A stretch of 64,000 bases of DNA, from the NCBI RefSeq assembly GCF_019049105.1, contig NZ_JAHQZR010000002.1, positions 1 to 64,000 on the forward strand. Direction: 5' to 3'. Position numbers and translations under genes: made by a program. Positions 1-64,000 of this stretch are shown piece after piece. Source of the stretch: Leucobacter chinensis (GTDB lineage Bacteria; Actinomycetota; Actinomycetes; Actinomycetales; Microbacteriaceae). Every line of letters starts with the position of its first letter. Position 1 is the first letter of the stretch. The notes beneath the pieces are model-generated. The model saw only the letters and a list, made by a program, of their open reading frames with translations. It did not search any database and was not told the origin of the DNA.

Positions 1-480
1 GGCGTTGTTGGTCACGTCGGCCTTGTCGGCTTGGTCGCTCTCGGTAGTCGCGTCGGTTTTGGTGACCGCGTTGGCCTCGCGCTCGGCGAGTGAGACGAGC
101 ACGATGGTCGCAATGAGTGCTGCGACCGAACTGACGACGCCAAGCGCGATTGCGATGATGGCTGCCCAACCTGAAACGAGCGCCAAGGCAAGCCACGGAG
201 CGAACACCCCGAGGGATGCTCCAATCGAGGCGATGCGCACCCGGTCATCTGAGGAGCGGGTGAGGTTTCTGTCGCGAGCGTACAGCGCGATGAAGGCTCC
301 CACCGTGGCGCACACCCACAGCACGACAGATGCGAAGAAAGCGGTCGTTACGACCGCAACCCAGCCGTTGCTCTCGAGGACCACTAGGTCGGCGAGACAG
401 AGTTGGATGATGAGGCCGAGGGGAAGGGCAATGGTCAATCCCGCGATAGCGGTTTTCCAGTATCTCGCCCAGAGCTTCAT
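1..480 (-). CDS. Hypothetical multi-pass membrane protein (3' end cut by window edge)
   Basis: I read this frame directly from the complement; it is open for 160 codons from an ATG at 480 to the window edge without a stop, so the C-terminus is missing. The protein starts MKLWARYWKT and has about four hydrophobic segments (roughly residues 11-31, 41-66, 83-103 and 107-130). A hydrophilic Thr/Asp/Lys-rich tail follows. The composition is that of a small polytopic membrane protein. I do not recognise a family. It is convergent with nothing visible and lies just downstream of a tRNA-Leu unit on the same strand. Confidence 0.7.
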   Translation of the reverse strand, partial: MKLWARYWKTAIAGLTIALPLGLIIQLCLADLVVLESNGWVAVVTTAFFASVVLWVCATVGAFIALYARDRNLTRSSDDRVRIASIGASLGVFAPWLALALVSGWAAIIAIALGVVSSVAALIATIVLVSLAEREANAVTKTDATTESDQADKADVTNNA

Positions 481-605
481 GGCTCTGACCCTAGCAGCGG
501 TGGGTGGGGTAGCGGGAGCCCTCGGGGCGGGACATGACGCGAATGACACTGGTGCAAGTGTGTGGCGAACCTTGGCGTTGCGGGAGGGTTTGCCCCAGAA
601 ACAGA

Positions 606-637
606 AACGGCCCATGATCCGAAGACCAGGGGCCGTT
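606..637 (-). terminator. Hairpin after tRNA-Leu copy 1
   Basis: Inverted arms aacggccc (606-613) and gggccgtt (630-637) lie 9 bp beyond the tRNA 3' end. The loop shares the string tccgaagacc with the terminator of tRNA copy 2, so it was probably duplicated with the tRNA. The T-run is weak. Confidence 0.5.
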
Positions 638-645
638 CACTCGCG

Positions 646-732
646 TGCGCGAAGGGGGACTTGAACCCCCACGCCCGATATATGGGCACTAGCACCTCAA
701 GCTAGCGCGTCTACCAATTCCGCCACCCGCGC
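646..732 (-). tRNA. tRNA-Leu(GAG), copy 1
   Basis: The complement folds as an 87-nt class II tRNA. The acceptor is GCGCGGG pairing with TTCGCGC through two G-U pairs. The D-arm contains GGTAGAC. The anticodon stem CTAGC/GCTAG encloses the loop TTGAGGT (anticodon GAG). A variable arm follows, then the T-arm GGGGG-TTCAAGT-CCCCC. The discriminator is A and CCA is not encoded. It decodes CUC/CUU, the leucine codons that dominate the genes around it. An almost identical copy lies 523 bp away. Confidence 0.95.
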
Positions 733-910
733 GAGTAATGTGTGCTGCCAGATCATCCGGGCAACAGGTATTTATCTTACACGTAAATGGCCTGCGAAAA
801 AACAACACACCGTGTCGCGCGAAAAGAAAGTGTTCGTGTTGGGTGCCGCGCCCCCTTGGTTTTCGGGTACGGCGCCCGTTCGGGCCCGCGTCCCATACCA
901 ACTCGCCCGG

Positions 911-988
911 TCACCCGGGATTGTCACCCGGGATCGTCACCCGGGATCGTCACCCGGGATCGTCACCCGGGATCGTCACCCGGGATCG
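911..988. repeat. Six tandem 13-bp repeats (TCACCCGGGATCG)
   Basis: Six head-to-tail units start at 911, 924, 937, 950, 963 and 976. Five are identical and the first ends TTG instead of TCG. Each unit carries the palindrome CCCGGG, so the array is a ladder of evenly spaced inverted sites about 1.2 helical turns apart. There are no spacers, so this is not a CRISPR array. The last unit runs into the left arm of the hairpin at 985-1050. Confidence 0.95.
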
Positions 989-1050
989 TCGAAAGGTCAA
1001 AAAGTGTCGATTTTGCCGGAAATTTCGACACTTTTTGACCTTTCGACGAT
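985..1050. repeat. Perfect 26-bp inverted repeat with 14-nt loop
   Basis: Left arm 985-1010 and right arm 1025-1050 are exact reverse complements. The cores are GTCGAAAGGTCAAAAAGTG on the left and CACTTTTTGACCTTTCGAC on the right. The loop is ttttgccggaaatt. The length and perfection exceed an ordinary terminator, and no gene ends here. It resembles a REP- or MITE-type palindromic unit. Confidence 0.9.
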
Positions 1051-1128
1051 GGGAGGGGGCGCTGGGAGGGGGGCGCGGTCGGAGGACACGGGGTTGCCCA
1101 AGAAGGGGGCCGAGGGCGGCACAAATAA

Positions 1129-1160
1129 AATAACCCCCGGTCCGAAGACCGAGGGCTATT
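1129..1160 (-). terminator. Rho-independent terminator of tRNA-Leu copy 2
   Basis: Arms 1129-1142 and 1147-1160 form a 14-bp stem (with G-U pairs) around the tetraloop TTCG read on the minus strand. A T-rich tail (TTTTATTTG) follows. It starts 9 nt after the tRNA 3' end. Confidence 0.8.
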
Positions 1161-1168
1161 TACTCACG

Positions 1169-1255
1169 TGCGCGAAGGGGGACTTGAACCCCCACGCCCG
1201 ATATATGGGCACTAGCACCTCAAGCTAGCGCGTCTACCAATTCCGCCACCCGCGC
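1169..1255 (-). tRNA. tRNA-Leu(GAG), copy 2
   Basis: The 87-nt sequence appears identical to copy 1 through the acceptor, D, anticodon (GAG), variable and T arms, again without encoded CCA. Flanks on both sides are similar but diverged: gcgagtaatgt upstream and a hairpin containing tccgaagacc downstream. The whole promoter-tRNA-terminator unit therefore seems to have been duplicated. Confidence 0.95.
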
Positions 1256-1348
1256 GAGTAATGTTCGCTGCCTGGCCGTTCAGGCAACAGAGAATAACTT
1301 AACACAGATTTCAGTGACGCGCTAATCGAGAAGCACATCGATTTCAGC

Positions 1349-1354
1349 TAGCCT
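1349..1354 (+). promoter_or_regulatory. -10-like box TAGCCT, leaderless start of the M20 gene
   Basis: TAGCCT lies 6 nt before the ATG at 1361 and there is no Shine-Dalgarno between them, the usual arrangement for a leaderless actinobacterial transcript. No clear -35 is visible. Confidence 0.4.
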
Positions 1355-1360
1355 GGTTTT

Positions 1361-2680
1361 ATGACTGAAACGCTCACCGATGTGCCCCTCGAATCGCTCT
1401 CTGAAACGGTGCGTATCGCCCGTGATCTCATCATGATTGACACTTCAAATAGGGGCGGGGGAGACGCTGAGCCTGAGGCCCCAGCAGCCGAATACGTCAG
1501 CCACTATCTGCGTGATCTGGGGCTCGATCCCGTGACGATCGAATCGGCACCAGGGCGTGCGAGCGTTGTGGCACGCGTCGAGGGCGAGAACCCTGAGCTG
1601 CCAGCGCTCGTGCTGCACGGTCACCTCGACGTGGTTCCAGCCGACCCAGCGAACTGGAGCGTTGATCCTTTCGCGGGAGTTATTCGCGACGGCATGCTGT
1701 GGGGGCGTGGCGCGGTCGATATGAAGAACATGGACGCGATGATCATGACCGCGATCGCCGAGCTCTTGCGGGCTGGCGAGCGGCCACGCCGCACCGTCAT
1801 TCTGGCGTTCTTCGCTGACGAAGAGAACGGTGGCATTTTTGGCGCGCACTACCTCGTCGCGAAACACCCCGAGCTCTTCGTAGGAGCGGGCACCGCGATT
1901 AGCGAGGTCGGCGGCTATTCGGTGCACTTCGGCGACACCCGCGCGTACCTCGTGCAAACGGGCGAAAAATCACTCGACTGGATCAAGCTGCGCGCCCGTG
2001 GGCTGGCACAGCACGGCTCGAGCATTCCGGCCGATAACCCCCTCACCAAACTTGCCGAGGGGCTCGTTCGTCTCGGCCGACACGAGTGGCCGATCGCGCT
2101 CTGCGACACGACGAGCGATCTGCTTGAGCGCATCGCAGACCTCGTGGGCGCGCCAGCCGACACCGATCCGCGTGAGCTCGTGGCCCGGGCCGGGCTCGGT
2201 TCGGGCTTCCTGCGTTCGAGCATCACGACGACCGCGAACGCAACGGTGCTCGACGCCGGCTACAAGCACAACGTCATTCCTGACACGGCCGAGGCGCTCG
2301 TTGATGTGCGCTCACTGCCGAAGGATCAGCCGACGATTCTCGCGAAGATTCAGGAGATCATCGGGCCCGACATCGAGATCGAAACGGTGCACAGCGATGT
2401 TGGCCTCGAGGTTCCGTTCGAGGGCGAGCTCGTTGACGCGATGATCGCGAGCCTGAAAAAGTATGACCCCGAGGCGCGCGTGCTCCCGTACCTGCTCTCT
2501 GGCGGCACCGACAATAAGGCGCTCAGCAGGCTCGGCATTCGCGGCTTTGGATTTGCGCCGCTCAAGCTGCCCGCTGACCTCGATTTTCCCGGCATGTTCC
2601 ACGGCGTCGACGAGCGTGTACCGCTCGAAGCCATCGACTTCGGGCACAGCGTGCTCGTCGATTTGCTCAAGACTTATTAA
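1361..2680 (+). CDS. M20/M25/M40 family metallopeptidase (dipeptidase/deacylase)
   Basis: A cytosolic two-zinc hydrolase of 439 residues, the normal length for the carboxypeptidase G2/DapE/ArgE group. The fold's motifs are in order. HGHLDVVP at 86-93 gives H88 and the Asp of the HxD motif. GRGAVDMKN gives the bridging D120. EEN at 154-156 gives the catalytic E154 and the ligand E155. A dimerisation lid follows at about 195-320, and a GGTDNK segment near 395 lies close to the last metal ligand. The substrate (dipeptide, N-acyl amino acid or other) cannot be told from sequence. M20 proteins of this size in actinobacteria are usually annotated as dipeptidases. The ATG at 1361 is preceded by a TAGCCT box. 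Next comes mshC, on the same strand. Confidence 0.9.
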   Translation: MTETLTDVPLESLSETVRIARDLIMIDTSNRGGGDAEPEAPAAEYVSHYLRDLGLDPVTIESAPGRASVVARVEGENPELPALVLHGHLDVVPADPANWSVDPFAGVIRDGMLWGRGAVDMKNMDAMIMTAIAELLRAGERPRRTVILAFFADEENGGIFGAHYLVAKHPELFVGAGTAISEVGGYSVHFGDTRAYLVQTGEKSLDWIKLRARGLAQHGSSIPADNPLTKLAEGLVRLGRHEWPIALCDTTSDLLERIADLVGAPADTDPRELVARAGLGSGFLRSSITTTANATVLDAGYKHNVIPDTAEALVDVRSLPKDQPTILAKIQEIIGPDIEIETVHSDVGLEVPFEGELVDAMIASLKKYDPEARVLPYLLSGGTDNKALSRLGIRGFGFAPLKLPADLDFPGMFHGVDERVPLEAIDFGHSVLVDLLKTY

Positions 2681-2757
2681 GCAGTGCCTGCGGTAGGGTA
2701 AAGGTTTGCCGCCCGCGCCTCCGCGGGCTTACGTGTGTGAAGGGAAGCTAGGACGAA

Positions 2758-4026
2758 ATGAGAACGTGGACGCCCCCCGAGATTCCAGAGGTAGAGGGCA
2801 ACGCCCCGACCCTGAAACTGTTCAACACGGCCACGAATAAACAACAGTTCGTCTCGGTCGAAGAGGGAGTCGCGACGCTGTATGTGTGCGGCATCACCCC
2901 GTACGACGCGACGCACATTGGTCATGCTTTCACCTACCTCGCGTTCGATCTCATGCAGCGCGCATGGCTCGACGGCGGAGTGCGTACCGAGTACGCGCAA
3001 AACATTACCGACGTCGATGATCCGCTGCTTGAGCGTGCGAACGCGACCGGGGTCGACTGGCGCGACCTCGCCGCAAACCAGATTGCGCTGTACCGCTCTG
3101 ACATGCATCGTCTCGGCATGATTCCGCCCGAGCACTTCGTCGCGGTGACCGAGCGCATCGACGAGATTGCCGAAGCCGTGCACAAGCTGCACCAGCTCGG
3201 CTTCGCATACAAGGTGCCCTCGCCCGACGGCGCGGCCGACATCTACTTCGACACGCAAAAGGCCTCGGGCTCGTCTGAATGGCAGCTCGGCGATATCTCG
3301 CAGTACGACCGTGACCTCATGCTCTTGCTCTCGAAGGAGCGAGGCGGCGATCCAGAGCGCGCGGGCAAGCGCGATCCGCTCGATCCGCTGCTCTGGCGCG
3401 GCAAGCGCGAGGGAGAGCCGAGCTGGGAGACCGTCGTTGGTGAGGGGCGCCCCGGTTGGCACATCGAGTGCTCTGAGATCGCGGTTTCGGCGCTCGGTTC
3501 GGCGTTCACCGTGCAGGGTGGTGGCGAAGACCTGAGGTTCCCGCACCACGAGTTCAGCGCCGCTCACGCGACCGCGCTCACGAACATGCCCATGGCGCAC
3601 CACTACTGTCATGTCGCTCTCGTCTCGTACCAGGGCCACAAGATGTCGAAGTCGCGTGGCAACCTCGTCTTCGTCTCTGAGCTGCTCGACTCGGGAGTCG
3701 CACCCGGCGTGCTCCGCCTTGCGTTGCTTGCCCACCACTACCGAACCGAGTGGGAGTGGTTTGACGCCGATCTCGACCTTGCGAAGCGACGCATCGCTGC
3801 GTGGCAGACGGGCTTCAGCAGGCAGAGCGACGATCCGCTTTCGGCGAAGACCGTCGTGAATCAGTTGCGTCAGGAGATCGCGAACGATCTCAACACGCCA
3901 GTCATGCTCGCGACGCTCGACGCTGCGTGGGATCGCGGTGTCGATGACCCGCAGCTGCTCGCCGACGCGACCGAGGCTCTGCTCGGGGTCACGGTGCGCC
4001 CGCTCGAAGCGGGGCAGAACCGCTAG
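2758..4026 (+). CDS. mshC: Cysteine:1-D-myo-inosityl 2-amino-2-deoxy-alpha-D-glucopyranoside ligase
   Basis: ATP-dependent ligase that joins cysteine to GlcN-Ins in mycothiol synthesis. It is a paralogue of cysteinyl-tRNA synthetase without the anticodon-binding domain. Seen in the 422-residue protein: the class I HIGH motif at 53-56, the KMSKS loop at 295-299, and candidate zinc ligands C44, C238 and H263/H264. The N-terminal sequence [10 protein letters not shown] is typical of MshC and not of CysS, as is the short C-terminus. It implies that the cell uses mycothiol as its main thiol. The last 4 bp overlap the convergent PAC2 gene. A GC hairpin (about 2711-2728) lies between it and the M20 gene. 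Confidence 0.95.
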
Positions 4027-5150
4027 CGGTCTGAATCGTCGCCTTCGCTGCCCTCGTCGGGCTTGTCGCGGTGATCGGCTGATTGCTGATCATCGCCTGG
4101 CTCGTCGTGGGGCAGCTGCAAGAATTTTTCGAACTCGTGCGCGATCGCCTCGCCGGTCGATCCTGGCCCTTCGACGCTGTCACGCGCCTCTTCGAGTCGC
4201 TCGATGTACCGGGTCATCTCATCGTCTTGACTCGCGAGATGGTTAATGCTGTCTTCCCACGTGCTGGCCTCGTCGAGGAGTTCGCCACGGGGCACGACGA
4301 TGTCGAGCAGCTCTTCGCAGCGGTCGATGATCGCGAGCGTGGCCTTGGGCGAAGGCGCACTGTGCACGTAGTGCGGCACCTGCGCCCAGAGCGAAACGCT
4401 CGGAATGTCTGCCGCTGTGAGGTGGTGATTGAGCACCCCGGTAATGCCGATGGGGCCCTCGTAGTTGTTGTCTTCTGCCTCAAATTCTGAGCGGATCTCT
4501 GGGTCTTCGCTGGTCACGCGAACCTGAATCGGGCGCGTGTGCGGTGCATCAGAGAACATCGACCCGAGGAAGACGACGAGGTCGATTTGCCACACGTCGA
4601 TGAGCTCGAGCACCTCGTCGGCGTAGCTGAGCCAGTGGTGGGCGGGTTCGGTCGCGTCGAGCAGGAAGATGTTGTTGACGGGAACGCCCTGCAGGTTCGT
4701 GACGGTCGCTGGTGCGGGGTTTGCGTCGTCGGCCTCGGCTGGAGAGAGAGACTCGGCTGGAGAGAGAGACTCGGCTGGAGATAGCGGCTCGGCTGGAGAA
4801 ATGGCCTCGGCCCCCTCGGGGAACGGCGCAGACTCAGCCGCGTGATCCGCAAGCCGTATCTCGGTTTCGGGCAGCTGCGGGTTCTTTTCTGGCTGTACGA
4901 GCGGCGCATAAAGTTGCGCGTCGGGCCACTCGATCATGCGCTCGCCCGTGGGAAGCTTCGTGACGGTGGGGCGGTACATTTGCAGGTCGATGTAGCCCTC
5001 GGCACTGATCGTGTGCACGGGCTCGAGTTTGAGATACGACTGGAGATGCTTCAGCGCGTGAGTCGCTGCGTTGCCAGCATCGCTCCACCCGTTGAACGCG
5101 ACGACGAGAATGCGAGGGTCGTCGCTTGCCGAGTTCTCAGAAATGTCCAT
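4023..5150 (-). CDS. PAC2 family protein (proteasome assembly chaperone-like fold)
   Basis: The protein (375 aa) begins MDISENSASDDPRILVVAFNG and carries the PAC2-type core: LVVAFNGWSDAGNAAT near the N-terminus, DLVVFLGSMFSDAPHTRP in the middle, and GPIGITGVLNHHL further on. It is the actinobacterial Rv2125-like family, whose members keep neighbourhood with mshC, paf and tat genes. The exact function is unknown. An insert of SPAEPL/SPAESL hexapeptides (about residues 115-138) separates two parts of the core. A more upstream in-frame ATG exists at 5153, but the TAGTCT box sits 6 nt before the ATG at 5150. The C-terminus is Asp/Glu/Ser-rich and overlaps the end of mshC by 4 bp. Confidence 0.85.
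   Translation of the reverse strand: MDISENSASDDPRILVVAFNGWSDAGNAATHALKHLQSYLKLEPVHTISAEGYIDLQMYRPTVTKLPTGERMIEWPDAQLYAPLVQPEKNPQLPETEIRLADHAAESAPFPEGAEAISPAEPLSPAESLSPAESLSPAEADDANPAPATVTNLQGVPVNNIFLLDATEPAHHWLSYADEVLELIDVWQIDLVVFLGSMFSDAPHTRPIQVRVTSEDPEIRSEFEAEDNNYEGPIGITGVLNHHLTAADIPSVSLWAQVPHYVHSAPSPKATLAIIDRCEELLDIVVPRGELLDEASTWEDSINHLASQDDEMTRYIERLEEARDSVEGPGSTGEAIAHEFEKFLQLPHDEPGDDQQSADHRDKPDEGSEGDDSDR
4735..4806. repeat. Four 18-bp in-frame repeats inside the PAC2 gene
   Basis: Units of 18 bp start at 4735, 4753, 4771 and 4789. On the minus strand they encode the hexapeptides SPAEPL, SPAESL, SPAESL and the start of a last variant. The first two units on the plus strand are identical, so the number of copies can probably change by slippage without breaking the frame. 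Confidence 0.85.
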
Positions 5151-5156
5151 CATTCA

Positions 5157-5162
5157 AGACTA
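5157..5162 (-). promoter_or_regulatory. -10-like box TAGTCT for the PAC2 gene
   Basis: Read on the complement, TAGTCT ends 6 nt before the ATG at 5150. It lies about 20 bp from the opposing TATCAT box of the HAD gene, so two divergent leaderless promoters share this gap. Confidence 0.4.
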
Positions 5163-5178
5163 CCCCCTCGGTTGGCGG

Positions 5179-5184
5179 TATCAT
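5179..5184 (+). promoter_or_regulatory. -10-like box TATCAT for the HAD gene
   Basis: TATCAT is followed by 7 nt (ctgagca) and then the ATG at 5192. No Shine-Dalgarno is present. Confidence 0.4.
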
Positions 5185-5191
5185 CTGAGCA

Positions 5192-5863
5192 ATGACTCTT
5201 GACGCACCCGCCGCGATTCTTTGGGATATGGACGGCACGATAGTGAACACCGAGCCCGCCTGGGTTCGTGCCGAGCACGAACTCCTGAACGCTTGGGGTG
5301 CGAAGAAGCATCCGAGCGATGACGACGACTGGGTAGGCATTGGGCTCTGGAGACTGGCCGCGATCTTTCAAGAGCGCGGGGTCGACCTCGATGCTGACAC
5401 GATCGTGCGCACGCTCACCGCGTCGGTGAATGCCGAACTCTTCGCCGGTGAACTTGACTGGATGCCTGGCGCCCGCGAGCTTGCCGCTGACGCCGCGCGT
5501 GTGGGCATCCCGAACGTGCTCGTCACCATGGCGACGCGCGAGCAAGCGACCCAGGTGATTGCTCGGCTGCCAGAGGGTACGTTCTCGGGCATCATCGCGG
5601 GCGATGACGTCTCCGAGCCGAAGCCTCACCCCGAGCCCTACGAACGGGGCGCGGCGCTTCTGGGGCTTGAGCCTTCGCAGTGCGTTGCGATCGAAGACTC
5701 GGTCACGGGAGCAACCTCAGCGAGTAGGGCAGGGGCTTTCGTTATTGGCGTGCCAAATCTTGTTGACCTCAGCGAAGCGCCGGTTCACCACACCGTGAAA
5801 TCGCTCGAAGCGCTCGATGCCCGCAAGATCGTTACACTGTTTCAGACGAAGGGAACGAATTGA
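5192..5863 (+). CDS. HAD-superfamily hydrolase, subfamily IA (phosphatase)
   Basis: A 223-residue haloacid-dehalogenase phosphatase. Motif I is WDMDGT with nucleophile D12 and general acid D14. A helical cap follows at about 20-85. Motif II is VTMATRE, and motif III is the Lys in SEPKPHPEPY. Motif IV lies in IEDSVTGATSA. The layout is that of beta-phosphoglucomutase or phosphoglycolate phosphatase relatives; the natural substrate cannot be read from the sequence. It overlaps trmI by 4 bp (ATTGA), so the two are translationally coupled, which is common in this actinobacterial neighbourhood. Confidence 0.88.
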   Translation: MTLDAPAAILWDMDGTIVNTEPAWVRAEHELLNAWGAKKHPSDDDDWVGIGLWRLAAIFQERGVDLDADTIVRTLTASVNAELFAGELDWMPGARELAADAARVGIPNVLVTMATREQATQVIARLPEGTFSGIIAGDDVSEPKPHPEPYERGAALLGLEPSQCVAIEDSVTGATSASRAGAFVIGVPNLVDLSEAPVHHTVKSLEALDARKIVTLFQTKGTN

Positions 5864-6864
5864 CTGAGCAGGCGACGAACGCAATGCCGCAGATGAGCGG
5901 TCCATTTACCGAGGGTGACAGAGTGCAGCTCACAGGCCCAAAGGGGCGCATGAACACCGTGACGCTCGAGGCGGGCGGTGCGTTTCATAGCCACCACGGT
6001 ATGCTGAGCCACGACGAGATCATCGGCCTGCCAGACGGATCGGTCATCACGAACTCTGCCGGCGAGGAGTATCTCGCGTTGCGCCCACTGCTGAGCGACT
6101 TTGTCATGTCGATGCCGCGTGGCGCCGCGATCGTCTACCCGAAAGACGCGGCCCAAATCGTTTCTCTCTGCGATATCTTTCCCGGCGCAACCGTCGTTGA
6201 GGCCGGCGTTGGTTCTGGCGCGCTGTCACTGCATCTCTTGCGTGCGATTGGCGACGAAGGGTCGTTGTTCTCGTTCGAGCGGCGTGAGGAGTTCGCCGAC
6301 ATCGCGACCGCGAACGTGGCGGCCTTTCACGGTAAAGACCCCGAGAACTGGACCGTCACGGTGGGCGACTTGCAAGAGGCGCTGCCCGCGACCTGTGCCC
6401 CAGGAAGCGTCGATCGCGTCGTGCTCGACATGCTTGCCCCCTGGGAATGCATCGATATGGCTGCCGACGCGCTGAAGCCTGGCGGGGTCATCATTTGCTA
6501 CGTGGCAACCGTGACACAGCTCTCACGCGTCGTTGAAGAGACTCGTGCGACGGGCCGCTTCACGCACCCGAAGCCATCAGAAACCCTCGTGCGAGGCTGG
6601 CACGTCGAGGGGCTCGCGGTGCGCCCTGACCACCGGATGGTCGGTCATACCGGTTTTCTGGTCACCGCGCGGCGCCTCGCAGACGGCGCGGTTTTGCCAG
6701 ACCTCAAGCGCCGCGCCTCGAAGAGTGACTTCAGTGATGAAGACGTTGAGGCTTGGACCCCAGGTCACATTGGGCAGCGCGAGAAGAGCGATAAGATTCT
6801 TCGCAAAAAGGCCCGCGAGGCGGGTCGCATTCGCGATGCCAAGCTCAGCAATCTACCTGACTGA
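5860..6864 (+). CDS. trmI: tRNA (adenine(58)-N1)-methyltransferase
   Basis: SAM-dependent enzyme that makes m1A58 in the tRNA T-loop (Rv2118c family). The 334-residue protein has an N-terminal beta-barrel part with GPFTEGDRVQLTGPKGR. The Rossmann SAM site EAGVGSGALS sits at 114-123. VVLDMLAPWE is the motif IV region, and the C-terminus is basic. The start is a TTG that overlaps the HAD gene's stop by 4 bp; an ATG lies 24 bp further in. In many actinobacteria this gene is followed by the Pup-proteasome cluster, but here an FKBP-like lipoprotein follows after 60 bp. Confidence 0.93.
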   Translation: MTEQATNAMPQMSGPFTEGDRVQLTGPKGRMNTVTLEAGGAFHSHHGMLSHDEIIGLPDGSVITNSAGEEYLALRPLLSDFVMSMPRGAAIVYPKDAAQIVSLCDIFPGATVVEAGVGSGALSLHLLRAIGDEGSLFSFERREEFADIATANVAAFHGKDPENWTVTVGDLQEALPATCAPGSVDRVVLDMLAPWECIDMAADALKPGGVIICYVATVTQLSRVVEETRATGRFTHPKPSETLVRGWHVEGLAVRPDHRMVGHTGFLVTARRLADGAVLPDLKRRASKSDFSDEDVEAWTPGHIGQREKSDKILRKKAREAGRIRDAKLSNLPD

Positions 6865-6924
6865 GTGACATAGAATATGAAGCGGTTCACCACTGACGCG
6901 CGAGTCGCGGCTCGAAAGGATTTC

Positions 6925-7890
6925 ATGCGTACCACCAAGGCTCAGATCGCCCTCGCAGGGGCCGCACTTCTCGGGGCTGGTTTGCTTACCGGCTGCTCGC
7001 AGCAGGCCTCGGCCGCCGAAACCTGTGAGGCTCCGTACGCATCGGGAGCACTCTCAAAGAATGTTTCGGTGCTTGGCGATTTCGGCTCTGACCCCGTGGT
7101 GAACGTACCCGAGGGCTTCACCTATAGCTCGGCTCAGTCGTACACGGTGCATAAGGCCAAGAACCGTGAGAACGCAGTCACCGAACCTTCGTTCGTTTCG
7201 CTGAACTATGCGGTGTTTGAAGCGGGCAATCCTGAGCCGCTCATGAAGAGCCAGTCGTTCACCGATGACCGCGGCTACGAGCTGATGGCGGTTGTGCCCG
7301 ATGCCGAGCAGGCGGTTCTGCCAGGCGGACTCATCTGCGCGGCCCCAGGTGACCGTGTCGTCCTGACGCTCTCACCAGAAGAGGCCGAGATGCTTTCGGG
7401 CGGTCAGACTGGTCAGGCGGGCAACCCCGATGCGGCGTACGCTGTGCTCGTTGACGTGCATGACGTTCAGCCCATCGCGCTCGATGGCAAAGCAAAAGAC
7501 CTGCCCGCAGGGTTCCCCGGAGTCGTCTCGAACGCTGACGGTCAGCCCGGTGTCATCGCAACGCCTGCAGAAGCGCCTACCGAGGTGCGCAAGGCGACTC
7601 GCATCGAGGGTGACGGTGAAGAGATCACCGCAGAAACCTCGGCTGTCGTCAACATGATGCAGGTGACGTGGGACGGTTGGCGTGATGAGGGCGGATCGCG
7701 AACTCGTACCCCGCTCGTCAATACCTTCGCCGAGCAGGGACCGGTTGAGATCGGTTCTGAAGCACAGAACCAGGAGCCCGTTCGTGCGGCATTGACCGGA
7801 GCGAAGGTCGGCTCACAGGTCGTCGTTATCGTTCCCGATGACGAGTACGGCGCAACCATTTACGTCGTCGATATTCTTTCAGGGGTTTAG
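6925..7890 (+). CDS. FKBP-type peptidyl-prolyl isomerase-like lipoprotein
   Basis: Exported lipoprotein of 321 residues. The signal peptide MRTTKAQIALAGAALLGAGLL ends in the lipobox LLTGC (C24). The body looks like two degenerate FKBP domains, about 40-180 and 190-321. The second ends VVVIVPDDEYGATIYVVDIL, matching the FKBP consensus of a VxVxxPxxxYG segment and a final VVDVL strand. Isomerase activity is not certain because several active-site aromatics are not obvious. I chose ATG 6925 because GAAAGGA precedes it and it gives a clean signal peptide; an ATG at 6877 would add 16 residues. FKBP genes commonly sit just upstream of pafB. Confidence 0.75.
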   Translation: MRTTKAQIALAGAALLGAGLLTGCSQQASAAETCEAPYASGALSKNVSVLGDFGSDPVVNVPEGFTYSSAQSYTVHKAKNRENAVTEPSFVSLNYAVFEAGNPEPLMKSQSFTDDRGYELMAVVPDAEQAVLPGGLICAAPGDRVVLTLSPEEAEMLSGGQTGQAGNPDAAYAVLVDVHDVQPIALDGKAKDLPAGFPGVVSNADGQPGVIATPAEAPTEVRKATRIEGDGEEITAETSAVVNMMQVTWDGWRDEGGSRTRTPLVNTFAEQGPVEIGSEAQNQEPVRAALTGAKVGSQVVVIVPDDEYGATIYVVDILSGV

Positions 7891-7907
7891 TCAAGGAGGG
7901 CGTTTTC

Positions 7908-8897
7908 GTGGCTGAGGCAAGCGCTGAGCAGCGTGTGTTGAGTCTGATTCTCGCTCTCTTAACCACGGGCGATCGCGGGTCGACAAAGCAGGCGCTGCTC
8001 TCGACGGTGTACGGCTACGCCGAGAGCTACCGACGGGGCGGCGATAACGCCTCGCTTGAACGAAAGTTCGAACGAGATAAAGATCAGCTTCGCGATCTCG
8101 GGATTCCACTCGAGACGTTCACACCCTACGATTCGAGCGGTAACAACCAAGAAACGCACTACCGCATTCGCAAGCAGGTGCTTCAGATTCCTGACACCCT
8201 GACCTTTAGTGACGACGAGCTGCGCATGCTCAACGCTGCGGCCCTCGTGTGGCAAGAGGGCAGCCTGAGCGTTGAATCGCGCAGGGCGATCATGAAGCTG
8301 GGCTCGCTCTCGGGCCCGCTCGTGAACGAGCCAGTGACGGTTGGGCCGGTGTTGACGATCGCCGAGCCCTCGGTTGCGGGCGTTCGCGAGGCGATGGTCG
8401 CCGGGCGAGACATCGCGTTCATGTACCGCAAGCCCGGCGAAGCGGGGAAGCAGCGAACGGTGGCGCCGCTGAGGCTGCACCGCGCCGACCGGCGATGGCA
8501 CCTCATCGCCTATGACCACGATCGTGATGACTACCGAACCTTCCTGCTTTCACGGATCGTGGGCGAGGTCACCATACTGCCGAACTCCTTTGACGAGGCG
8601 CTCGGCGAGGGCGCTTCAGCCGTTGAGCGCGAACTCGCAGAGCTCGAGGCGTCACGAGAAGCAACGCTCGTCGTGACGCCAGGATCACGGGCCGACCACG
8701 CACTAAGCGCCCGTGCCGTACGTCGCGACGAGGCCACCGGCTCGCTCACGCTCAACACCCTCGATTACGTTGCCCTTGCCGAAGAACTCATTGGGTATGG
8801 AGCCGACGTGAGTGTGGTCGAACCGAGCGATCTTATCGAGCATGTGCAACGGCTGGCATCGGCGGTCGCTACGCTTCACGGGGGGAACGCATCGTGA
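7908..8897 (+). CDS. pafB: WYL-domain transcriptional regulator PafB
   Basis: Half of the PafBC heteromeric activator, which in mycobacteria turns on the RecA-independent DNA damage response. The 329-residue protein has an N-terminal winged-helix region (about 1-65: EQRVLSLILALL, then GDNASLERKFERDKDQLRDLGIPL) and a middle linker. The WYL domain spans about 165-240, with WHLIAYD at 187-193 and FLLSRI after it. The GTG start follows AGGAGG with good spacing. It overlaps pafC by 4 bp. Confidence 0.93.
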   Translation: MAEASAEQRVLSLILALLTTGDRGSTKQALLSTVYGYAESYRRGGDNASLERKFERDKDQLRDLGIPLETFTPYDSSGNNQETHYRIRKQVLQIPDTLTFSDDELRMLNAAALVWQEGSLSVESRRAIMKLGSLSGPLVNEPVTVGPVLTIAEPSVAGVREAMVAGRDIAFMYRKPGEAGKQRTVAPLRLHRADRRWHLIAYDHDRDDYRTFLLSRIVGEVTILPNSFDEALGEGASAVERELAELEASREATLVVTPGSRADHALSARAVRRDEATGSLTLNTLDYVALAEELIGYGADVSVVEPSDLIEHVQRLASAVATLHGGNAS

Positions 8898-9898
8898 CGA
8901 ACACCGCATGGACCACCCCAGAGAAGGTTTCGCTGCTGCTGAACCTCATCGCGTATCTCAGGGCGAACGGCCCGACCGAGCTCAGCGACCTCGCGCAGCA
9001 CTTCGGTGTGCCTGAGAAGCAGGTGCGGAGGCTCGTCGAGTTCATCGGCACCGCGGGAGTGCCCGGTGAATCGGCGACCTACCAGCACCAGGATCTCTAC
9101 GACCTTGATTGGGACGCTCTTGAACTCGACGGCATTGTGCACCTGAAACACGTCGTAGGCGTTGATGGAACGCCACGATTCACCTCGACGCAGGCATCTG
9201 CGATTTTGGCAGGCCTGCACTCGATGAAGGCGCTGCTCACGCCAGAGCAGCGTACCGTTGCCAGTTCTGCGGAGGCAAAACTGCGGCTCGCGACCACCGC
9301 CGAGCCGACGACGCTCTCGGTGAGCACCGGCGATGATCCGCTTGCTGATCGGCTCGCGGTCGCCGACGAAGCGATCGCGGCTGGCAAACAGCTCACGTTT
9401 TCGTACCGTGGCGCAAATGATATTGCATCTGAACGCGTTGTCGACGTACATCGACTGTTCCAACTGCAGGGCGCATGGTGTTTCGAGGGCTGGTGCCACG
9501 ACCGTGAGGCAATGCGCACATTTCGCGTCGATCTTGCGAGGGGGCTTGCTGTGCTCGAGGCCGCGCAGACGCACCCGGCCGAGCACGAAAATCTCAACCG
9601 TGAGGCGAGTGAGACTGGCATCGATGCAGAGGCACTCGTTGACGAGACGGTGATGTATCGCTTGGGTCCGTGGGATCCCGAGGTGCTCGGCACCGAAGCC
9701 GACGGTAGGGCCCGCGTGCGGGTCGCGCTCATGCACGAGGCGAGGGCGATCACGCTCGTGAGCCTCGCCCCTGGCCTCATCGAACTCACGCAGCCCCCGC
9801 ACCTGCGCAGACTTGTCGCTGACTGGGCCGCCCAGGCCGCTCGTGCCGCCAACGGAGCGTGGCCTCAGGCTGGCACTGCAAAAGATTCGGTACACTAA
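8894..9898 (+). CDS. pafC: WYL-domain transcriptional regulator PafC
   Basis: Partner of PafB (334 residues). The N-terminal winged helix lies at about 9-55 (LLLNLIAYLRANGPTELSDL, then EKQVRRLVEFI). The WYL domain sits at about 155-230 with AWCFEGWCHD in the WYL position and MRTFRVDL after it. A C-terminal WCX-like extension follows. GTG start, 4-bp overlap with pafB, and tatC starts 4 nt after its stop, so the genes are co-transcribed. Confidence 0.92.
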   Translation: MTNTAWTTPEKVSLLLNLIAYLRANGPTELSDLAQHFGVPEKQVRRLVEFIGTAGVPGESATYQHQDLYDLDWDALELDGIVHLKHVVGVDGTPRFTSTQASAILAGLHSMKALLTPEQRTVASSAEAKLRLATTAEPTTLSVSTGDDPLADRLAVADEAIAAGKQLTFSYRGANDIASERVVDVHRLFQLQGAWCFEGWCHDREAMRTFRVDLARGLAVLEAAQTHPAEHENLNREASETGIDAEALVDETVMYRLGPWDPEVLGTEADGRARVRVALMHEARAITLVSLAPGLIELTQPPHLRRLVADWAAQAARAANGAWPQAGTAKDSVH

Positions 9899-9902
9899 AC
9901 CG

Positions 9903-10697
9903 GTGGCCAAAACGAAACGAAAAAGGGGGCGCGGGGAAGCCCGCATGAGCCTTGCCGAGCACTTTTTAGAGCTTCGCAAACGGCTGCTCATTTCGGCGAT
10001 CGCGATCATGGTGGGCCTGGTCGCTGGGTGGTTCCTCAAGATGTATGTCTGGGACGTGCTGCGCCGGCCGATCAAAGATATCGAGGAATCGACCGGAAGG
10101 CTCGCCGCGATCAACTACGGTGACGTGACGAGCGCCTTCGACCTACAGGTGCAGATCGCGCTTTTCATCGCGGTCATCATTGCCTCACCGGTGTGGCTCT
10201 ATCAGATCTGGGCGTTCTTCGCGCCAGGTCTCACCAAACGTGAGAAGCTCTACACCGTGGGCTTCTTCGGCTCGGCCATTCCGCTCTTTCTCGCTGGCAT
10301 TTACGCGGGCTGGCTCGTGTTCCCGAACATTGTGCGCCTGCTCATCAGCTTTGCGCCCGCCGAAGATCCCGCGCTGTTGACGGCGCGATCGTACCTTGAC
10401 CTTGCTTTCAAGCTCATGCTCGCGGTGGGTATTGGTTTCGTCATGCCCGTGTTCATCGTGCTCCTGAACTTCATTGGCGTGTTTTCGGCCAAGTCGATCA
10501 TTAAGTCGTGGCGAGTCGCGATTCTCGCGATCATTCTCTTCGCCGGTATCACGACGCCGGCCGCCGACCTCGTGAGCATGTTCTTGCTCGCTGTTCCCAT
10601 GATCTTGCTGTACTTTATCGCTGCGTTGATCGCGTACATTCACGATCGAAGGCACGAGAAGCGCATGACCGAAGAGTTTGCCGAGTACGACCTATGA
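9903..10697 (+). CDS. tatC: Sec-independent protein translocase subunit TatC
   Basis: Integral membrane subunit that binds twin-arginine signal peptides in the Tat pathway. From the GTG at 9903 the protein has 264 residues. After a basic N-terminus come the conserved MSLAEHFLELRKRLLIS and six membrane segments. The cytosolic loop signature FFAPGLTKREK and the C-terminal segment PAADLVSMFLLAVPMILLY are typical. The 4-nt gap after pafC leaves no room for tatA, which usually lies there. Its last 4 bp overlap the start of helY (ATGA). Confidence 0.95.
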   Translation: MAKTKRKRGRGEARMSLAEHFLELRKRLLISAIAIMVGLVAGWFLKMYVWDVLRRPIKDIEESTGRLAAINYGDVTSAFDLQVQIALFIAVIIASPVWLYQIWAFFAPGLTKREKLYTVGFFGSAIPLFLAGIYAGWLVFPNIVRLLISFAPAEDPALLTARSYLDLAFKLMLAVGIGFVMPVFIVLLNFIGVFSAKSIIKSWRVAILAIILFAGITTPAADLVSMFLLAVPMILLYFIAALIAYIHDRRHEKRMTEEFAEYDL

Positions 10698-12892
10698 CTG
10701 AACCATTGAGCCAAGACCTCACCGAGTTCCAAGAACGACTGAAGTACCCGCTCGATGCCTTCCAGCTCGCCGCTTGCGAGTCGCTCGACCGCGGCAAGAG
10801 CGTGCTCGTCGCGGCGCCGACCGGTGCCGGTAAAACGACCATCGCCGAGTTCGCGATCTGGCTTGCTCGGGGCAGGGAACAGGGGCGCGTGTTCTATACC
10901 GCCCCGATTAAGGCGCTGTCGAACCAGAAATTCCATGAGCTTCGTGCCGAGTACGGCGACGACGAGGTAGGCCTGCTCACGGGCGACACGAATCTGCGCG
11001 GCAACGCGCCCATTACGGTCATGACGACCGAGGTGCTGCGCAACATGATCTATGAGGGATCGAAAGACCTCGACGATCTCGCATACGTGATTCTCGATGA
11101 GGTGCACTACCTCGCCGACCGTTTTCGTGGCGCGGTATGGGAAGAGGTCATTTTGCACCTGCCCTCGCACGTGAAGCTGGTCTCGCTCTCGGCGACGGTT
11201 TCGAACGCCGAAGAGTTTGGCGACTGGTTGCACACCGTGCGCGGTAACACCGAGGTCATCGTGTCTGAACACCGGCCCGTTCCGCTCTTTCAGCACGTCA
11301 TGGTCAAAGACACGATGTACCCGCTCTTTGTCGACCGCGACGGCGAGCTCGCCCAACGTGGAAAGCTCAACCGTGAGCTCGTGCGCATGGAACGTGGCAG
11401 CGAAAGCGATCGTCGTGGGGGAGGCCGGGGCGGTTTCACGAGGCGCAACCGTATTCAGCACGGCAGGCTCGCCCACATGCTCGATGAGGCAAAACTCTTG
11501 CCGGGCATCGTCTTCATCTTCAGCCGCAAAGGCTGCGACATGGCGGTCATGCGCTGTCTACAAGACGGCGTGAGGCTCACGACGAAGGAGGAGCGCGACG
11601 CGATCCGCCGCATCGTCAAGCACGAGCTGCGTGGCTTCTCGCGCGACGATCTCGCGGTGCTCGGATACAACGCTTGGCTCTCTGGCCTTGAGCGTGGCGT
11701 CGCAGCGCACCACGCGGGGCTCATTCCGCAATTTAAGTCGATCGTTGAAACACTTTTCCAGTCGCGGCTCGTAAAGCTCGTCTTTGCGACCGAGACCCTC
11801 GCGCTCGGTATCAATATGCCGGCGAAGAGCGTCACGATCGAGCAGCTCGACAAGTTCAACGGCGAGACGCGCGTTCCACTCACACCGGGTGAGTACACGC
11901 AGCTCACGGGGCGTGCAGGCCGACGCGGCATCGACACCGAGGGCCACGCGATCATCTCGTGGGAGAGCAGGCAAGACCTCGACGTGATCGCGGGTCTCGC
12001 TTCGAAGCGCCTCTACCCACTGAAGTCGAGCTTTCGGCCCACCTACAACATGGCGGTCAACCTGCTCGAACGCGACACGGTCGAACAGGTGCGCGAGACA
12101 CTGGAGCGCTCGTTCGCGCAGTTCCAGGCCGACAAAGATATGGTGACCCTCGCGCAAGCGGCGCAGGACCAGCAGAAGTCGCTCGCGGGCTACGAGCGGG
12201 CGATGCAGCGGGCCAAGGGTGCCGACCGAGAACGGTGGAAGCGCCGTTATGCGAAACTCAAGCGTGAGACCGACCGCAAGGTGCGCCAGGTGAGCCGCCG
12301 AACGAGCACGATTGCACGGGTGTTCGACCGTGTGACCCTCGTGCTCGAGAGCCTCGGCTATCTCGCCGACACGGGCGAAACACTGAAGCCGACGCAGCAC
12401 GGCGAGCTGTTACGTCGCCTCTATGGCGAGCGCGACCTGCTCGTTGCCGAGTGCCTGCGCTATGGCGTGTGGAACGCGCTCACGCCGCCGCAGCTCGCCT
12501 CACTCGCCGCAGGCGTCGTGTACGAGCCGCGCCGCGAAGACGAGGGATGGGAGCCGCGCATTCCTGGTGAGGCCCTGCGCAACGCCTATGCTGACACGCT
12601 CGATCACTGGGCGAGGCTCGACGGCCTCGAAGAGCAGCATCACTTGCCGCTGAAAGAGCGACCGCACCCTGGCCTCATGCAGGCCATGCATGTCTGGGCC
12701 TCGGGTCGCACGATGGAAGAGACGCTCGAGCGCACCCACCTGATCCCTGGTGACATGGTTCGCGTGACGAAACAGACCATCGACCTGCTCGATCAGATTG
12801 CCGGCCTCGATCACCCGCTCGCAGAGCGCGCACGCGAAGCCAGAAACCTCATCGACCGGGGCATCATCGCCTCGTCAAAGGCCACGGCGTGA
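10694..12892 (+). CDS. helY: Ski2-like DEAD/DEAH-box RNA helicase HelY
   Basis: Superfamily 2 helicase of 732 residues related to Ski2/Mtr4. Motif I is APTGAGKTT at 41-49. Motif II is DEVH at 135-138, motif III is LSATVSN, and motif VI is QLTGRAGRRGID. HHAGLIPQFK and FATETLALGINMPAK mark the second RecA domain. A long alpha-helical C-terminal region (about 440-700) fits the Ski2 ratchet and helical bundle. The ATG at 10694 overlaps the tatC stop; an upstream in-frame start inside tatC would be less likely. It probably acts in RNA processing or decay. It overlaps lnt by 4 bp. Confidence 0.93.
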   Translation: MTEPLSQDLTEFQERLKYPLDAFQLAACESLDRGKSVLVAAPTGAGKTTIAEFAIWLARGREQGRVFYTAPIKALSNQKFHELRAEYGDDEVGLLTGDTNLRGNAPITVMTTEVLRNMIYEGSKDLDDLAYVILDEVHYLADRFRGAVWEEVILHLPSHVKLVSLSATVSNAEEFGDWLHTVRGNTEVIVSEHRPVPLFQHVMVKDTMYPLFVDRDGELAQRGKLNRELVRMERGSESDRRGGGRGGFTRRNRIQHGRLAHMLDEAKLLPGIVFIFSRKGCDMAVMRCLQDGVRLTTKEERDAIRRIVKHELRGFSRDDLAVLGYNAWLSGLERGVAAHHAGLIPQFKSIVETLFQSRLVKLVFATETLALGINMPAKSVTIEQLDKFNGETRVPLTPGEYTQLTGRAGRRGIDTEGHAIISWESRQDLDVIAGLASKRLYPLKSSFRPTYNMAVNLLERDTVEQVRETLERSFAQFQADKDMVTLAQAAQDQQKSLAGYERAMQRAKGADRERWKRRYAKLKRETDRKVRQVSRRTSTIARVFDRVTLVLESLGYLADTGETLKPTQHGELLRRLYGERDLLVAECLRYGVWNALTPPQLASLAAGVVYEPRREDEGWEPRIPGEALRNAYADTLDHWARLDGLEEQHHLPLKERPHPGLMQAMHVWASGRTMEETLERTHLIPGDMVRVTKQTIDLLDQIAGLDHPLAERAREARNLIDRGIIASSKATA

Positions 12893-14436
12893 CCGAAAAG
12901 CCCACCCTTCGCCGGGTACCGCTCATCTTTGCCGCGCCACTCGCGGCCCTGGGCGGGCTGCTCGTCATGCTCGCTTACCCTGGCCAATCGTTGTGGATCA
13001 GCGCCTTCGCAGGCGTACTCGCGATTCTCACCGCCCTCTGGAATCAGAAGGGTCGCCACGGGCTGTGGCTCGGCCTCATCGCCGGAGCAGCCCTGTGGCT
13101 GCCGCTCATCGATTGGCTCACACTGTACCTGGGGCTTATTCCCTGGGCGGCGCTGAGCGGTGCGATGGTGCTCTGGTTCGTGCTCATGGGAGGAGCGATC
13201 TCGCGGGTCACGAGCAGTCTTTCGCAACGCGGCTTTAGCGTGCTCATTACGGTGACGCTGCAGGTGGTGAGCGTTGCCGGTCTCTGGGTCGCTCGCGAAG
13301 GTGTGCAGTCGACCTTTCCGTACGGCGGCTTCGCGTGGGGCCGCCTCGCGCACACGCAAGCAGAGGGGCCGTTGCTCTCGCTCGTCTCGTATCTCGGCTT
13401 TGCCGGGCTCACCGGGCTTATCGTCATGCTCATGGCGGTTCCCGTAGCGGTGTTCTTCGCGAAGCCCCGCGTTTTCCATGCTCCCGTGTCTCTCGTGGCC
13501 GTGGCGGCCACCATTGGTGTGGCATCGTTCGTGCCGCTAGCCGCGCTTGAGGTGACCGACACGGCGCGCATCGTGGGCATTCAGGGCAATTCCCGCTCAG
13601 GCGTGTTCGACGACCGTGAGAACGGCGACGTCATCGCCGATCACATTCGTGAGACGCAGCGTTGGCTTGACGGCTCGAACGAGCCGGTTGACGCGGTGGT
13701 GTGGCCCGAGAACAGCGCTGAATACGGACTCATCGACAACCCCCGAAACCTGCAGCGCGTTCGCGCTCTTGCACGCCTCGCTGATGCACCGATTGTCACT
13801 GGAACGATTCTCGGTGAGGGGCCAGAGGGTGAGCGTACCTACACGAACTCGTCGCTCGTCGTTGAACCTGACTCGCGAGCCATGCCACGGTTCGACAAAC
13901 GTCACCCCGTACCCTTCGCCGAATACATGCCGAACCGGGCGTTTTATCACGCGATCGTTCCCGACCTCGTCGATATGGTGCAGCTCGAATATCAGCATGG
14001 TGCAACCGAAACGGTGTTGCCCGTGGGGCAGCTGCAGGCAGGCATCGCGATCTGTTTTGACATTGTCTTTGACGACATGGCACGAATGATGGTGGGCGAG
14101 GGAGCCCAGGTCATCTTCGCGCAAACGAACAACGCTGACTTCGGCACGACCGACCAGAGCGAGCAGCAGGTGTTTATTGCACGCCTGCGTGCCGTTGAGA
14201 CGGGACGCGCCATCGTGAACATCTCGACCGTCGCGACGAGCGAGATCATCGCGCCCGACGGCAGCGTCTTGGCATCGGTCGAGCCCTGGCAGCCCGGTGC
14301 GATGGAGGCCGAGGTCCCGCTTGTAACCGGCACGACCCCCGCCGTGCGCTTCGGCACACCCATCGCCGGCCTGCTCATCGCCCTTGGCATGCTCTCGCTG
14401 GCATGCACGCTGGTACGATTGAAGAATTCGAAATAA
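12889..14436 (+). CDS. lnt: Apolipoprotein N-acyltransferase
   Basis: Membrane enzyme that adds the third acyl chain to the N-terminal cysteine of lipoproteins. The first ~215 residues hold about six membrane segments, and the last hydrophobic stretch is near 485-507. The periplasmic nitrilase-fold domain carries the complete Glu-Lys-Cys triad: E274 in VVWPENSAEYG, K337 in FDKRHPVPFAEYMP and C389 in GIAICFDIVF. Length (515 aa) is normal. GTG start, 4-bp overlap with helY. The window encodes several lipoproteins (CtaC, LivJ, the FKBP-like protein) that could be substrates. Confidence 0.95.
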   Translation: MTEKPTLRRVPLIFAAPLAALGGLLVMLAYPGQSLWISAFAGVLAILTALWNQKGRHGLWLGLIAGAALWLPLIDWLTLYLGLIPWAALSGAMVLWFVLMGGAISRVTSSLSQRGFSVLITVTLQVVSVAGLWVAREGVQSTFPYGGFAWGRLAHTQAEGPLLSLVSYLGFAGLTGLIVMLMAVPVAVFFAKPRVFHAPVSLVAVAATIGVASFVPLAALEVTDTARIVGIQGNSRSGVFDDRENGDVIADHIRETQRWLDGSNEPVDAVVWPENSAEYGLIDNPRNLQRVRALARLADAPIVTGTILGEGPEGERTYTNSSLVVEPDSRAMPRFDKRHPVPFAEYMPNRAFYHAIVPDLVDMVQLEYQHGATETVLPVGQLQAGIAICFDIVFDDMARMMVGEGAQVIFAQTNNADFGTTDQSEQQVFIARLRAVETGRAIVNISTVATSEIIAPDGSVLASVEPWQPGAMEAEVPLVTGTTPAVRFGTPIAGLLIALGMLSLACTLVRLKNSK

Positions 14437-14451
14437 CCTCAGGAGACAACT

Positions 14452-15222
14452 GTGACTAACCCTCTCGCGCCTGGCCAGCTCGCCGGTAAAAACGTTCTTG
14501 TAACCGGTTCATCGCGTGGCATCGGCGCCGACACGACCACCTACTTTGCCGAGGCCGGCGCGAACGTGGTCATAAACTACCGCAACAAAGCAGCCCGCGC
14601 AGAGAAGCTCGCAACGGGCCTTCGCGAGAAGGGCGTCGAGGCGCTCGTCATTGGTGCCGATCTCACTGACCCCGAGTCGGTTGGCGGCATGATGGCCGAG
14701 GTTAAGGCTCAGTACGGTCAGCTTGACGTGCTCGTGCTCAACGCATCAGGCGGCATGGAGGGCGGCATGGCTGAAGACTATGCACTGAAGCTCAACCGCG
14801 ACGCACAGCTCGCAATGCTCGACGCGGCACTGCCGCTCATGCAAGAGGGTTCACGTGTCGTGTTCGTGACGAGCCACCAGGCACACTTCATTCACACGAC
14901 TCCGACGATGCCCGAGTACGAGCCCGTCGCGCTCTCGAAGCGTGCCGGCGAAGACGCGCTGCGCGAGCGCATTCCCGGTCTCACCGAGCGCGGCATCGAG
15001 TTCGTTGTTGTCTCAGGCGACATGATCGAGGGTACGATCACCGCGACCCTGCTCGAGCGTTCAAACCCGGGTGCGATCTCTGAGCGCCGCGAGTCGGCTG
15101 GCAAGCTCTACAACGTTGCCGAGTTCGCCGCCGAGGTCGCTCTCGCGGCCGTTGAGCCCATCGCCGAGAACAACACCCGCTACGTCGGCGACATCTCGGG
15201 CTTCGCTCCCGTCGCGAAGTAG
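14452..15222 (+). CDS. SDR-family oxidoreductase with altered active-site motif
   Basis: A Rossmann-fold short-chain dehydrogenase/reductase (256 aa). The cofactor motif TGSSRGIG is at 18-25, LNASGG stands for the NNAG strand, and VTSHQAH holds the Ser. In the catalytic segment YEPVALSKRAG the Tyr lies seven residues before the Lys, instead of the usual YxxxK; V occupies the normal Tyr position. The enzyme may use a different proton donor or may not be a classical reductase. GTG start with AGGAG 7 nt upstream. The methyltransferase gene starts 4 nt after its stop. Confidence 0.85.
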   Translation: MTNPLAPGQLAGKNVLVTGSSRGIGADTTTYFAEAGANVVINYRNKAARAEKLATGLREKGVEALVIGADLTDPESVGGMMAEVKAQYGQLDVLVLNASGGMEGGMAEDYALKLNRDAQLAMLDAALPLMQEGSRVVFVTSHQAHFIHTTPTMPEYEPVALSKRAGEDALRERIPGLTERGIEFVVVSGDMIEGTITATLLERSNPGAISERRESAGKLYNVAEFAAEVALAAVEPIAENNTRYVGDISGFAPVAK

Positions 15223-15226
15223 CCTC

Positions 15227-16771
15227 GTGCAGCCCGCAGCGCTGAACCGTCTTCGCGAAGACCTTCTGCGGTCTTCGTACACGACAGAGCAGTTCGAAGC
15301 GTTTGTCGCTGCCGACGCTCGCGAAGCGTTGCGCAGGGGAGTCGTTTTTCCTGCGCAGCGCGAACTCGCAGATCGCGAGCGTGCGGGTCAGATCGATGCC
15401 GCGACGCTCACACTCATGCGTTTATTCGCGCTTGGGCTCGACGTACCGCGCACTGAAGCTTCACAGGCTTTCGCTTCACTCGGGCTTGAGGGAGCTGAGA
15501 GGCTCGGGCTTGTGAGCACCGGTCACAACGACTCAACCGTACGTGCTGCCCTGAGCCTGACCCCCTTCGAATCATGGTTTATTCTTTCCGATCTTGACGA
15601 CCATCTGCGACAGGCCGAAGCTCGTTCCGACCACGTCATGGGTGTTGGGGGCGCGACTCGCTCGCTCATTGAAGCCATCCCGCAAAATCCCGTTGCCCGG
15701 GCGCTTGAGATCGGCACCGGTTGCGGAGTTGTGGCCCTCATGGTGGCTCAGTACGCAGACCACGTCGTCGCAACCGACGTCTCAGAGCGTGCCATTATGT
15801 TTGCTCGCGCTAATGCGGTGCTCAATGAGGTCGAAAACATCGAGCTACGCCTCGGCGATCTCTTCGTCCCGGTCACGGGCGAAACCTTCGATCTCGTGGT
15901 CACCAACCCGCCATTCGTGATCTCGCCACAACACGAAGATGCGGCGAAACAGTTTGTCTACCGCTCGTCAAACGAACCGGGTGATCGGCTGCTCAGGCGG
16001 CTGCTCGCTGAGGTTCCTGCCGTGCTCAACGAAGGTGCATACCTCGTCACCCTCGCGAACTGGGAGTTCGTGTGGGGCGGCGAAGACGGTGAGCAGGCGC
16101 TCGCCTCGCTCGTTCCTGAGGCGGGTGACACCTGCTCGGCATGGCTCATCGAGCGCGGCAGGCAGACCCCGCTCGAGTACGCCTCGCTGTGGTTGCGCGA
16201 CGGCGGGCTGCGCGAGCACGAGACTCGATACCACACCCGTTTATCAGAGTGGATCGCCGATCTCGCCAGCCGTAACGTTTCACGAGTGTGCTTTGGTTAC
16301 GTGATGTTGCGCATGGTGGCAAGCGGCGAACGCGCGTTCGTGCACGCTGAGCGCGTCGCGGGGCAGCTGGGCGGCGAGACGCATTTTGGTTCGGCTTGGT
16401 CTGCAGCCTTCGCTGAGCACGCAGCCGCGACGCAACTGAGCGACGACGCACTGCTCGATAAGCACTACTCGCTTTGCGATGGTGTTGAAGAGGTGCGCAC
16501 GCTTGTGCCTGGCACCGAAGAAATCACGAGCATCTCATTTGTGTTGCGTGACGGTATCGAACGCTTCGAGTCGGTCGACACCTTCACGAGCGCAATGCTG
16601 GGAGCCTGCGATGGCGACCTCACGCTCGGTGAAATTGCCGGTGCTCTCGCCGAGTTACTCGGTGTCGCGACCGATGACGCACGTCTCGAAGCGGCAAGAG
16701 TAGCGCGAGACTTCATTGCGCGGGGTCTCCTCGAAGCCTCGGCCCCTCAGCACCAGCTAGAATTGACGTAA
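15227..16771 (+). CDS. HemK-like class I SAM-dependent methyltransferase
   Basis: A 514-residue protein with a helical N-terminal region (about 1-130). The Rossmann methyltransferase core (about 135-300) has LEIGTGCGVVALM for SAM binding and VVTNPPFVIS, the NPPF/Y motif of N-methyltransferases acting on glutamine or adenine. A C-terminal domain of about 200 residues follows, ending in a helical region. It belongs to an actinobacterial family usually annotated only as methyltransferase; the target is unknown. I chose the GTG at 15227, just after the SDR stop. Confidence 0.85.
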   Translation: MQPAALNRLREDLLRSSYTTEQFEAFVAADAREALRRGVVFPAQRELADRERAGQIDAATLTLMRLFALGLDVPRTEASQAFASLGLEGAERLGLVSTGHNDSTVRAALSLTPFESWFILSDLDDHLRQAEARSDHVMGVGGATRSLIEAIPQNPVARALEIGTGCGVVALMVAQYADHVVATDVSERAIMFARANAVLNEVENIELRLGDLFVPVTGETFDLVVTNPPFVISPQHEDAAKQFVYRSSNEPGDRLLRRLLAEVPAVLNEGAYLVTLANWEFVWGGEDGEQALASLVPEAGDTCSAWLIERGRQTPLEYASLWLRDGGLREHETRYHTRLSEWIADLASRNVSRVCFGYVMLRMVASGERAFVHAERVAGQLGGETHFGSAWSAAFAEHAAATQLSDDALLDKHYSLCDGVEEVRTLVPGTEEITSISFVLRDGIERFESVDTFTSAMLGACDGDLTLGEIAGALAELLGVATDDARLEAARVARDFIARGLLEASAPQHQLELT

Positions 16772-16877
16772 CGAGAGAGGTCGCTCATGGGGTAGGGTGT
16801 TCGCATTCGTGAGACGGTACCCTCTGCGTGAGCGCCGACCTCGGTGAAGTCGTACCCTGAAACCCAAGGAGCACCCT

Positions 16878-17333
16878 GTGCACTGTCCGTTCTGTCGCAA
16901 CTCAGACTCGCGCGTTATCGATTCACGCACCTCTGATGATGGCGCTTCGATTCGTCGCCGTAGGCAGTGCCCGAAGTGCGGCGGGCGGTTCAACACGCTC
17001 GAGTCGGCCAGCCTCATGGTGATTAAGCGCAGTGGGGTCATTGAGGCCTTCAGCCGCGACAAGGTCGTAACGGGCGTGCGTAAGGCGTGTCAGGGAAGGC
17101 CCGTCACCGACACCGACCTCGCAAAGCTCGCGCAAAACGTTGAAGAAAACCTGCGACAGAGCGGAAGCTCACAGTTCGACGCCAACGATATCGGTCTCGC
17201 AGTACTGCCACACTTGCGTACCCTTGACGAAGTCGCGTATCTCCGCTTCGCGAGTGTCTACCAGGGTTTTGATTCGCTCGATGACTTCGAGGCAGCGATC
17301 GCCGACCTTCGTCAAACCACCTCAGAAAGCTAA
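16878..17333 (+). CDS. nrdR: Transcriptional repressor NrdR
   Basis: ATP/dATP-sensing repressor of ribonucleotide reductase genes. The 151-residue protein has the N-terminal zinc ribbon with C3, C6, C31 and C34, the basic RRRRQ stretch between them, and an ATP-cone domain (about 47-137) starting [19 protein letters not shown] start with AAGGAG 7 nt upstream. pyrD starts 3 nt after its stop, so both nucleotide-metabolism genes are probably co-transcribed. Confidence 0.96.
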
Positions 17334-17336
17334 GCC

Positions 17337-18386
17337 ATGCGCCTGTACCCGACACTGTTCAAGCACGTCTTCTGCCGTATGGACCCTGAGACGGCGCACC
17401 ACCTCGCATTCGCGGCGATTAAGGTGTTCGGCGTCTTCCGTTCGCCCGTGCGTTGGCTCTGCAAGCCTGACTCGAGCCTCAAGGTCGAAACCCTCGGCCT
17501 CACCTTTGAGAGTCCATTCGGTATCGCTGCCGGCTTCGATAAAAACGCCGAGGGCATTGACGGCCTTGGTGCCATCGGCTTCGGACACGTTGAGATCGGC
17601 ACGGTGACCCCGGTGGGGCAGCCTGGAAACCCAAAGCCGCGCCTCTTCAGGCTCGTCGATGACCGAGGCGTCGTCAACCGGATGGGCTTCAATAATAAAG
17701 GCTCGTGGCTTGCCGAAACGCGCATCTCGCAGGCAGTCAAACGCACCAAGCGCCCAATCATCGGTGCAAACATTGGCAAGAACCGCTCAACTCCGGTCGA
17801 ACAGGCGACTGACGACTACGTCATCAGCACACAGCGTCTCGCTCCCGTGGCCGACTACCTAGCAGTCAACGTGAGTTCGCCAAACACACCAGGACTCCGT
17901 GGTCTGCAAGAGCTCGAGTCTCTCGAACCATTGCTCGCAAGCGTTCTTGAACAGGCCGCGGGCACCCCGGTGCTCGTGAAAATTGCTCCCGACATGGGCG
18001 ATGAACAGATTGACGCGATCGTTGACCTCATCGTCAAGCTCGGTCTCGACGGCATTATTGCGACGAACACAACCATCGCAAGGGAAGGACTCAAGGCCGC
18101 TCCGCAGGAGCTTACGCGAATCGGCGATGGCGGGCTCTCAGGAGAACCACTCGCAGAACGTGCCCTCGAGGTACTGAAGCGCATTCGCTCCCGAGCACCC
18201 GAAGAGCTCTGCGTCATCTCTGTCGGCGGCATCACCACCGCAGACGATGTCATCGAGCGGCTCGACGCGGGAGCAACCCTTGTGCAGGGATTCACCGCGT
18301 TCCTTTATGAGGGGCCGCTCTGGGCTCGAAACATTAACCGTGGTCTTCGCAAACGAGGCTGGCGGCAGCCAAGCACCAAGCGCTAG
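17337..18386 (+). CDS. pyrD: Dihydroorotate dehydrogenase (quinone), class 2
   Basis: FMN enzyme of pyrimidine synthesis that oxidises dihydroorotate and passes electrons to the menaquinone pool. The N-terminal membrane-associating helices are present (MRLYPTLFKHVFCRMDPETAHH), as expected for class 2. GIAAGFDKNAEGID and GFGHVEIGTVTPVGQPGNP mark the FMN barrel. NVSSPNTPGLRGLQ carries the catalytic Ser region, and SVGGI binds the FMN phosphate. Length (349 aa) is normal. Confidence 0.97.
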   Translation: MRLYPTLFKHVFCRMDPETAHHLAFAAIKVFGVFRSPVRWLCKPDSSLKVETLGLTFESPFGIAAGFDKNAEGIDGLGAIGFGHVEIGTVTPVGQPGNPKPRLFRLVDDRGVVNRMGFNNKGSWLAETRISQAVKRTKRPIIGANIGKNRSTPVEQATDDYVISTQRLAPVADYLAVNVSSPNTPGLRGLQELESLEPLLASVLEQAAGTPVLVKIAPDMGDEQIDAIVDLIVKLGLDGIIATNTTIAREGLKAAPQELTRIGDGGLSGEPLAERALEVLKRIRSRAPEELCVISVGGITTADDVIERLDAGATLVQGFTAFLYEGPLWARNINRGLRKRGWRQPSTKR

Positions 18387-18390
18387 CGCA

Positions 18391-18436
18391 AACAACTCGG
18401 CCCCCTCGTCTCAGTGAGAGAGGGGGCCGAGTTGTT
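18391..18436. terminator. Bidirectional terminator between pyrD and the DUF3043 gene
   Basis: Perfect 16-bp arms (18391-18406 and 18421-18436) enclose a 14-nt loop, with A's at one end and T's at the other. It serves two convergent genes. Confidence 0.85.
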
Positions 18437-18451
18437 ATTTGCTGAGTACGT

Positions 18452-19033
18452 TTACTGGAGCTTGTGGCCGCGCTTAACCTGGGCCTTTGGCATGCGCAAC
18501 ATGCGCATCTGCAGTGAACGCATGGCAGCGTACATCTTGGTTCCAGACTGGACCCGATCCGCACCAAATCGCTCTGCGACGAGCTTGTAGGCCTTGCGGC
18601 CGCACAACCACGCGTCAATGACCGAGAGAGCAACGTAGCCCCAGATGGCGCTCAGGAAGATGAGCTGCAGGCCGTCGTTCGGAATGAGTGTGAGCAGCAA
18701 CACGACAACCATGAGCGGAATCATCCACTCACCAAAGTTCAGTCGCGAGTCGACGAAATCGCGCACCAGCTTGCGCTGCGGGCCTTGATCGCGCGCGGGG
18801 AGGTACTTCTCGTCACCCATCATCGCGCCGACACGGGCCTTCTCGCGGGCCTCGCGCTCGGCGAGCTTTGCTTGGCGCTGGGCGTCTTTGTCCATCTTGC
18901 CTGGCACCAACGGCCTTGCGTTCGCTGCCTGAGCAGCCTTTCGCGATGGGGTGGGGCGCCCCTTCGGCGCGGTCTGCTTCGACTCGCGCTGTTCTTTCTG
19001 GGTGCTTTCGCCCTTGTCAGCGGGTTCTGCCAC
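18452..19033 (-). CDS. DUF3043 family membrane protein
   Basis: A 193-residue actinobacterial protein. The charged, Lys/Gln/Ala-rich N-terminal half (about 1-90) includes GRPTPSRKAAQAANARPLVP. Two membrane segments follow at about 103-122 and 125-143. The conserved C-terminal part is RKAYKLVAERFG, then basic residues. The function of DUF3043 is unknown. GTG start with AGGAA upstream. Transcribed toward pyrD and divergent from the erpA-like gene. Confidence 0.9.
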   Translation of the reverse strand: MAEPADKGESTQKEQRESKQTAPKGRPTPSRKAAQAANARPLVPGKMDKDAQRQAKLAEREAREKARVGAMMGDEKYLPARDQGPQRKLVRDFVDSRLNFGEWMIPLMVVVLLLTLIPNDGLQLIFLSAIWGYVALSVIDAWLCGRKAYKLVAERFGADRVQSGTKMYAAMRSLQMRMLRMPKAQVKRGHKLQ

Positions 19034-19176
19034 TGTTCCTGCCTCACATATTCATTACAGAGTCGTCAAGAAATTAGTACCCGGTAAGCCTACCAAGTCT
19101 GGCATGAGCTTAAAGGTGGAGTACACTGGAAGGTGATTGCGTTTGCCAAAAACGCGTGTGAGGAGTGTGCAGCATT

Positions 19177-19545
19177 ATGTCTGTCGAACAAGCAGTGGCA
19201 GAGGCCACGAACACCCCGGCTCACGGGGTCACTCTGAGCGACGAAGCACAGCAGAAGGTCAAAGCCTTGCTACGCCAAGAGGGCCGAGATGATTTGCGGC
19301 TTCGCATCGCGGTTCAGCCGGGTGGGTGCTCAGGTCTCATTTACCAGCTCTTTTTTGATGAGCGTGAACTCGAGAATGATGCGATTGTCGATTTCGATGG
19401 TGTAGACGTCGTGGTTGACAACATGAGTGTTCCGTATCTCAACGGAGCATCGATCGACTTCTCAGACACCATTGAGAAGCAGGGGTTCACGATCGACAAT
19501 CCGAATGCCGCCGGAAGCTGCGCCTGCGGCGATAGCTTCAGCTAA
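19177..19545 (+). CDS. A-type iron-sulfur carrier (HesB/IscA/ErpA family)
   Basis: Fe-S cluster carrier of 122 residues. The three conserved cysteines are present: C51 in PGGCSG, then C115 and C117 in the terminal CACGDSF. These bind the cluster that is handed to target proteins. I used the ATG at 19177 with AGGAG upstream; a GTG at 19165 would overlap that site. It stands next to the cytochrome oxidase operon, a typical place in actinobacteria, and may feed the Rieske protein and other Fe-S proteins. Confidence 0.93.
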   Translation: MSVEQAVAEATNTPAHGVTLSDEAQQKVKALLRQEGRDDLRLRIAVQPGGCSGLIYQLFFDERELENDAIVDFDGVDVVVDNMSVPYLNGASIDFSDTIEKQGFTIDNPNAAGSCACGDSFS

Positions 19546-19694
19546 TCCTTCAAAAACCGTTAAATAAGCATCAAATCGTCATGATTACCCTAAAAGCACG
19601 GCGTGTGTCACGAGCATCAGCAGATTCACGCTAAGCTATCAGGGAGTAATCAGCTTTACGACATTACAAATAATTCACTTTCGAAAGGTATGCG

Positions 19695-20570
19695 GTGCGT
19701 TCCAATCGTCGAATGAAGTGGGTAGCAGCCCCGGTAGCTCTGGCTTCCGTGCTGGTGCTCTCTGCCTGCACACAAGAGCAAAAACAGGGGTTTCTCCCTG
19801 GAGAGTCGGGTGTCACGAACCACTGGGATGGCATTGCCGGTCTCTGGGTGACCTCATGGATCGTCTTGCTCCTGGTTGGCGCGATTACATGGGGGCTCAT
19901 TATCTGGGCAACCATCGCGTACCGTCGCCGTAAGGGGCAGACGGGTGTTCCAGCCCAAATCCGTTACAACATGCCAATTGAGACGTTCTTCACTGCGGTT
20001 CCAGTGATGCTCGTACTAGGGTTCTTCGCCTTCACCGCACAGGAGCAGGCCAAGATTGAAGCCCGCTACGATGCGCCTGAAACCAGGATCGAGGTCGTTG
20101 GCAAGCGTTGGGCGTGGGACTTTAACTACCTCGATGAGGGAGTCCACTTCTCAGGTGTGCAGGTGCAGACCGATGAGAATGGCTCGGCCCTCCCCGAGAC
20201 CATGCCAGTGCTCTACTTGCCAGTCGGCAAGACCACTGAGATCAAGCTTGAGTCACGCGACGTGATTCACTCGTTCTGGGTTGTTGAGTACCTCTACAAG
20301 AAGGACATGATCCCTGGCAAGAGCAACTACATGAGCTTCACTCCAGAGAAGACTGGCACCTACATGGGTAAGTGTGCCGAGCTCTGTGGCGAGTACCACT
20401 CGATGATGCTCTTCGAACTGCGTGTTGTTGAGCAAGACGAGTACGACGCGTACATCGCCGACCTCAAGAAGGATCCAGATAACCACGGCTTCTTGGGCGT
20501 CGATTACAACCCGAACCAGAACCTGCCTGGCGCTGGCGTGCCAGCTGACGAAGTGAGCCAAGAAGGTTAA
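19695..20570 (+). CDS. ctaC: Cytochrome c oxidase subunit II (aa3-type)
   Basis: CuA-containing subunit that receives electrons from the bc1 complex. The 291-residue precursor has a signal peptide with lipobox LSAC (C25), so the mature protein is a lipoprotein. Two membrane segments lie at about 48-75 and 95-117. The C-terminal cupredoxin domain carries the CuA motif [15 protein letters not shown] start with AAAGG 6 nt upstream. First gene of ctaC-ctaD-ctaF. Confidence 0.96.
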
Positions 20571-20584
20571 GGCGAGAGATATCT

Positions 20585-22243
20585 ATGTCTAAAAAAGGTA
20601 ATATGGTCGTTTCGTGGATCACCTCCACCGACCACAAGGTGATTGGGTACATGTACCTGATCAGCTCGTTTGCGTGGTTCTTGATCGGTGGCCTCATGGC
20701 CCTGATCATCCGCGCACAGCTGTTCCAGCCTGGCCTCGAAATCGTCGCCACGCGTGAGCAGTACAACCAGCTCTTTACGATGCACGGCACGATCATGCTG
20801 CTGATGTTTGCGACGCCACTCTTCGCAGGCTTCGCGAACGTCCTGATGCCACTGCAGATCGGTGCTCCTGACGTTGCGTTCCCGCGCCTCAATGCGTTCG
20901 CATTCTGGCTCTACACCTTCGGCTCAACCATTGCGGTTGCAGGCTTCCTCACCCCGCAGGGTGCAGCATCGTTTGGCTGGTTCGCTTACACGCCACTTTC
21001 TGACCAGACCTTCTCGCCCGGTGTTGGCGGTAACCTCTGGGTACTCGGTCTCGGTATCGGTGGCTTCGGCACGATTCTTGGTGGCGTAAACTTCATCACC
21101 ACGATCCTGACGATGCGTGCTCCTGGCATGACCATGTGGCGCATGTCGATCTTCACCTGGAACACCCTGATCACCTCGATCATCGTGATCCTGATCTTCC
21201 CGATCCTCGCAGCGGCCTTCTTTGGCCTCGCAGCAGACCGTATCTTTGGTGCGCACGTCTACGGGGTTGAAACAGGTGGTCCGATTCTCTGGCAGCACCT
21301 CTTCTGGTTCTTCGGACACCCAGAGGTGTACGTCATCGCGCTTCCGTTCTTCGGCATCGTTTCAGAGATCTTCCCAGTGTTCAGCCGTAAGCCGATCTTC
21401 GGGTACAAGACGCTCGTTATCGCAACGATTTCGATTGCTGCACTCTCGATGACGGTGTGGGCTCACCACATGTACGTCACCGGTTCAGTGCTGTTGCCGT
21501 TCTTCGCCCTCATGACGATGCTCATCGCCGTGCCCACTGGCGTGAAGATCTACAACTGGCTCGGTACGATGTGGCGCGGTTCTATCACCTTTGAAACCCC
21601 GATGCTCTGGTCACTCGGCTTCCTCGTGACCTTCGTCTTCGGTGGCCTCACCGGCGTAATCCTTGCTTCACCGGCACTCGACTTCCACATCTCAGACACG
21701 TACTTCGTGATCGCGCACTTCCACTACGTTGTGTTCGGTACCGTGGTGTTCGCCATGTTCGCAGGCTTCTACTTCTGGTGGCCGAAGTGGACTGGCAAGA
21801 TGCTCAACGAGAGCCTCGGCAAGATCCACTTCTGGACGCTGTTCATCGGTTTCCACATGACCTTCCTCATCCAGCACTGGATCGGTGTTGTCGCGATGCC
21901 ACGTCGTTACCACACCTACCTGCCCGAGGATGGCATCACCTGGATGAACCAGATCTCGACCGTTGGTTCGATGATTCTCGGTGCTTCGATGCTTCCGTTC
22001 CTGCTGAACGTATACCTGACGCACCGCAACGCGCCGAAGGTTACGGTCAACGACCCGTGGGGCTTCAGCCGCTCACTCGAGTGGGCAACGAGCTGCCCGC
22101 CGCCACGTCACAACTTCACCTCGATTCCTCGCATTCGCTCGGAATCTCCCGCCTTCGACCTCAACCACCCCGAGGTCACCGGCGTGAAGCAGGTCGAATA
22201 CCCCGTCAAAGAACAGCATGAACTTGCTGGCGATAGTAAGTAG
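20585..22243 (+). CDS. ctaD: Cytochrome c oxidase subunit I
   Basis: Catalytic haem-copper subunit (552 aa, about 12 membrane segments). Visible motifs are [10 protein letters not shown] (CuB His and the His-Tyr crosslink pair), the later [16 protein letters not shown] helix, and [13 protein letters not shown] with the haem ligands. [11 protein letters not shown] carries the low-spin haem His. It reduces oxygen to water and pumps protons. It starts 14 nt after ctaC with a weak ribosome site. Confidence 0.97.
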
Positions 22244-22257
22244 GGAAGGGCTCACAC

Positions 22258-22680
22258 ATGAAGAGTAATATCATCATCTTCTGGTCGCTCGCGACTTACT
22301 GCTGGGTGCTCGCAGTCGTGTACTCGGTCTGGAACTTCATTGACCACGACAGCCTCGAGTGGGTCGGTACCACCGCCCTCATTCTCTCGGGTGCGCTCTC
22401 GGCAATGATTGCGTTCTACCTCGGTCTGGTTGTAAAAAACCAGGGCGGCACCTTGCACGAAGATCTCGACGATGCTGACATCGACGACGGCGACCCAGAG
22501 ATTGGTCACTTTGCTCCTTGGAGCTGGTGGCCCATCGTCTTCGCCTTCGGTGGCTCGGCAGTTGTGTTCGGCTTCGCGCTCAACGGTAACTTCTTCGTCA
22601 TCTTCTTCGCAGCGCCAATTCTTGTAGTCGGCGCTATCGGGTGGGTGTACGAACACTACCGTGGATTGCACGCTCGCTAA
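22258..22680 (+). CDS. ctaF: Cytochrome c oxidase subunit IV (actinobacterial type)
   Basis: A 140-residue membrane protein with four hydrophobic segments and the family pattern MKSNIIIFWSLATYCW, EWVGTTALILSGAL, and a final GWVYEHYRG. It is the small subunit particular to actinobacterial aa3 oxidase and follows ctaD by 14 nt, with GGAAGGG upstream. Confidence 0.93.
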   Translation: MKSNIIIFWSLATYCWVLAVVYSVWNFIDHDSLEWVGTTALILSGALSAMIAFYLGLVVKNQGGTLHEDLDDADIDDGDPEIGHFAPWSWWPIVFAFGGSAVVFGFALNGNFFVIFFAAPILVVGAIGWVYEHYRGLHAR

Positions 22681-22682
22681 GC

Positions 22683-23189
22683 ATGATTATTCACACCAGA
22701 CGTGCCGAGCGCGAAGATGCTTACGAGCTCTTCGCGCTCGCGCGTCAGTACACGACCGGAAGAACAGCCATCAGCAAAGACGATTTCATCGTTACGCTCG
22801 ATAACGTTCTCAAGTACCGCGACCAAGAGACGAACGTTCTTTTTGTGGCGTATTCAGATGAGAAGGTAACGGTTCGTTCACTCGACGGCTTGGTGGAGAA
22901 GAGCGACGAACCTGATGTGCGTAACAAAGTTGTCGGGTACACCTTGATGACGGTTTCGCGGCTCTTGCACGCCTCGGGCCTTACCGCTCACATTCAAGAG
23001 ATCGTCGTTGACGAGAGTGTTCGCGGACAGGGTGTCGGTGAGCGTCTGATGCAGGTGAACGAGCGGTACTGTAATGTGCGTGGAGTTCAACAGATCTCTG
23101 CGTCGACCGCACGCATTGGTTCGTTCTTTAATCACATCGGCTACGAGCCAGTTGGCGAGCATTACCGAAAGGTACTTGGCCACGGCTAG
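22683..23189 (+). CDS. GNAT family N-acetyltransferase
   Basis: A 168-residue acetyl-CoA-dependent transferase. The core strand IQEIVVDESVRGQGVG contains the R/QxxGxG pyrophosphate-binding loop (RGQGVGERL). A helix and the terminal segment SFFNHIGYEPVGEHYRKVLG follow, as in typical GNATs. I chose the ATG at 22683, 2 nt after ctaF; a farther in-frame start lies inside ctaF. Its substrate is unknown. It probably rides on the cta transcript until the terminator at 23206. Confidence 0.85.
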   Translation: MIIHTRRAEREDAYELFALARQYTTGRTAISKDDFIVTLDNVLKYRDQETNVLFVAYSDEKVTVRSLDGLVEKSDEPDVRNKVVGYTLMTVSRLLHASGLTAHIQEIVVDESVRGQGVGERLMQVNERYCNVRGVQQISASTARIGSFFNHIGYEPVGEHYRKVLGHG

Positions 23190-23205
23190 TGCTCCGTGTT
23201 TTTTC

Positions 23206-23235
23206 GGTGGGCCCTCTCGAATGAGAGGGCCCACC
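23206..23235 (+). terminator. Terminator after the ctaCDF-GNAT genes
   Basis: Perfect 13-bp arms (23206-23218 and 23223-23235) with a GAAT loop. A TTTTTT run lies just before it, so it could also act on the other strand. Confidence 0.75.
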
Positions 23236-23368
23236 ACTGTTTATACGCCTTAGCCTCCCCATAGCTGTCCCTGTCGAGGCCTAACACGCTCGGTGTTCCG
23301 TTGCAACGGGATGGCGCGATTTGCATGGTAATTCGCACAAATCAGCAATTGTCTGGCAATATAGCTTT

Positions 23369-24412
23369 GTGAATAGTTCAGAAAATAACCCACTGAGCAT
23401 CTTTGATGAGCTCGAGGTGGCTGAAGAAGCGCCCGGACCCGTTAAGAAGAAACGCCGGTGGCTGCGCAACACCATCATCATCATTCTCGTGGTACTGGTT
23501 GCGTTAGCAGGGGTTGTTGGCTGGTACCTGCTGAAGCTCAACAAATCGTTCAATCAGATAGAGCTCATCGATAATCCGTTCCCTACGAGCGAGAACCGTG
23601 TCGCTGATGTCGAAGGGCCACGCAATATTCTGTTACTCGGCTCCGACACCCGTGGTGAAATTGGCGATGACATCGACGACATCTCAGGGCAGCGTTCTGA
23701 CACGATCATGGTGGCCCATATTCCGGCAAATTCAAAGTCGGTGCAGATTATGTCGATCATGCGAGACAACTGGGTTGAACTGCCAAATGGCCAAGAAGCA
23801 AAAATTAACGCGGCACTCGCTGTCGGCGGTGTCCCCATGCTTGTTGAAAGCGTCGAAGGTCTCATTCAAGACCAGATTGACCACGTGGTCGTCATCGACT
23901 TTACTGGCTTCGAAGGACTCACTGACGCTCTCGGGGGAGTGACGCTCAATAACCCCATCGCTTTCTCTGACCGCGGCGCCGACTTTGCCGAAGGCAAGAT
24001 CACGCTGAACGGTGAAGACGCGTTGAAGTTTGTGCGTGCACGGTATGCGTTCTCCGATGGCGATTACTCACGCGTTCGCAACCAGCAGCTATACATGAAG
24101 GCCGTTCTTAACGAACTCATGAGCAAAGAAACACTCACGAATCCAATGCGTCTCCAAGACGCAGTAAGCGCACTCGCGCCGTTTGTGACAGCAGATGCCG
24201 GATTCACTTCGAGTTACCTGGCAGGGGAAGCACTTGAGCTGCGGGATGTTCGGGGCAAAGACGTGACGTTCTTCACTTCTCCGACGAACGGAACCGGCAC
24301 TTCTGCCGACGGTCAGTCAATCGTTGTTCCTGATTGGGAGGCGTGGGAGAGGCTCGCAGAGCGTTTTAAGAACGACACCGTGCGTGATTGGAATCCAGAC
24401 ACGCGGATGTAA
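23369..24412 (+). CDS. LytR-CpsA-Psr (LCP) family protein
   Basis: Membrane-anchored phosphotransferase of the type that joins teichoic acids or other polymers to peptidoglycan. A short cytosolic tail (acidic, then KKKRRW) precedes one membrane segment at about 33-55. The extracellular LCP domain follows with LLLGSDTR, SDTIMVAHI, IMSIMRDNWVELP and DALKFVRARYAFSDGDYSRVRNQQ. The DTR, R and RxR residues are the polyprenyl-phosphate and catalytic positions of the family. I took the GTG at 23369; an ATG at 23321 would add 16 residues and neither has a clear ribosome site. It is the first gene of the surface-polymer region. Confidence 0.9.
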   Translation: MNSSENNPLSIFDELEVAEEAPGPVKKKRRWLRNTIIIILVVLVALAGVVGWYLLKLNKSFNQIELIDNPFPTSENRVADVEGPRNILLLGSDTRGEIGDDIDDISGQRSDTIMVAHIPANSKSVQIMSIMRDNWVELPNGQEAKINAALAVGGVPMLVESVEGLIQDQIDHVVVIDFTGFEGLTDALGGVTLNNPIAFSDRGADFAEGKITLNGEDALKFVRARYAFSDGDYSRVRNQQLYMKAVLNELMSKETLTNPMRLQDAVSALAPFVTADAGFTSSYLAGEALELRDVRGKDVTFFTSPTNGTGTSADGQSIVVPDWEAWERLAERFKNDTVRDWNPDTRM

Positions 24413-24447
24413 CAGACTTGGGTGCCACACGCGCTAACCGTTGCGTG

Positions 24448-24453
24448 TAGAAT
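24448..24453 (+). promoter_or_regulatory. -10-like box TAGAAT upstream of the glycosylphosphotransferase gene
   Basis: TAGAAT lies 33 nt before the TTG start, in the 74-bp gap after the LCP gene. No convincing -35 is visible. Confidence 0.3.
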
Positions 24454-24486
24454 AATGCAGGGGGAATTGGAGAAGGGAACTAGGGT

Positions 24487-25914
24487 TTGGCAGGGGTGCC
24501 TGGTTGGCAGCTGCGCTATTCGCGCAAGCTCTTTTATACCGATACTCTGATCATCGTTCTCTCGCTCGGTATTTCGGAGTGGATCAGGCTGAGTCACCGC
24601 TTCAGTGATCTCGCTTGGAATGAGCCACAGCAATTCGCACTCATTCGTGACTACACGCTGATTTCGTTATTGCTTGCATATGGCTGGGCTGTTTCGCTGG
24701 TCGTTTTTGACACTCGCGACGTGCGGGTGTTCGCTACCGGTCCTGACGAGTATAAACGTGTCATCAATGCGACGCTCACGACATTCGGCATTTTCTCTAT
24801 CATCATGTTTGCCATGAATTTCTCGACTGGTCGAGGGCACCTCTTCATTGCTTTTCCCTGTGGGCTTTTTCTGTTGCTGTGCGGCCGTTGGGCCTGGCGT
24901 AAACGCCTGCAACAGCAGCGCAAACGGGGAAGAAATGTTTACCGTACCTTGATCGCGGGGGAGGCCGAGAAGTGCGACCACACCGTGCGTCAGCTTCAGG
25001 TCAACAAGATTGCCGGTTTTCACGTCGTTGGTGCAATCACAACCAAGGACAAGGAGCTGAAGGCTACCGAGAGGCTCGGTAACCTCGATGACATCGAAAC
25101 GGTCATTGATGAGCACCTGCCTGACGCTGTGATCTTGACAGGTTCTGACCAACTCACCCCGCAACGCATTCGTGAGATCGGCTGGTACCTTGAGGGAAGC
25201 AATACTGACCTGATCGTGGCTACCTCACTCACTGACATCACCGGCCCCCGGCTACACATGAGACCGGTTTCGGGCTTTCCGCTCTTGCACGTCGAGTACC
25301 CCGAGTTCAACGGCAAACGGTATCTTACGAAGCGTCTATTTGACGTCATCGTCTCGGGCTTCGCTCTGTTGTTGCTAAGCCCGGTTTTTCTCGTGACATA
25401 TATTCTTGTTCGTTGCGACAGCAAAGGTCCAGGTTTCTTCGCGCAAGAACGTAATGGTCTGAACGGCTCGATCTTTACGATGTACAAGTTCCGCACCATG
25501 CTCGAGGGCTCACCTAATCAGCAGCTTGGTCTTCTTGACCGCACTGACGGCTTCGGCCCACTCTTTAAACTCAAGAATGATCCACGGGTAACACGCGTCG
25601 GGCGTTTTCTGCGCCGGCACAGCATCGATGAGCTGCCTCAACTGTGGAACGTCTTTCGAGGCGATATGTCGCTCGTGGGCCCACGGCCTCCGTTGCCCAA
25701 CGAGGTGCAGCAATACACCGAGTGGGTGCACAGGCGTATGCTTGTCAAACCCGGCATTAGTGGTCTCTGGCAAATTAATGGCCGCAGCGATCTTCCTTGG
25801 GAAGAGAGCGTGAGGCTTGATCTTTTTTACGTCGAGAATTGGTCATTTATTGGTGACTTGCTGATCATGTGGCGCACCATCAGGGTTGTCGTCAAGGGTG
25901 TGGGGGCATATTGA
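24487..25914 (+). CDS. Polyprenyl glycosylphosphotransferase (initiating sugar transferase)
   Basis: Moves a sugar-1-phosphate from a nucleotide sugar to undecaprenyl phosphate, the first step of a lipid-linked polymer. The 475-residue protein has four to five N-terminal membrane segments, a soluble Rossmann-like middle part (LIAGEAEKCDHTVRQL), and another membrane segment at about 287-308. The C-terminal catalytic domain contains KRLFDVIVSGFAL, YKFRTM, FLRRHSIDELPQLWNV, GDMSLVGPRPPLP and KPGISGLWQINGRSDLPW. TTG start with GAGAAGGGA upstream. It overlaps the ABC permease gene by 4 bp. Confidence 0.93.
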   Translation: MAGVPGWQLRYSRKLFYTDTLIIVLSLGISEWIRLSHRFSDLAWNEPQQFALIRDYTLISLLLAYGWAVSLVVFDTRDVRVFATGPDEYKRVINATLTTFGIFSIIMFAMNFSTGRGHLFIAFPCGLFLLLCGRWAWRKRLQQQRKRGRNVYRTLIAGEAEKCDHTVRQLQVNKIAGFHVVGAITTKDKELKATERLGNLDDIETVIDEHLPDAVILTGSDQLTPQRIREIGWYLEGSNTDLIVATSLTDITGPRLHMRPVSGFPLLHVEYPEFNGKRYLTKRLFDVIVSGFALLLLSPVFLVTYILVRCDSKGPGFFAQERNGLNGSIFTMYKFRTMLEGSPNQQLGLLDRTDGFGPLFKLKNDPRVTRVGRFLRRHSIDELPQLWNVFRGDMSLVGPRPPLPNEVQQYTEWVHRRMLVKPGISGLWQINGRSDLPWEESVRLDLFYVENWSFIGDLLIMWRTIRVVVKGVGAY

Positions 25915-26825
25915 GTAGCGAAACGATCTCACGACGAGACCGTCGTAGGCTGGCTTCAGAAGAGCGGATCACGCCCATCGAAGATCCCGAGTTTACGACA
26001 CCAGGTGAGAGCCGGTGGATCCTCGATGTGTTCACACATCGAGAGCTTTTTCGACTGCTCTTGAAGAAGAGTACGGCCACGCGGTACTACGGCTCGGTAC
26101 TCGGCTGGCTGTGGTCGTACATTCGACCTGCAATGCAGTTCTTTATGTACTTCTTTGTGATCGGCATTGTGCTCGGTGTGAACCGTGGCATCGAGCTCTT
26201 CCCAATTTATCTGTTCAGCGGCCTTATTGTGATCAACCTCTTTCGAGAGGCGCTGCAAAGCACGACCGTTTCGATTACTTCAAACGGCGAGCTCATCAAG
26301 AAAGTCTTCTTGCCTCGTGAGCTCTTTCCGGTGACAGCAGTCTTTTCGTCGCTCATTCACTTTGGGCCGCAGGTTTTGGTGCTCTTGATCGTGCTGGTTA
26401 TTGTGGGCTGGAAGTTTACGTTTGCAGCCCTTGGACTCTTCGTGCTCGGGCTTCTCATCGTGCTCACCTTTGTCACGGGCCTGGGGCTCATCTTTAGCGC
26501 TATCAACGTGACTTTTCGCGATGCTAAGAGCATTGTCGATGTGTTCCTCATGTTTGCTGTCTGGTCGTCGCCAGTCTTGTATTCATGGGAGATGATTCGC
26601 GGGGTACTCCCTTCGTGGCTCTATAACGTCTACCTGATCAACCCGGTGACGACTGCGGTAGAACTCTTTCACGCTGCTTTCTGGGTACCGCTCATTGACG
26701 GTGCCACGGTTCCCGATCACCTCTTAATGTTTACCTTCGCGAGTTCTTGCATCGCGATTGGCACGCTCATTGTTGGTCAGGTTATTTTCCGTTCCAAGGA
26801 GGCAGACTTTGCGCAGTATGTCTAA
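25911..26825 (+). CDS. ABC-2 type polysaccharide/teichoic-acid exporter permease
   Basis: TagG/Wzm-type permease of 304 residues. A charged N-terminus precedes the conserved RELFRLLLKKSTATRYYGSVLGWLWSYIRPAMQF segment and six membrane helices. The TTG start overlaps the previous stop (TTGA). With the ATPase encoded next, it should export a lipid-linked polymer across the membrane. Which polymer cannot be told, because no glycosyltransferases lie in this window besides the initiating enzyme. Confidence 0.92.
   Translation: MSSETISRRDRRRLASEERITPIEDPEFTTPGESRWILDVFTHRELFRLLLKKSTATRYYGSVLGWLWSYIRPAMQFFMYFFVIGIVLGVNRGIELFPIYLFSGLIVINLFREALQSTTVSITSNGELIKKVFLPRELFPVTAVFSSLIHFGPQVLVLLIVLVIVGWKFTFAALGLFVLGLLIVLTFVTGLGLIFSAINVTFRDAKSIVDVFLMFAVWSSPVLYSWEMIRGVLPSWLYNVYLINPVTTAVELFHAAFWVPLIDGATVPDHLLMFTFASSCIAIGTLIVGQVIFRSKEADFAQYV
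26796..26802 (+). promoter_or_regulatory. Ribosome binding site AAGGAGG deciding the ATPase start
   Basis: A perfect AAGGAGG lies inside the permease gene. It is 6 nt before a TTG at 26809 and 15 nt before the ATG at 26818, so the TTG is the better start. Confidence 0.6.
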
Positions 26826-27609
26826 CTCGATCGAAAAGCCTCGCATCGGGCTGTATAACGTGACGAAGCACTTCAAAATTCAGCATGGGCGTTCGCTCAA
26901 GCAAGTTGCAGTTGACCTTGTAAAACGAAGGAAAGCCACGACTAACTTCACGGCGCTTCACAACGTGACCTTCGAGGTGTATGAAGGCGAAGCGGTCGCG
27001 GTTATGGGACGAAACGGCTCGGGCAAATCGACCACGCTCAAACTACTCACTGGTGTCTTGCGCCCTGATAGCGGGCACGTGCGCATTAGAGGCAAAGTCG
27101 GTGGCCTTCTCGAAGTGGGCGCTGGTTTCGACCCTAACCTCACCGGCAAGCAAAACATTTACCTCAACGGTTCGATTTTAGGTATGTCGCAGGCACAAAT
27201 CAACGAGCGTTACGACTCAATTGTCGAGTTTGCCGAACTCGGTGATTTTCTTGATACTGAGATCAAACGATATTCCTCTGGTATGCGCGCGAGGCTAGGG
27301 TTCGCAGTAGCGGTTCACACCGACCTTGACGTTCTCCTCGTCGACGAGGCACTGTCAGTTGGCGATGCCCAGTTCAGAAAGAAATGCCATAAACGCATCA
27401 ACGAGATGAAAGCCCAAGGCAAAACGATGTTTATCGTGACGCACAACGCTTCACAGGTGAAACAGCTCTGCGAGCGCGGCATCGTCCTTGAACGAGGAAA
27501 AGTGATTTTTGATGGCCCTTCTGAAAAGGCGCTTCAGGTACTCAGCAAAGGGTTGGGTGCTATAGCTGAGCCGAAGAACCCAGCGGCAGCGAGAGCAGTA
27601 AACAGTTGA
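26809..27609 (+). CDS. ABC exporter ATPase (TagH/Wzt type)
   Basis: Nucleotide-binding partner of the preceding permease (266 aa). Walker A is GRNGSGKST. The short family insert GGLLEVGAGFDPNLTGKQNIYLNG is typical of polysaccharide exporters. The signature is YSSGMRARLGFA, Walker B is VLLVDEALSVGD, and the switch is THNA. The C-terminus ends soon after the ABC domain, so there is no Wzt-style carbohydrate-binding domain. The permease and ATPase genes overlap by 17 bp if the TTG at 26809 is used. The ATPase stop overlaps the next gene's start. Confidence 0.93.
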   Translation: MRSMSNSIEKPRIGLYNVTKHFKIQHGRSLKQVAVDLVKRRKATTNFTALHNVTFEVYEGEAVAVMGRNGSGKSTTLKLLTGVLRPDSGHVRIRGKVGGLLEVGAGFDPNLTGKQNIYLNGSILGMSQAQINERYDSIVEFAELGDFLDTEIKRYSSGMRARLGFAVAVHTDLDVLLVDEALSVGDAQFRKKCHKRINEMKAQGKTMFIVTHNASQVKQLCERGIVLERGKVIFDGPSEKALQVLSKGLGAIAEPKNPAAARAVNS

Positions 27610-28874
27610 TGGGTATGCGCATGAATGGCACGTCAAGTAATAAACGCATCTTCGAAAAGCGTATTCGGGTTGCTCTGGCAGCCTTGGGCTCAGCACTGCT
27701 CATCGTCGGTTTCATGACCCCACAAATCGTCCAGGGCATCGAGTTCGATTCACGCGGCGATTACGTTGCACAGATGGCAACGAACGCACGCGAACTGTCA
27801 ACTCTCGAGTACGAAAATAGTGCCCTTACGGTGCACTTGGGCTTGCAAGCGCTCGAATTGCAGCGTCTGGCGCAAGAACTGAAACAACTGAGCGCCGTTG
27901 TTGCGACGAGCGAAGAAATTCCCGCTGAGGCTAAACAAAGTCTTGAGGCAGTCGTCACCAAGGTCAATGCTTCGGTCACCACATATGAGGAGTATGTTTC
28001 GACTCCTGAGCTGCGCGAGGCCAAGAAAATCGTAGAGCGCGCCATCAGAGAGAAGAAAACCGATGCTCAGCATGAGGTCTTAACGGTGCGCTCTGCATCT
28101 TGGTTCCTGGCCCCAACCGATCAGATCGCCTACCTTTTTGACGTCAAACAGGGTGAACAGCTGAAAGTCGCAACGAATGTAGACAAAATGACCAATGCGG
28201 AGTTTGCAGAGCTCAAAGAAGAGATTGCTGACAGCGAGCAGCAACTGCGCAAACTTTCCAAACGGCACACCGAACTGCTTGACGACTTCTCTGCAATGCA
28301 GACGGTCGGGAGTGAGAGCTTCATGAAAGATTTGGAGCCTTTCCTCAAAGCGCTCCCTGAACTTTCTGAAGAGTTTATTGCTCAGGCAGAGTACTACGAA
28401 CTCGATGTTGAACCTTTGCAAACCATGGCTGCGAAATTAGCTGACAGCCAAACTGCAGAGATGTTTACCCGTTCCAAAGACGGCAAGCTCTCTCCGGTGG
28501 CCGCAGGCTCTGCTTCAAAAGAGGGTGACACGGCAATGCCTATTGGTGAGACACGCCGACTCATGGTCGTTTCTTATGAGGCACGCAGTTTTCTGAAAGC
28601 TTGGGCTGACATCTCTGGAACAGTGCTTGAGCATGAAGAGGAGGCTGCGGCTGCTGCTGAGCAGCGAAGGCTTCTTGCTGAACAGCAAGAGCGTGAAGCA
28701 GCAGAGCAAGCTGAACGGGAACGCCAACAGCAAGAAGAGACTGAGCAGCCAGCTACGCCGACTCCAACGCCAACGCCGCCTCCGGTTGAAGAACCGCAAC
28801 CAGAACCTGATCCCGAGCCACAGCCTCCAGTAACAGAGACACCACCGGCCGAGACAGACTCAGTCAGCGATTAA
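27606..28874 (+). CDS. Membrane-anchored coiled-coil protein of unknown function
   Basis: I do not recognise this 422-residue protein. A basic N-terminus (KRIFEKRIRVAL) and one membrane segment or uncleaved signal (about 23-42) place the rest outside the cell. Residues about 55-270 are Glu/Gln/Leu-rich and look like coiled coils. About 365-385 is a Glu/Gln/Ala helix with EEEAAAAAEQRRLL. The last ~40 residues are Pro/Thr/Glu-rich (TPTPTPPPVEEPQPEP), like a wall-spanning stalk. The start is a TTG at 27606 or an ATG at 27609, overlapping the ATPase stop. Its position in the operon suggests a job in polymer export or wall attachment; that is inference. Confidence 0.75.
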   Translation: MMGMRMNGTSSNKRIFEKRIRVALAALGSALLIVGFMTPQIVQGIEFDSRGDYVAQMATNARELSTLEYENSALTVHLGLQALELQRLAQELKQLSAVVATSEEIPAEAKQSLEAVVTKVNASVTTYEEYVSTPELREAKKIVERAIREKKTDAQHEVLTVRSASWFLAPTDQIAYLFDVKQGEQLKVATNVDKMTNAEFAELKEEIADSEQQLRKLSKRHTELLDDFSAMQTVGSESFMKDLEPFLKALPELSEEFIAQAEYYELDVEPLQTMAAKLADSQTAEMFTRSKDGKLSPVAAGSASKEGDTAMPIGETRRLMVVSYEARSFLKAWADISGTVLEHEEEAAAAAEQRRLLAEQQEREAAEQAERERQQQEETEQPATPTPTPTPPPVEEPQPEPDPEPQPPVTETPPAETDSVSD

Positions 28875-29351
28875 AGCGCCTGTCTGAAGTGATTATCGTG
28901 GCTTGCGATTCAGGCAATCAGTGAGCCCTATCGACATAACCGGGGAAGTGTCTCAGCAGCATGGCTTACTCCTGGTCCTTGCAGGTTAGGCTTCGCGGTC
29001 ACTGAGCCGTTTCAGGTCTCCGCCTCGTGTTCACTGCGGTAAGCATACGGAGTTACTCAAGCGGAGGATACTTGGTTGTTACTCAGACTCAGCGATGAGT
29101 GGTTCGCGGTCGGTATGAAACGTTATATCTTTTCTCTGTGCTGAGGGTAACCTTGCTTCTGCCGTACATGTCCTGCAAATGTATAATAATTACCAACGCA
29201 CGATATTGTTATTCACCGGCCTATCTGACGGTCGTTCACCAGAAAAAGAAAAGTTATTCCTTTGGGGCAGCTCTTTTCGCGGTGGAACTAGTGGTTGCTG
29301 ACGTCTTTGTGTTATGTAAAATCTGCGAGTGAGCGTTGAAAGGCTTAAGCA
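28875..29351. other. AT-richer intergenic region upstream of the ATP-grasp gene
   Basis: About 480 bp without a convincing gene. A 77-codon frame at 29099 has no ribosome site and no family features. Composition is clearly more AT-rich than the neighbours, with strings such as tgtataataattacc. It may hold a long untranslated leader, a small RNA or a transfer boundary. A promoter-like pair lies near its right end. Confidence 0.5.
29295..29322 (+). promoter_or_regulatory. Promoter-like pair for the ATP-grasp gene
   Basis: TTGCTG (29295-29300), a 16-bp spacer and TAAAAT (29317-29322) lie about 30 nt before the ATG. GAAAGG at 29338 is its ribosome site. Confidence 0.4.
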
Positions 29352-30371
29352 ATGTCAACTAATTTAGATGATGCCATGATGCACCTTAGGCATCTTGGAT
29401 TCCATAAAATGGTTTACTCTAATTTAGTCTTGGTCCAGGAAGCCCTAGACCGGGGGATAACTGTTCAGAAGTCTGCCACGGGCAGGTCCATTACGTTGAA
29501 AAACGGAAACAGAAAGCACTGGTGGAGGGGTGGAAACTGCTCCCTGAACACGAACCTGATGAAGCGGGTCTCACTCTACAAGAGCGCAACAAATGCACTA
29601 CTTCGTGCACAAGGAATCAACACGGCCAACAGCCAGCTGTTTGAATCGGATGACCTCGCTGTTGCATGGCTGTGGGCGCAAAAGTACGGTTCAGTCGTTC
29701 TTAAACCCGACGCGGGGCAGGGCGGCAGCGATGTTTTCGTTGGCGTCAGCGAAGAAAAAGATTTCGCTCAAAAATTTGAGTACATCGCTGCGCGTTACGG
29801 CGGTAAAGTCATCATCGAGCCCTACTTTGCCGGTGACCAGTACCGGTGTCTTGCAGTGAACGGTAAAGTTGTGGCCGTTTCTTGGATGCGGCCGGCAAGC
29901 GTCGTCGGTGACGGAAAATCGAAAATCTCTAAGCTCGTTCGCATGAAGAACAAAGAGCGCAAAAATCATGAGTCGCACGAACCATTACTGCTCACCGATA
30001 TTGAAGAAAGCTTTCTTGCGACGCAGGGCCTTTCAAAAGCATCAATTCCAGCAGAGGGCGAACGGGTATTCATTTCTAATATTTCAAACCTTCAACGCGG
30101 CGGTGATTCAATCGATGCGACCGGAACCCTGAGCGAAGAACAGCAAGAGCGTGTACAAGAAGTCATTTCTGCACTACCCGGGATGAAGCTCGGTGGCATT
30201 GACCTCATGTTCAATGTTGAGGGCCAGCCCAGTCAAACCGTCGTGCTCGAGGTGAACACCAGCCCACAACTCTCCATTCACCATTTTCCGTGGGAAGGCG
30301 AAGCACGCAACGTTGCAGCAAATGTTGTTGACACGTTCTTTCCAGAAACAGCGAAGGTAGCGGCTGAGTAA
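29352..30371 (+). CDS. Stand-alone ATP-grasp ligase, cyanophycin-synthetase-like
   Basis: A 339-residue ATP-grasp protein. An N-terminal domain of about 75 residues precedes the ATP-grasp core. The ATP lysine is in VVLKPD (K118) with the glycine loop AGQGGSD after it, and IIEPYFAGDQYRCLAVNGKVVAV contains E156. PASVVGDGKSKISKLV and ERVFISNISNLQRGGDSIDAT closely follow the pattern of the ATP-grasp domain of cyanophycin synthetase (CphA). The metal ligands D284, E300 and N302 are present. It lacks the CphA N-terminal and Mur-ligase domains, so it is a free carboxylate-amine ligase. Substrates are unknown; it could attach an amino acid to a peptide or polymer. It has its own promoter and terminator. 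Confidence 0.85.
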   Translation: MSTNLDDAMMHLRHLGFHKMVYSNLVLVQEALDRGITVQKSATGRSITLKNGNRKHWWRGGNCSLNTNLMKRVSLYKSATNALLRAQGINTANSQLFESDDLAVAWLWAQKYGSVVLKPDAGQGGSDVFVGVSEEKDFAQKFEYIAARYGGKVIIEPYFAGDQYRCLAVNGKVVAVSWMRPASVVGDGKSKISKLVRMKNKERKNHESHEPLLLTDIEESFLATQGLSKASIPAEGERVFISNISNLQRGGDSIDATGTLSEEQQERVQEVISALPGMKLGGIDLMFNVEGQPSQTVVLEVNTSPQLSIHHFPWEGEARNVAANVVDTFFPETAKVAAE

Positions 30372-30394
30372 AGCGGGCTAGACTTTTTCTTCTG

Positions 30395-30442
30395 TACAGT
30401 GTTGAAGGCGGGCGCCTAAAGGTGCCCGCCTTCAACACTGTA
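30395..30442 (+). terminator. Terminator after the ATP-grasp gene
   Basis: Perfect 19-bp arms (30395-30413 and 30424-30442) form a hairpin whose inner part can extend further by G-U pairing. It starts 24 nt after the stop codon. Confidence 0.85.
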
Positions 30443-30547
30443 TGCGAGGCCTTCTCCTGCTCGTGTTGCAAGAGAAGCCATGGTCACGCGAAGCAACGAA
30501 TCTAAGAAGAGACCCGCCTGCAACAAGCAGGCTGGGGGTGAGCGCAA

Positions 30548-30579
30548 AAGCCCCGCATCACCGAAGTGATGCGGGGCTT
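30548..30579 (-). terminator. Terminator of the qcr operon
   Basis: Perfect 14-bp arms (30548-30561 and 30566-30579) with a CGAA loop read on the plus strand. It lies 19 bp past the qcrB stop; on the minus strand a short TTTTG tail follows. Confidence 0.8.
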
Positions 30580-30597
30580 AAGACTGAGTGGGGAAGA

Positions 30598-32208
30598 CTA
30601 GTGGTCTTCGGCCGACTCGATTTCCTTCTGCGTCGGAGGAACAACGCGGTCTTCGTAGAACCAGCGGCTGAAACCAGCACGCAGGCGCTTCGAGAACGGG
30701 ATGCGCCCATCGGCATCGGGGCGCAGCATGAGCGGCGCGTAATCGTGGTAGCTCACGAGGTTCCAGAGCTCGTACTCGTCGACGGGCTTGTGTACCTCGA
30801 CGAACTCGCCGCCCTGGAGGCGGACGATGCGACCTGTCTCGTAGCCGTGCAGTGCGATCGACTTGTCCTTCTTCTGAAGAGCAATCGCGATGCGCTTCGT
30901 CACGTTGTAAGCAACGATCGGAGCAACGATGAGGCAGAACTGCAGTGCGTGAATCACGCCTTCCATCGAGAGCTGGAAGTGGGTTGCCATGAGGTCAGAG
31001 CTTGCGCCTGCCCACATGACCGCGTAGAACGTCACACCAGCAGCACCGATAGCGGTACGAGTAGGAGCGTTACGTGGGCGGTCAAGGATGTGGTGTTCGC
31101 GCTTGTCGCCGGTCACCCAAGCTTCAATGAAGGGGTAGATCGCAACGAGAACGAGGAAGCCACCCATGATGATCACGGGAACAAGCATGTTCCACGACCA
31201 GGTGTAGCCAAACCATTCGGTCTCCCAACCCGGTGGGATGAGGCGCAGCATGCCGTCGGCGAAGCCGATGTACCAGTCAGGCTGGGTACCAGCAGAAACC
31301 GGTGAGGGATCGTACGGGCCGTATGCCCAGACGCCGTTAATACCGACGAATGAAGCGATGAGCATGATGACACCGAAGACGATGAAGAAGAAACCGCCGG
31401 CCTTCGCTGCGTACACAGGAAGGATGGGGTAGCCAACAACGTTCTGCTGAGTGCGGCCTGCACCGGGGAACTGTGCGTGCTTGTGCACGACGACGAATAC
31501 GAGGTGCAGCGCGACGAACAGAATTACGAGTGCTGGCAGAACCATGATGTGCAGCATGTAGAGGCGACCGACAATGTCTGTGCCCGGGAACTCGCCACCG
31601 AAGAACAACCATGAGGTATACGTGCCCACAACAGGGAACGACTTCATGAGGCCGTCGATAATGCGAAGGCCGTTGCCCGAGAGAACATCGTCAGGAAGTG
31701 AGTAACCGGTGAAGCCCTCGGCCATCGCGAGGATGAAGAGGAGGAAGCCGATAACCCAGTTGAGCTCGCGAGGCTTGCGGAACGCACCGGTGAAGAAGAT
31801 GCGAAGCATGTGCAGACCGATTGAGGCAACGAAGAGCAGGGCAGCCCAGTGGTGCACGTGGCGCATGAGCAGGCCGCCGCGAACCGAGAACGAGATGTCC
31901 ATTGTCGAGGCCATAGCCGCCGACATTTCGATGCCCTTCATCGGCACGTACGGGCCGTCGTAGATAACCTCTGCCATTGACGCCTGGAAGAACAGGGTCA
32001 GGAAGGTACCTGAGAGCAGGATGACGACGAAGCTGTACAGAGCAACTTCGCCGAGGAGGAATGACCAGTGGTCGGGGAAGACCTTACGGCCGAATTCCTT
32101 GACGACGACGCCTACCTTGGTACGGTCGTCGAGGTACGTGGCTGCACGCGACGTGAAGGTGCTTGCGCCGGCAGCTGAGGTAGTTTCTTGGCTTACCTTT
32201 GTACTCAC
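30598..32208 (-). CDS. qcrB: Cytochrome bc1 complex cytochrome b subunit
   Basis: Membrane subunit (536 aa) holding haems bL and bH and the menaquinol sites. LLMRHVHHWAALLFVASIGLHMLRIFFTGAFRKPRELNW contains one pair of haem His ligands, and HIMVLPALVILFVALHLVFVVVHKH the other. The Qo-site region PYDPSPVSAGTQPDWYIGF is present. The C-terminal extension beyond eight helices is typical of actinobacteria. GTG start overlapping the qcrA stop by 4 bp. Confidence 0.97.
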   Translation of the reverse strand: MSTKVSQETTSAAGASTFTSRAATYLDDRTKVGVVVKEFGRKVFPDHWSFLLGEVALYSFVVILLSGTFLTLFFQASMAEVIYDGPYVPMKGIEMSAAMASTMDISFSVRGGLLMRHVHHWAALLFVASIGLHMLRIFFTGAFRKPRELNWVIGFLLFILAMAEGFTGYSLPDDVLSGNGLRIIDGLMKSFPVVGTYTSWLFFGGEFPGTDIVGRLYMLHIMVLPALVILFVALHLVFVVVHKHAQFPGAGRTQQNVVGYPILPVYAAKAGGFFFIVFGVIMLIASFVGINGVWAYGPYDPSPVSAGTQPDWYIGFADGMLRLIPPGWETEWFGYTWSWNMLVPVIIMGGFLVLVAIYPFIEAWVTGDKREHHILDRPRNAPTRTAIGAAGVTFYAVMWAGASSDLMATHFQLSMEGVIHALQFCLIVAPIVAYNVTKRIAIALQKKDKSIALHGYETGRIVRLQGGEFVEVHKPVDEYELWNLVSYHDYAPLMLRPDADGRIPFSKRLRAGFSRWFYEDRVVPPTQKEIESAEDH

Positions 32209-33275
32209 TTGAGACGCTCCCAGTAGCTCGGTCCAACAGGTTCAGTAAAGTCGCTCTGCGCGATGAGGTAGCCCTCATCATCGACCGTAATCGGAAGCTG
32301 CGGCAGCGGGCGCTTAGCGGGGCCGAAGACAACCTTCGCTCCATCAGAAACGTCGAACTGCGACTGGTGGCAGGGGCAGAGGAGGTGGTGCGTGTGCTGC
32401 TCGTAGAGAGCAACGGGGCAACCAACGTGGGTGCAGACCTTCGAGTAAGCGACGATGCCGTCGTATGACCACGACTTGCGGTGCTCTTCTTCGATGAGCT
32501 CCTTGGGATCAAGGCGCATGAGAAGAACAATAGCCTTCGCTTTTTCGTTGAGGTGGTTCTCAGCCTCATGGAGGTTCTCGGGAATCACGTGGAAAACCGA
32601 GCCGATCTGAACGTCAGTGGCCTTGATCGCAACGCCGGATGGGTCGCGAGCAAGACGCGTGCCCTTCTCCCACATCGTGTGGCCGAAGACCTCAACCGGA
32701 TCAACGTCCTGGGGGCCGAGACCGCGCAGCAAGACAATGCCGGGCAGCGGGAATGCTACGAGCGCACCAATGAGGCTGTTGCGCACGAGCGTACGACGGC
32801 TGAAGCCTGACTCTTCGTCAGCGATCTCGAAGATCTCAGCTGCGTCCTGACGCACCTCTGGGCTGCTTGGAATCGGGTGGCGCACGTCAATCGACTCGTG
32901 GTCTGACATGAGGGCCTTGCCCCAGTGAACCGCTCCGATGCCGAGTGACAGCAGTGCGAGGGCCATCGCAGCACCCACGAACATGGTGTGCAGACGAATG
33001 TCCATTGCATCGCCAGACTCGATGGGGAAGTACATGTAGGCAAGCACGGCAGCGAGGCTTCCGGCGAGCGACACGTAGAAGAGTGAGTAGACAACTCGCT
33101 CAGCAGACTTGTTTTTCTTCTCGTCGAGGTCTGTGACTCGACGACCATGAGGTGGTAACCCAGGGTTTTGCACTGCGTCAGGCGCAATGACGGCTGTGCC
33201 GACGAGCTCCGACGATTGCTGGCCCTGAGCTGCGATAACGGCATTATCGTTGCCGCTGTTCGCTTCCTTCGCCAT
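32205..33275 (-). CDS. qcrA: Cytochrome bc1 complex Rieske iron-sulfur subunit
   Basis: Carries the [2Fe-2S] centre that takes the first electron from menaquinol. The 356-residue protein has three N-terminal membrane segments (about 65-85, 98-118 and 165-185), as in actinobacterial QcrA. The C-terminal Rieske domain contains CTHVGCP and CPCHQSQFD; their Cys/His pairs bind the cluster. ATG with AAGGAG at good spacing. Confidence 0.96.
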   Translation of the reverse strand: MAKEANSGNDNAVIAAQGQQSSELVGTAVIAPDAVQNPGLPPHGRRVTDLDEKKNKSAERVVYSLFYVSLAGSLAAVLAYMYFPIESGDAMDIRLHTMFVGAAMALALLSLGIGAVHWGKALMSDHESIDVRHPIPSSPEVRQDAAEIFEIADEESGFSRRTLVRNSLIGALVAFPLPGIVLLRGLGPQDVDPVEVFGHTMWEKGTRLARDPSGVAIKATDVQIGSVFHVIPENLHEAENHLNEKAKAIVLLMRLDPKELIEEEHRKSWSYDGIVAYSKVCTHVGCPVALYEQHTHHLLCPCHQSQFDVSDGAKVVFGPAKRPLPQLPITVDDEGYLIAQSDFTEPVGPSYWERLK

Positions 33276-33322
33276 GTTTCTCCTTGATTAATGACTGATG
33301 TCGTCTAAGTGAGCAGACCGAG

Positions 33323-34141
33323 TTAGTTTGACTTCGCGGTCACCCAAACGGTGAGCGCGATGATGCTGCCAAGACCAATGATCCAGATGAAGAGACCCTC
33401 TGAAACCGGGCCAATTGAGCCGAGTGAAAGACCGCCGACAGCGGGCTCGTTCTCAATGAGCTTCAGGTACGTGATGATGTCAGCTTTGTCCTGAGGGGTG
33501 AGGTTCGCATCGTTGAAGACGGGCATGTTCTGAGGGCCCGTGACCATTGCTGAGTAAATGTGCGTCTCGGGCACGCCACCGAGTGGGGGAGCGTACTTGC
33601 CCTGCGTCAGCGCGCCACCGGCTGCTGAAACGTTGTGGCACATTGCGCAGTTAATGCGGAAGAGAACGCCACCGTTTGCTGCGTCACCGTCGGCCTGAAG
33701 GTACTTCTGGTCTGGCAGTGCGGGCCCGGGGGCCAGCGATGCAACGAAGGCAGCAAGCTGCAGCGTTTGCTCCTCGGTGAACTGCTTCGGCTTCACGATG
33801 CCCTGGGGGCCCTGGAAGGCGAGCGGCATACGGCCGGTACCAACCTGGAAGTGAACCGAGGCGGCACCAGCACCGATGAGTGAAGGGCCGCTCATTTTGC
33901 CAGATGATTCCTGGATGCCCTCGGCGTTCATACCGTGGCATGTTGCACAGTTTGCTGCAAAGAGCTTCTGACCCTCATCGATCGCCTCTTGCGAGTCAAG
34001 CGAGACCTCTGCGGTTGCAGCGGTTGAGGTGAAACCCGTGTAGGCAGCACCGGTGATCAACAAACCGGTGATCACCAGAGCGGCTGTTGCAAGTGGGTGC
34101 CTACGCCCTGATTTGCGTACGTTTTTATTGGCGCGAGCCAT
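33323..34141 (-). CDS. qcrC: Cytochrome bc1 complex diheme cytochrome c subunit
   Basis: Actinobacterial replacement for cytochrome c1 plus soluble cytochrome c; it passes electrons directly to CtaC in the bc1-aa3 supercomplex. The 272-residue protein has an N-terminal membrane segment, two c-type haem motifs (CATCHGM and CAMCHNV), and a C-terminal anchor (GLFIWIIGLGSIIALTVWV). I placed the start at the ATG at 34141 with AGGAG upstream; the longer frame begins inside ctaE. Confidence 0.95.
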   Translation of the reverse strand: MARANKNVRKSGRRHPLATAALVITGLLITGAAYTGFTSTAATAEVSLDSQEAIDEGQKLFAANCATCHGMNAEGIQESSGKMSGPSLIGAGAASVHFQVGTGRMPLAFQGPQGIVKPKQFTEEQTLQLAAFVASLAPGPALPDQKYLQADGDAANGGVLFRINCAMCHNVSAAGGALTQGKYAPPLGGVPETHIYSAMVTGPQNMPVFNDANLTPQDKADIITYLKLIENEPAVGGLSLGSIGPVSEGLFIWIIGLGSIIALTVWVTAKSN

Positions 34142-34158
34142 AATCAATATCTCCTGAG

Positions 34159-34773
34159 CTACTTCAAGATGTAAATGACAAAGAACAGGCCGACCCACAC
34201 GACGTCGACGAAGTGCCAGTAGTACGAGACTGCCATGGCGCTGGTCGCTTCTTTGTGGGTGAAGTTCTTCACGGCGTACATGCGGCCAATAACGAACAAG
34301 AATGCTACGAGACCGAGGGCAACGTGAATGCCGTGGAACCCTGTGGTCATGTAGAAGGCTGCACCGTATGCGTCGGCAGGAAGGGTGATGCCGTGCTCAA
34401 CGAACTGTGCGTACTCCCAGGTCTGCCCGGCCACGAAGATCGCGCCGAGTGCAAAGGTGAGGTAAAACCATTCGATGGCACCCCAGTCCTTCAGAGCCCA
34501 GCTCGTGCGTCGTGGCTGCATCCGCTCTGCGGCAAACACACCTGCCTGGCAGGTGAATGAAGACAGAACGAGGATGGCCGTAATGGTCAGCGAGAACGGG
34601 AAGTTGTGCTTCGCGGTCTGGTACTCCCACAACTCTGGCGCCATGGCGCGGAGGGTGAAGTAAATGGCAAAAAGACCCGCGAAGAACATCACCTCGCTGC
34701 CAAGCCACACGATGGTGCCTACGGCAACGGTATTAGGCCTCTTCACGGAAGCCGCTGCTGTTTTGGTATTCAT
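34159..34773 (-). CDS. ctaE: Cytochrome c oxidase subunit III
   Basis: Non-catalytic membrane subunit of the aa3 oxidase. From the ATG at 34773 it has 204 residues and five membrane helices, with VGTIVWLGSEVMFFAGLFA at the start, then GFHGIHVALGLVAFLF and SYYWHFVDVVWVGLFFVIY. A longer frame upstream is open, but the Rv2193-type N-terminus begins near this ATG. A GGAGG lies 16 nt upstream, rather far. First gene of ctaE-qcrC-qcrA-qcrB, divergent from trpD. Confidence 0.94.
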   Translation of the reverse strand: MNTKTAAASVKRPNTVAVGTIVWLGSEVMFFAGLFAIYFTLRAMAPELWEYQTAKHNFPFSLTITAILVLSSFTCQAGVFAAERMQPRRTSWALKDWGAIEWFYLTFALGAIFVAGQTWEYAQFVEHGITLPADAYGAAFYMTTGFHGIHVALGLVAFLFVIGRMYAVKNFTHKEATSAMAVSYYWHFVDVVWVGLFFVIYILK

Positions 34774-34963
34774 AGTGCTCTTCGTCACTCCTCCATTATG
34801 GCTGAAAATTTGGTGTGTGTTTTCCAACTGCTCTCGGCGTGGCACAAATTTGACCAATATCTCCTCCACTTTACCTCACTTTTTGAATCCTGATGACAAG
34901 CTGTGAGCGCGCGCCGTATTTGGCGTTTTTCACGGCGTGTTGTTTGTCAAAAACCGCGAAGAC

Positions 34964-34969
34964 TAGACT
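34964..34969 (+). promoter_or_regulatory. -10-like box TAGACT, leaderless start of trpD
   Basis: TAGACT, 7 nt (tgaggtc), then ATG. A TTGTCA 14 bp upstream is too close for an ideal -35. Confidence 0.4.
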
Positions 34970-34976
34970 TGAGGTC

Positions 34977-36038
34977 ATGGAAATTACGCACACCTGGCCG
35001 AATGTCCTTGATCAACTGCTCGGAGCCGAAGAGCTCAGCATGGCGCAGGCGGCGTGGGCGATGAACGAAATCATCACTGGCAACGCATCTGACGCGCAGA
35101 TTGGTGGCTTTTTGACGCTGCTCGCGGCTAAGGGTGTTTCGGTCAACGAGATCGTTGGCTTTCGCGACGCGATTCTCGACACGGCAATGCCGGTTGGCCT
35201 CGGCCCCGACTGCGTCGACATTGTCGGCACCGGCGGTGATCGTTTCGGTACCTTCAACGTCTCGACGACCGCGTCGATTATTACCGCCGCAACCGGGGTG
35301 CCCGTCGTCAAGCACGGAAACAGGGCGGTGAGCTCAAAATCAGGAGCGTCTGATGTACTCACCGAACTGGGCGTCGATCTCGACTACCAGTCAGACCACA
35401 TCACCTCAGTATTTGAGCAAACGAATATTTCGTTCGTCTGGGCGGCCAAGTTCTTGAGCGGTTTCAGGCACGTTGCGAAGGCGAGGGCCGATCTCGGCAT
35501 TCCCACGGTCTTCAATTTCCTCGGCCCCCTCTGCAACCCGGTGCGCCCCGAGGCCAACGCCGTCGGTGTCGCCGATCTTCGCCAGGCACCGCTGCTCGCT
35601 GGCGTCTTCCAGTTCAGGGGCGCTTCGGCACTCGTCTTTCGAGGCGATGACGGGCTCGACGAACTCTCGACGACCGGCCACTCACACATCTGGGAGGTGA
35701 GCCGTGGCTCAATCACCGAGCACGACATCGACCCCCGTGATGTAGGGCTTCCGGTGGCAAAGATCGCCGATCTTATCGGGGGAACGCCGGCTGAGAACGC
35801 GGTGACGATCCGCCGCATTCTCGAGGGGGAGCAAGGGCCAGCTCGCGATATCGCGCTGCTCAATGCCGCAGCGGGCATGGTCGCCTATGACCTCTACAAG
35901 GACCCGGCGACGGCTGAACTCGGCATGCACCAGCGCCTGCAGTCAAAGATCGAGATTGCAGCAGACGCTGTCGACTCCGGCCGGGCACTCGATCAGCTCG
36001 CACGCTGGTCGAAGGCGACGCACCCGGCCGGAGCATAG
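34977..36038 (+). CDS. trpD: Anthranilate phosphoribosyltransferase
   Basis: Second dedicated enzyme of tryptophan synthesis (anthranilate plus PRPP). From the ATG at 34977 the protein has 353 residues. The PRPP site reads VGTGGDRFGTFNVSTTASI, and KHGNRAVSSKSGASDVL binds anthranilate/PRPP. HVAKARADLGIPTVFNFLGPLCNP and GDDGLDELSTTG complete the family pattern. An upstream in-frame start would add 28 residues without resemblance to TrpD. It is isolated from other trp genes, as often next to ctaE-qcr in actinobacteria. Confidence 0.95.
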   Translation: MEITHTWPNVLDQLLGAEELSMAQAAWAMNEIITGNASDAQIGGFLTLLAAKGVSVNEIVGFRDAILDTAMPVGLGPDCVDIVGTGGDRFGTFNVSTTASIITAATGVPVVKHGNRAVSSKSGASDVLTELGVDLDYQSDHITSVFEQTNISFVWAAKFLSGFRHVAKARADLGIPTVFNFLGPLCNPVRPEANAVGVADLRQAPLLAGVFQFRGASALVFRGDDGLDELSTTGHSHIWEVSRGSITEHDIDPRDVGLPVAKIADLIGGTPAENAVTIRRILEGEQGPARDIALLNAAAGMVAYDLYKDPATAELGMHQRLQSKIEIAADAVDSGRALDQLARWSKATHPAGA

Positions 36039-36048
36039 GCGGGGCAGG

Positions 36049-36540
36049 GTGGCCAAGAAGAAGGCGAAGGTCGTCACGACGCCCGCGACGCAGGCACTCG
36101 ACGCCGCGGGGGTGGAGTACACGCTGCACGAGTACGACCACGACCCGCGCAATACTGACTTTGGGCGGGAGTGTGCCGAGCAGCTCGGGGTTGATGAGGC
36201 ACGCGTGTTCAAAACACTCGTGGTGCAGGTCGATGGCGAGTTTGCCGTCGTGATTATTCCGGTCTCGCACAAAGCCGTCTTCAAGAAGGTCGCCGCTGCG
36301 CTAGGCGCGAAGAAGGCGGATCTCGCAGCGGCCGCTGATGCCGAACGTCGAAGCGGGTACGTGCTCGGCGGCGTAAGCCCCTTCGGGCATCGCCAACCGA
36401 TGCGGGTCGTCGTTGACGAGACCGCAAACGACTGGTCGACCGTTTTTGTCTCGGCAGGCAGGAGAGGCCTCGACCTCGAGATTGCTCCCGGTGCGCTCAG
36501 CGAAGCCGCCGGGGCAGTGAGCGCTCCTCTCACGAGTTGA
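36049..36540 (+). CDS. YbaK/EbsC-type aminoacyl-tRNA deacylase
   Basis: Hydrolyses mischarged tRNA, in the best-studied case Cys-tRNA(Pro). The 163-residue protein has the INS/YbaK fold: ALDAAGVEYTLHEYDHD, EQLGVDEARVFKTLVV with the conserved Lys, the GGVSPFGHRQPMRVVVDE loop, and a terminal FVSAGRRGLDLEIAP. GTG start at 36049, 10 nt after trpD. The longer frame open upstream overlaps trpD and is not real. Confidence 0.92.
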   Translation: MAKKKAKVVTTPATQALDAAGVEYTLHEYDHDPRNTDFGRECAEQLGVDEARVFKTLVVQVDGEFAVVIIPVSHKAVFKKVAAALGAKKADLAAAADAERRSGYVLGGVSPFGHRQPMRVVVDETANDWSTVFVSAGRRGLDLEIAPGALSEAAGAVSAPLTS

Positions 36541-36572
36541 AACCGGGGAGCAAAGCCCCTCGGGGGTGAGCG

Positions 36573-37088
36573 TCAGTTCTCTAGGGTGACCGCTCGCTGT
36601 GCTGGTTCGACCGTAATGGGTGCCGTTACTGAGCGTGCGATGAAACAGTACTTGCCAACCTCGTCGTGCAGCGCGATGATCGTTGCTTCATCGTGCAGGC
36701 AGGTTTCTTCGTGCAGCCCGGCCTCTTCGCGAGCCCGGAAGGTCACAACGGGGAAGAGGCTGATCCCGGCGAACTCACCGCCCACACCATCGGCATCGAG
36801 CGCGAGTGTGCCCTCAGCGCGGCATCGATAGTCGAGAATCTCGAGCCCTTCGCGTTTCGCGAGAAACAAGAAGGTCATCATGTGGCACTCGGCCACGGCC
36901 GAGATGAGCAACAACTCAGGGTTCCAGCGATCAGCATCGCCGTGAAACACCCGCGCAGCTGAAGCCTCGATGGGGTGCAGCCCCTCGGCCTCGATGACGT
37001 GTTTGCGAGAGAATCGCCGTTCAGAAGCTTGCATTGGGGAGCCCTGCCAACGAACTTCGGTCGTGAATGAGTGCTGCTGTGCGATCAC
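36573..37088 (-). CDS. OsmC family protein
   Basis: OsmC/Ohr-fold protein of 171 residues. Members are thiol peroxidases or proteins of unknown role. FTTEVRWQG, the family His/Asp-rich loop GDADRWNPELLLISAVAECHMMTFLFLA with the conserved Cys, and a C-terminal ITVEPAQ strand are visible. A second Cys expected for hydroperoxide reduction may be the one in KYCFIA or ETCLHDE. I chose the GTG at 37088, preceded by AGAAGG 6 nt upstream. Convergent with the YbaK-type gene. Confidence 0.88.
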   Translation of the reverse strand: MIAQQHSFTTEVRWQGSPMQASERRFSRKHVIEAEGLHPIEASAARVFHGDADRWNPELLLISAVAECHMMTFLFLAKREGLEILDYRCRAEGTLALDADGVGGEFAGISLFPVVTFRAREEAGLHEETCLHDEATIIALHDEVGKYCFIARSVTAPITVEPAQRAVTLEN

Positions 37089-37290
37089 GTTGGCCCTTCT
37101 CAAAGGTGACGGTAACGGCCATTCTGCCGCTTATTCGACACCATACTCGCACGGCTTCGCGCCCGCCGCGTGATTCACGCGACGCGCCAATGACCGAAAA
37201 GAGAAATTGTGAGTGGTGCACAACTGTGGAACAATTTGTCTGAGGACCAACGAAGATCCACAAAAGAAACCCATTTCAACGGAGATCACT

Positions 37291-38460
37291 ATGATGAAAA
37301 ACACCCTTCGCACGGTCGCTCTGGCTTCAGCCGCAGCGCTCGTGCTTTCTGGTTGCAGCAGCTCAAACGACACGGCCGGCTCAGGCGAACTCGTTGGAAG
37401 CGGCAGTGGAGACCAGTGCACGATTGAATCTCCCGTGACCCTTGGCGCAGCACTCAGCCTCACCGGCGGAGCAGCGAGCTACGGCGAGTCGCAGAAGAAG
37501 GGCATCGAACTCGCCCTCGAAGAGCTCACCGAGCAGGGTGGCATCGATTACAAGCTTGAAATTGAAGACGATGCGAGCGAACCGCGCCAGGCGATTAGCG
37601 TCATGGAAGATCTCGTCAAGAAGGGCGCCAGCGGCGTTCTCGGCCCAACCCTCTCGAACACGGCCTTCCAGGCGATGCCGGTAGCTCAGGACGCCGGCAT
37701 GCCGGTTATGGGTATCTCGACCACCGCCTCGGGCGTGACCGACATGGGTGAGTACGTGTTCCGTGACTCGCTCACCGAGGCACAGGTTATTCCACAGACC
37801 ATCGAGGCTGCGGTTGCCGAGAACGACATCAAGAAGGTCGTTGTCATGTACAGCAACGACGATGCCTTCACTGAGTCGGGTTACAAGGTCATGGCAGAGG
37901 CGCTCGAAGACCAGGGCATTGAGGTGCTCGACACCCTCACGTTCTCGGCAAACGACACCGACTTCAGGAGCCTGCTCACCGCTGCTCAGAGCGAGAAGCC
38001 CGACGCGCTCATCGTTTCAGCCCTCATTGAGGCTGCGATTCCGCTCGTCACCCAGGCACGCGAGGCTGGTATCGACGCTCCGATCGTTGGCGGCAACGGC
38101 TTCAACAACCCGCTGCTCATGCAAGACGGCGGCGACGCTGCCGAGGGTGTTATTGTTGGTGCGGCTTGGAACTCGGCTTCAGACACCCCTGAAAACCAAG
38201 AGTTTCTCGCAGCGTTCGAAGCAAAGTTTGGCCACCAGCCAGACCAGTTTGCGGCACAGGCATACACCGGCCTGAAGCTCTACGACGCTGCAATTCGTAG
38301 CGAGTGCTCGGCCGAGCGCGACACTCTTCAGCAGAGCCTCGGCGCACTCAAGAACGTTTCAACCCCTCTCGGTGAGGTGAGCTTCAACGCGAATCGCGAT
38401 GCAGAGCACCCGGCCGTCGTGCAGATCGTCAAAGACGGCACGTTTGCGGTGTTGAACTAA
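37291..38460 (+). CDS. Liv-type ABC transporter substrate-binding lipoprotein
   Basis: Extracellular receptor (389 aa precursor) of a branched-chain-amino-acid-type (HAAT) transporter. The signal peptide has lipobox LSGC (C22), followed by a Ser/Gly linker. The Leu/Ile/Val-binding fold opens with VTLGAALSLTGGAASYGESQKKGIELALEE and continues with GVLGPTLSNTAF and PVMGISTTASG. ATG at 37291 with GGAG 6 nt upstream; a longer frame is open but lacks a signal sequence. First of five co-oriented genes. Confidence 0.93.
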   Translation: MMKNTLRTVALASAAALVLSGCSSSNDTAGSGELVGSGSGDQCTIESPVTLGAALSLTGGAASYGESQKKGIELALEELTEQGGIDYKLEIEDDASEPRQAISVMEDLVKKGASGVLGPTLSNTAFQAMPVAQDAGMPVMGISTTASGVTDMGEYVFRDSLTEAQVIPQTIEAAVAENDIKKVVVMYSNDDAFTESGYKVMAEALEDQGIEVLDTLTFSANDTDFRSLLTAAQSEKPDALIVSALIEAAIPLVTQAREAGIDAPIVGGNGFNNPLLMQDGGDAAEGVIVGAAWNSASDTPENQEFLAAFEAKFGHQPDQFAAQAYTGLKLYDAAIRSECSAERDTLQQSLGALKNVSTPLGEVSFNANRDAEHPAVVQIVKDGTFAVLN

Positions 38461-38488
38461 CCCTTCACTACCTAGGAATCTACTTCTC

Positions 38489-39364
38489 ATGCAGCAGCTG
38501 TTAAACGGTGTGTTTATCGGCTCGATCTATGCGCTCTTTGCCATCGGGTTTACCCTGGTGTTTGGCATCCTGGATCGACTGAACCTGGCACACCCAGCCG
38601 TCTTTGCCGCCTCGGCATTTGTGGGCATCGGTATCGCCGAAAAGCTTGAACTCTCAATTTGGGTAATCATGCTTATCGTGTTCGTGTTCGGCGCCATTCT
38701 CGGCCTCATCATTGAACGCTTCGCGTTTCGACCGCTCAAAAACCGAGCCGACGCCCACTTCGCTGGCCTCATCGCTTCTATCGCCATGAGCGGCATGATC
38801 GTCGCACTGCTGCAGGCCGTGTTCGGCCCAAACACCCGGCGCTTTCCTCAGGGCACTGTTCCTGAGGGCAGCATCGAGGTGTTTGGGGCGAACGCGACCT
38901 ACCTTCAGATCGCGATCCTTGCGATCTCGATTGGTCTGGTGATCGCGCTCACGATTCTCGTGCAGCGTTCATCGCTCGGGCGTTCAATGCGCGCGGTCGC
39001 CGAGAACCCGACCGCGGCACGCGTGCTCGGCATCAGCGTTGACCGCGTCACCGCAACCACCTTCGCCATTTCATCGGCGCTCGGTGCGGTTGCGGGTGTG
39101 CTTTTCGCCCTCAACGTCAACAGTGCTCAGCTGTCGATGGGCAGCTCGATCGAGCTCAAAGGCCTCGCCGTTATCATTCTCGGAGGCATGGGCTCGCTGC
39201 CCGGCGCACTCGCCGGTGGCCTCATTCTCGGCATCGCCGAGGTGTTTGCAATTCAGTACTTCGGCTCGAGCTGGCGGGATCTCATTGCGTTCGCGCTGCT
39301 CTTCATTATTCTTCTCCTGCGCCCGCAGGGGCTCTTCGGCAAGAAGAAGGTGCGTGAAGTCTAA
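38489..39364 (+). CDS. Liv-type ABC transporter permease, LivH family
   Basis: Integral membrane permease of 291 residues with about eight hydrophobic segments. The opening QQLLNGVFIGSIYALFAIGFTLVFGILDRLNLAHPA and the EAA-like segment GRSMRAVAENPTAARVLGISVDRV are typical of LivH. AVIILGGMGSLPGALAGGLILGIAE is the usual C-terminal helix pair. It overlaps the next gene by 1 bp. Confidence 0.94.
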   Translation: MQQLLNGVFIGSIYALFAIGFTLVFGILDRLNLAHPAVFAASAFVGIGIAEKLELSIWVIMLIVFVFGAILGLIIERFAFRPLKNRADAHFAGLIASIAMSGMIVALLQAVFGPNTRRFPQGTVPEGSIEVFGANATYLQIAILAISIGLVIALTILVQRSSLGRSMRAVAENPTAARVLGISVDRVTATTFAISSALGAVAGVLFALNVNSAQLSMGSSIELKGLAVIILGGMGSLPGALAGGLILGIAEVFAIQYFGSSWRDLIAFALLFIILLLRPQGLFGKKKVREV

Positions 39365-41076
39365 TGATTAGCGAATCAGTTCTCGTTTTCATCGCGCTCA
39401 ACGCGATCTTTGCCTTTTCTTTCTATGCCGTACTCGTTGCAGGCCAGCTGAGTCTCGGCCAGGCGGGCTTCGCGGGCATCGCCGCCTTCACTGCGGCCGC
39501 GATTACCCCGGCTCCCACAGCTTGGGGGACCATCCCGACGCTGCTCTTTGCCATCGCCGTGGGCATGGTGGTCGGCGCACTCGCGGCGACGATTCTCGGT
39601 CTTCCCACGATGCACTTGCGCGGGGTCTTCCTCGCGATCGCGACGCTCGGCTTTGCCGAGGCCATTCGCATCTTCATCCTCAACCAGGAGTGGACGGGTG
39701 GGGCACAGGGCATTCAGGTGCCCAAGATTCTTACCCCGACCATTGCGTGGGTTATTCTCGCGCTCGTCGCATACTGGTTCTGGCGCCAGGGGCGCTCACG
39801 CTACGGTCGTGCGCTTGAGGCGATTCGCGAAGACGAACTCGCTGCCCGTGCCATCGGCATCGACGTTGGCCGTCACCGCCTCTCAGCGTTCATCGCTGCA
39901 GGCGCCATCGCTGGCCTGTATGGCGTACTCTGGGCCTTCTACATGCGACTCGTCGCACCAGAAGACTTCGGTTTTAGCACGGCCATCGACGGCCTCGTAA
40001 CCGCGGTCGTTGGCGGCACCACAAACTTCTTCGGTCCGCTGCTCGGCAGCGGTTTCCAGACGATGCTGCCAGAGGTGCAGCGCATGATCGGCATCGATGC
40101 TGGGTGGATCAGGCCGTTTATCTCGGGCTTGCTCCTGCTCATCGTCATTTTGTACCTGCCCGGCGGCATCGCGAGTCTCGTACCCCGCCGCAAGCAGAAG
40201 ATCGACGTCGAGGCGCTCAAGAACATCAACGCCGAAGGCCTCGCATTGCGCGAGCACCCGAAAGCTGGCGAGACCGTTATCGAGCTCAAGGGGCTCGCCA
40301 AGGAGTACGGCGGCGTGCACGCTGTGCAAGGTGTTGATCTCACGGTACGAAGTGGCGACGTCGTAGGCCTTATCGGGCCGAACGGTGCCGGCAAGACGAC
40401 ACTCGTGAACATGATCTCGGGCCTCATTCCGCCGACCTCGGGTACGGCCACGGTGCTCGGTGTCGATATCTCGAAGACCCCGGTTCACAAAGTTGCCGCC
40501 GCTGGCCTCACACGCACGTTCCAGCATTCGAAGCTCTTCAACCGGCTGAGTGCTCTCGAGAACGTGCTCATTGGCACACACCTGATCGCCAAACCTACCT
40601 TCCTGCGCCGCCTCATCTGGCTGCCGTCGGCGAAGCGCGACGAGCAGATTGCGCTCGCTCACGCAGCTCGCTGCCTCGACAAGGTTGGGTTGCTCGATAA
40701 GGCCAATGTTGAGGCCGGAGCCCTCTCGTACGGCGATCAGCGCCGCCTCGAGATCGCCAGGGCTCTCGCGGCCGATCCATCGGTGCTCATTCTTGACGAG
40801 CCCGCCGCAGGCATGAACCACGTTGAGGCTGAGGGACTCTCGGCGCTCATCACGCAGCTTGCGGCCGACGGTCTCACGGTCATCTTCATCGAGCACAACG
40901 TGGGCATGGTGCTCGGCACCTGTAACCACATCGCCGTGCTCAACTTCGGCAAGATGCTCGCGAGCGGTACTCCAGAAGAGATCGCCGCCGACGAGCGTGT
41001 GATCGAGGCTTACCTCGGCGCAGCAACCGAAGACGATGACGCTAAGCAGGAAAGTGGGGAGGCGGTCTCAGAATGA
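39364..41076 (+). CDS. Fused LivM permease and LivG ATPase
   Basis: One 570-residue polypeptide holds two normally separate subunits. Residues about 1-285 are a LivM permease with eight or more membrane segments and GRALEAIREDELAARAIGIDVGRHR. After a ~25-residue linker, about 300-555 is a LivG ATPase. Its Walker A is GPNGAGKTT, the signature region is LSYGDQRRLEIARALAADP, Walker B is VLILDEPAAGMNHVEAE, and the switch His follows in FIEHNVGMV. The frame is open throughout. The start overlaps livH and the end overlaps the LivF gene by 4 bp. Confidence 0.95.
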   Translation: MISESVLVFIALNAIFAFSFYAVLVAGQLSLGQAGFAGIAAFTAAAITPAPTAWGTIPTLLFAIAVGMVVGALAATILGLPTMHLRGVFLAIATLGFAEAIRIFILNQEWTGGAQGIQVPKILTPTIAWVILALVAYWFWRQGRSRYGRALEAIREDELAARAIGIDVGRHRLSAFIAAGAIAGLYGVLWAFYMRLVAPEDFGFSTAIDGLVTAVVGGTTNFFGPLLGSGFQTMLPEVQRMIGIDAGWIRPFISGLLLLIVILYLPGGIASLVPRRKQKIDVEALKNINAEGLALREHPKAGETVIELKGLAKEYGGVHAVQGVDLTVRSGDVVGLIGPNGAGKTTLVNMISGLIPPTSGTATVLGVDISKTPVHKVAAAGLTRTFQHSKLFNRLSALENVLIGTHLIAKPTFLRRLIWLPSAKRDEQIALAHAARCLDKVGLLDKANVEAGALSYGDQRRLEIARALAADPSVLILDEPAAGMNHVEAEGLSALITQLAADGLTVIFIEHNVGMVLGTCNHIAVLNFGKMLASGTPEEIAADERVIEAYLGAATEDDDAKQESGEAVSE

Positions 41077-41801
41077 GCGAACCGATTCTCAGTGTGAAAG
41101 ACCTCGCCGTTTCGTACGGCAAGGTGCAGGCCGTACGCGGCGTTTCGTTCGACGTAACCGAGGGCACCCTCGTGACGCTCGTTGGTGCCAACGGCGCCGG
41201 CAAGTCGTCAATCATTAACGCCATCACCGGCATGCTGAAGCCCTCGGGTGGCAGCATCACCTTCGAGGGGCGCAACATCACTCGCACCTCGGCCCACAAG
41301 CTCGTGAAGCAGGGGCTCGTGCAGGTACCAGAGGGTCGTCAGATTCTCAGCACCCTCACGATCGAAGAGAACATGCAGCTTGGCGCGAAGAACCACCGCA
41401 AGGGGTCTGCTCAGGCCATCGCAGAGATGTACGAGCGCTTCCCGGTGCTCGGCGAACGCCGTCACCTCGCTGCCGGTTCGCTCTCGGGCGGCGAGCAGCA
41501 GATGCTCGCGATCGCGCGCGCCATGCTCACGAAACCGCACCTCATTCTCATGGACGAGCCCTCGATGGGCCTCGCCCCAAAGATCGTCGACGAGGTGTTC
41601 AAGGTCATCGAAGAGATTCGCGCGTCGGGCTCGACCGTGGTGCTCGTCGAGCAGAACGCCCGCAGGGCGCTGCAGGCAGCAAACGACGGCCACATTTTGC
41701 AAAACGGCGAGGTCGTTCGTTCGGGCTCGGCCCGTGACCTGCTCGCCGACGACAGCATCATTCAGGCATATCTCGGTACGGGAGGTACCACCGCATCATG
41801 A
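41073..41801 (+). CDS. Liv-type ABC transporter ATPase, LivF family
   Basis: Second nucleotide-binding subunit (242 aa). Walker A is GANGAGKSS, the LivF-type GLVQVPEGRQILSTLTIEENMQLGA follows, the signature is LSGGEQQML, and Walker B is LILMDEPSMGLAP. It overlaps the permease-ATPase fusion by 4 bp upstream and the oxidase gene by 4 bp downstream. Confidence 0.95.
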   Translation: MSEPILSVKDLAVSYGKVQAVRGVSFDVTEGTLVTLVGANGAGKSSIINAITGMLKPSGGSITFEGRNITRTSAHKLVKQGLVQVPEGRQILSTLTIEENMQLGAKNHRKGSAQAIAEMYERFPVLGERRHLAAGSLSGGEQQMLAIARAMLTKPHLILMDEPSMGLAPKIVDEVFKVIEEIRASGSTVVLVEQNARRALQAANDGHILQNGEVVRSGSARDLLADDSIIQAYLGTGGTTAS

Positions 41802-43030
41802 CTGGCAGCCAGTCTCCACGCAACATTCGCCGAAGCGTTCCCAAGTGGAGCGACATCTCGTCGTATCTCGAGTTCAAGAAGCCGAAGTTCAACGCGACCG
41901 AGCGTCGCCTGAGCCAGGCGCTCACGGTCAAAGACCTCGCAAAAATTGCCCGCCGTCGCACGCCGCGCTCAGTATTCGATTACGTGCACGGCGCTGCCGA
42001 GGGCGAGGTCAGTATTGCTCGCGCCCGATCCACGTTTCAAAAAGTCGAGTTTATGCCGCGGGTGCTGCACGACGTCTCTGACGTGAGCACCGAGACGACC
42101 ATTCTCGGCAAGCCTGCCGCGTTCCCGCTCCTTCTCGCACCGACCGGGTTCACCCGCATGATGCAGCACGAGGGAGAGGTCGCGGTCGCTCGGTCGGCGG
42201 CCAGGGCAGGGGTTCCGTACTCGCTCTCGACGATGGGCACGACCTCACCGGCCGAGCTCGTCACCGAGGTGCCCGACGGCAACAATTGGTTCCAGCTCTA
42301 CCTCTGGAAAGATCGCGACGCGTCGCGCCAGCTCATCGACGAGGTGCGAAAGGCGGGCTACGACACACTCGTGCTCACCGTCGATACCCCCGTCGCCGGC
42401 AACCGCCTGCGTGACGAGCGTAACGGCCTCACGATTCCGCCGACGCTCAGCCTCAAGACGATGATCGACTTCGCGCTCTACCCGCAGTGGTGGGGTAACG
42501 TGCTCACAACCGAACCGATTGAGTTTGCTTCGTTCCGTTCATTCGACGGCACCGTCGCTGAGCTCGTGGGGCAGATGTTCGACCCCGCGCTCAGCATGAA
42601 CGACGTTCAGTGGCTACGTGACGAGTGGGAGGGCAAGCTCGTCATCAAGGGCATCCAGTCGGTCGAAGACGCACGTCGCGTTCTCGACCTAGGTGTTGAC
42701 GGCATGGTTGTCTCGAACCATGGCGGGCGCCAGCTCGACCGCGCACCAACACCGCTCGAGTTGCTGCCACACGTCGCAGAGGCGGTCAACGAACGTGCTG
42801 AGATCTACATCGACACCGGCATTCTTTCTGGCGCCGACGTGCTTGCAGCGGTGGGCCTTGGGGCAACCGCCGCGATGGTCGGTCGTGCCTACCTCTACGG
42901 GCTCATGGCCGGGGGAGAGCGCGGGGTCGACAAGATGTTCGACATCATGCGCGCAGAGGCGGTTCGCACCATGCAGCTCATGGGCGCCCAAAACGTCTCA
43001 GAACTGCGCGGCAGGGTCACGCTGCCGTAA
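41798..43030 (+). CDS. FMN-dependent alpha-hydroxy-acid dehydrogenase/oxidase (LldD-like)
   Basis: Oxidises an L-2-hydroxyacid such as lactate to the keto acid. In the 410-residue protein the FMN barrel shows PLLLAPTGFTRMMQHEGEVAVARSA, YSLSTMGTTSPAELV and FQLYLWKDR. LVIKGIQSVEDARR contains the Lys, and VSNHGGRQLDRAPTPLELLP contains the catalytic His and Arg. IDTGILSGADVLAAVGLGATAAMVGRAYLYG binds the phosphate. It is translationally coupled to the transporter (4-bp overlap), which suggests that the transporter brings in its substrate. A terminator follows. Confidence 0.92.
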   Translation: MTGSQSPRNIRRSVPKWSDISSYLEFKKPKFNATERRLSQALTVKDLAKIARRRTPRSVFDYVHGAAEGEVSIARARSTFQKVEFMPRVLHDVSDVSTETTILGKPAAFPLLLAPTGFTRMMQHEGEVAVARSAARAGVPYSLSTMGTTSPAELVTEVPDGNNWFQLYLWKDRDASRQLIDEVRKAGYDTLVLTVDTPVAGNRLRDERNGLTIPPTLSLKTMIDFALYPQWWGNVLTTEPIEFASFRSFDGTVAELVGQMFDPALSMNDVQWLRDEWEGKLVIKGIQSVEDARRVLDLGVDGMVVSNHGGRQLDRAPTPLELLPHVAEAVNERAEIYIDTGILSGADVLAAVGLGATAAMVGRAYLYGLMAGGERGVDKMFDIMRAEAVRTMQLMGAQNVSELRGRVTLP

Positions 43031-43044
43031 ACGATGTACCGAGG

Positions 43045-43089
43045 AAGCCCCGGCTTGTTTCACCGAGTGTGAGCAGCCGGGGCTTTTTC
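43045..43089 (+). terminator. Terminator of the transporter-oxidase operon
   Basis: Arms 43045-43055 and 43075-43085 (aagccccggct and its complement) followed by a T-run, 15 bp after the oxidase stop. Confidence 0.85.
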
Positions 43090-43335
43090 GATGTTACGGG
43101 CGGTTTCGAGAAAGGCGCGGGCGGCAAAGCCCGGTGGCTGCGAACCCTGCTTCCAGATCGCGCCGAGCTGTCGCCGAAAGCTCACCCGATCGACACGCAC
43201 CCGTACGAGCCGGCCTTTCTCAAGGTACCCAACCGTGGTGCAAGTGCTGATGACCGCAGGCGCAACGTTCGCCGCTGCCGACTCGAGCACCGCGGTATTG
43301 CTCGCGAGTTCGAGGGCTGGCCGCACGAGGGGTGG
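43060..43335 (-). pseudogene. Remnant of a LysR-type regulator (C-terminal part)
   Basis: Read on the complement, about 80 residues match the end of a LysR-type effector domain: RPALELASNTAVLESAAA, then APAVIS, YLEKGRLVRVRVD and FRRQLGAIWKQGS, with a final ARAFLETARN. There is no DNA-binding helix-turn-helix, and the family resemblance stops at about 43330. The frame stays open a little further upstream with unrelated sequence, so this is a 3' fragment left after a deletion. It probably once regulated a divergent gene or the adjacent oxidase operon. Confidence 0.65.
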
Positions 43336-43455
43336 AGCTACCTCTTCGTTCCCGTGCTGCTCGGTGCCGTTGTCTTGAGCGCCTGTGGTCTCGCATATCG
43401 CTTCATCGTGAAGCGTTGCCAGCAACCGCGCGCCTCAGAGAGCACCGTAAAATAG
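43336..43455 (+). pseudogene. Remnant of a small membrane protein (C-terminal part)
   Basis: The frame ends HEGWSYLFVPVLLGAVVLS, then ACGLAYRFIVKR and a polar tail. This is one good membrane helix with a basic flank. Upstream the same frame runs antisense through the LysR remnant, so the true 5' part is missing. Both remnants seem to end at the same junction near 43330. It may be a chance frame. Confidence 0.35.
43448..43453 (+). promoter_or_regulatory. -10-like box TAAAAT before the frameshifted membrane protein
   Basis: TAAAAT is followed by 6 nt and ATG 43460, the same leaderless spacing as at other genes here. Confidence 0.4.
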
Positions 43456-43459
43456 CAGA

Positions 43460-44006
43460 ATGACCCTCACGGCCCGCGATCGCGACCTGACCTCGTGGGT
43501 ATTGCTGTCACTCACGTGCCTCACACTCGCCCTCGCGGGCCTTGGCGAAGTCACGCATGCGTTGCTGTGGCAGGACCAGAGCGGGGCGCCGCTGCTCTCG
43601 TTGAGTGTCGTGTTGCTTGCGCTCTCGAGTGCGTCCTTGCTCGCCATGGCGCTCGTCACGCTCGGCCGCCGCGACGCGTACAACTGGTCGAACCAGGGGC
43701 ACCGAATACCGCAACGCCTCGTGCGATGGCCACTCACCGCAGGCTGGGGCATCGCCGTGGGGGTTTCTATTCGTCATGAATCTCTGGCTCATCATGAGCC
43801 CGGGGTCAACGGGCATGGCAGCGACCGCCAACACTCGCTTCACCATGGGGGCCCTCGCGCTCGTAGGCTCCTTTGCCACGTTTCTGACCGCTCCGGTCAT
43901 CGCACCATGGGCCTTCGCGGCATTTCAGGCACTCTGGGGCCTCGTTGTCATCGTGGTCACCGTGAGAGGCATCATTTCGTTGGCAACGAGACGATCCACT
44001 CGCTAG
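43460..44006 (+). pseudogene. Hypothetical four-helix membrane protein with a frameshift
   Basis: The first ~100 codons (MTLTARDRDLTSWVLLSL and two membrane segments, up to TAGWGIAVG) have good membrane-protein character. The frame then turns into a His/Arg/Gly-rich nonsense tail. The +1-shifted frame continues as FLFVMNLWLIMSPGSTGM with two more membrane helices and stops at 44006. The switch point is the G5 run at 43759-43763; with four G's the reading frame would be continuous, about 181 residues. This is either a real disabling mutation, a phase-variable tract or an assembly error. Family unknown. Confidence 0.75.
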
Positions 44007-44093
44007 TCGGCGGGAGTTGCACGCCACGCAAACGCCATGAACCCGTTACTTTCCCGTAACCGCGTCGACAGTTTCAGCGGTCAGGCTCGTCTC

Positions 44094-44546
44094 ATGACGA
44101 TCTTCGACAGAGCTCTGTGGCACAGTGAGGGCGATTACCCTGACGACCTCGCACCCGAGCGCGCGGCTACGCACATCGGCATGTATCTCGCGTGGTGCGC
44201 AGAGCACGGGCTCAGCAAGCCGCTGGCGGGGGAGACAGCCCGCGATCTTGCCGAGCGTCGTCTCACTCCGGCGGCATTTGCCGAAAACGCCGGCAACGAA
44301 GCGGTTGAGACGGCGGTGCTCACCGCCGAGGGTGCGGCGTTCACCCTGTCGTACTACGACAACGATGGTGACGAGACCCGGCCTTCATACCTCGATGACT
44401 ACATCGATGTGTTCTGGGACGACGGTGAGACGATCTACCACGTCGCCGACACCTGGCAGAATTACGCCCGCATCACGCCGCTGCTCACGCGCCGGCTCGG
44501 TGAGTGGCGGGCACAGCACAGCAGCATTCAGGCGCCGTGTACGTAG
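44094..44546 (+). CDS. Hypothetical cytosolic protein with ATHIGMYLAWC motif
   Basis: About 150 residues from the ATG at 44094, an acidic soluble protein. WHSEGDYPDDLAPERAATHI, GMYLAWCAEHGL and then YLDDYIDVFWDDGETIYHVADTW follow the pattern of a widespread uncharacterised family (I believe DUF7832-type). No catalytic motif is evident. An in-frame ATG at 44037 would add 19 unlike residues and neither start has a good ribosome site. It lies in the disturbed accessory stretch. Confidence 0.7.
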   Translation: MTIFDRALWHSEGDYPDDLAPERAATHIGMYLAWCAEHGLSKPLAGETARDLAERRLTPAAFAENAGNEAVETAVLTAEGAAFTLSYYDNDGDETRPSYLDDYIDVFWDDGETIYHVADTWQNYARITPLLTRRLGEWRAQHSSIQAPCT

Positions 44547-45112
44547 CAGGTCTCTGATTTCTCGCGTGACCAGCTGACTTCAACACGCATGCCGGGCGAA
44601 AGCGCCAAACCGAGCTGCGTCGCGACGAGCAGAAAACGTTCGCTGCCAGCCTCGACCTCAATGAGGGCGCGTTGCTGCGCGTCTTCACCGAGCACAACAC
44701 CGGCACGATCGGTCATGAGCACCGTACCGAGCCCGCGGTAGCGGCCACCCCGATCGAGTGAACCGCGAAGCCGAGAAACAAGGAAGGCGCTCGCAACTCC
44801 GAGCACGACGGGCACCATGAGCGACGCGAGCCACACACTGCCAGAATCGGTGTTGCGCAGCCACAGGAATGCGGCGACCGTGCAGCCAACGATCGTGAGT
44901 GCGACATATGGCGCGAAGCCGCTTTTGGGCCGCGGGAACGCTGGGCTTGATTGCTTGTGCAGATACTGCACATCGTTCGTGGGCTGCGACACGCCAGCTG
45001 GTGCCGCGGCAGCTTCGCGGGCCGCGTTACGGGCCGTGTCGCCAGGAACCACGCCGGGAGGCGTTTGCCGTTCGGTCGCTGCCTGCAGGCCGAGTTGAAT
45101 TGCTGCTTCCAT
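44528..45112 (-). CDS. Hypothetical membrane protein with C-terminal beta-rich domain
   Basis: From the ATG at 45112 about 194 residues. A hydrophilic N-terminus (MEAAIQLGLQAATERQTPPG) is followed by two membrane segments at about 68-86 and 92-112 (FAPYVALTIVGCTVAAFLWL, then SVWLASLMVPVVLGVASAFLV). A C-terminal ~75-residue part is rich in Val/Leu/Glu. GLGTVLMTDRAGVVLGEDAQ and QLGLALSPGMRVEVSW suggest a small beta-barrel like NfeD/OB domains, which is inference. The frame is also open upstream to a TTG at 45217. Its 3' end overlaps the convergent gene by 19 bp. Confidence 0.6.
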   Translation of the reverse strand: MEAAIQLGLQAATERQTPPGVVPGDTARNAAREAAAAPAGVSQPTNDVQYLHKQSSPAFPRPKSGFAPYVALTIVGCTVAAFLWLRNTDSGSVWLASLMVPVVLGVASAFLVSRLRGSLDRGGRYRGLGTVLMTDRAGVVLGEDAQQRALIEVEAGSERFLLVATQLGLALSPGMRVEVSWSREKSETCYVHGA

Positions 45113-45223
45113 GGGGCACACGGTACAGGGGCAACGTTTCGGGTTGGTGAACAACGGGACAAGACGGGTGCGGATCGGCGGGCCGGTGCCGCGGGGCGGG
45201 CTGGCCGATCCGCTCAAGCTGAC

Positions 45224-45237
45224 ATAATATATATTAT
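45224..45237. repeat. 14-bp AT-only palindrome ATAATATATATTAT
   Basis: A perfect AT palindrome in a high-GC genome, upstream of the membrane protein gene at 45112 and 51 bp from the end of the next minus-strand gene. It could be a promoter element or an easily melted site. Confidence 0.6.
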
Positions 45238-45287
45238 CAACGAATATGGCGATTGAGGGCTACACCCACATCCACCAGTTAACCGCG

Positions 45288-45689
45288 CTACTCGGCCCGG
45301 CGACTTTGCGCGATCACCAGGACAGTCAATGCCATTGCGATAACACCGTACGCGGCCACGAGCGATACCGTATGACTCGACGGAATTCCGCTGAGCAGCG
45401 CAAAAGCGGTACCGGCCGCAACCGCGACGCTCGTGAGCGCAACCAGAACCATTTGAAGGCTGGAAGCAAGTTTCGTTGACACCCAAGACATGACGCTGCC
45501 ACAGATCCAACCGAGCCCGAGCGACAATGCTCCGATGCCCGAAAGCATGAACGCGACCCAGACAATAAAGCCGCTCGGTTCAGTGATCCAGACGATTCCC
45601 GTGATGACGAGGCCGGTCATGAGACCCGCGGCGATGTAGAGTGCGCACGTTTTGAGCGTGGCGAAGTGACGGCGTACAGCAACTGGCAT
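45288..45689 (-). CDS. Hypothetical four-helix membrane protein
   Basis: A 133-residue protein with a short basic N-terminus (MPVAVRRHFATLK) and four hydrophobic segments (about 14-34, 42-64, 78-98 and 105-126). It ends in SRRAE. ATG with AAGGAA upstream at good spacing, so it is likely a real gene. No family recognised. Confidence 0.65.
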   Translation of the reverse strand: MPVAVRRHFATLKTCALYIAAGLMTGLVITGIVWITEPSGFIVWVAFMLSGIGALSLGLGWICGSVMSWVSTKLASSLQMVLVALTSVAVAAGTAFALLSGIPSSHTVSLVAAYGVIAMALTVLVIAQSRRAE

Positions 45690-45861
45690 CGGTGTTCCTT
45701 TGTGAGCTGGTGCTCGTGTCTTCGCGGTGATGCCGTGATGGTGGCGGCTTCCCCGTTCTGGTCAGTAGCGTTATGTCACACTAGCGTTACGAGCATAAAC
45801 CCACACCTCAAGTTTGTACAGATCGGGTTCACCATCACCGCTTTGTGAGCAGTGGTGCCCG

Positions 45862-45867
45862 TAAACT
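45862..45867 (+). promoter_or_regulatory. -10-like box TAAACT for the SDR gene
   Basis: TAAACT lies 7 nt before ATG 45875, with no Shine-Dalgarno. Confidence 0.4.
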
Positions 45868-45874
45868 CGTCACT

Positions 45875-46633
45875 ATGACTCAGCATCTTGCGCCACGCAC
45901 CATCATCATCACCGGCGGCACCCGAGGCATTGGCCGTGCCGTTGCATTGCGCGTCGCAGAACCCGGCAGAACCCTCGTTCTCGGTTATGCCGGTGACGAC
46001 GAGGCTGCAGCGGCAACGAAACGCGAGGTCGAAGCGCTTGGCGCAGCGTGTGTGACGGTGAGCGCTGACGTCACGAGCGACGCCGGTATCGAGACACTCT
46101 TTACGGCGGCCGAAACGGCTGGCGCAGCGAGCGGCAACCCCATCGACGCCGTCGTGAGTAATGCTGGTGCAACGCTGCACATTGGCCCGCTCGCCGGCAC
46201 CCCGGCCGACGTGATTCGACGGGTTGTTGACCTCAATCTGACGTCGGCATTGCTCGTCGCGAAACGTGCAGCCCAGGTGCTCACCCAGGGCGGCGTGCTC
46301 GTGAACCTTTCATCGGCAGCCGCGGGCAGCGGCGCCCCGAGCGAATACGTGCACTACGCCGCGGCAAAGGCCGGCGTTGATGCCCTCACCAAAGGCCTCG
46401 CCGCAGAGCTTGCACCCCACGGCGTGCGTGTTGTCGGCGTCTCGCCCGGAACCGTCAACACTCGCATTCACGCAGATGCCGGCGACCCGGGACGCCTTGA
46501 ACGTGCAGCCGGACGACACCCGATGGGTCGGGTTGGCGAGCCCGATGAGGTCGCGGCCGCCGTCGCATTCGCGCTCTCCCCCGGCGCGAGTTTTGTGAGC
46601 GGCACGACGATCGGTGTGACCGGCGGCAGGTAA
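45875..46633 (+). CDS. SDR-family oxidoreductase (3-oxoacyl-ACP reductase-like)
   Basis: A classical short-chain dehydrogenase of 252 residues. TGGTRGIG binds NAD(P), SNAG is the structural motif, and the catalytic set is complete: NLSSAAAG with the Ser and YAAAKAG as YxxxK. GVSPGTVNT and the terminal SFVSGTTIGVTGGR follow the FabG pattern. Substrate unknown. The ATG at 45875 is preceded by TAAACT; a GTG at 45845 would add ten residues. Confidence 0.88.
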   Translation: MTQHLAPRTIIITGGTRGIGRAVALRVAEPGRTLVLGYAGDDEAAAATKREVEALGAACVTVSADVTSDAGIETLFTAAETAGAASGNPIDAVVSNAGATLHIGPLAGTPADVIRRVVDLNLTSALLVAKRAAQVLTQGGVLVNLSSAAAGSGAPSEYVHYAAAKAGVDALTKGLAAELAPHGVRVVGVSPGTVNTRIHADAGDPGRLERAAGRHPMGRVGEPDEVAAAVAFALSPGASFVSGTTIGVTGGR

Positions 46634-46669
46634 TTGGGCGGTCGACCTGCCCGCCGATCCGCTATGGAT

Positions 46670-46750
46670 CTACTCTGCAACTTGGCCGATCCACTCCGGC
46701 ATCCACTCTGCAACTTGGCCGATCCACTCCGGCATCCACTCTGCAACTTG
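46670..46750. repeat. 33-bp tandem repeat, 2.5 copies
   Basis: Units at 46670-46702 and 46703-46735 differ at one position, and 46736-46750 is a partial third copy. Each contains CTCTGCAACTTGGCCGATCC. The array lies in the gap between the SDR gene and ilvD and encodes nothing convincing on either strand. Confidence 0.9.
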
Positions 46751-46795
46751 TCTGAGAAGTGCGCGTTGCTGCACTTCTCGCGCCCATTTCGGTGA

Positions 46796-46801
46796 TTAAA
46801 T
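46796..46801 (+). promoter_or_regulatory. -10-like box TTAAAT before ilvD
   Basis: TTAAAT and 7 nt (aggtggc) precede ATG 46809. AGGTGG could also act as a weak ribosome site. Confidence 0.3.
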
Positions 46802-46808
46802 AGGTGGC

Positions 46809-48659
46809 ATGCCTGCATACCGCTCATTTACCGTTACCCATGGCCGCAATATGGCTGGCGCCCGCGCACTGCTGCGCGCCGCCGGTGTTCCCGGCGCCGA
46901 CATCGGCCGCAAGCCGATCATCGCCGTCGCCAACTCGTTCACCGAGTTCGTGCCCGGCCACACCCACCTGGCCCCCGTCGGCCGCATCGTCTCTGACGCG
47001 ATCACGAAGGCTGGCGGTATTCCCCGCGAGTTCAACACGATCGCGGTCGACGACGGCATCGCAATGGGTCACGGCGGCATGCTGTACTCACTGCCCTCAC
47101 GCGATATCATTGCCGATTCGGTCGAATACATGGTTAACGCGCACTGCGCCGACGCAATCGTGTGCATCTCAAACTGCGACAAGATCACGCCGGGCATGCT
47201 GCTCGCGGCGTTGCGCCTCAACATTCCCGTGGTGTTCGTCTCGGGCGGCCCCATGGAGTCGGGCCGTGCAACGCTCGCAAACGGCATGGTGCGCACCCTC
47301 GACCTCGTCGACGCGATCTCAGACGCGGTCAACGACAACATCTCTGACGAAGATCTCTTGCGCATCGAAGAGTCGGCCTGCCCCACGTGCGGCTCATGCT
47401 CTGGCATGTTCACCGCGAACTCGATGAACTGCCTCGTTGAGGCGATCGGTCTCGCGCTGCCCGGCAACGGCTCGGTGCTCGCGACCCACACGGCCCGCCG
47501 CGCCCTCTACGAGAAGGCCGGCGAGCTCATCGTCGACATCACGCGCCGCCACTATGATGACGACGACTACTCACTCCTTCCCCGTAACATCGCGACGCAG
47601 GAGGCCTTCGAGAACGCGATGGCCCTCGACATAGCCATGGGCGGATCAACGAACACCATTCTGCACCTGCTCGCAGCGGCGCACGAGGCCGGGGTTCCCT
47701 TCGGTCTCGACGAGATCGATGCTGTCTCGCGGCGCGTTCCCTGCCTCGCGAAGGTCGCCCCGAACGTTGCCAACGGTCGCACCTACTACATGGAAGACGT
47801 GCACCGTGCGGGAGGCATTCCCGCACTGCTTGGTGAGTTGCGTCGCGGAGGCCTGCTCAACGAGGGCGTGCACACGATCCACTCAAAAACACTCGGTGAG
47901 TGGCTTGACGAGTGGGATGTGCGTGGTGGCACGGCCTCAGAAGAAGCCATCGACCTCTGGCACGCCGCTCCCGGCGGCATTCGCTCATCGACCGCATTCT
48001 CGCAGTCTGAGCGCTGGGAGACCCTCGACACCGATGTCGCAGGCGGCTGCATTCACGACGTCGAGCACGCCTACTCGAAAGACGGCGGCCTCGCCGTGCT
48101 GCGCGGCAACATCGCCGTCGACGGTGCGGTCGTGAAGACCGCCGGCGTCGACGAATCGATCTGGAACTTCTCTGGCCCGGCTGTCGTGTGTGACTCGCAG
48201 GAAGAGGCGGTCGAGAAGATCCTCAACAAGCAGGTCGGCGAGGGCGACGTCGTCGTCATTCGCTACGAGGGTCCCAAGGGCGGCCCCGGCATGCAAGAGA
48301 TGCTGCACCCGACCTCGTTCCTCAAGGGCCGCGGCCTCGGAAAGAAGTGCGCGCTCATCACCGACGGACGCTTCTCGGGCGGAACCTCAGGGCTCTCGAT
48401 CGGGCACATCTCGCCCGAGGCTGCGGCTGGCGGACTCATCGCGCTTGTGCAGGACGGCGATACCGTCTCGATCGACATTCCGACCCGCTCGCTCACGCTC
48501 GACGTCGATGACGCTGAGCTCGAGCGCCGCCGCGCCGAGCTCGAAGCCTCGGGTGGGTACAAGCCCGCGAACCGCCAGCGTCCCGTCACCGACGCGCTCC
48601 GCGCCTACGCGCACTTCGCGCAGTCGGCCGACAAGGGTGCGGTGCGCATCGTTCCCTAG
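46809..48659 (+). CDS. ilvD: Dihydroxy-acid dehydratase
   Basis: Fe-S dehydratase of valine, leucine, isoleucine and pantothenate synthesis. The 616-residue length equals the long (E. coli-like) form. [12 protein letters not shown] contains a Mg ligand. [10 protein letters not shown] gives cluster C123, Mg ligand D124 and carbamylated K125. [19 protein letters not shown] gives the second cluster Cys region (191-197). [22 protein letters not shown] is the C-terminal active site with the catalytic Ser. It stands alone, not with other ilv genes. Confidence 0.97.
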
Positions 48660-48749
48660 GCGGGTGTGCTGCGGCCGGTTCCCAGCCGTTGCCGTCTGTG
48701 CCCGGTCGCTGCTGCCGGTTCCCCGCCGTTGTTCGTGAATTTCAGCTCT

Positions 48750-48801
48750 ACTTGACGAAAAGCAGGGTGTTTTCGTTCCAGCACCCTGCTTTTCGTCAAG
48801 T
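48750..48801. repeat. Perfect 20-bp inverted repeat after ilvD
   Basis: Arms 48750-48769 and 48782-48801 enclose a 12-nt loop. The left arm is acttgacgaaaagcagggtg. It lies between two convergent genes, but 90 bp from the ilvD stop and without a clean T-run. It may be a terminator or a dispersed palindromic element like that at 985-1050. Confidence 0.85.
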
Positions 48802-48904
48802 GAACGCCGGAAAAGCAGACACGAACGTCGACGAAGCCCAAAACGTCGGTCAAGTAGCAAGCGAACGCCGGCGAAGCCCCAAGAAGGCGCCGAAGCGGCG
48901 ACCC

Positions 48905-49750
48905 TTACAGCGCCCGGGGCTCGCCATCCTCGCCACTCTCGCCGCCAGACGCCGAGCGAACCGCCCACAGCGTGATCGCGGCCGCCGTCGCAACGTTCAG
49001 CGAATCGACACCATGATCCATCGGAATCGTTACGACGCTCTCTGACGCGCCAAGCGCCTGGCGGCTGAGCCCGGGCCCTTCGGCGCCGAACACGAGCGCA
49101 AGCTTCTCAGGCCGATCCTGGCAAAAGTCTTTGAGGTCGACGGCATCGTTGTTGAGCCCAAGCGCCGCGATGTGAAAGCCCGCCTCGCGCAGCATCGGGC
49201 CCGCCTCCTGCCAGCGCGGCAGCCGCGCCCACGGAACCTGCAGCACGGCCCCCATGCTCACGCGCACGGCGCGGCGATACAGCGGATCGGCGCACGACGG
49301 CGAGAGCAGCACCGCGTCGGCACCGAGCGATGCACACGAGCGAAAAATCGCTCCGACGTTCGTGTGGTCAGCGAGGCCGTCGAGCACGACGACCGTGCGG
49401 GCATCGCGCATGACCTCGAGCGGATCGCGCGGCACCGGTCGATGCATCGAGACCATCGCGCCGCGGTGCAAATGGAACCCGGTGAGCGTCTCGATCGTTG
49501 CCTCGTTCGCCAGGTATACGGGCACGTCAGGAAATAAGGCGATCTCGTCGGAAAGCGTGTCGATCCACGCCTCGGTCACGAGAAATGAGCGGGGCCGATG
49601 GCCCGCCGCGATCGCGCGCCGAATCACCTTGGGCGACTCGGCCAGGTAGAGTCCCTCGTCAGCCTCGCGCGACTTGCGCAGCTCGACATCGGTGAGCGAG
49701 GTGTAGTCGTTGAGCCGCTCATCGCTCGCGTCGTCAATGTGAATGAGCAT
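48905..49750 (-). CDS. SpoU/TrmH family RNA 2'-O-ribose methyltransferase
   Basis: SPOUT-class SAM enzyme of 281 residues. The N-terminal substrate-binding part (about 1-95) has LAESPKVIRRAIAAGHRP. The knotted catalytic domain contains motif 1 VVLDGLADHTNVGAIFRSCASLGADAVLL, motif 2 LALVFGAEGPGLS and motif 3 IPMDHGVDSLNVATAAAI. Whether rRNA or tRNA is the target is open. The ATG at 49750 lies 1 nt after the hydrolase stop; the frame extends further upstream only as an antisense-like sequence inside the hydrolase gene. Confidence 0.93.
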   Translation of the reverse strand: MLIHIDDASDERLNDYTSLTDVELRKSREADEGLYLAESPKVIRRAIAAGHRPRSFLVTEAWIDTLSDEIALFPDVPVYLANEATIETLTGFHLHRGAMVSMHRPVPRDPLEVMRDARTVVVLDGLADHTNVGAIFRSCASLGADAVLLSPSCADPLYRRAVRVSMGAVLQVPWARLPRWQEAGPMLREAGFHIAALGLNNDAVDLKDFCQDRPEKLALVFGAEGPGLSRQALGASESVVTIPMDHGVDSLNVATAAAITLWAVRSASGGESGEDGEPRAL

Positions 49751-49751
49751 G

Positions 49752-50618
49752 TTATGCCGCCTCCCCCGCGACGAAGCGCGACACGAGGTCGGCGGTTTCT
49801 TGCGTCGCCTCGTAGTGCACAAGGTGCCCACTTCTGGCGATGACGTGGAACTCGCGTGCCCCAACCGAGTTCGCGAGTCGCAACTGCTCTTCGAGTGGCG
49901 TGATGTCGTCGATCTCGCCCGCAATGATTTGGGTCGGCATGGTAAAAGCGGCGCTCATTGCGGTCACGGTGTTGCTCACCGAGGCCGTGAACGACTCGAG
50001 CAGCGAGTCGCGATCGGTGTAGGTGCTGAAGTAGCGGGCGTGCTGGTCGTGGATCCACGCTCGCAGCTCGCGATCGCGAGTCTTCGCCATAGCCTCGCTC
50101 ATAACCCGAACAATGATGGGGTTGCGCAGGAGCTGGTCGGCGATGGGTGCCGGCAGTTTTGCCCCCGCCTTGTAGTAGAAAATCGCAAGCTTCGTGAGAA
50201 CGCCTCGCGGCCCCTCGAGCGCTGGCGCACTAATCGGGTTCACGAGGGTGAGCGTTTGGGGGTCGAGCCCGTCAGATACGGCACGGGAAACGACGAGTGA
50301 GCCGAACGAGTGGCCGAGCAACGCGAATGGGCCTGGCAGTACCTCGCGCTGAAACTCACGCAGCCAGAGCGAGTAGCCAGCAAGGTCGTGTTCGACGGGG
50401 AGTCGCTCGCTCTCGCCGAAGCCAGGAAGGTCGGGCACGATAACCCGGGCCCCGGTGATCGCCTTGGCGATGCCCTCGAGCCCGTGGTGGTCGCCACGAA
50501 AGCCGTGCACGAGCAGAAGCGGCACGCCGTCGGGATCGCCGTACTCCCAGTAGGCGGTGGTGCGAGGGTCACTCGCAACCCCCCGCAGAGTCACGTCGTG
50601 TCGCACACCAGAAAGCAT
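49752..50618 (-). CDS. Alpha/beta-hydrolase fold protein
   Basis: A 288-residue hydrolase. VPLLLVHGFRGDHHGLEGIA carries the oxyanion HG. VIVPDLPGFGESERL follows, and the nucleophile elbow is LLGHSFGSLV with the catalytic Ser. The Asp is probably in AGEIDDITP and the His in IARSGHLVHYE. A cap lies between about 140 and 215. Substrate unknown. ATG 50618 lies 7 nt after TACAAT on this strand; an ATG 6 nt upstream (50624) is also possible. Co-transcribed with the methyltransferase. Confidence 0.9.
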   Translation of the reverse strand: MLSGVRHDVTLRGVASDPRTTAYWEYGDPDGVPLLLVHGFRGDHHGLEGIAKAITGARVIVPDLPGFGESERLPVEHDLAGYSLWLREFQREVLPGPFALLGHSFGSLVVSRAVSDGLDPQTLTLVNPISAPALEGPRGVLTKLAIFYYKAGAKLPAPIADQLLRNPIIVRVMSEAMAKTRDRELRAWIHDQHARYFSTYTDRDSLLESFTASVSNTVTAMSAAFTMPTQIIAGEIDDITPLEEQLRLANSVGAREFHVIARSGHLVHYEATQETADLVSRFVAGEAA

Positions 50619-50625
50619 GCTCATT

Positions 50626-50631
50626 ATTGTA
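50626..50631 (-). promoter_or_regulatory. -10-like box TACAAT for the hydrolase gene
   Basis: On the complement TACAAT is followed by 7 nt and then ATG 50618, suggesting a leaderless start. Confidence 0.45.
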
Positions 50632-50717
50632 CAAGCCGCGCACGAACCACACCCGTGAGCGCTGTCTGTCACCCGTTGCTTGTACCATCGTTAGAGACAC
50701 ACTCATGAAAGGCTGCC

Positions 50718-51416
50718 ATGCGCGACTCCCTGCCCCTCTGGGCCGAACAGATTGCCGTTTTCGACACCGAGACGACTGGCGTTTCTACCCAGCACTCGCG
50801 CATCGTCACCGCGAGCATCGGGCTTCTGAACGGCGATGACGTCGTCGAGCGCTACGACTGGATGCTTGACCCTGGTGTCGAGATTCCCGACCCGGCGTTT
50901 CAGGTGCACGGCATCTCGACCGAGATGGCGCGCGAAAGCGGCACGCAGGCCGACGTTGGCGTGCGCCAGATCATTGAGCAGCTCCAGGCGATGCTCTCAC
51001 GCGGCATTCCGCTCGTCATTTTCAACGCACCCTACGATCTGACGTTGCTCTCGTACGAGGCAGAGCGCTACGGCATCGCGTTTCCCGAGGCGATCACTCC
51101 CGTACTCGATCCGCTCATTCTCGATAAGCAACTCGACCGCTACCGAAAGGGCAAGCGCACGCTTATCGCCACAAGCGAGCACTATGGCGTTGATCTCTCG
51201 CAGGCCCACGATGCCGGCGCCGACGCGATCGCGGCGGGCAAAGTGCTGCAGGCTATCGCGTCGAAGTACGCCTCTTCCCTGCCCGACGATCTCGACACGC
51301 TGCACCAGAATCAGGTTTCGTGGGCAGCCGCGCAGGCCGAGAACTTCGAGCAGTTCATGCGTTCAAAGCGCGACCCAAGCTTTACCGCCGACCGCCGCTG
51401 GCCGCTTCAGCGATAG
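50718..51416 (+). CDS. DnaQ-like 3'-5' exonuclease (DEDDh)
   Basis: A 232-residue exonuclease-fold protein of the type often annotated as 3'-5' exonuclease or Pol III epsilon-like. Exo I is VFDTETTG (D16, E18). Exo II is IFNAPYDLTLL with its Asp, and Exo III is QAHDAGADA with the His and Asp of DEDDh. It has no GIY-YIG or helicase domain, so it is a free nuclease for DNA or RNA. ATG with AAAGG 6 nt upstream. Divergent from the hydrolase gene. Confidence 0.92.
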   Translation: MRDSLPLWAEQIAVFDTETTGVSTQHSRIVTASIGLLNGDDVVERYDWMLDPGVEIPDPAFQVHGISTEMARESGTQADVGVRQIIEQLQAMLSRGIPLVIFNAPYDLTLLSYEAERYGIAFPEAITPVLDPLILDKQLDRYRKGKRTLIATSEHYGVDLSQAHDAGADAIAAGKVLQAIASKYASSLPDDLDTLHQNQVSWAAAQAENFEQFMRSKRDPSFTADRRWPLQR

Positions 51417-51438
51417 CCAGAGACCGGCTCGAGAGTAG

Positions 51439-51479
51439 ACGAAAGGGGCCCGATCCGCAATGGATCGGGCCCCTTTCGT
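51439..51479. terminator. Bidirectional terminator between the exonuclease gene and rpmE2
   Basis: Perfect 18-bp arms (51439-51456 and 51462-51479) with loop GCAAT. Confidence 0.85.
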
Positions 51480-51496
51480 ATCGCAGAGGGCGTGAC

Positions 51497-51745
51497 TTAC
51501 GCGCCGAAGCCCTTGAAGCGCTTGTTGAACTTCTCGACGCGGCCAGCCGAGTCGAGAATGCGCTGCTTGCCCGTGTAGAACGGGTGTGACTCGCTCGAGA
51601 TCTCAACGTCGATGACCGGGTAGGTTGCGCCGTCAAGCTCGATGGTCTTGTCGCTCGACAGGGTTGAGCGGGTCAGAAAGGTCGTGCCTGACGCGAGGTC
51701 GCGGAACACGATTGCCTTGTACTCTGGGTGGATTTCGGTCTTCAT
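51497..51745 (-). CDS. rpmE2: 50S ribosomal protein L31 type B
   Basis: An 82-residue ribosomal protein. [30 protein letters not shown] and [10 protein letters not shown] are the type B pattern. There is no CxxC, so it is the zinc-independent form that often replaces the zinc-binding L31 when zinc is short. A type A paralogue and Zur control are therefore possible, but no clear Zur site can be read here. The ATG at 51745 has TGAGGA upstream. Confidence 0.95.
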
Positions 51746-51829
51746 TTTGATCCTCAATAGTTGGTCACTGCTGAGCGCAGAAAGTCTCTTGCGATTTCGC
51801 CAAAAACCTACTCTAGCAGATTTCTTGCA

Positions 51830-52618
51830 TTAATGCGGCTTTGCCACGGCGTGGTATCGACCGTGGAGCTCGGCAAGCAGGAATGGCATGCCGAAAGTGG
51901 CCTCGAGATTCTCGGCCGTGAGCGTTTCGGCGATCGGCCCCTGGGCCGTCACCTTGCCCTCGTTGAGCATGAGCACGTGTGTAAAGCCGGGCGGAACCTC
52001 TTCGACGTGGTGCGTCACCATGATCATCGCGGGCGACACGGGCGACTGCGCGTAGCCCGAGAGCATCGAGATGAGATTCTCGCGTGAACCAAGGTCGAGG
52101 CTCGCGCTCGGCTCGTCAAGCAGCAGGAGCTCCGGGTCGGTCATGGTTGCACGAGCGATGAGTACGCGCTTACGCTCACCGTCACTCAGCGTGCCGAAGG
52201 TGCGGTCGGCGAGGTGGTCGAGATTCCACTCGCCGAGCACGCGACGTGCCTGACGCACGTCGAGGTCGTCGTACTCCTCGTTCCAGCGTCCCTCGACCGC
52301 GTAGGCGGCCGTGAGCACCGTGTTGAGCACCGTCTCGCCAGCAGGAATGCGCCTGGCCTGAGCTGAGGCGGCGAAGCCAATACGAGTGCGAAGCTCGAAG
52401 ACATCGACGCGACCGAGCCGCTGATCGAGAATGTCGACGGTTCCCTTCGTGGGGTATTCGTGGCCGGTTGCGAGCTTCAGTGCCGTCGTTTTGCCCGCAC
52501 CATTCGAGCCGAGCACGACCCAGCGCTCAGAGTCATCAACCTTCCAGTTGACCTCGTCGAGAATCGGGCGACCGTCTCGAACAAACGATACGTTGTCAAA
52601 CTGCAGCACTGTACTCAT
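51830..52618 (-). CDS. ABC transporter ATP-binding protein
   Basis: A 262-residue single ABC domain. Walker A is GSNGAGKTT, the signature is LSDGERKRVLIARA, Walker B is LLLLDEPSASLD, and the switch is THHVEEVP. THHVEEVPPGFTHVLML is characteristic of the YlmA/ModF-like group. No permease gene is adjacent, so its partner (if any) is elsewhere. ATG 52618 follows TAGTCT by 7 nt; an upstream in-frame ATG at 52666 would overlap that box. Confidence 0.9.
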   Translation of the reverse strand: MSTVLQFDNVSFVRDGRPILDEVNWKVDDSERWVVLGSNGAGKTTALKLATGHEYPTKGTVDILDQRLGRVDVFELRTRIGFAASAQARRIPAGETVLNTVLTAAYAVEGRWNEEYDDLDVRQARRVLGEWNLDHLADRTFGTLSDGERKRVLIARATMTDPELLLLDEPSASLDLGSRENLISMLSGYAQSPVSPAMIMVTHHVEEVPPGFTHVLMLNEGKVTAQGPIAETLTAENLEATFGMPFLLAELHGRYHAVAKPH

Positions 52619-52625
52619 GACTTCA

Positions 52626-52631
52626 AGACTA
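52626..52631 (-). promoter_or_regulatory. -10-like box TAGTCT for the ABC ATPase gene
   Basis: The complement reads TAGTCT, 7 nt, ATG. The same hexamer serves the PAC2 gene. Confidence 0.4.
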
Positions 52632-52696
52632 CCCCCTCTCTCGGGCTCTGCACGCTCGACATTCATGGCGTGGCGCAGAAGCGCTCGCCCGAGAAG

Positions 52697-52702
52697 TAGG
52701 CT
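52697..52702 (+). promoter_or_regulatory. -10-like box TAGGCT before serB
   Basis: TAGGCT and 6 nt precede ATG 52709. Confidence 0.4.
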
Positions 52703-52708
52703 TATGGC

Positions 52709-53374
52709 ATGAACGTTTCTTCAGAGGGCTTTTCTACGCCCGCCGCCACGATGCTCGTTGTACTCGACTGCGATTCGACGCTCATTCAAGACGAGGTTAT
52801 TGAGCTCATCGCCGACGCGGCTGGCACGCGTGACGAGGTTGCCGCGGTGACCGAGCGAGCGATGCGTGGAGAGCTGGACTTTGCCGAGAGCCTCACACAC
52901 CGCGTTGCTACGTTGCGTGGCGTTGACGAGAGCATTTTCGCGAGGGTGCTCGACCAGGTGCGGCTCACCCCCGGCGTCGAGCAGCTCATCGCTCATGTGC
53001 ACGAGCAGGGTGGCATGGTCGGTGTCGTTTCCGGCGGCTTTCACGAGGTGCTCGACGGGCTTGCCGAACGTCTCGGCCTCGACGAGTGGCGCGCGAATCG
53101 CCTCGTCGTTGAAGATGGCGTGCTCACGGGTGAAACCAAGGATGAAATCATCGACGGCAACGCGAAGGCCGCCTACCTCACCCGGTGGGCCGAGGCGCAC
53201 GGTGTGGCGCTCGAAAACACCGTCGCAATCGGCGATGGCGCAAACGATATTCCTATGATGGGCGTCGCGGGCCTCTCGGTCGCTTTTAACGCCAAGCCGA
53301 AGGTCCGTGAGTTTGCCGATATCGAGATCGACGATGATCTCTCGAAGGTTATTGAACGTTTGCCTCGCGTGTAA
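52709..53374 (+). CDS. serB: Phosphoserine phosphatase
   Basis: HAD-family enzyme of the last step of serine synthesis (221 aa). Motif I is LDCDSTLIQDE with the nucleophile Asp, followed by the SerB-type AMRGELDFAESLTHRV cap region. Motif II is VVSGGF, the Lys is in GNAKAA, and motif III is IGDGANDIPMM. It has no ACT domain, unlike longer actinobacterial SerB proteins. Confidence 0.95.
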   Translation: MNVSSEGFSTPAATMLVVLDCDSTLIQDEVIELIADAAGTRDEVAAVTERAMRGELDFAESLTHRVATLRGVDESIFARVLDQVRLTPGVEQLIAHVHEQGGMVGVVSGGFHEVLDGLAERLGLDEWRANRLVVEDGVLTGETKDEIIDGNAKAAYLTRWAEAHGVALENTVAIGDGANDIPMMGVAGLSVAFNAKPKVREFADIEIDDDLSKVIERLPRV

Positions 53375-53384
53375 CCGAGCACAC

Positions 53385-53435
53385 AACGCATGAGGCGTCC
53401 CGCATCGTAGACAGATGCGGGACGCCTCATGCGTT
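53385..53435. terminator. Bidirectional terminator between serB and fabG
   Basis: Perfect 22-bp arms (53385-53406 and 53414-53435) with a 7-nt loop, 10 bp after the serB stop and 15 bp before the fabG stop. Confidence 0.88.
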
Positions 53436-53449
53436 TGGGTCGCGACGGG

Positions 53450-54160
53450 TTAGTGCCCCATGCCAAGGCCACCATCGACGGGAATGACGGCGCCCGAGAT
53501 GTAGCCGGCGTCATCGCCAGCGAGCCATGCGGCAACGCCCGCGATCTCTTCAACCTGGCCAAAGCGCGCTGCGGGAATCGATGAGAGGTACTGTTTCTGC
53601 TGTGCCTCTGGGAGAGCGGCGGTCATGTCGGTCTCGATGAAGCCCGGAGCAATGACGTTCGCCGTGATGCCCCTGCCCCCGAGTTCACGGGTGAGTGAGC
53701 GGGCAAAGCCCACGAGAGCCGCCTTCGACGACGAATAGTTGATCTGCCCAGCAGAGCCGTACAGGCCGACGACGCTCGAGAGCAGAATGACGCGCCCGAA
53801 GCGCTGCTTTAGGAGCCCCTTCGAGGCGCGCTTCACGACACGGAACGTACCCGTCAAGTTCGTATCGATCACGCTCGTGAATTCTTCTTCTGACATGCGC
53901 AGCAGGAGCGTGTCTTTCGTGATGCCGGCGTTAGCGACGACAACCTCAACCGGGCCGTACTCGGCCTCAACCTTCGTGAAGGCGGCGTCGATCGAATCGG
54001 CATCGCCCATGTCGGCTGTCACGGTCAGTGCGCCTGCTGGGCCTTCGCCGCTGCGCACGGTGACGGCGACACGGTGTCCCTCGGCGAGCATGCGCTCAGC
54101 GATGGCGTAGCCGATACCTCGGTTGCCTCCCGTAACAAGAACGGTGCGGGGTGTAGTCAT
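53450..54160 (-). CDS. fabG: 3-oxoacyl-[acyl-carrier-protein] reductase-like SDR
   Basis: NADPH-dependent reductase of fatty acid elongation (236 aa from ATG 54160). TGGNRGIG binds the cofactor, ANAG is in VVANAGITKDTLLLRM, the catalytic Ser is in LLSSVVG, and YSSSKA gives YxxxK. NVIAPGFIETDMT and GAVIPVDGGLGMGH are the FabG signature ends. The closest pattern is mycobacterial MabA/FabG1. AAGGAG lies 10 nt upstream. Confidence 0.9.
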   Translation of the reverse strand: MTTPRTVLVTGGNRGIGYAIAERMLAEGHRVAVTVRSGEGPAGALTVTADMGDADSIDAAFTKVEAEYGPVEVVVANAGITKDTLLLRMSEEEFTSVIDTNLTGTFRVVKRASKGLLKQRFGRVILLSSVVGLYGSAGQINYSSSKAALVGFARSLTRELGGRGITANVIAPGFIETDMTAALPEAQQKQYLSSIPAARFGQVEEIAGVAAWLAGDDAGYISGAVIPVDGGLGMGH

Positions 54161-54271
54161 AGGGCTTTTACTCCTTGGTGGTGTGGTCATAAGCGCACGC
54201 CCAGCCTATCGGCGTAGAGTTGAGAGAGGAATGTTTATCCCCTTACTTCTCTGCTCTGAAAGGCGGCCCTG

Positions 54272-54754
54272 GTGCGCGATTTTGACGTAACGTCAGCCGG
54301 GGTCTCTGCTGAGCAAGATCGAAACCATCGAATGAAGGTCTACTTCATTATGATGGCGATTCGTCTCGCGTGCGTGCTCTCGCTCATCTGGGTGCGCGGT
54401 TGGTGGGTTCTGCTCGTCGCCGTCGGTGCCATTTTCTTGCCCTACTTTGCCGTGCTCATCGCGAATGAAGCCGCGAACACTCGCGGTAAGCAGCCAGAGC
54501 AGCCCGACCAGCTACAGCTCACCGGGCAAGAAGAGCCCGATGAGCCCGTGATCCCCCGGCTCATCGTCGTTGATCAGCCAGCGGATCGTCGCGGCCACTC
54601 GACCCCTCCAGAACATTCCGCGCAAAGCGATACCGAAGGCGCATTGGCCGACCAGGGCGATGAAACAACCGACCAGGAGGTCGGCACTGCTGACGATCAC
54701 GCACGGGACTCTGTGAACGACGAACCTCGCACCGACGAGGAGCACGAGTCGTGA
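54272..54754 (+). CDS. DUF3099 family membrane protein
   Basis: A 160-residue actinobacterial protein. The conserved part is VTSAGVSAEQDRNHRMKVYFIMMAIR and two membrane segments (about 22-42 and 45-64). A long acidic, Glu/Asp/Gln-rich cytosolic tail (about 70-160) follows and looks disordered. Function unknown. GTG start with GAAAGG upstream. It overlaps the next gene by 4 bp. Confidence 0.9.
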   Translation: MRDFDVTSAGVSAEQDRNHRMKVYFIMMAIRLACVLSLIWVRGWWVLLVAVGAIFLPYFAVLIANEAANTRGKQPEQPDQLQLTGQEEPDEPVIPRLIVVDQPADRRGHSTPPEHSAQSDTEGALADQGDETTDQEVGTADDHARDSVNDEPRTDEEHES

Positions 54755-54972
54755 TTCTCTCGATGCTCGGCGATCCCGAGGCGACCGTTCAGTGTTCACG
54801 AGCTGGCTGCACGTTACCGGCAGAGACCCGCATCATGTGGCGCAACCCCAAGATTCACGATGAAACCCGAACGAAGGTGTGGCTCGCCTGCGCCGAGCAC
54901 GAGGGCTACCTTGCTGAGTTTCTCCGAGCAAGAAATTTTCCCGTTGCAACCGAACCGTTCACGGGAGCCTGA
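54751..54972 (+). CDS. Small conserved Cys/His protein (probable zinc finger)
   Basis: A 73-residue protein with the pattern CSRAGCTLPAETRIMWRNPKIH, KVWLACAEHEGYLAEFLRARNFP. The C-x4-C pair and the later CAEH can form one zinc site. It is a conserved actinobacterial gene type next to DUF3099 and SURF1; the role is unknown. GTG start overlapping the DUF3099 stop. The SURF1 gene follows after 8 nt. Confidence 0.85.
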   Translation: MILSMLGDPEATVQCSRAGCTLPAETRIMWRNPKIHDETRTKVWLACAEHEGYLAEFLRARNFPVATEPFTGA

Positions 54973-54980
54973 GGAGCACG

Positions 54981-55862
54981 GTGACCCAGAAGATGAACCC
55001 TGAGTTAGAACCAGCAGGCTGGTCGTTTCTGACCTCCCGACGCTGGCTCGGCTACTACGCACTCATCATTGCCTTTTCGATTGCCTGCGTTTTGCTCGGG
55101 AACTGGCAGTTCGACCGAAGGGACCAGGCGCGCGCCGAGATTAACCGCATCGACACGAACTACGACGCCGCACCGGTCATGCTCACCGAGGCGCTCGATG
55201 ACCTCGACGCATTCGACATTGACGACAACAAGTGGCAGCAGGTCACGATGTCTGGCGAGTACCTTGGTGAACCCTACCTCGCGCGCAACCGCGCAGGCTC
55301 AGACGGTGTTGGCTCGCTTCTCGTGCACCCGTTCAAACTCGACGACGGTACCCTCTTCTTTGTCGACCGCGGGTGGATCCCGGTGAACGCGAGCGAGGGC
55401 ATCCCTGAGGTGCTCCCGTTGCCCCACGAAGGCCACGTCGAGGTGACGGTTCGGCTCAGGCAAAGCGAAACACAACTCGAGAACCGCAGCAACGAAGGTC
55501 GCACCCTCGGGTCGCTCGACCTTGGTGAACTCGCGAAAGAGTTCTCTGAGCCCGCCTATACCGGCGCATACGGTCAGGTGGTGAGCGAAAGCCCCGCAGG
55601 AGAAACCGGCGAGCTGCCCACCCGCCCCGAGCGCGACGAAGGCCCTCACCTCTCGTACGCCCTGCAGTGGTACGTCTTTATCCTCATTGCGATTTGTGGC
55701 GCGTGGTATGCCGCGACCCTCGAGCATCGCTCGCTCAACCCCGAAACGCACGAGCAGCGGTACGCACAGCGCAAGCCAAACCCGCGCAAAGAAACCAAGG
55801 GGTCAAAAAAGCCCGGCAAGCTCACCGACGCCGAAGAAGAAGACGCGTTGCTCGACGCTTAA
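54981..55862 (+). CDS. SURF1 family cytochrome oxidase assembly protein
   Basis: Membrane protein (293 aa) that helps insert haem a into cytochrome oxidase. It has two membrane segments, about 22-42 and 228-247. Between them is the SURF1 domain with LLGNWQFDRRDQARAEI, YLARNRAGSDGVGSLLVHPFKL, FVDRGWIPVN and the late HLSYALQWYVFILIAI. The C-terminal tail is basic and disordered-looking. It should serve the aa3 oxidase encoded earlier in this window. Confidence 0.95.
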   Translation: MTQKMNPELEPAGWSFLTSRRWLGYYALIIAFSIACVLLGNWQFDRRDQARAEINRIDTNYDAAPVMLTEALDDLDAFDIDDNKWQQVTMSGEYLGEPYLARNRAGSDGVGSLLVHPFKLDDGTLFFVDRGWIPVNASEGIPEVLPLPHEGHVEVTVRLRQSETQLENRSNEGRTLGSLDLGELAKEFSEPAYTGAYGQVVSESPAGETGELPTRPERDEGPHLSYALQWYVFILIAICGAWYAATLEHRSLNPETHEQRYAQRKPNPRKETKGSKKPGKLTDAEEEDALLDA

Positions 55863-55953
55863 GGTACGCCTTCCTTCCCCGCTCGCCGAGGGCTTCTGCG
55901 TGTGATACTCTTCGTCTCGTAGTCGACATTTGATGACGAAAGAGCGAGCACCC

Positions 55954-57015
55954 ATGAGCGATGCCCCACCCCCTTTGCGCGACGAACAGCAAGACGTTGC
56001 GGCGCCCTTTGGGGTGCAACCGCCATCGCGTCGAACCCGCGTCATCACGCTCACCGTCGCAACTCTTGCAACCGTTGGCGTGGTTATCGCCGGAGCATCG
56101 GTTGCTCTTGATCTTGCCGACCGCTCGACGCGCGTCGAGTCGCGAAGCGAAACCCTTGCAGTCGAGGCCGCCGCACCCGCTGACCCGTATGCAGACGCGA
56201 TCGTGGTCGGCGAGATCGAACGCCCTGAGAGGCCTTCGCACTCCAATCCGATCGACTGGAAAGTGCCGGTCGATGCCCCGTTCGAGACCTTCCCAACGAA
56301 TTTCATTCAGCCTGAAAGCTCTGAATCGGTCTGGCTTGAGTGCAGCGACGAACAGTTCGCCTGGCTGAAAGAACACGCCGAGCCCTTTGACTCGATGTCA
56401 GATAGCAACGCGTTCAACCTCTCTCTCCGCAATTCGGCAAATACCGGCGGATCACTGCCCCTTGGCAACCTACGCTTCGAGGGCACCGAAGCCGAGAGCG
56501 TGGCATGGGTTGCGTTGGAGTGCTCGATTGGAGGACGCGGTGCTGCGGGTGGCGCGCAACCGATGTACATTGACATTGATGGAAGCGAGGCTGTGTACGG
56601 TGAGGTGCTCTCATCGTACGCTGAAGATGCGCAACCGGAAGGCTCTCCCGTCACGGTTAACCTCGCACCGGGTGAGATCACAGAACTCGTTTTGACTCGC
56701 GACCGAAACGTCAATACTCAACGCACCTATACAGGGCGTTTTCTTGCTGACGTGCTCGACGGGAGCGATGACACCGTCATTCTCGCGAACGATGTCGTGT
56801 TCCAACGGCAAAGGGTTTTGGGCTACAAGATTCACTACATCGGTGTCGATTATGCCCCCGAAGGCGAAGCCGGCTCGATGCTTTGCATACGCCCCGTTGG
56901 CGAGCCGAATGAACAGGGTTTCTTCGATGAGAGCGACCGAAGCGCTTGCAGCACAGCCGAGGTGGCAGAAATGCTCGCCGAGGCGGCAGCGATCGCCGAG
57001 CAGGAGGCCTTGTGA
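55954..57015 (+). CDS. Membrane-anchored extracytoplasmic protein, paralogue 1 (unknown)
   Basis: About 353 residues; the start could also be ATG 55933. A proline-rich N-terminus and RRTRVI precede one membrane segment (about 32-55). The rest is outside the cell. It contains WLECSDEQFAWLKEHAEPF, FNLSLRNSANTGGSLPLGNLRF and VTVNLAPGEITELVL. The same elements occur in the following gene. A Cys pair (WLEC and ALEC) and later CIRP and ACST could form disulfides. I recognise no family. It overlaps the next gene by 4 bp. Confidence 0.75.
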   Translation: MSDAPPPLRDEQQDVAAPFGVQPPSRRTRVITLTVATLATVGVVIAGASVALDLADRSTRVESRSETLAVEAAAPADPYADAIVVGEIERPERPSHSNPIDWKVPVDAPFETFPTNFIQPESSESVWLECSDEQFAWLKEHAEPFDSMSDSNAFNLSLRNSANTGGSLPLGNLRFEGTEAESVAWVALECSIGGRGAAGGAQPMYIDIDGSEAVYGEVLSSYAEDAQPEGSPVTVNLAPGEITELVLTRDRNVNTQRTYTGRFLADVLDGSDDTVILANDVVFQRQRVLGYKIHYIGVDYAPEGEAGSMLCIRPVGEPNEQGFFDESDRSACSTAEVAEMLAEAAAIAEQEAL

Positions 57016-57923
57016 CGCATAACGACCCAGACGAGCAGGGCGGCATCGCTCTACCAGATGCAGAAGCTAACCCAGGGCTCCCCCAGCCCGGAACACCTCG
57101 CCAAGAGCCGAAGAAGAAAGCTAGGCGTGGGTGGAGTACCACCAACAAGGTGCTTGGCGCGGTGATCGCCGTTGTTGGCGCGATCACCGGCACCATCACG
57201 GCTGTTGAGATAGTAACCCGCGACAGTACAAACTTCTCGCACCTCGAGATGTCGTTTGAACCCGTCACCGATGAGACCAGCGAGTGGGCTGTTACGGCAG
57301 CTCAGCTGAGCGAGCATGCGTTTCCCGCCGGCGCGAGGTGCACAGGCGATCAGCTCGACTGGCTGGAAGCCAACGCGATAGCGCTCAACCGCCACTACAT
57401 GCTCTCTCTCCGAAACACCGCGTCGAGCGGGGCCATGCTTGCGATCAACGACATCCGTTCCACGGCGCCCGAGGCGCCCGAACGGGGTGAGCTTTTCATG
57501 CGTGTGGTCTGCGACCCGACGGGCTTTCCCGCACGTGATCTCTTCTACGGCAAGCTCGTGGCAGACCGCCCCGACCTCGTCGCAACGAACGTCAACGTGA
57601 AGGGCGACGCTGCGGCGCAGCGCAACCCCGAGGTTCCGGTGAGCTTCAACCTCGGCCCTGGTGAGAGCGGTAAGATCCCGCTCGACCTCTTCGGTAAGTA
57701 CCCTGCTAACGGCGAAGTCGAGCTTACTGTCTACAGCGTAGATGAGCAGCGGGTTGAGCGGGTAGCAGGAAGCGACTTCACGATGCCGGCTCTGCTCTTT
57801 GGCGGAGACTGGTTTCTCGTCACAACCGATTCGGGCGTCGAATGCCGCCGCATCGAAGCAGGCGCGATCGAAACGTGCACGCTTGACGAGGCTCTGCACG
57901 AGATCGAGATTGCACGCCCCTAA
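57012..57923 (+). CDS. Membrane-anchored extracytoplasmic protein, paralogue 2 (unknown)
   Basis: A 303-residue protein with a polar N-terminus, one membrane segment (about 42-65), and an extracytoplasmic domain related to that of the previous protein. CTGDQLDWLEANAIAL aligns with CSDEQFAWLKEHAEPF. MLSLRNTASSGAMLAINDIRS aligns with LSLRNSANTGGSLPLGNLRF, and VSFNLGPGESGKIPL with VTVNLAPGEITELVL. Cys residues recur at similar places. GTG start overlapping the previous stop by 4 bp. A hairpin terminator follows. Function unknown; probable heteromer with the previous protein. Confidence 0.75.
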   Translation: MTHNDPDEQGGIALPDAEANPGLPQPGTPRQEPKKKARRGWSTTNKVLGAVIAVVGAITGTITAVEIVTRDSTNFSHLEMSFEPVTDETSEWAVTAAQLSEHAFPAGARCTGDQLDWLEANAIALNRHYMLSLRNTASSGAMLAINDIRSTAPEAPERGELFMRVVCDPTGFPARDLFYGKLVADRPDLVATNVNVKGDAAAQRNPEVPVSFNLGPGESGKIPLDLFGKYPANGEVELTVYSVDEQRVERVAGSDFTMPALLFGGDWFLVTTDSGVECRRIEAGAIETCTLDEALHEIEIARP

Positions 57924-57947
57924 GCTGCCAGTGCTTGATTGCTCAGC

Positions 57948-57978
57948 GTGGGGTCAGGGCAACGCGCCCTGACCCCAC
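57948..57978. terminator. Terminator after the paralogue pair
   Basis: Perfect 13-bp arms (57948-57960 and 57966-57978) with loop AACGC, between convergent genes. Confidence 0.8.
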
Positions 57979-58003
57979 AACGTCAATGGCCGAGAACGTG
58001 AGA

Positions 58004-59602
58004 TTACGCCAGCTCAATCAGCTCGAGGTACTCCTTCGACCAGTGGTCTTCGGTACCCTCGGGCATGATGAGCACACGCTCAGGGTTGAGCGCTTCGACG
58101 GCACCGGGGTCGTGAGAAACAAGCACAACGGCACCTGAGAAGTGCGCGAGCGCGTCAAGAATCTCTTCACGGCTCGCAGGGTCGAGGTTGTTTGTCGGCT
58201 CATCGAGCAGCAGCACGTTTGCGCTCGAGACGACGAGCTTCGCGAGCGCGAGACGGGTCTTCTCGCCGCCCGAGAGCACGCCAGCCGGCTTATAGACATC
58301 ATCGCCCGTGAAGAGGAACGAGCCGAGAATTTTCCTAGCCTCAGTTTCAGTGAGGTGCTGCGATACCGAAACCATGTTTTGCAACACACTGGCCTTGACG
58401 TCCAGCGTCTCGTGCTCCTGGGCATAGTACCCGACCTTCAGGCCATGCCCCTTGATGAGGTGACCAGCATCGGGCTCGTCGACGCCAGCGAGAAGCCGCA
58501 GGAGCGTCGTCTTACCTGCACCGTTGAGGCCCAGAACGACCACCTTTGATCCGCGATCAATGGCCAGATCAACGCCCGCAAAGATCTCGAGTGAGCCGAA
58601 CGATTTCGAGAGCCCCTCGGCCATGAGTGGAGTCTTGCCGCACGGCGATGGATCTGGGAAACGCAGCTTTGCGACCCGGTCGACTTGACGTACCTCTTCG
58701 AGCCCCGAGAGCATCTTGTCGGCACGGGCGACCATCTGGTGGGCAGCCGCGGCCTTCGTGGCCTTCGCGCCAAAGCGAGCGGCCTGCTCCTTCAACTGCG
58801 AGGCCTTCTTTTCAACGTTTGTGCGTTCCTTGCGGCGGCGCTCCTCGTCTGCGGCGCGCTGCCTGAGGTACAGTTTCCAGCCCATGTTATAGACATCGAT
58901 GACCTGGCGGTTTGCATCGAGGTAAAAGACCTTGTTTACAGTCTCGCCCACGAGGTCGATATCGTGCGAGATGACGATGAGCCCGCCCTTATACGTCTTC
59001 AGGAACTCTCGAAGCCAAGTGATTGAATCGGCATCGAGGTGGTTCGTTGGCTCATCGAGAATCATGGTCTCGGCATCAGAGAAGAGAATGCGTGCGAGCT
59101 CGATGCGACGACGCTGACCGCCAGAGAGCGTTTTGAGCGGCTGGTCAAGAATGCGGTCGGGCAACCCGAGGTTGTGCGCAATTGAAGCGGCCTCGGCCTC
59201 GGCCGCGTAGCCACCGAGCGTCTGAAAGCGGTCGCTCAAGTTGGCAAACTTCTTCATGGCACGTTCGGCGCGCTTGGGGTCGTCTGACGACATTTCTTCA
59301 CTCGCGCGCTCAATGTTCTTCGTGAGCGTGCCAAGATCTCTCGCATCGAGAATGCGGTGCCTTGCGAGCTGCTCGGGGTCGCCGGTTCGCGGATCCTGCG
59401 GCAGGAACCCGAGTTCGCCTCGCACCGTGATGTTGCCCTCTGCCGGCTGAAGCTCGCCAGAGAGCGTGCGGGTGAGCGTGGTTTTTCCAGCGCCATTTCG
59501 CCCGACAAGGCCGATCTTGTCGCCGGCTGAGACCTGAAAGGTCACACCCTCCATGAGTCTGCGCGCGCCGACGTCAATGGCGAGGTCTTGCACGGTGATC
59601 AT
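58004..59602 (-). CDS. ABC-F family ATPase
   Basis: Soluble protein of 532 residues with two ABC domains and no membrane part; ABC-F proteins act on the ribosome. Domain 1 has GRNGAGKTT, LSGGQRRRIELAR and ILDEPTNHLD. The linker (about 240-310) is rich in Arg/Lys/Glu. Domain 2 has GLNGAGKTT, LSGGEKTRLALAK and LLLDEPTNNLD. It looks like a housekeeping translation factor (EttA/Uup-type), but antibiotic-resistance relatives share the layout. ATG with AGGAG upstream. Confidence 0.93.
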   Translation of the reverse strand: MITVQDLAIDVGARRLMEGVTFQVSAGDKIGLVGRNGAGKTTLTRTLSGELQPAEGNITVRGELGFLPQDPRTGDPEQLARHRILDARDLGTLTKNIERASEEMSSDDPKRAERAMKKFANLSDRFQTLGGYAAEAEAASIAHNLGLPDRILDQPLKTLSGGQRRRIELARILFSDAETMILDEPTNHLDADSITWLREFLKTYKGGLIVISHDIDLVGETVNKVFYLDANRQVIDVYNMGWKLYLRQRAADEERRRKERTNVEKKASQLKEQAARFGAKATKAAAAHQMVARADKMLSGLEEVRQVDRVAKLRFPDPSPCGKTPLMAEGLSKSFGSLEIFAGVDLAIDRGSKVVVLGLNGAGKTTLLRLLAGVDEPDAGHLIKGHGLKVGYYAQEHETLDVKASVLQNMVSVSQHLTETEARKILGSFLFTGDDVYKPAGVLSGGEKTRLALAKLVVSSANVLLLDEPTNNLDPASREEILDALAHFSGAVVLVSHDPGAVEALNPERVLIMPEGTEDHWSKEYLELIELA

Positions 59603-59698
59603 GTGGATTCTCCTGAATATGTATCGATCGCGTTCTAGGCAACCTCACTAGTCTAGTCGCTCGCCCGCAAACAAAGGTGCAGAGGCCGTGTAAACGCA

Positions 59699-59732
59699 AG
59701 GAGAGCGGGTGGACGATGCCACCCGCTCTCCT
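59699..59732. terminator. Terminator-like hairpin before the suf operon end
   Basis: Arms 59699-59712 and 59719-59732 (14 bp) with loop ACGATG. It lies 77 bp past the sufT stop in the transcribed direction and just upstream of the ABC-F gene. Confidence 0.75.
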
Positions 59733-59808
59733 GTGAGGCGGTCACGCTTCCCTTCAAGGATTTACATGACCAGAACGCGGTTGTGATCCGAATATTTCGG
59801 CTCGAACC

Positions 59809-60147
59809 TTAGATGCTGAACCCGAGGGCGCGCATCATGTCACGACCATCGTCGGTAATGCGCTCCGGGGTCCACGGCGGCATCCACACCCAGTTGATGC
59901 GGAACGCCGTCACCAAACCGTCAAGCGATTCGGCGATGTCGTTCTCGATCACGTCGGTGAGTGGGCAGCCGGCGCTCGTGAGGGTCATGCTGATCACGAG
60001 CGCATCGTTTTCTTCATCAAAGCCAAGGTCATAAATGAGTCCGAGGTCGTAGATGTTGACCCCGAGCTCGGGGTCACTGACGTTCTTCAGCGCTTCAATA
60101 GCTTGGTCGCGAAAATCGGGTTCAAGCGAAGTGATGTTCGTACTCAT
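59809..60147 (-). CDS. sufT: SufT/MIP18-family iron-sulfur maturation protein
   Basis: DUF59-fold protein (112 aa) that helps mature Fe-S proteins. ALKNVSDPELGVNIYDLGLIYDL is the family signature. LTSAGCPLTDVI contains the conserved Cys, and VWMPPWTPERI is the conserved Trp/Pro end. TAGGTT lies 6 nt before the ATG, so it may have its own leaderless promoter in addition to read-through from sufC. Confidence 0.93.
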   Translation of the reverse strand: MSTNITSLEPDFRDQAIEALKNVSDPELGVNIYDLGLIYDLGFDEENDALVISMTLTSAGCPLTDVIENDIAESLDGLVTAFRINWVWMPPWTPERITDDGRDMMRALGFSI

Positions 60148-60153
60148 AGTTCT

Positions 60154-60159
60154 AACCTA
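60154..60159 (-). promoter_or_regulatory. -10-like box TAGGTT before sufT
   Basis: On the complement TAGGTT, 6 nt, then ATG 60147. It sits in the 20-bp gap after sufC. Confidence 0.3.
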
Positions 60160-60167
60160 CCTGATGA

Positions 60168-60922
<755 letters not shown>

Positions 60923-60923
<1 letters not shown>

Positions 60924-61252
60924 TACTTCACTACTTTCGTAACTGTGGGGTCAATGTATACGTTGCCGTCTTCGATCTCTACGACGAAAACTGGCACCGG
61001 CTCGAACGCCGGAAGGTTTTCTGGAATACCGGTCTTCAGGGAGAAGGCTGAGCCGTGTGCCCAGCATTCAAGGGTGTCACCCTCTACAAATCCCTCTGCC
61101 AGGCTGACCGCGCCGTGACTGCAGGTGTCGCCGATAGCGTGGATCTCTCCCTGCCCGTCTTTGACGATGGCTACCGGTACGCCGTCGAGTACGACGCGCA
61201 CCGCTTGATCTTGCTGTAGCTCATCTACTGCAATGGCAAATTCGCGAGCCAT
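60923..61252 (-). CDS. Rieske-type non-haem ferredoxin in the suf operon
   Basis: A 109-residue single-domain Rieske protein. The [2Fe-2S] ligands are in DTCSHGAVSL (CxH) and LECWAHGSAF (CxxH). It resembles dioxygenase ferredoxins, but its place between sufD and sufC is standard in actinobacteria. There it is thought to supply electrons or act in Suf cluster assembly; its exact role is not settled. It overlaps sufD by 1 bp. Confidence 0.93.
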
Positions 61253-62430
61253 TACGCAAGCACACTCTGCTCAAGCTCGGCATCAATCGCCTGCTGCAGG
61301 CGAGCCTCGACCTGCTCGTTGCCGATACGCTGGATAACCTCAAAGAGGAACCCGCGTACAACGAGCTTGCGTGCCTCGTCTTCAGAGATGCCACGGCTCT
61401 GCAGGTAGAAGATGTGCTCTTCGTCAAAACGGCCGGTGGTTGATGCGTGGCCAGCGCCGGCGATGTCACCGGTCTGGATTTCCAGGTTAGGGATCGAGTC
61501 GGCACGGGTGCCCTCGGTCAACGTGAGGTTACGGTTCTCTTCGTAGCTGTCGGTTCCACTTGCAACGCGACGAATGAGCACGTCGCCGATCCATACGGCG
61601 TGTGCGCCCTCGCCCTGCAGCGCGCCCTTGTAGGCAACGCGGCTGCGAGTGTTCGGAGCATTGTGGTCCATGTAGACCTGGTGCTCGAGGTGCTGACCCG
61701 CATCGGCGAAGTATGCGCCGTAGCTCTCGCCGTTTGCGCCCTGATTGTCGAGGTGAATCGAAGGGTTCACGCGAACGACCTTGCCGCCGAGCGAAACAAC
61801 GATGTGCTGCAGCTCAGCGTCGCGGCCGACCGTCGCGTGGTGGCTTGCGAGGTGAATTGCCTCGTCGTCCCACTCCTGAATCGACACGACAGTGAGGTTT
61901 GCTGCATCACCGACGACGATCTCAACGCTCTCGCTGAGGTTCGCGGCACCGGTGTTCTCGAGAATCACGAGGCCACGTGCGTGCGGTGCTGCCTCAATGA
62001 CAACGTGCGCCGCGGTCGGGGTGTTGGTGAGCGCCGAGCGCTTCACCGTGACCGTCTGGTGCTCCTCGCTCGTGAGCAGCAGGTGGTGCGCGACCTTCGC
62101 CGAGCCCCACGCGTTCGCTGCAGCGCGATCCTCAGGAATACCTGCGCGCCCGACGAGCTCTGATTCCATCGGGATCCACTCGGTGCGAAGGCCCTCGGCC
62201 TCTGAGACCTCGACGGCGAACTCTCCACCGGTGAGCTCACCGGTGAGCAGCTCGCTAATGGTGTCGATCGGCGTGAACTTCCAGTTGACCTCGCGGCCCT
62301 TTACCTCGGGAAAGTCAGCAACGTTGGTCGACTTAAAACGGTCTGAACGAGTCTGAACCGGTACGGCATGATCCCAGTCCCCGTCGCTGTGCGCGCGAAA
62401 ACCGTGCTGTTCTGTTTCAAGCTGTGACAT
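61252..62430 (-). CDS. sufD: Fe-S cluster assembly protein SufD
   Basis: Structural partner of SufB in the SufBC2D scaffold (392 aa). VNWKFTPI marks the N-terminal region. The beta-helix core contains IEAAPHARGLVILENTG and the YMDHNAPNTRSRVAYKGAL stretch with the conserved His. The late LEIQTGDIAGAGHASTTGRFDEEHIFYLQSRGISEDEARKLVVRGF is the family signature. It lies 2 nt after sufB. Confidence 0.96.
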   Translation of the reverse strand: MSQLETEQHGFRAHSDGDWDHAVPVQTRSDRFKSTNVADFPEVKGREVNWKFTPIDTISELLTGELTGGEFAVEVSEAEGLRTEWIPMESELVGRAGIPEDRAAANAWGSAKVAHHLLLTSEEHQTVTVKRSALTNTPTAAHVVIEAAPHARGLVILENTGAANLSESVEIVVGDAANLTVVSIQEWDDEAIHLASHHATVGRDAELQHIVVSLGGKVVRVNPSIHLDNQGANGESYGAYFADAGQHLEHQVYMDHNAPNTRSRVAYKGALQGEGAHAVWIGDVLIRRVASGTDSYEENRNLTLTEGTRADSIPNLEIQTGDIAGAGHASTTGRFDEEHIFYLQSRGISEDEARKLVVRGFLFEVIQRIGNEQVEARLQQAIDAELEQSVLA

Positions 62431-62432
62431 GT

Positions 62433-63851
62433 TTAACCGACTGATCCTTCCATGCTCATCTCGATGAGCTTATTGAGTTCAAGCGCGTATTCCATGGGGA
62501 GCTCGCGCGCGATCGGCTCAATGAAGCCACGCACGATCATCGCCATCGATTCCTCTTCTGAAAGACCGCGGCTCATGAGGTAGAAGAGCTGGTCTTCGCT
62601 CACGCGGGTCACCGTCGCCTCGTGGGCGAGCGTCGCATCATCGGTACGAATATCGATGGCCGGGTACGTATCGCTTCGCGAAATGGTGTCAACGAGCAGC
62701 GCGTCACACACGACCGAGTTGGCCGCGTGGTGGGCGTTCGATTCAACACGAACCTCGCCACGGTAACCGGTACGGCCACCGCCACGGGCAATCGACTTCG
62801 AGAGAATCGAAGAGGTGGTGTGAGGAGCGAGGTGAATCATCTTCGCGCCAGCATCCTGGTGCTGGCCGGGGCCTGCAAACGCAACCGAGAGCGTCTCACC
62901 CTTGGCGTGCTCGCCCGTCAGGAAGATTGATGGGTACTTCATGGTGACCTTTGAACCGATGTTGCCATCGACCCACTCCATGAGGGCGCCTTCTTCGGCA
63001 ATCGCGCGCTTGGTCACGAGGTTGTACACGTTGTTTGACCAGTTCTGAATCGTCGTGTAGCGAACGCGAGCGTTCTTCTTCACGATGATCTCGACAACCG
63101 CCGAGTGCAGCGAGTCAGACTTGTAGATCGGAGCCGTGCAGCCCTCGATGTAGTGCACGTACGAACCCTCGTCAGCGATGATGAGCGTGCGCTCGAACTG
63201 ACCCATGTTCTCGGTGTTGATACGGAAGTATGCCTGCAGCGGAATCTCAACGTGCACGCCCTTGGGCACGTACACGAATGAGCCACCCGACCATACGGCG
63301 GTGTTCAGCGCGGCAAACTTGTTGTCACCCGACGGGATAACCGTGCCGAAGTACTCCTTGAAGATTTCAGGGTGTTCTTTCAGCGCGGTATCGGTGTCGA
63401 GAAACAGAACGCCTTGCGCCTCGAGGTCTTCACGAATCTGGTGGTACACGACCTCTGACTCGTACTGCGCGGCAACACCCGCGACGAGACGCTGACGCTC
63501 AGCCTCGGGAATGCCGAGGCGCTCGTAGGTCTCTTTAATCTCTTCTGGCAGCTCTTCCCAGCTCGTCGCCTGCTTCTCGGTCGAGCGAACGAAGTACTTG
63601 ATGTTGTCGAAGTCGATTCCCGAGAGGTCAGCACCCCAGGTCGGCATCTGTTTTCGATCAAAAATCTTGAGGGCTTTCAATCGGCGCTCAAGCATCCACT
63701 CGGGTTCGTCTTTCAACGCCGAAATATTGCGCACGACCGCTTCGCTCAGCCCGCGTTCTGCGGTTTCGCCGGCGGGGTCGTTATCGTGCCAGCCAAATTC
63801 GTATTGACCCAAACCCTCGAGCTCAGGTCGGTCGATTAACACTTCTGACAT
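62433..63851 (-). CDS. sufB: Fe-S cluster assembly protein SufB
   Basis: Core scaffold of the Suf system (472 aa). [20 protein letters not shown] is near the start, and [51 protein letters not shown] includes the conserved Cys. The late part contains [42 protein letters not shown] 63851 with GAGGAG and GAGAG upstream; a TTG 9 nt earlier is also in frame. It is the first gene of the operon. Confidence 0.97.
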
Positions 63852-63955
63852 CTCTCTCAACTCCTCAAAATTTGTACTGTCTACAGGCTGCCCCGCGCGC
63901 TCATCATTCGTTGCGCGGGCGCTGTGTACCCCACTCAGCCAGCTTCACAGAGTTC

Positions 63956-63986
63956 CCTGAGACAGTGCAGTAAAGTTGGACTCAGG
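63956..63986. promoter_or_regulatory. Possible operator palindrome upstream of sufB
   Basis: CCTGAG (63956-63961) and CTCAGG (63981-63986) form half-sites 19 bp apart, about 105 bp before sufB. In actinobacteria the suf operon is often controlled by SufR, encoded just upstream, but the window ends before any such gene. This is only a candidate site. Confidence 0.25.
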
Positions 63987-64000
63987 CAGTCACCGGGTCG

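Follow-up and report, generated by a model that had tools for sequence, protein, structure and literature searches.

Two overlapping genes in the window, that is, the whole 64,000-nt stretch of DNA analysed here, encode a newly defined and unnamed protein pair, sparse in its distribution and missed by every family model that we used. We put at roughly 55% the probability that the two products, referred to as A and B, are obligate partners in a surface complex on the outer side of the cytoplasmic membrane, a heteromer and probably a heterodimer, which would be gained and lost horizontally as accessory cargo and have A as its variable arm. The genes act as one unit across two bacterial families, one plasmid and a reversal of gene order, as traced at eight loci: six Microbacteriaceae genomes (including those of the window, a congener, Protaetiibacter mangrovi (G250), G164, G202 and the MAG G389), a Leucobacter MAG and plasmid p232 of Arthrobacter sp. 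Rue61a.

A and B are diverged single-pass membrane proteins

The features of the pair are collected in Table 1. A SURF1 gene (PF02104, E 4.6e-33) lies 91 bases upstream of A on the same strand and a convergent gene for an ABC-F-type ATPase downstream of B; a promoter scan found no sigma-70-type promoter upstream of A.

Table 1. Features of the A/B locus, in window positions; dN/dS values are simple Nei-Gojobori estimates from two sequences per gene, against the one available congener
Feature	Positions	Strand	Basis and remarks
Gene A	55954..57015	+	353 aa, ATG start at 55954; open frame, A group of tree, dN/dS 0.125; product predicted to be a type II single-pass membrane protein with Ig-like ectodomain
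Gene B	57012..57923	+	303 aa, GTG start at 57012; open frame, B group of tree, dN/dS 0.112; product predicted to be a type II single-pass membrane protein with Ig-like ectodomain
GTGA, 4-base overlap of B start and A stop	57012..57015	+	sequence
AGGAGG, ribosome-binding-like site for B, within gene A	57002..57007	+	sequence; same site in congener
Membrane helix of A, residues 28-56	56035..56121	+	hydropathy, positive N flank; model helix 27-59
Ectodomain core of A, residues 64-285	56143..56808	+	predicted beta-sandwich, low confidence; model and structure matches
A motifs C130-x3-Q-x2-WL to SLRNSANTG165	56341..56448	+	alignment of 16
A motif VTVNLAPGE, residues 233-241	56650..56676	+	alignment of 16
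Membrane helix of B, residues 46-69	57147..57218	+	hydropathy; model helix 46-69
Predicted Ig-like ectodomain core of B, residues 75-263	57234..57800	+	model; structure matches
B motifs C110-x3-Q-x2-WL to SLRNTASSG140	57339..57431	+	alignment of 16
B motif VSFNLGPGE, residues 210-218	57639..57665	+	alignment of 16

The original prediction of two overlapping genes with one-helix topology, three matching motifs and strong divergence was borne out. The reading frames share four bases, each product has one hydrophobic segment, and all three motifs are present in both proteins, being placed in A at C130, Q134, W137 and L138, at S157 to G165 and at V233 to E241; the first motif of B consists of C110 and then QLDWL. 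Alone, A and B aligned weakly by BLASTP, with an E value of 1e-5 over 51 residues, yet profiles built separately from six A-type and six B-type proteins matched each other with a probability of 99.6% (E 6e-25, 208 columns). As judged from sequence, the A-type and B-type proteins form a pair of ancient sister groups stemming from one old duplication, which predates the spread of the family over two bacterial families.

Alignment of 16 A and B proteins revealed invariant residues at C130, W137, N160, C190, G240, G261, C311 and C332 (A numbering), and no invariant His or Met. All four invariant cysteines, found in 16/16 proteins, are located in the ectodomain, and the number of cysteines after the membrane helix is even throughout (four in 13 proteins, six in three), which suggests two disulphides per subunit. 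The helix carrying Cys-x3-QxxWL is probably the distinctive part of the family, and SLRNxAxxG and NLxPGE look like ordinary strand and turn motifs of a sandwich. Hydropathy and charge revealed a single hydrophobic segment with positive charge on its N-side in 16/16 proteins; the bulk of the A and B chains lies on the far side of the helix from this flank. A and B are predicted on these grounds to have the N-terminus inside, one membrane helix and an outer domain; the hydrophobic segment may alternatively belong to a signal peptide that is cleaved off.

Neither protein of the window could be assigned to a Pfam (best E 0.089, below cut-off), NCBIfam, PHROGs (best E 0.12) or PADLOC family, which agrees with the original statement that no family was recognised. 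Similarly, the best values for other members were E 0.014 in Pfam (12 proteins scanned) and 0.066 in NCBIfam (14 scanned), leaving aside the LRV_2 domain of the A protein from the Leucobacter MAG. Sequence searches of solved structures returned nothing for A alone and, for a 12-member profile, two matches, both with E over 1. The check set beforehand, a search for a clear match to a known family, accordingly came out empty, and the similarity between A and B was upheld at the profile level. Searches of an open-access library showed no papers on the A/B family; the genome paper of Arthrobacter sp. Rue61a (PMC3534580) treats, in part of its text, the type of plasmid and genes for metal resistance.

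Purifying selection acts on A as well as B (Table 1), which are thus real genes. By the same two-sequence comparison with the single congener, dN/dS was 0.034 for SURF1, 0.004 for the ABC-F gene, 0.015 for FabG and 0.102 for SerB, the last two named by eye. A and B are 84-88% identical to their congeneric counterparts, versus 97-100% for these four neighbours; they are retained, yet their protein sequences evolve faster than those of the neighbours, as is frequent among surface proteins.

Predicted ectodomain folds and additional domains

The model of B, computed with eight sequences, reached a mean pLDDT of 74.9. Values in its ectodomain were mostly 75-94, with dips to 61 (residues 171-180) and 69 (residues 201-210), and fell under 50 in the tail and membrane part. 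It resembles Ig-like domains such as those of a TRAP subunit, ApaG, RbmA and PapD-type chaperones (Z at most 6.3; best Foldseek E 7e-3). The A model, in which confidence is low (mean pLDDT 59.4), shares many of these matches, with Z at most 6.5; according to the note of the tool, Z at such levels may reflect only a common arrangement. B is described here as a predicted membrane-proximal Ig-like sandwich whose matches to many solved Ig-like domains (Z 4-6.3, under the level that the tool itself trusts) are generic. Structural similarity between A and B, a check proposed with the original prediction, was confirmed weakly, because of the low confidence of the A model. A viral fold library yielded one match below 1e-3; the protein concerned, from a siphovirus, is uncharacterised, and we took the match (TM 0.24-0.32) as generic.

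Additional domains were located on A. In the Leucobacter MAG, A carries LRV_2 (PF25591, E 1.4e-16; L069, 2696-2870) before the membrane helix, on its predicted inner side. This domain is absent from A, B and the whole genome of the window, and no match was reported for A of G202 or of the Microbacteriaceae MAG (contig L070). The latter protein has instead ~115 extra C-terminal residues (L070, 9590-9961), for which neither a Pfam nor a PDB sequence match was obtained. Tails resembling this addition may also occur on actinobacterial receptor kinases.

These fold matches bear on whether the pair could be a structural element of the envelope or of adhesion, such as a stator-like part or a surface-layer anchor, rather than a receptor. 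Archaeal FlaF/FlaG, the biofilm scaffold RbmA and pilus chaperones do appear among them, but all these matches are generic (Z at most 6.1) and we saw no genes for pili, archaella or surface layers among the annotated neighbours of the pair, so that we regard a purely structural function as unlikely. A surface receptor or adaptor is the most likely, though putative, role of the A/B pair.

The pair is rare and occupies varied genomic settings

A 12-member profile gave strong matches in 6/398 genomes of the Microbacteriaceae, the family of the window, each with exactly two matches that are adjacent. At E 0.01, 15 genomes were listed, and the nine beyond the strong six had one weak match each. No further members emerged from two order samples (347 and 396 genomes) or a class sample (246), all of which overlap the family set. 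The pair was found in 2/9 genomes of the genus of P. mangrovi and in 1/60 of that of G164, where two more genomes had a single weak match. Scanning of genome contigs added the Leucobacter MAG, and a close-relative scan of these contigs with B alone gave no match. Among 72,556 plasmid records a single one matched, the conjugative p232, in which A and B are both present. The family is rare and its distribution within genera patchy.

Reading of both strands at 39 loci with weak profile matches uncovered no frame with both Cys-Gln-Trp-Leu and NLxPGE, two motifs that co-occur in 10/10 known members used as control; three loci (L040, L057 and L077) have one of them. At the strongest of these, L077 of genome G758, a short lipoprotein-like frame on the minus strand (1471-2073) contains ETPLVVNLQPGDSGTLLIS, which resembles the NLxPGE turn of B, and lacks the cysteine motif. 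Only ~40 residues around NLQPGD are common to it and the family, and we left it out of the membership. Many remaining weak loci, inspected by eye, match in little beyond the membrane segment and were treated as chance, and a single weak match outside the genus (G042) corresponds to a LytR-like reading frame.

The surroundings of the pair differ among loci. SURF1 is upstream in the window, the congener and the Leucobacter MAG (3/8). In P. mangrovi the pair sits between isocitrate and malate/lactate dehydrogenase-family genes (icd and mdh), in G202 behind a Castor/Pollux-type channel, and in the Microbacteriaceae MAG on a contig with no recognised SURF1 and mostly unannotated neighbours (L032/L070). 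In G164 it lies beside a gene for a Na+/H+ antiporter (NhaA) fused to a DsbA-like thioredoxin domain (L030, 6933-8816), directly downstream of B, and a DndB/DpdB-like gene (E about 1e-6; L030, 11152-12432), next upstream of the pair; about 4 kb from A we noticed by eye an integrase-like frame (L030, 14953-15756). The search for a constant partner proposed with the original prediction ended without one: across the neighbourhoods examined, that of the MAG being mostly unannotated, no gene is constant, and no pathway is therefore indicated.

On p232 the proteins are annotated as hypothetical (WP_162486269.1 for A, WP_014923546.1 for B), with starts that leave out the membrane helices; both frames are open further upstream and take in the helices, beginning at 8698 (A) and at a TTG at 9746 (B) of the locus (L084, 8698-10807). 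They belong to the same paired family as those of the window, with pairwise identities of 32% (A) and 29% (B). A frame absent from the gene table, ~340 bases behind B (L084, 11149-11937), matches GmrSD_C (PF07510, E 1.6e-21) and DUF3761, and Swt1-HEPN, Abi and integrase-like genes occur within 10 kb of the pair.

A and B are 70-71% identical between P. mangrovi and G164, which belong to different genera, versus 34% (A) and 40% (B) between P. mangrovi and G202, which belong to one genus. Horizontal movement of the pair is the simplest reading and repeated loss is possible; A and B seem to be accessory cargo that moves between species.

Such a setting raises the question of a defence or anti-plasmid/phage surface module on mobile DNA, for instance a blocker of a surface receptor. 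The genes around the pair on p232, the DndB/DpdB-like gene and integrase-like frame of G164 and the patchy distribution all fit this proposal. On the other hand, PADLOC was empty for A and B of both the window and the plasmid, P. mangrovi B was unmatched in 50,697 phage records, which also led us to reject a phage origin, and the loci of the window, the congener, P. mangrovi and G202 have housekeeping neighbours. We consider a dedicated defence function quite unlikely. The plasmid copy makes it possible to test for a function of the pair in mobile-element or cell-cell biology.

A and B are always paired and diverge in step

At 8/8 loci the genes for A and B lie next to each other and overlap. 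The overlap amounts to 4 bases in seven of them and 8 bases on the plasmid, although in P. mangrovi and G164 B may start at an ATG right after the GTG, in which case the overlap would shrink to 1 base. Gene order is A-B in six loci and B-A in two, those of the Leucobacter MAG and the Microbacteriaceae MAG, both of which have a 4-base ATGA overlap.

In the tree, a single branch (support 98/98) splits the A and B groups. The supported nodes branch alike in the two halves, joining P. mangrovi with G164 and the Leucobacter MAG with the window's genus; the positions of G202, the Microbacteriaceae MAG and Arthrobacter have no support, Arthrobacter A being a long branch. The identity matrices of A and B correlate (rho 0.77), a value reached in 0/5000 label permutations. 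This correlated divergence is consistent with contact between A and B, yet it would, like their co-occurrence, be expected for any neighbouring genes that are inherited together. Together, co-occurrence, overlap and parallel divergence support an obligate A:B heteromer, in line with the original suggestion of a heteromeric pair or of specialised extracellular roles; the evidence is genetic.

As tandem paralogues, A and B might alternatively be redundant duplicates that act independently and are merely co-located. The duplication is old, yet neither gene stands alone at any of the eight loci, and the overlap is retained even where the gene order is swapped, which makes independent action improbable; we favour instead obligate subunits of one complex.

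SURF1 is an incidental neighbour

A SURF1 search of 24 genomes gave matches in 22, which, with the window and the congener set aside, leaves 20 other relatives. None of them has A or B within the 1.5-kb flanks of SURF1. A close ABC-F gene was found within this flank in 13/20 and was not seen in the flank of the other seven. In 12/13, SURF1 and ABC-F are separated by 1-267 bases, too small a space for the A/B pair. SURF1 and ABC-F being adjacent in relatives devoid of the pair, the gap between them looks like an insertion site, one that appears to be shared, with opposite gene order, by the genus of the window and by the Leucobacter MAG. In the thirteenth relative, G015, the gap measures 832 bases and holds an Ion_trans channel gene (PF00520; L091, 696-1514), so that it seems to accept varied cargo. 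The Leucobacter MAG also has a cutinase-family gene (PF01083, E 7e-25; L069, 3880-4887) between the pair and ABC-F, where the window has none.

The position after SURF1, to which the title of the original prediction gave prominence, is thus incidental. That the pair helps SURF1 to assemble haem-copper oxidase, for example as an outside chaperone, is very improbable, since the three SURF1-linked loci and a weak resemblance of the B fold to a Streptomyces copper chaperone (3zja, Z 4.4) are outweighed by five of eight loci away from SURF1 (icd/mdh, NhaA-DsbA, ion channel, MAG contig and plasmid), by the 20 relatives with SURF1 and no nearby A or B, and by the lack of any invariant His or Met in the 16 proteins; we rejected a SURF1 partnership on these grounds.

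Proposed complex and comparison with known systems

With the pairing of A and B well supported, our preferred reading remains a putative complex of the two on the external side of the cytoplasmic membrane. Coupled translation would set a 1:1 ratio of the subunits, each of which would be held by its two disulphides, and the ectodomains would pack together and bind something outside. B would be the constant partner and A the variable arm for specificity or output, a guess suggested by the fact that LRV_2 and the ~115-residue addition are both on A. Output to the inside through LRV_2 cannot be general, because this domain is found on 1/8 A proteins and the genome of the window is devoid of it. 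More tentatively, and on balance doubtfully, the pair may represent an undescribed mobile two-subunit receptor of actinobacteria, an Ig-like A:B heterodimer that senses or captures a ligand and whose A subunit is rewired by domain swaps, with LRV_2 inside or a C-terminal domain outside. If the heterodimer is real, the pair would serve as a compact Gram-positive model for Ig-like surface complexes made of two subunits.

Among known systems, LRV_2 proteins (PF25591) are related to the pair through the inside N-terminus of A from the Leucobacter MAG and not through A or B of the window. FlaF and FlaG, stator proteins of the archaellum, have one N-terminal membrane helix, as A and B are predicted to, and we know of no invariant cysteine pairs in them. 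They present an outer beta-sandwich, such as is predicted for A and B (4p94 matched B; 5tuh and 6pbk matched the A model), and, according to the title of 6pbk, two different sandwich subunits were solved as a complex. They differ from A/B in that there is no sequence match and the fold scores are generic, with Z 5.5-5.7 among ties and a low-confidence A model; no archaellum genes were noticed among the annotated neighbours of the pair. The best fold match of B lies in the Sec61-TRAP translocon, in the lumenal domain of a TRAP subunit (8b5l_q, 8rjc_5 and 9n9j_5) that we take to be TRAP alpha. B and 8b5l_q align over 102 residues (Z 6.3, rmsd 3.7, 8% identity), a score in the range that the tool calls common. 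The TRAP subunit is eukaryotic and differs from A/B in topology and partners; it resembles what is proposed for them in being a membrane-tethered Ig-like domain within a heteromer.
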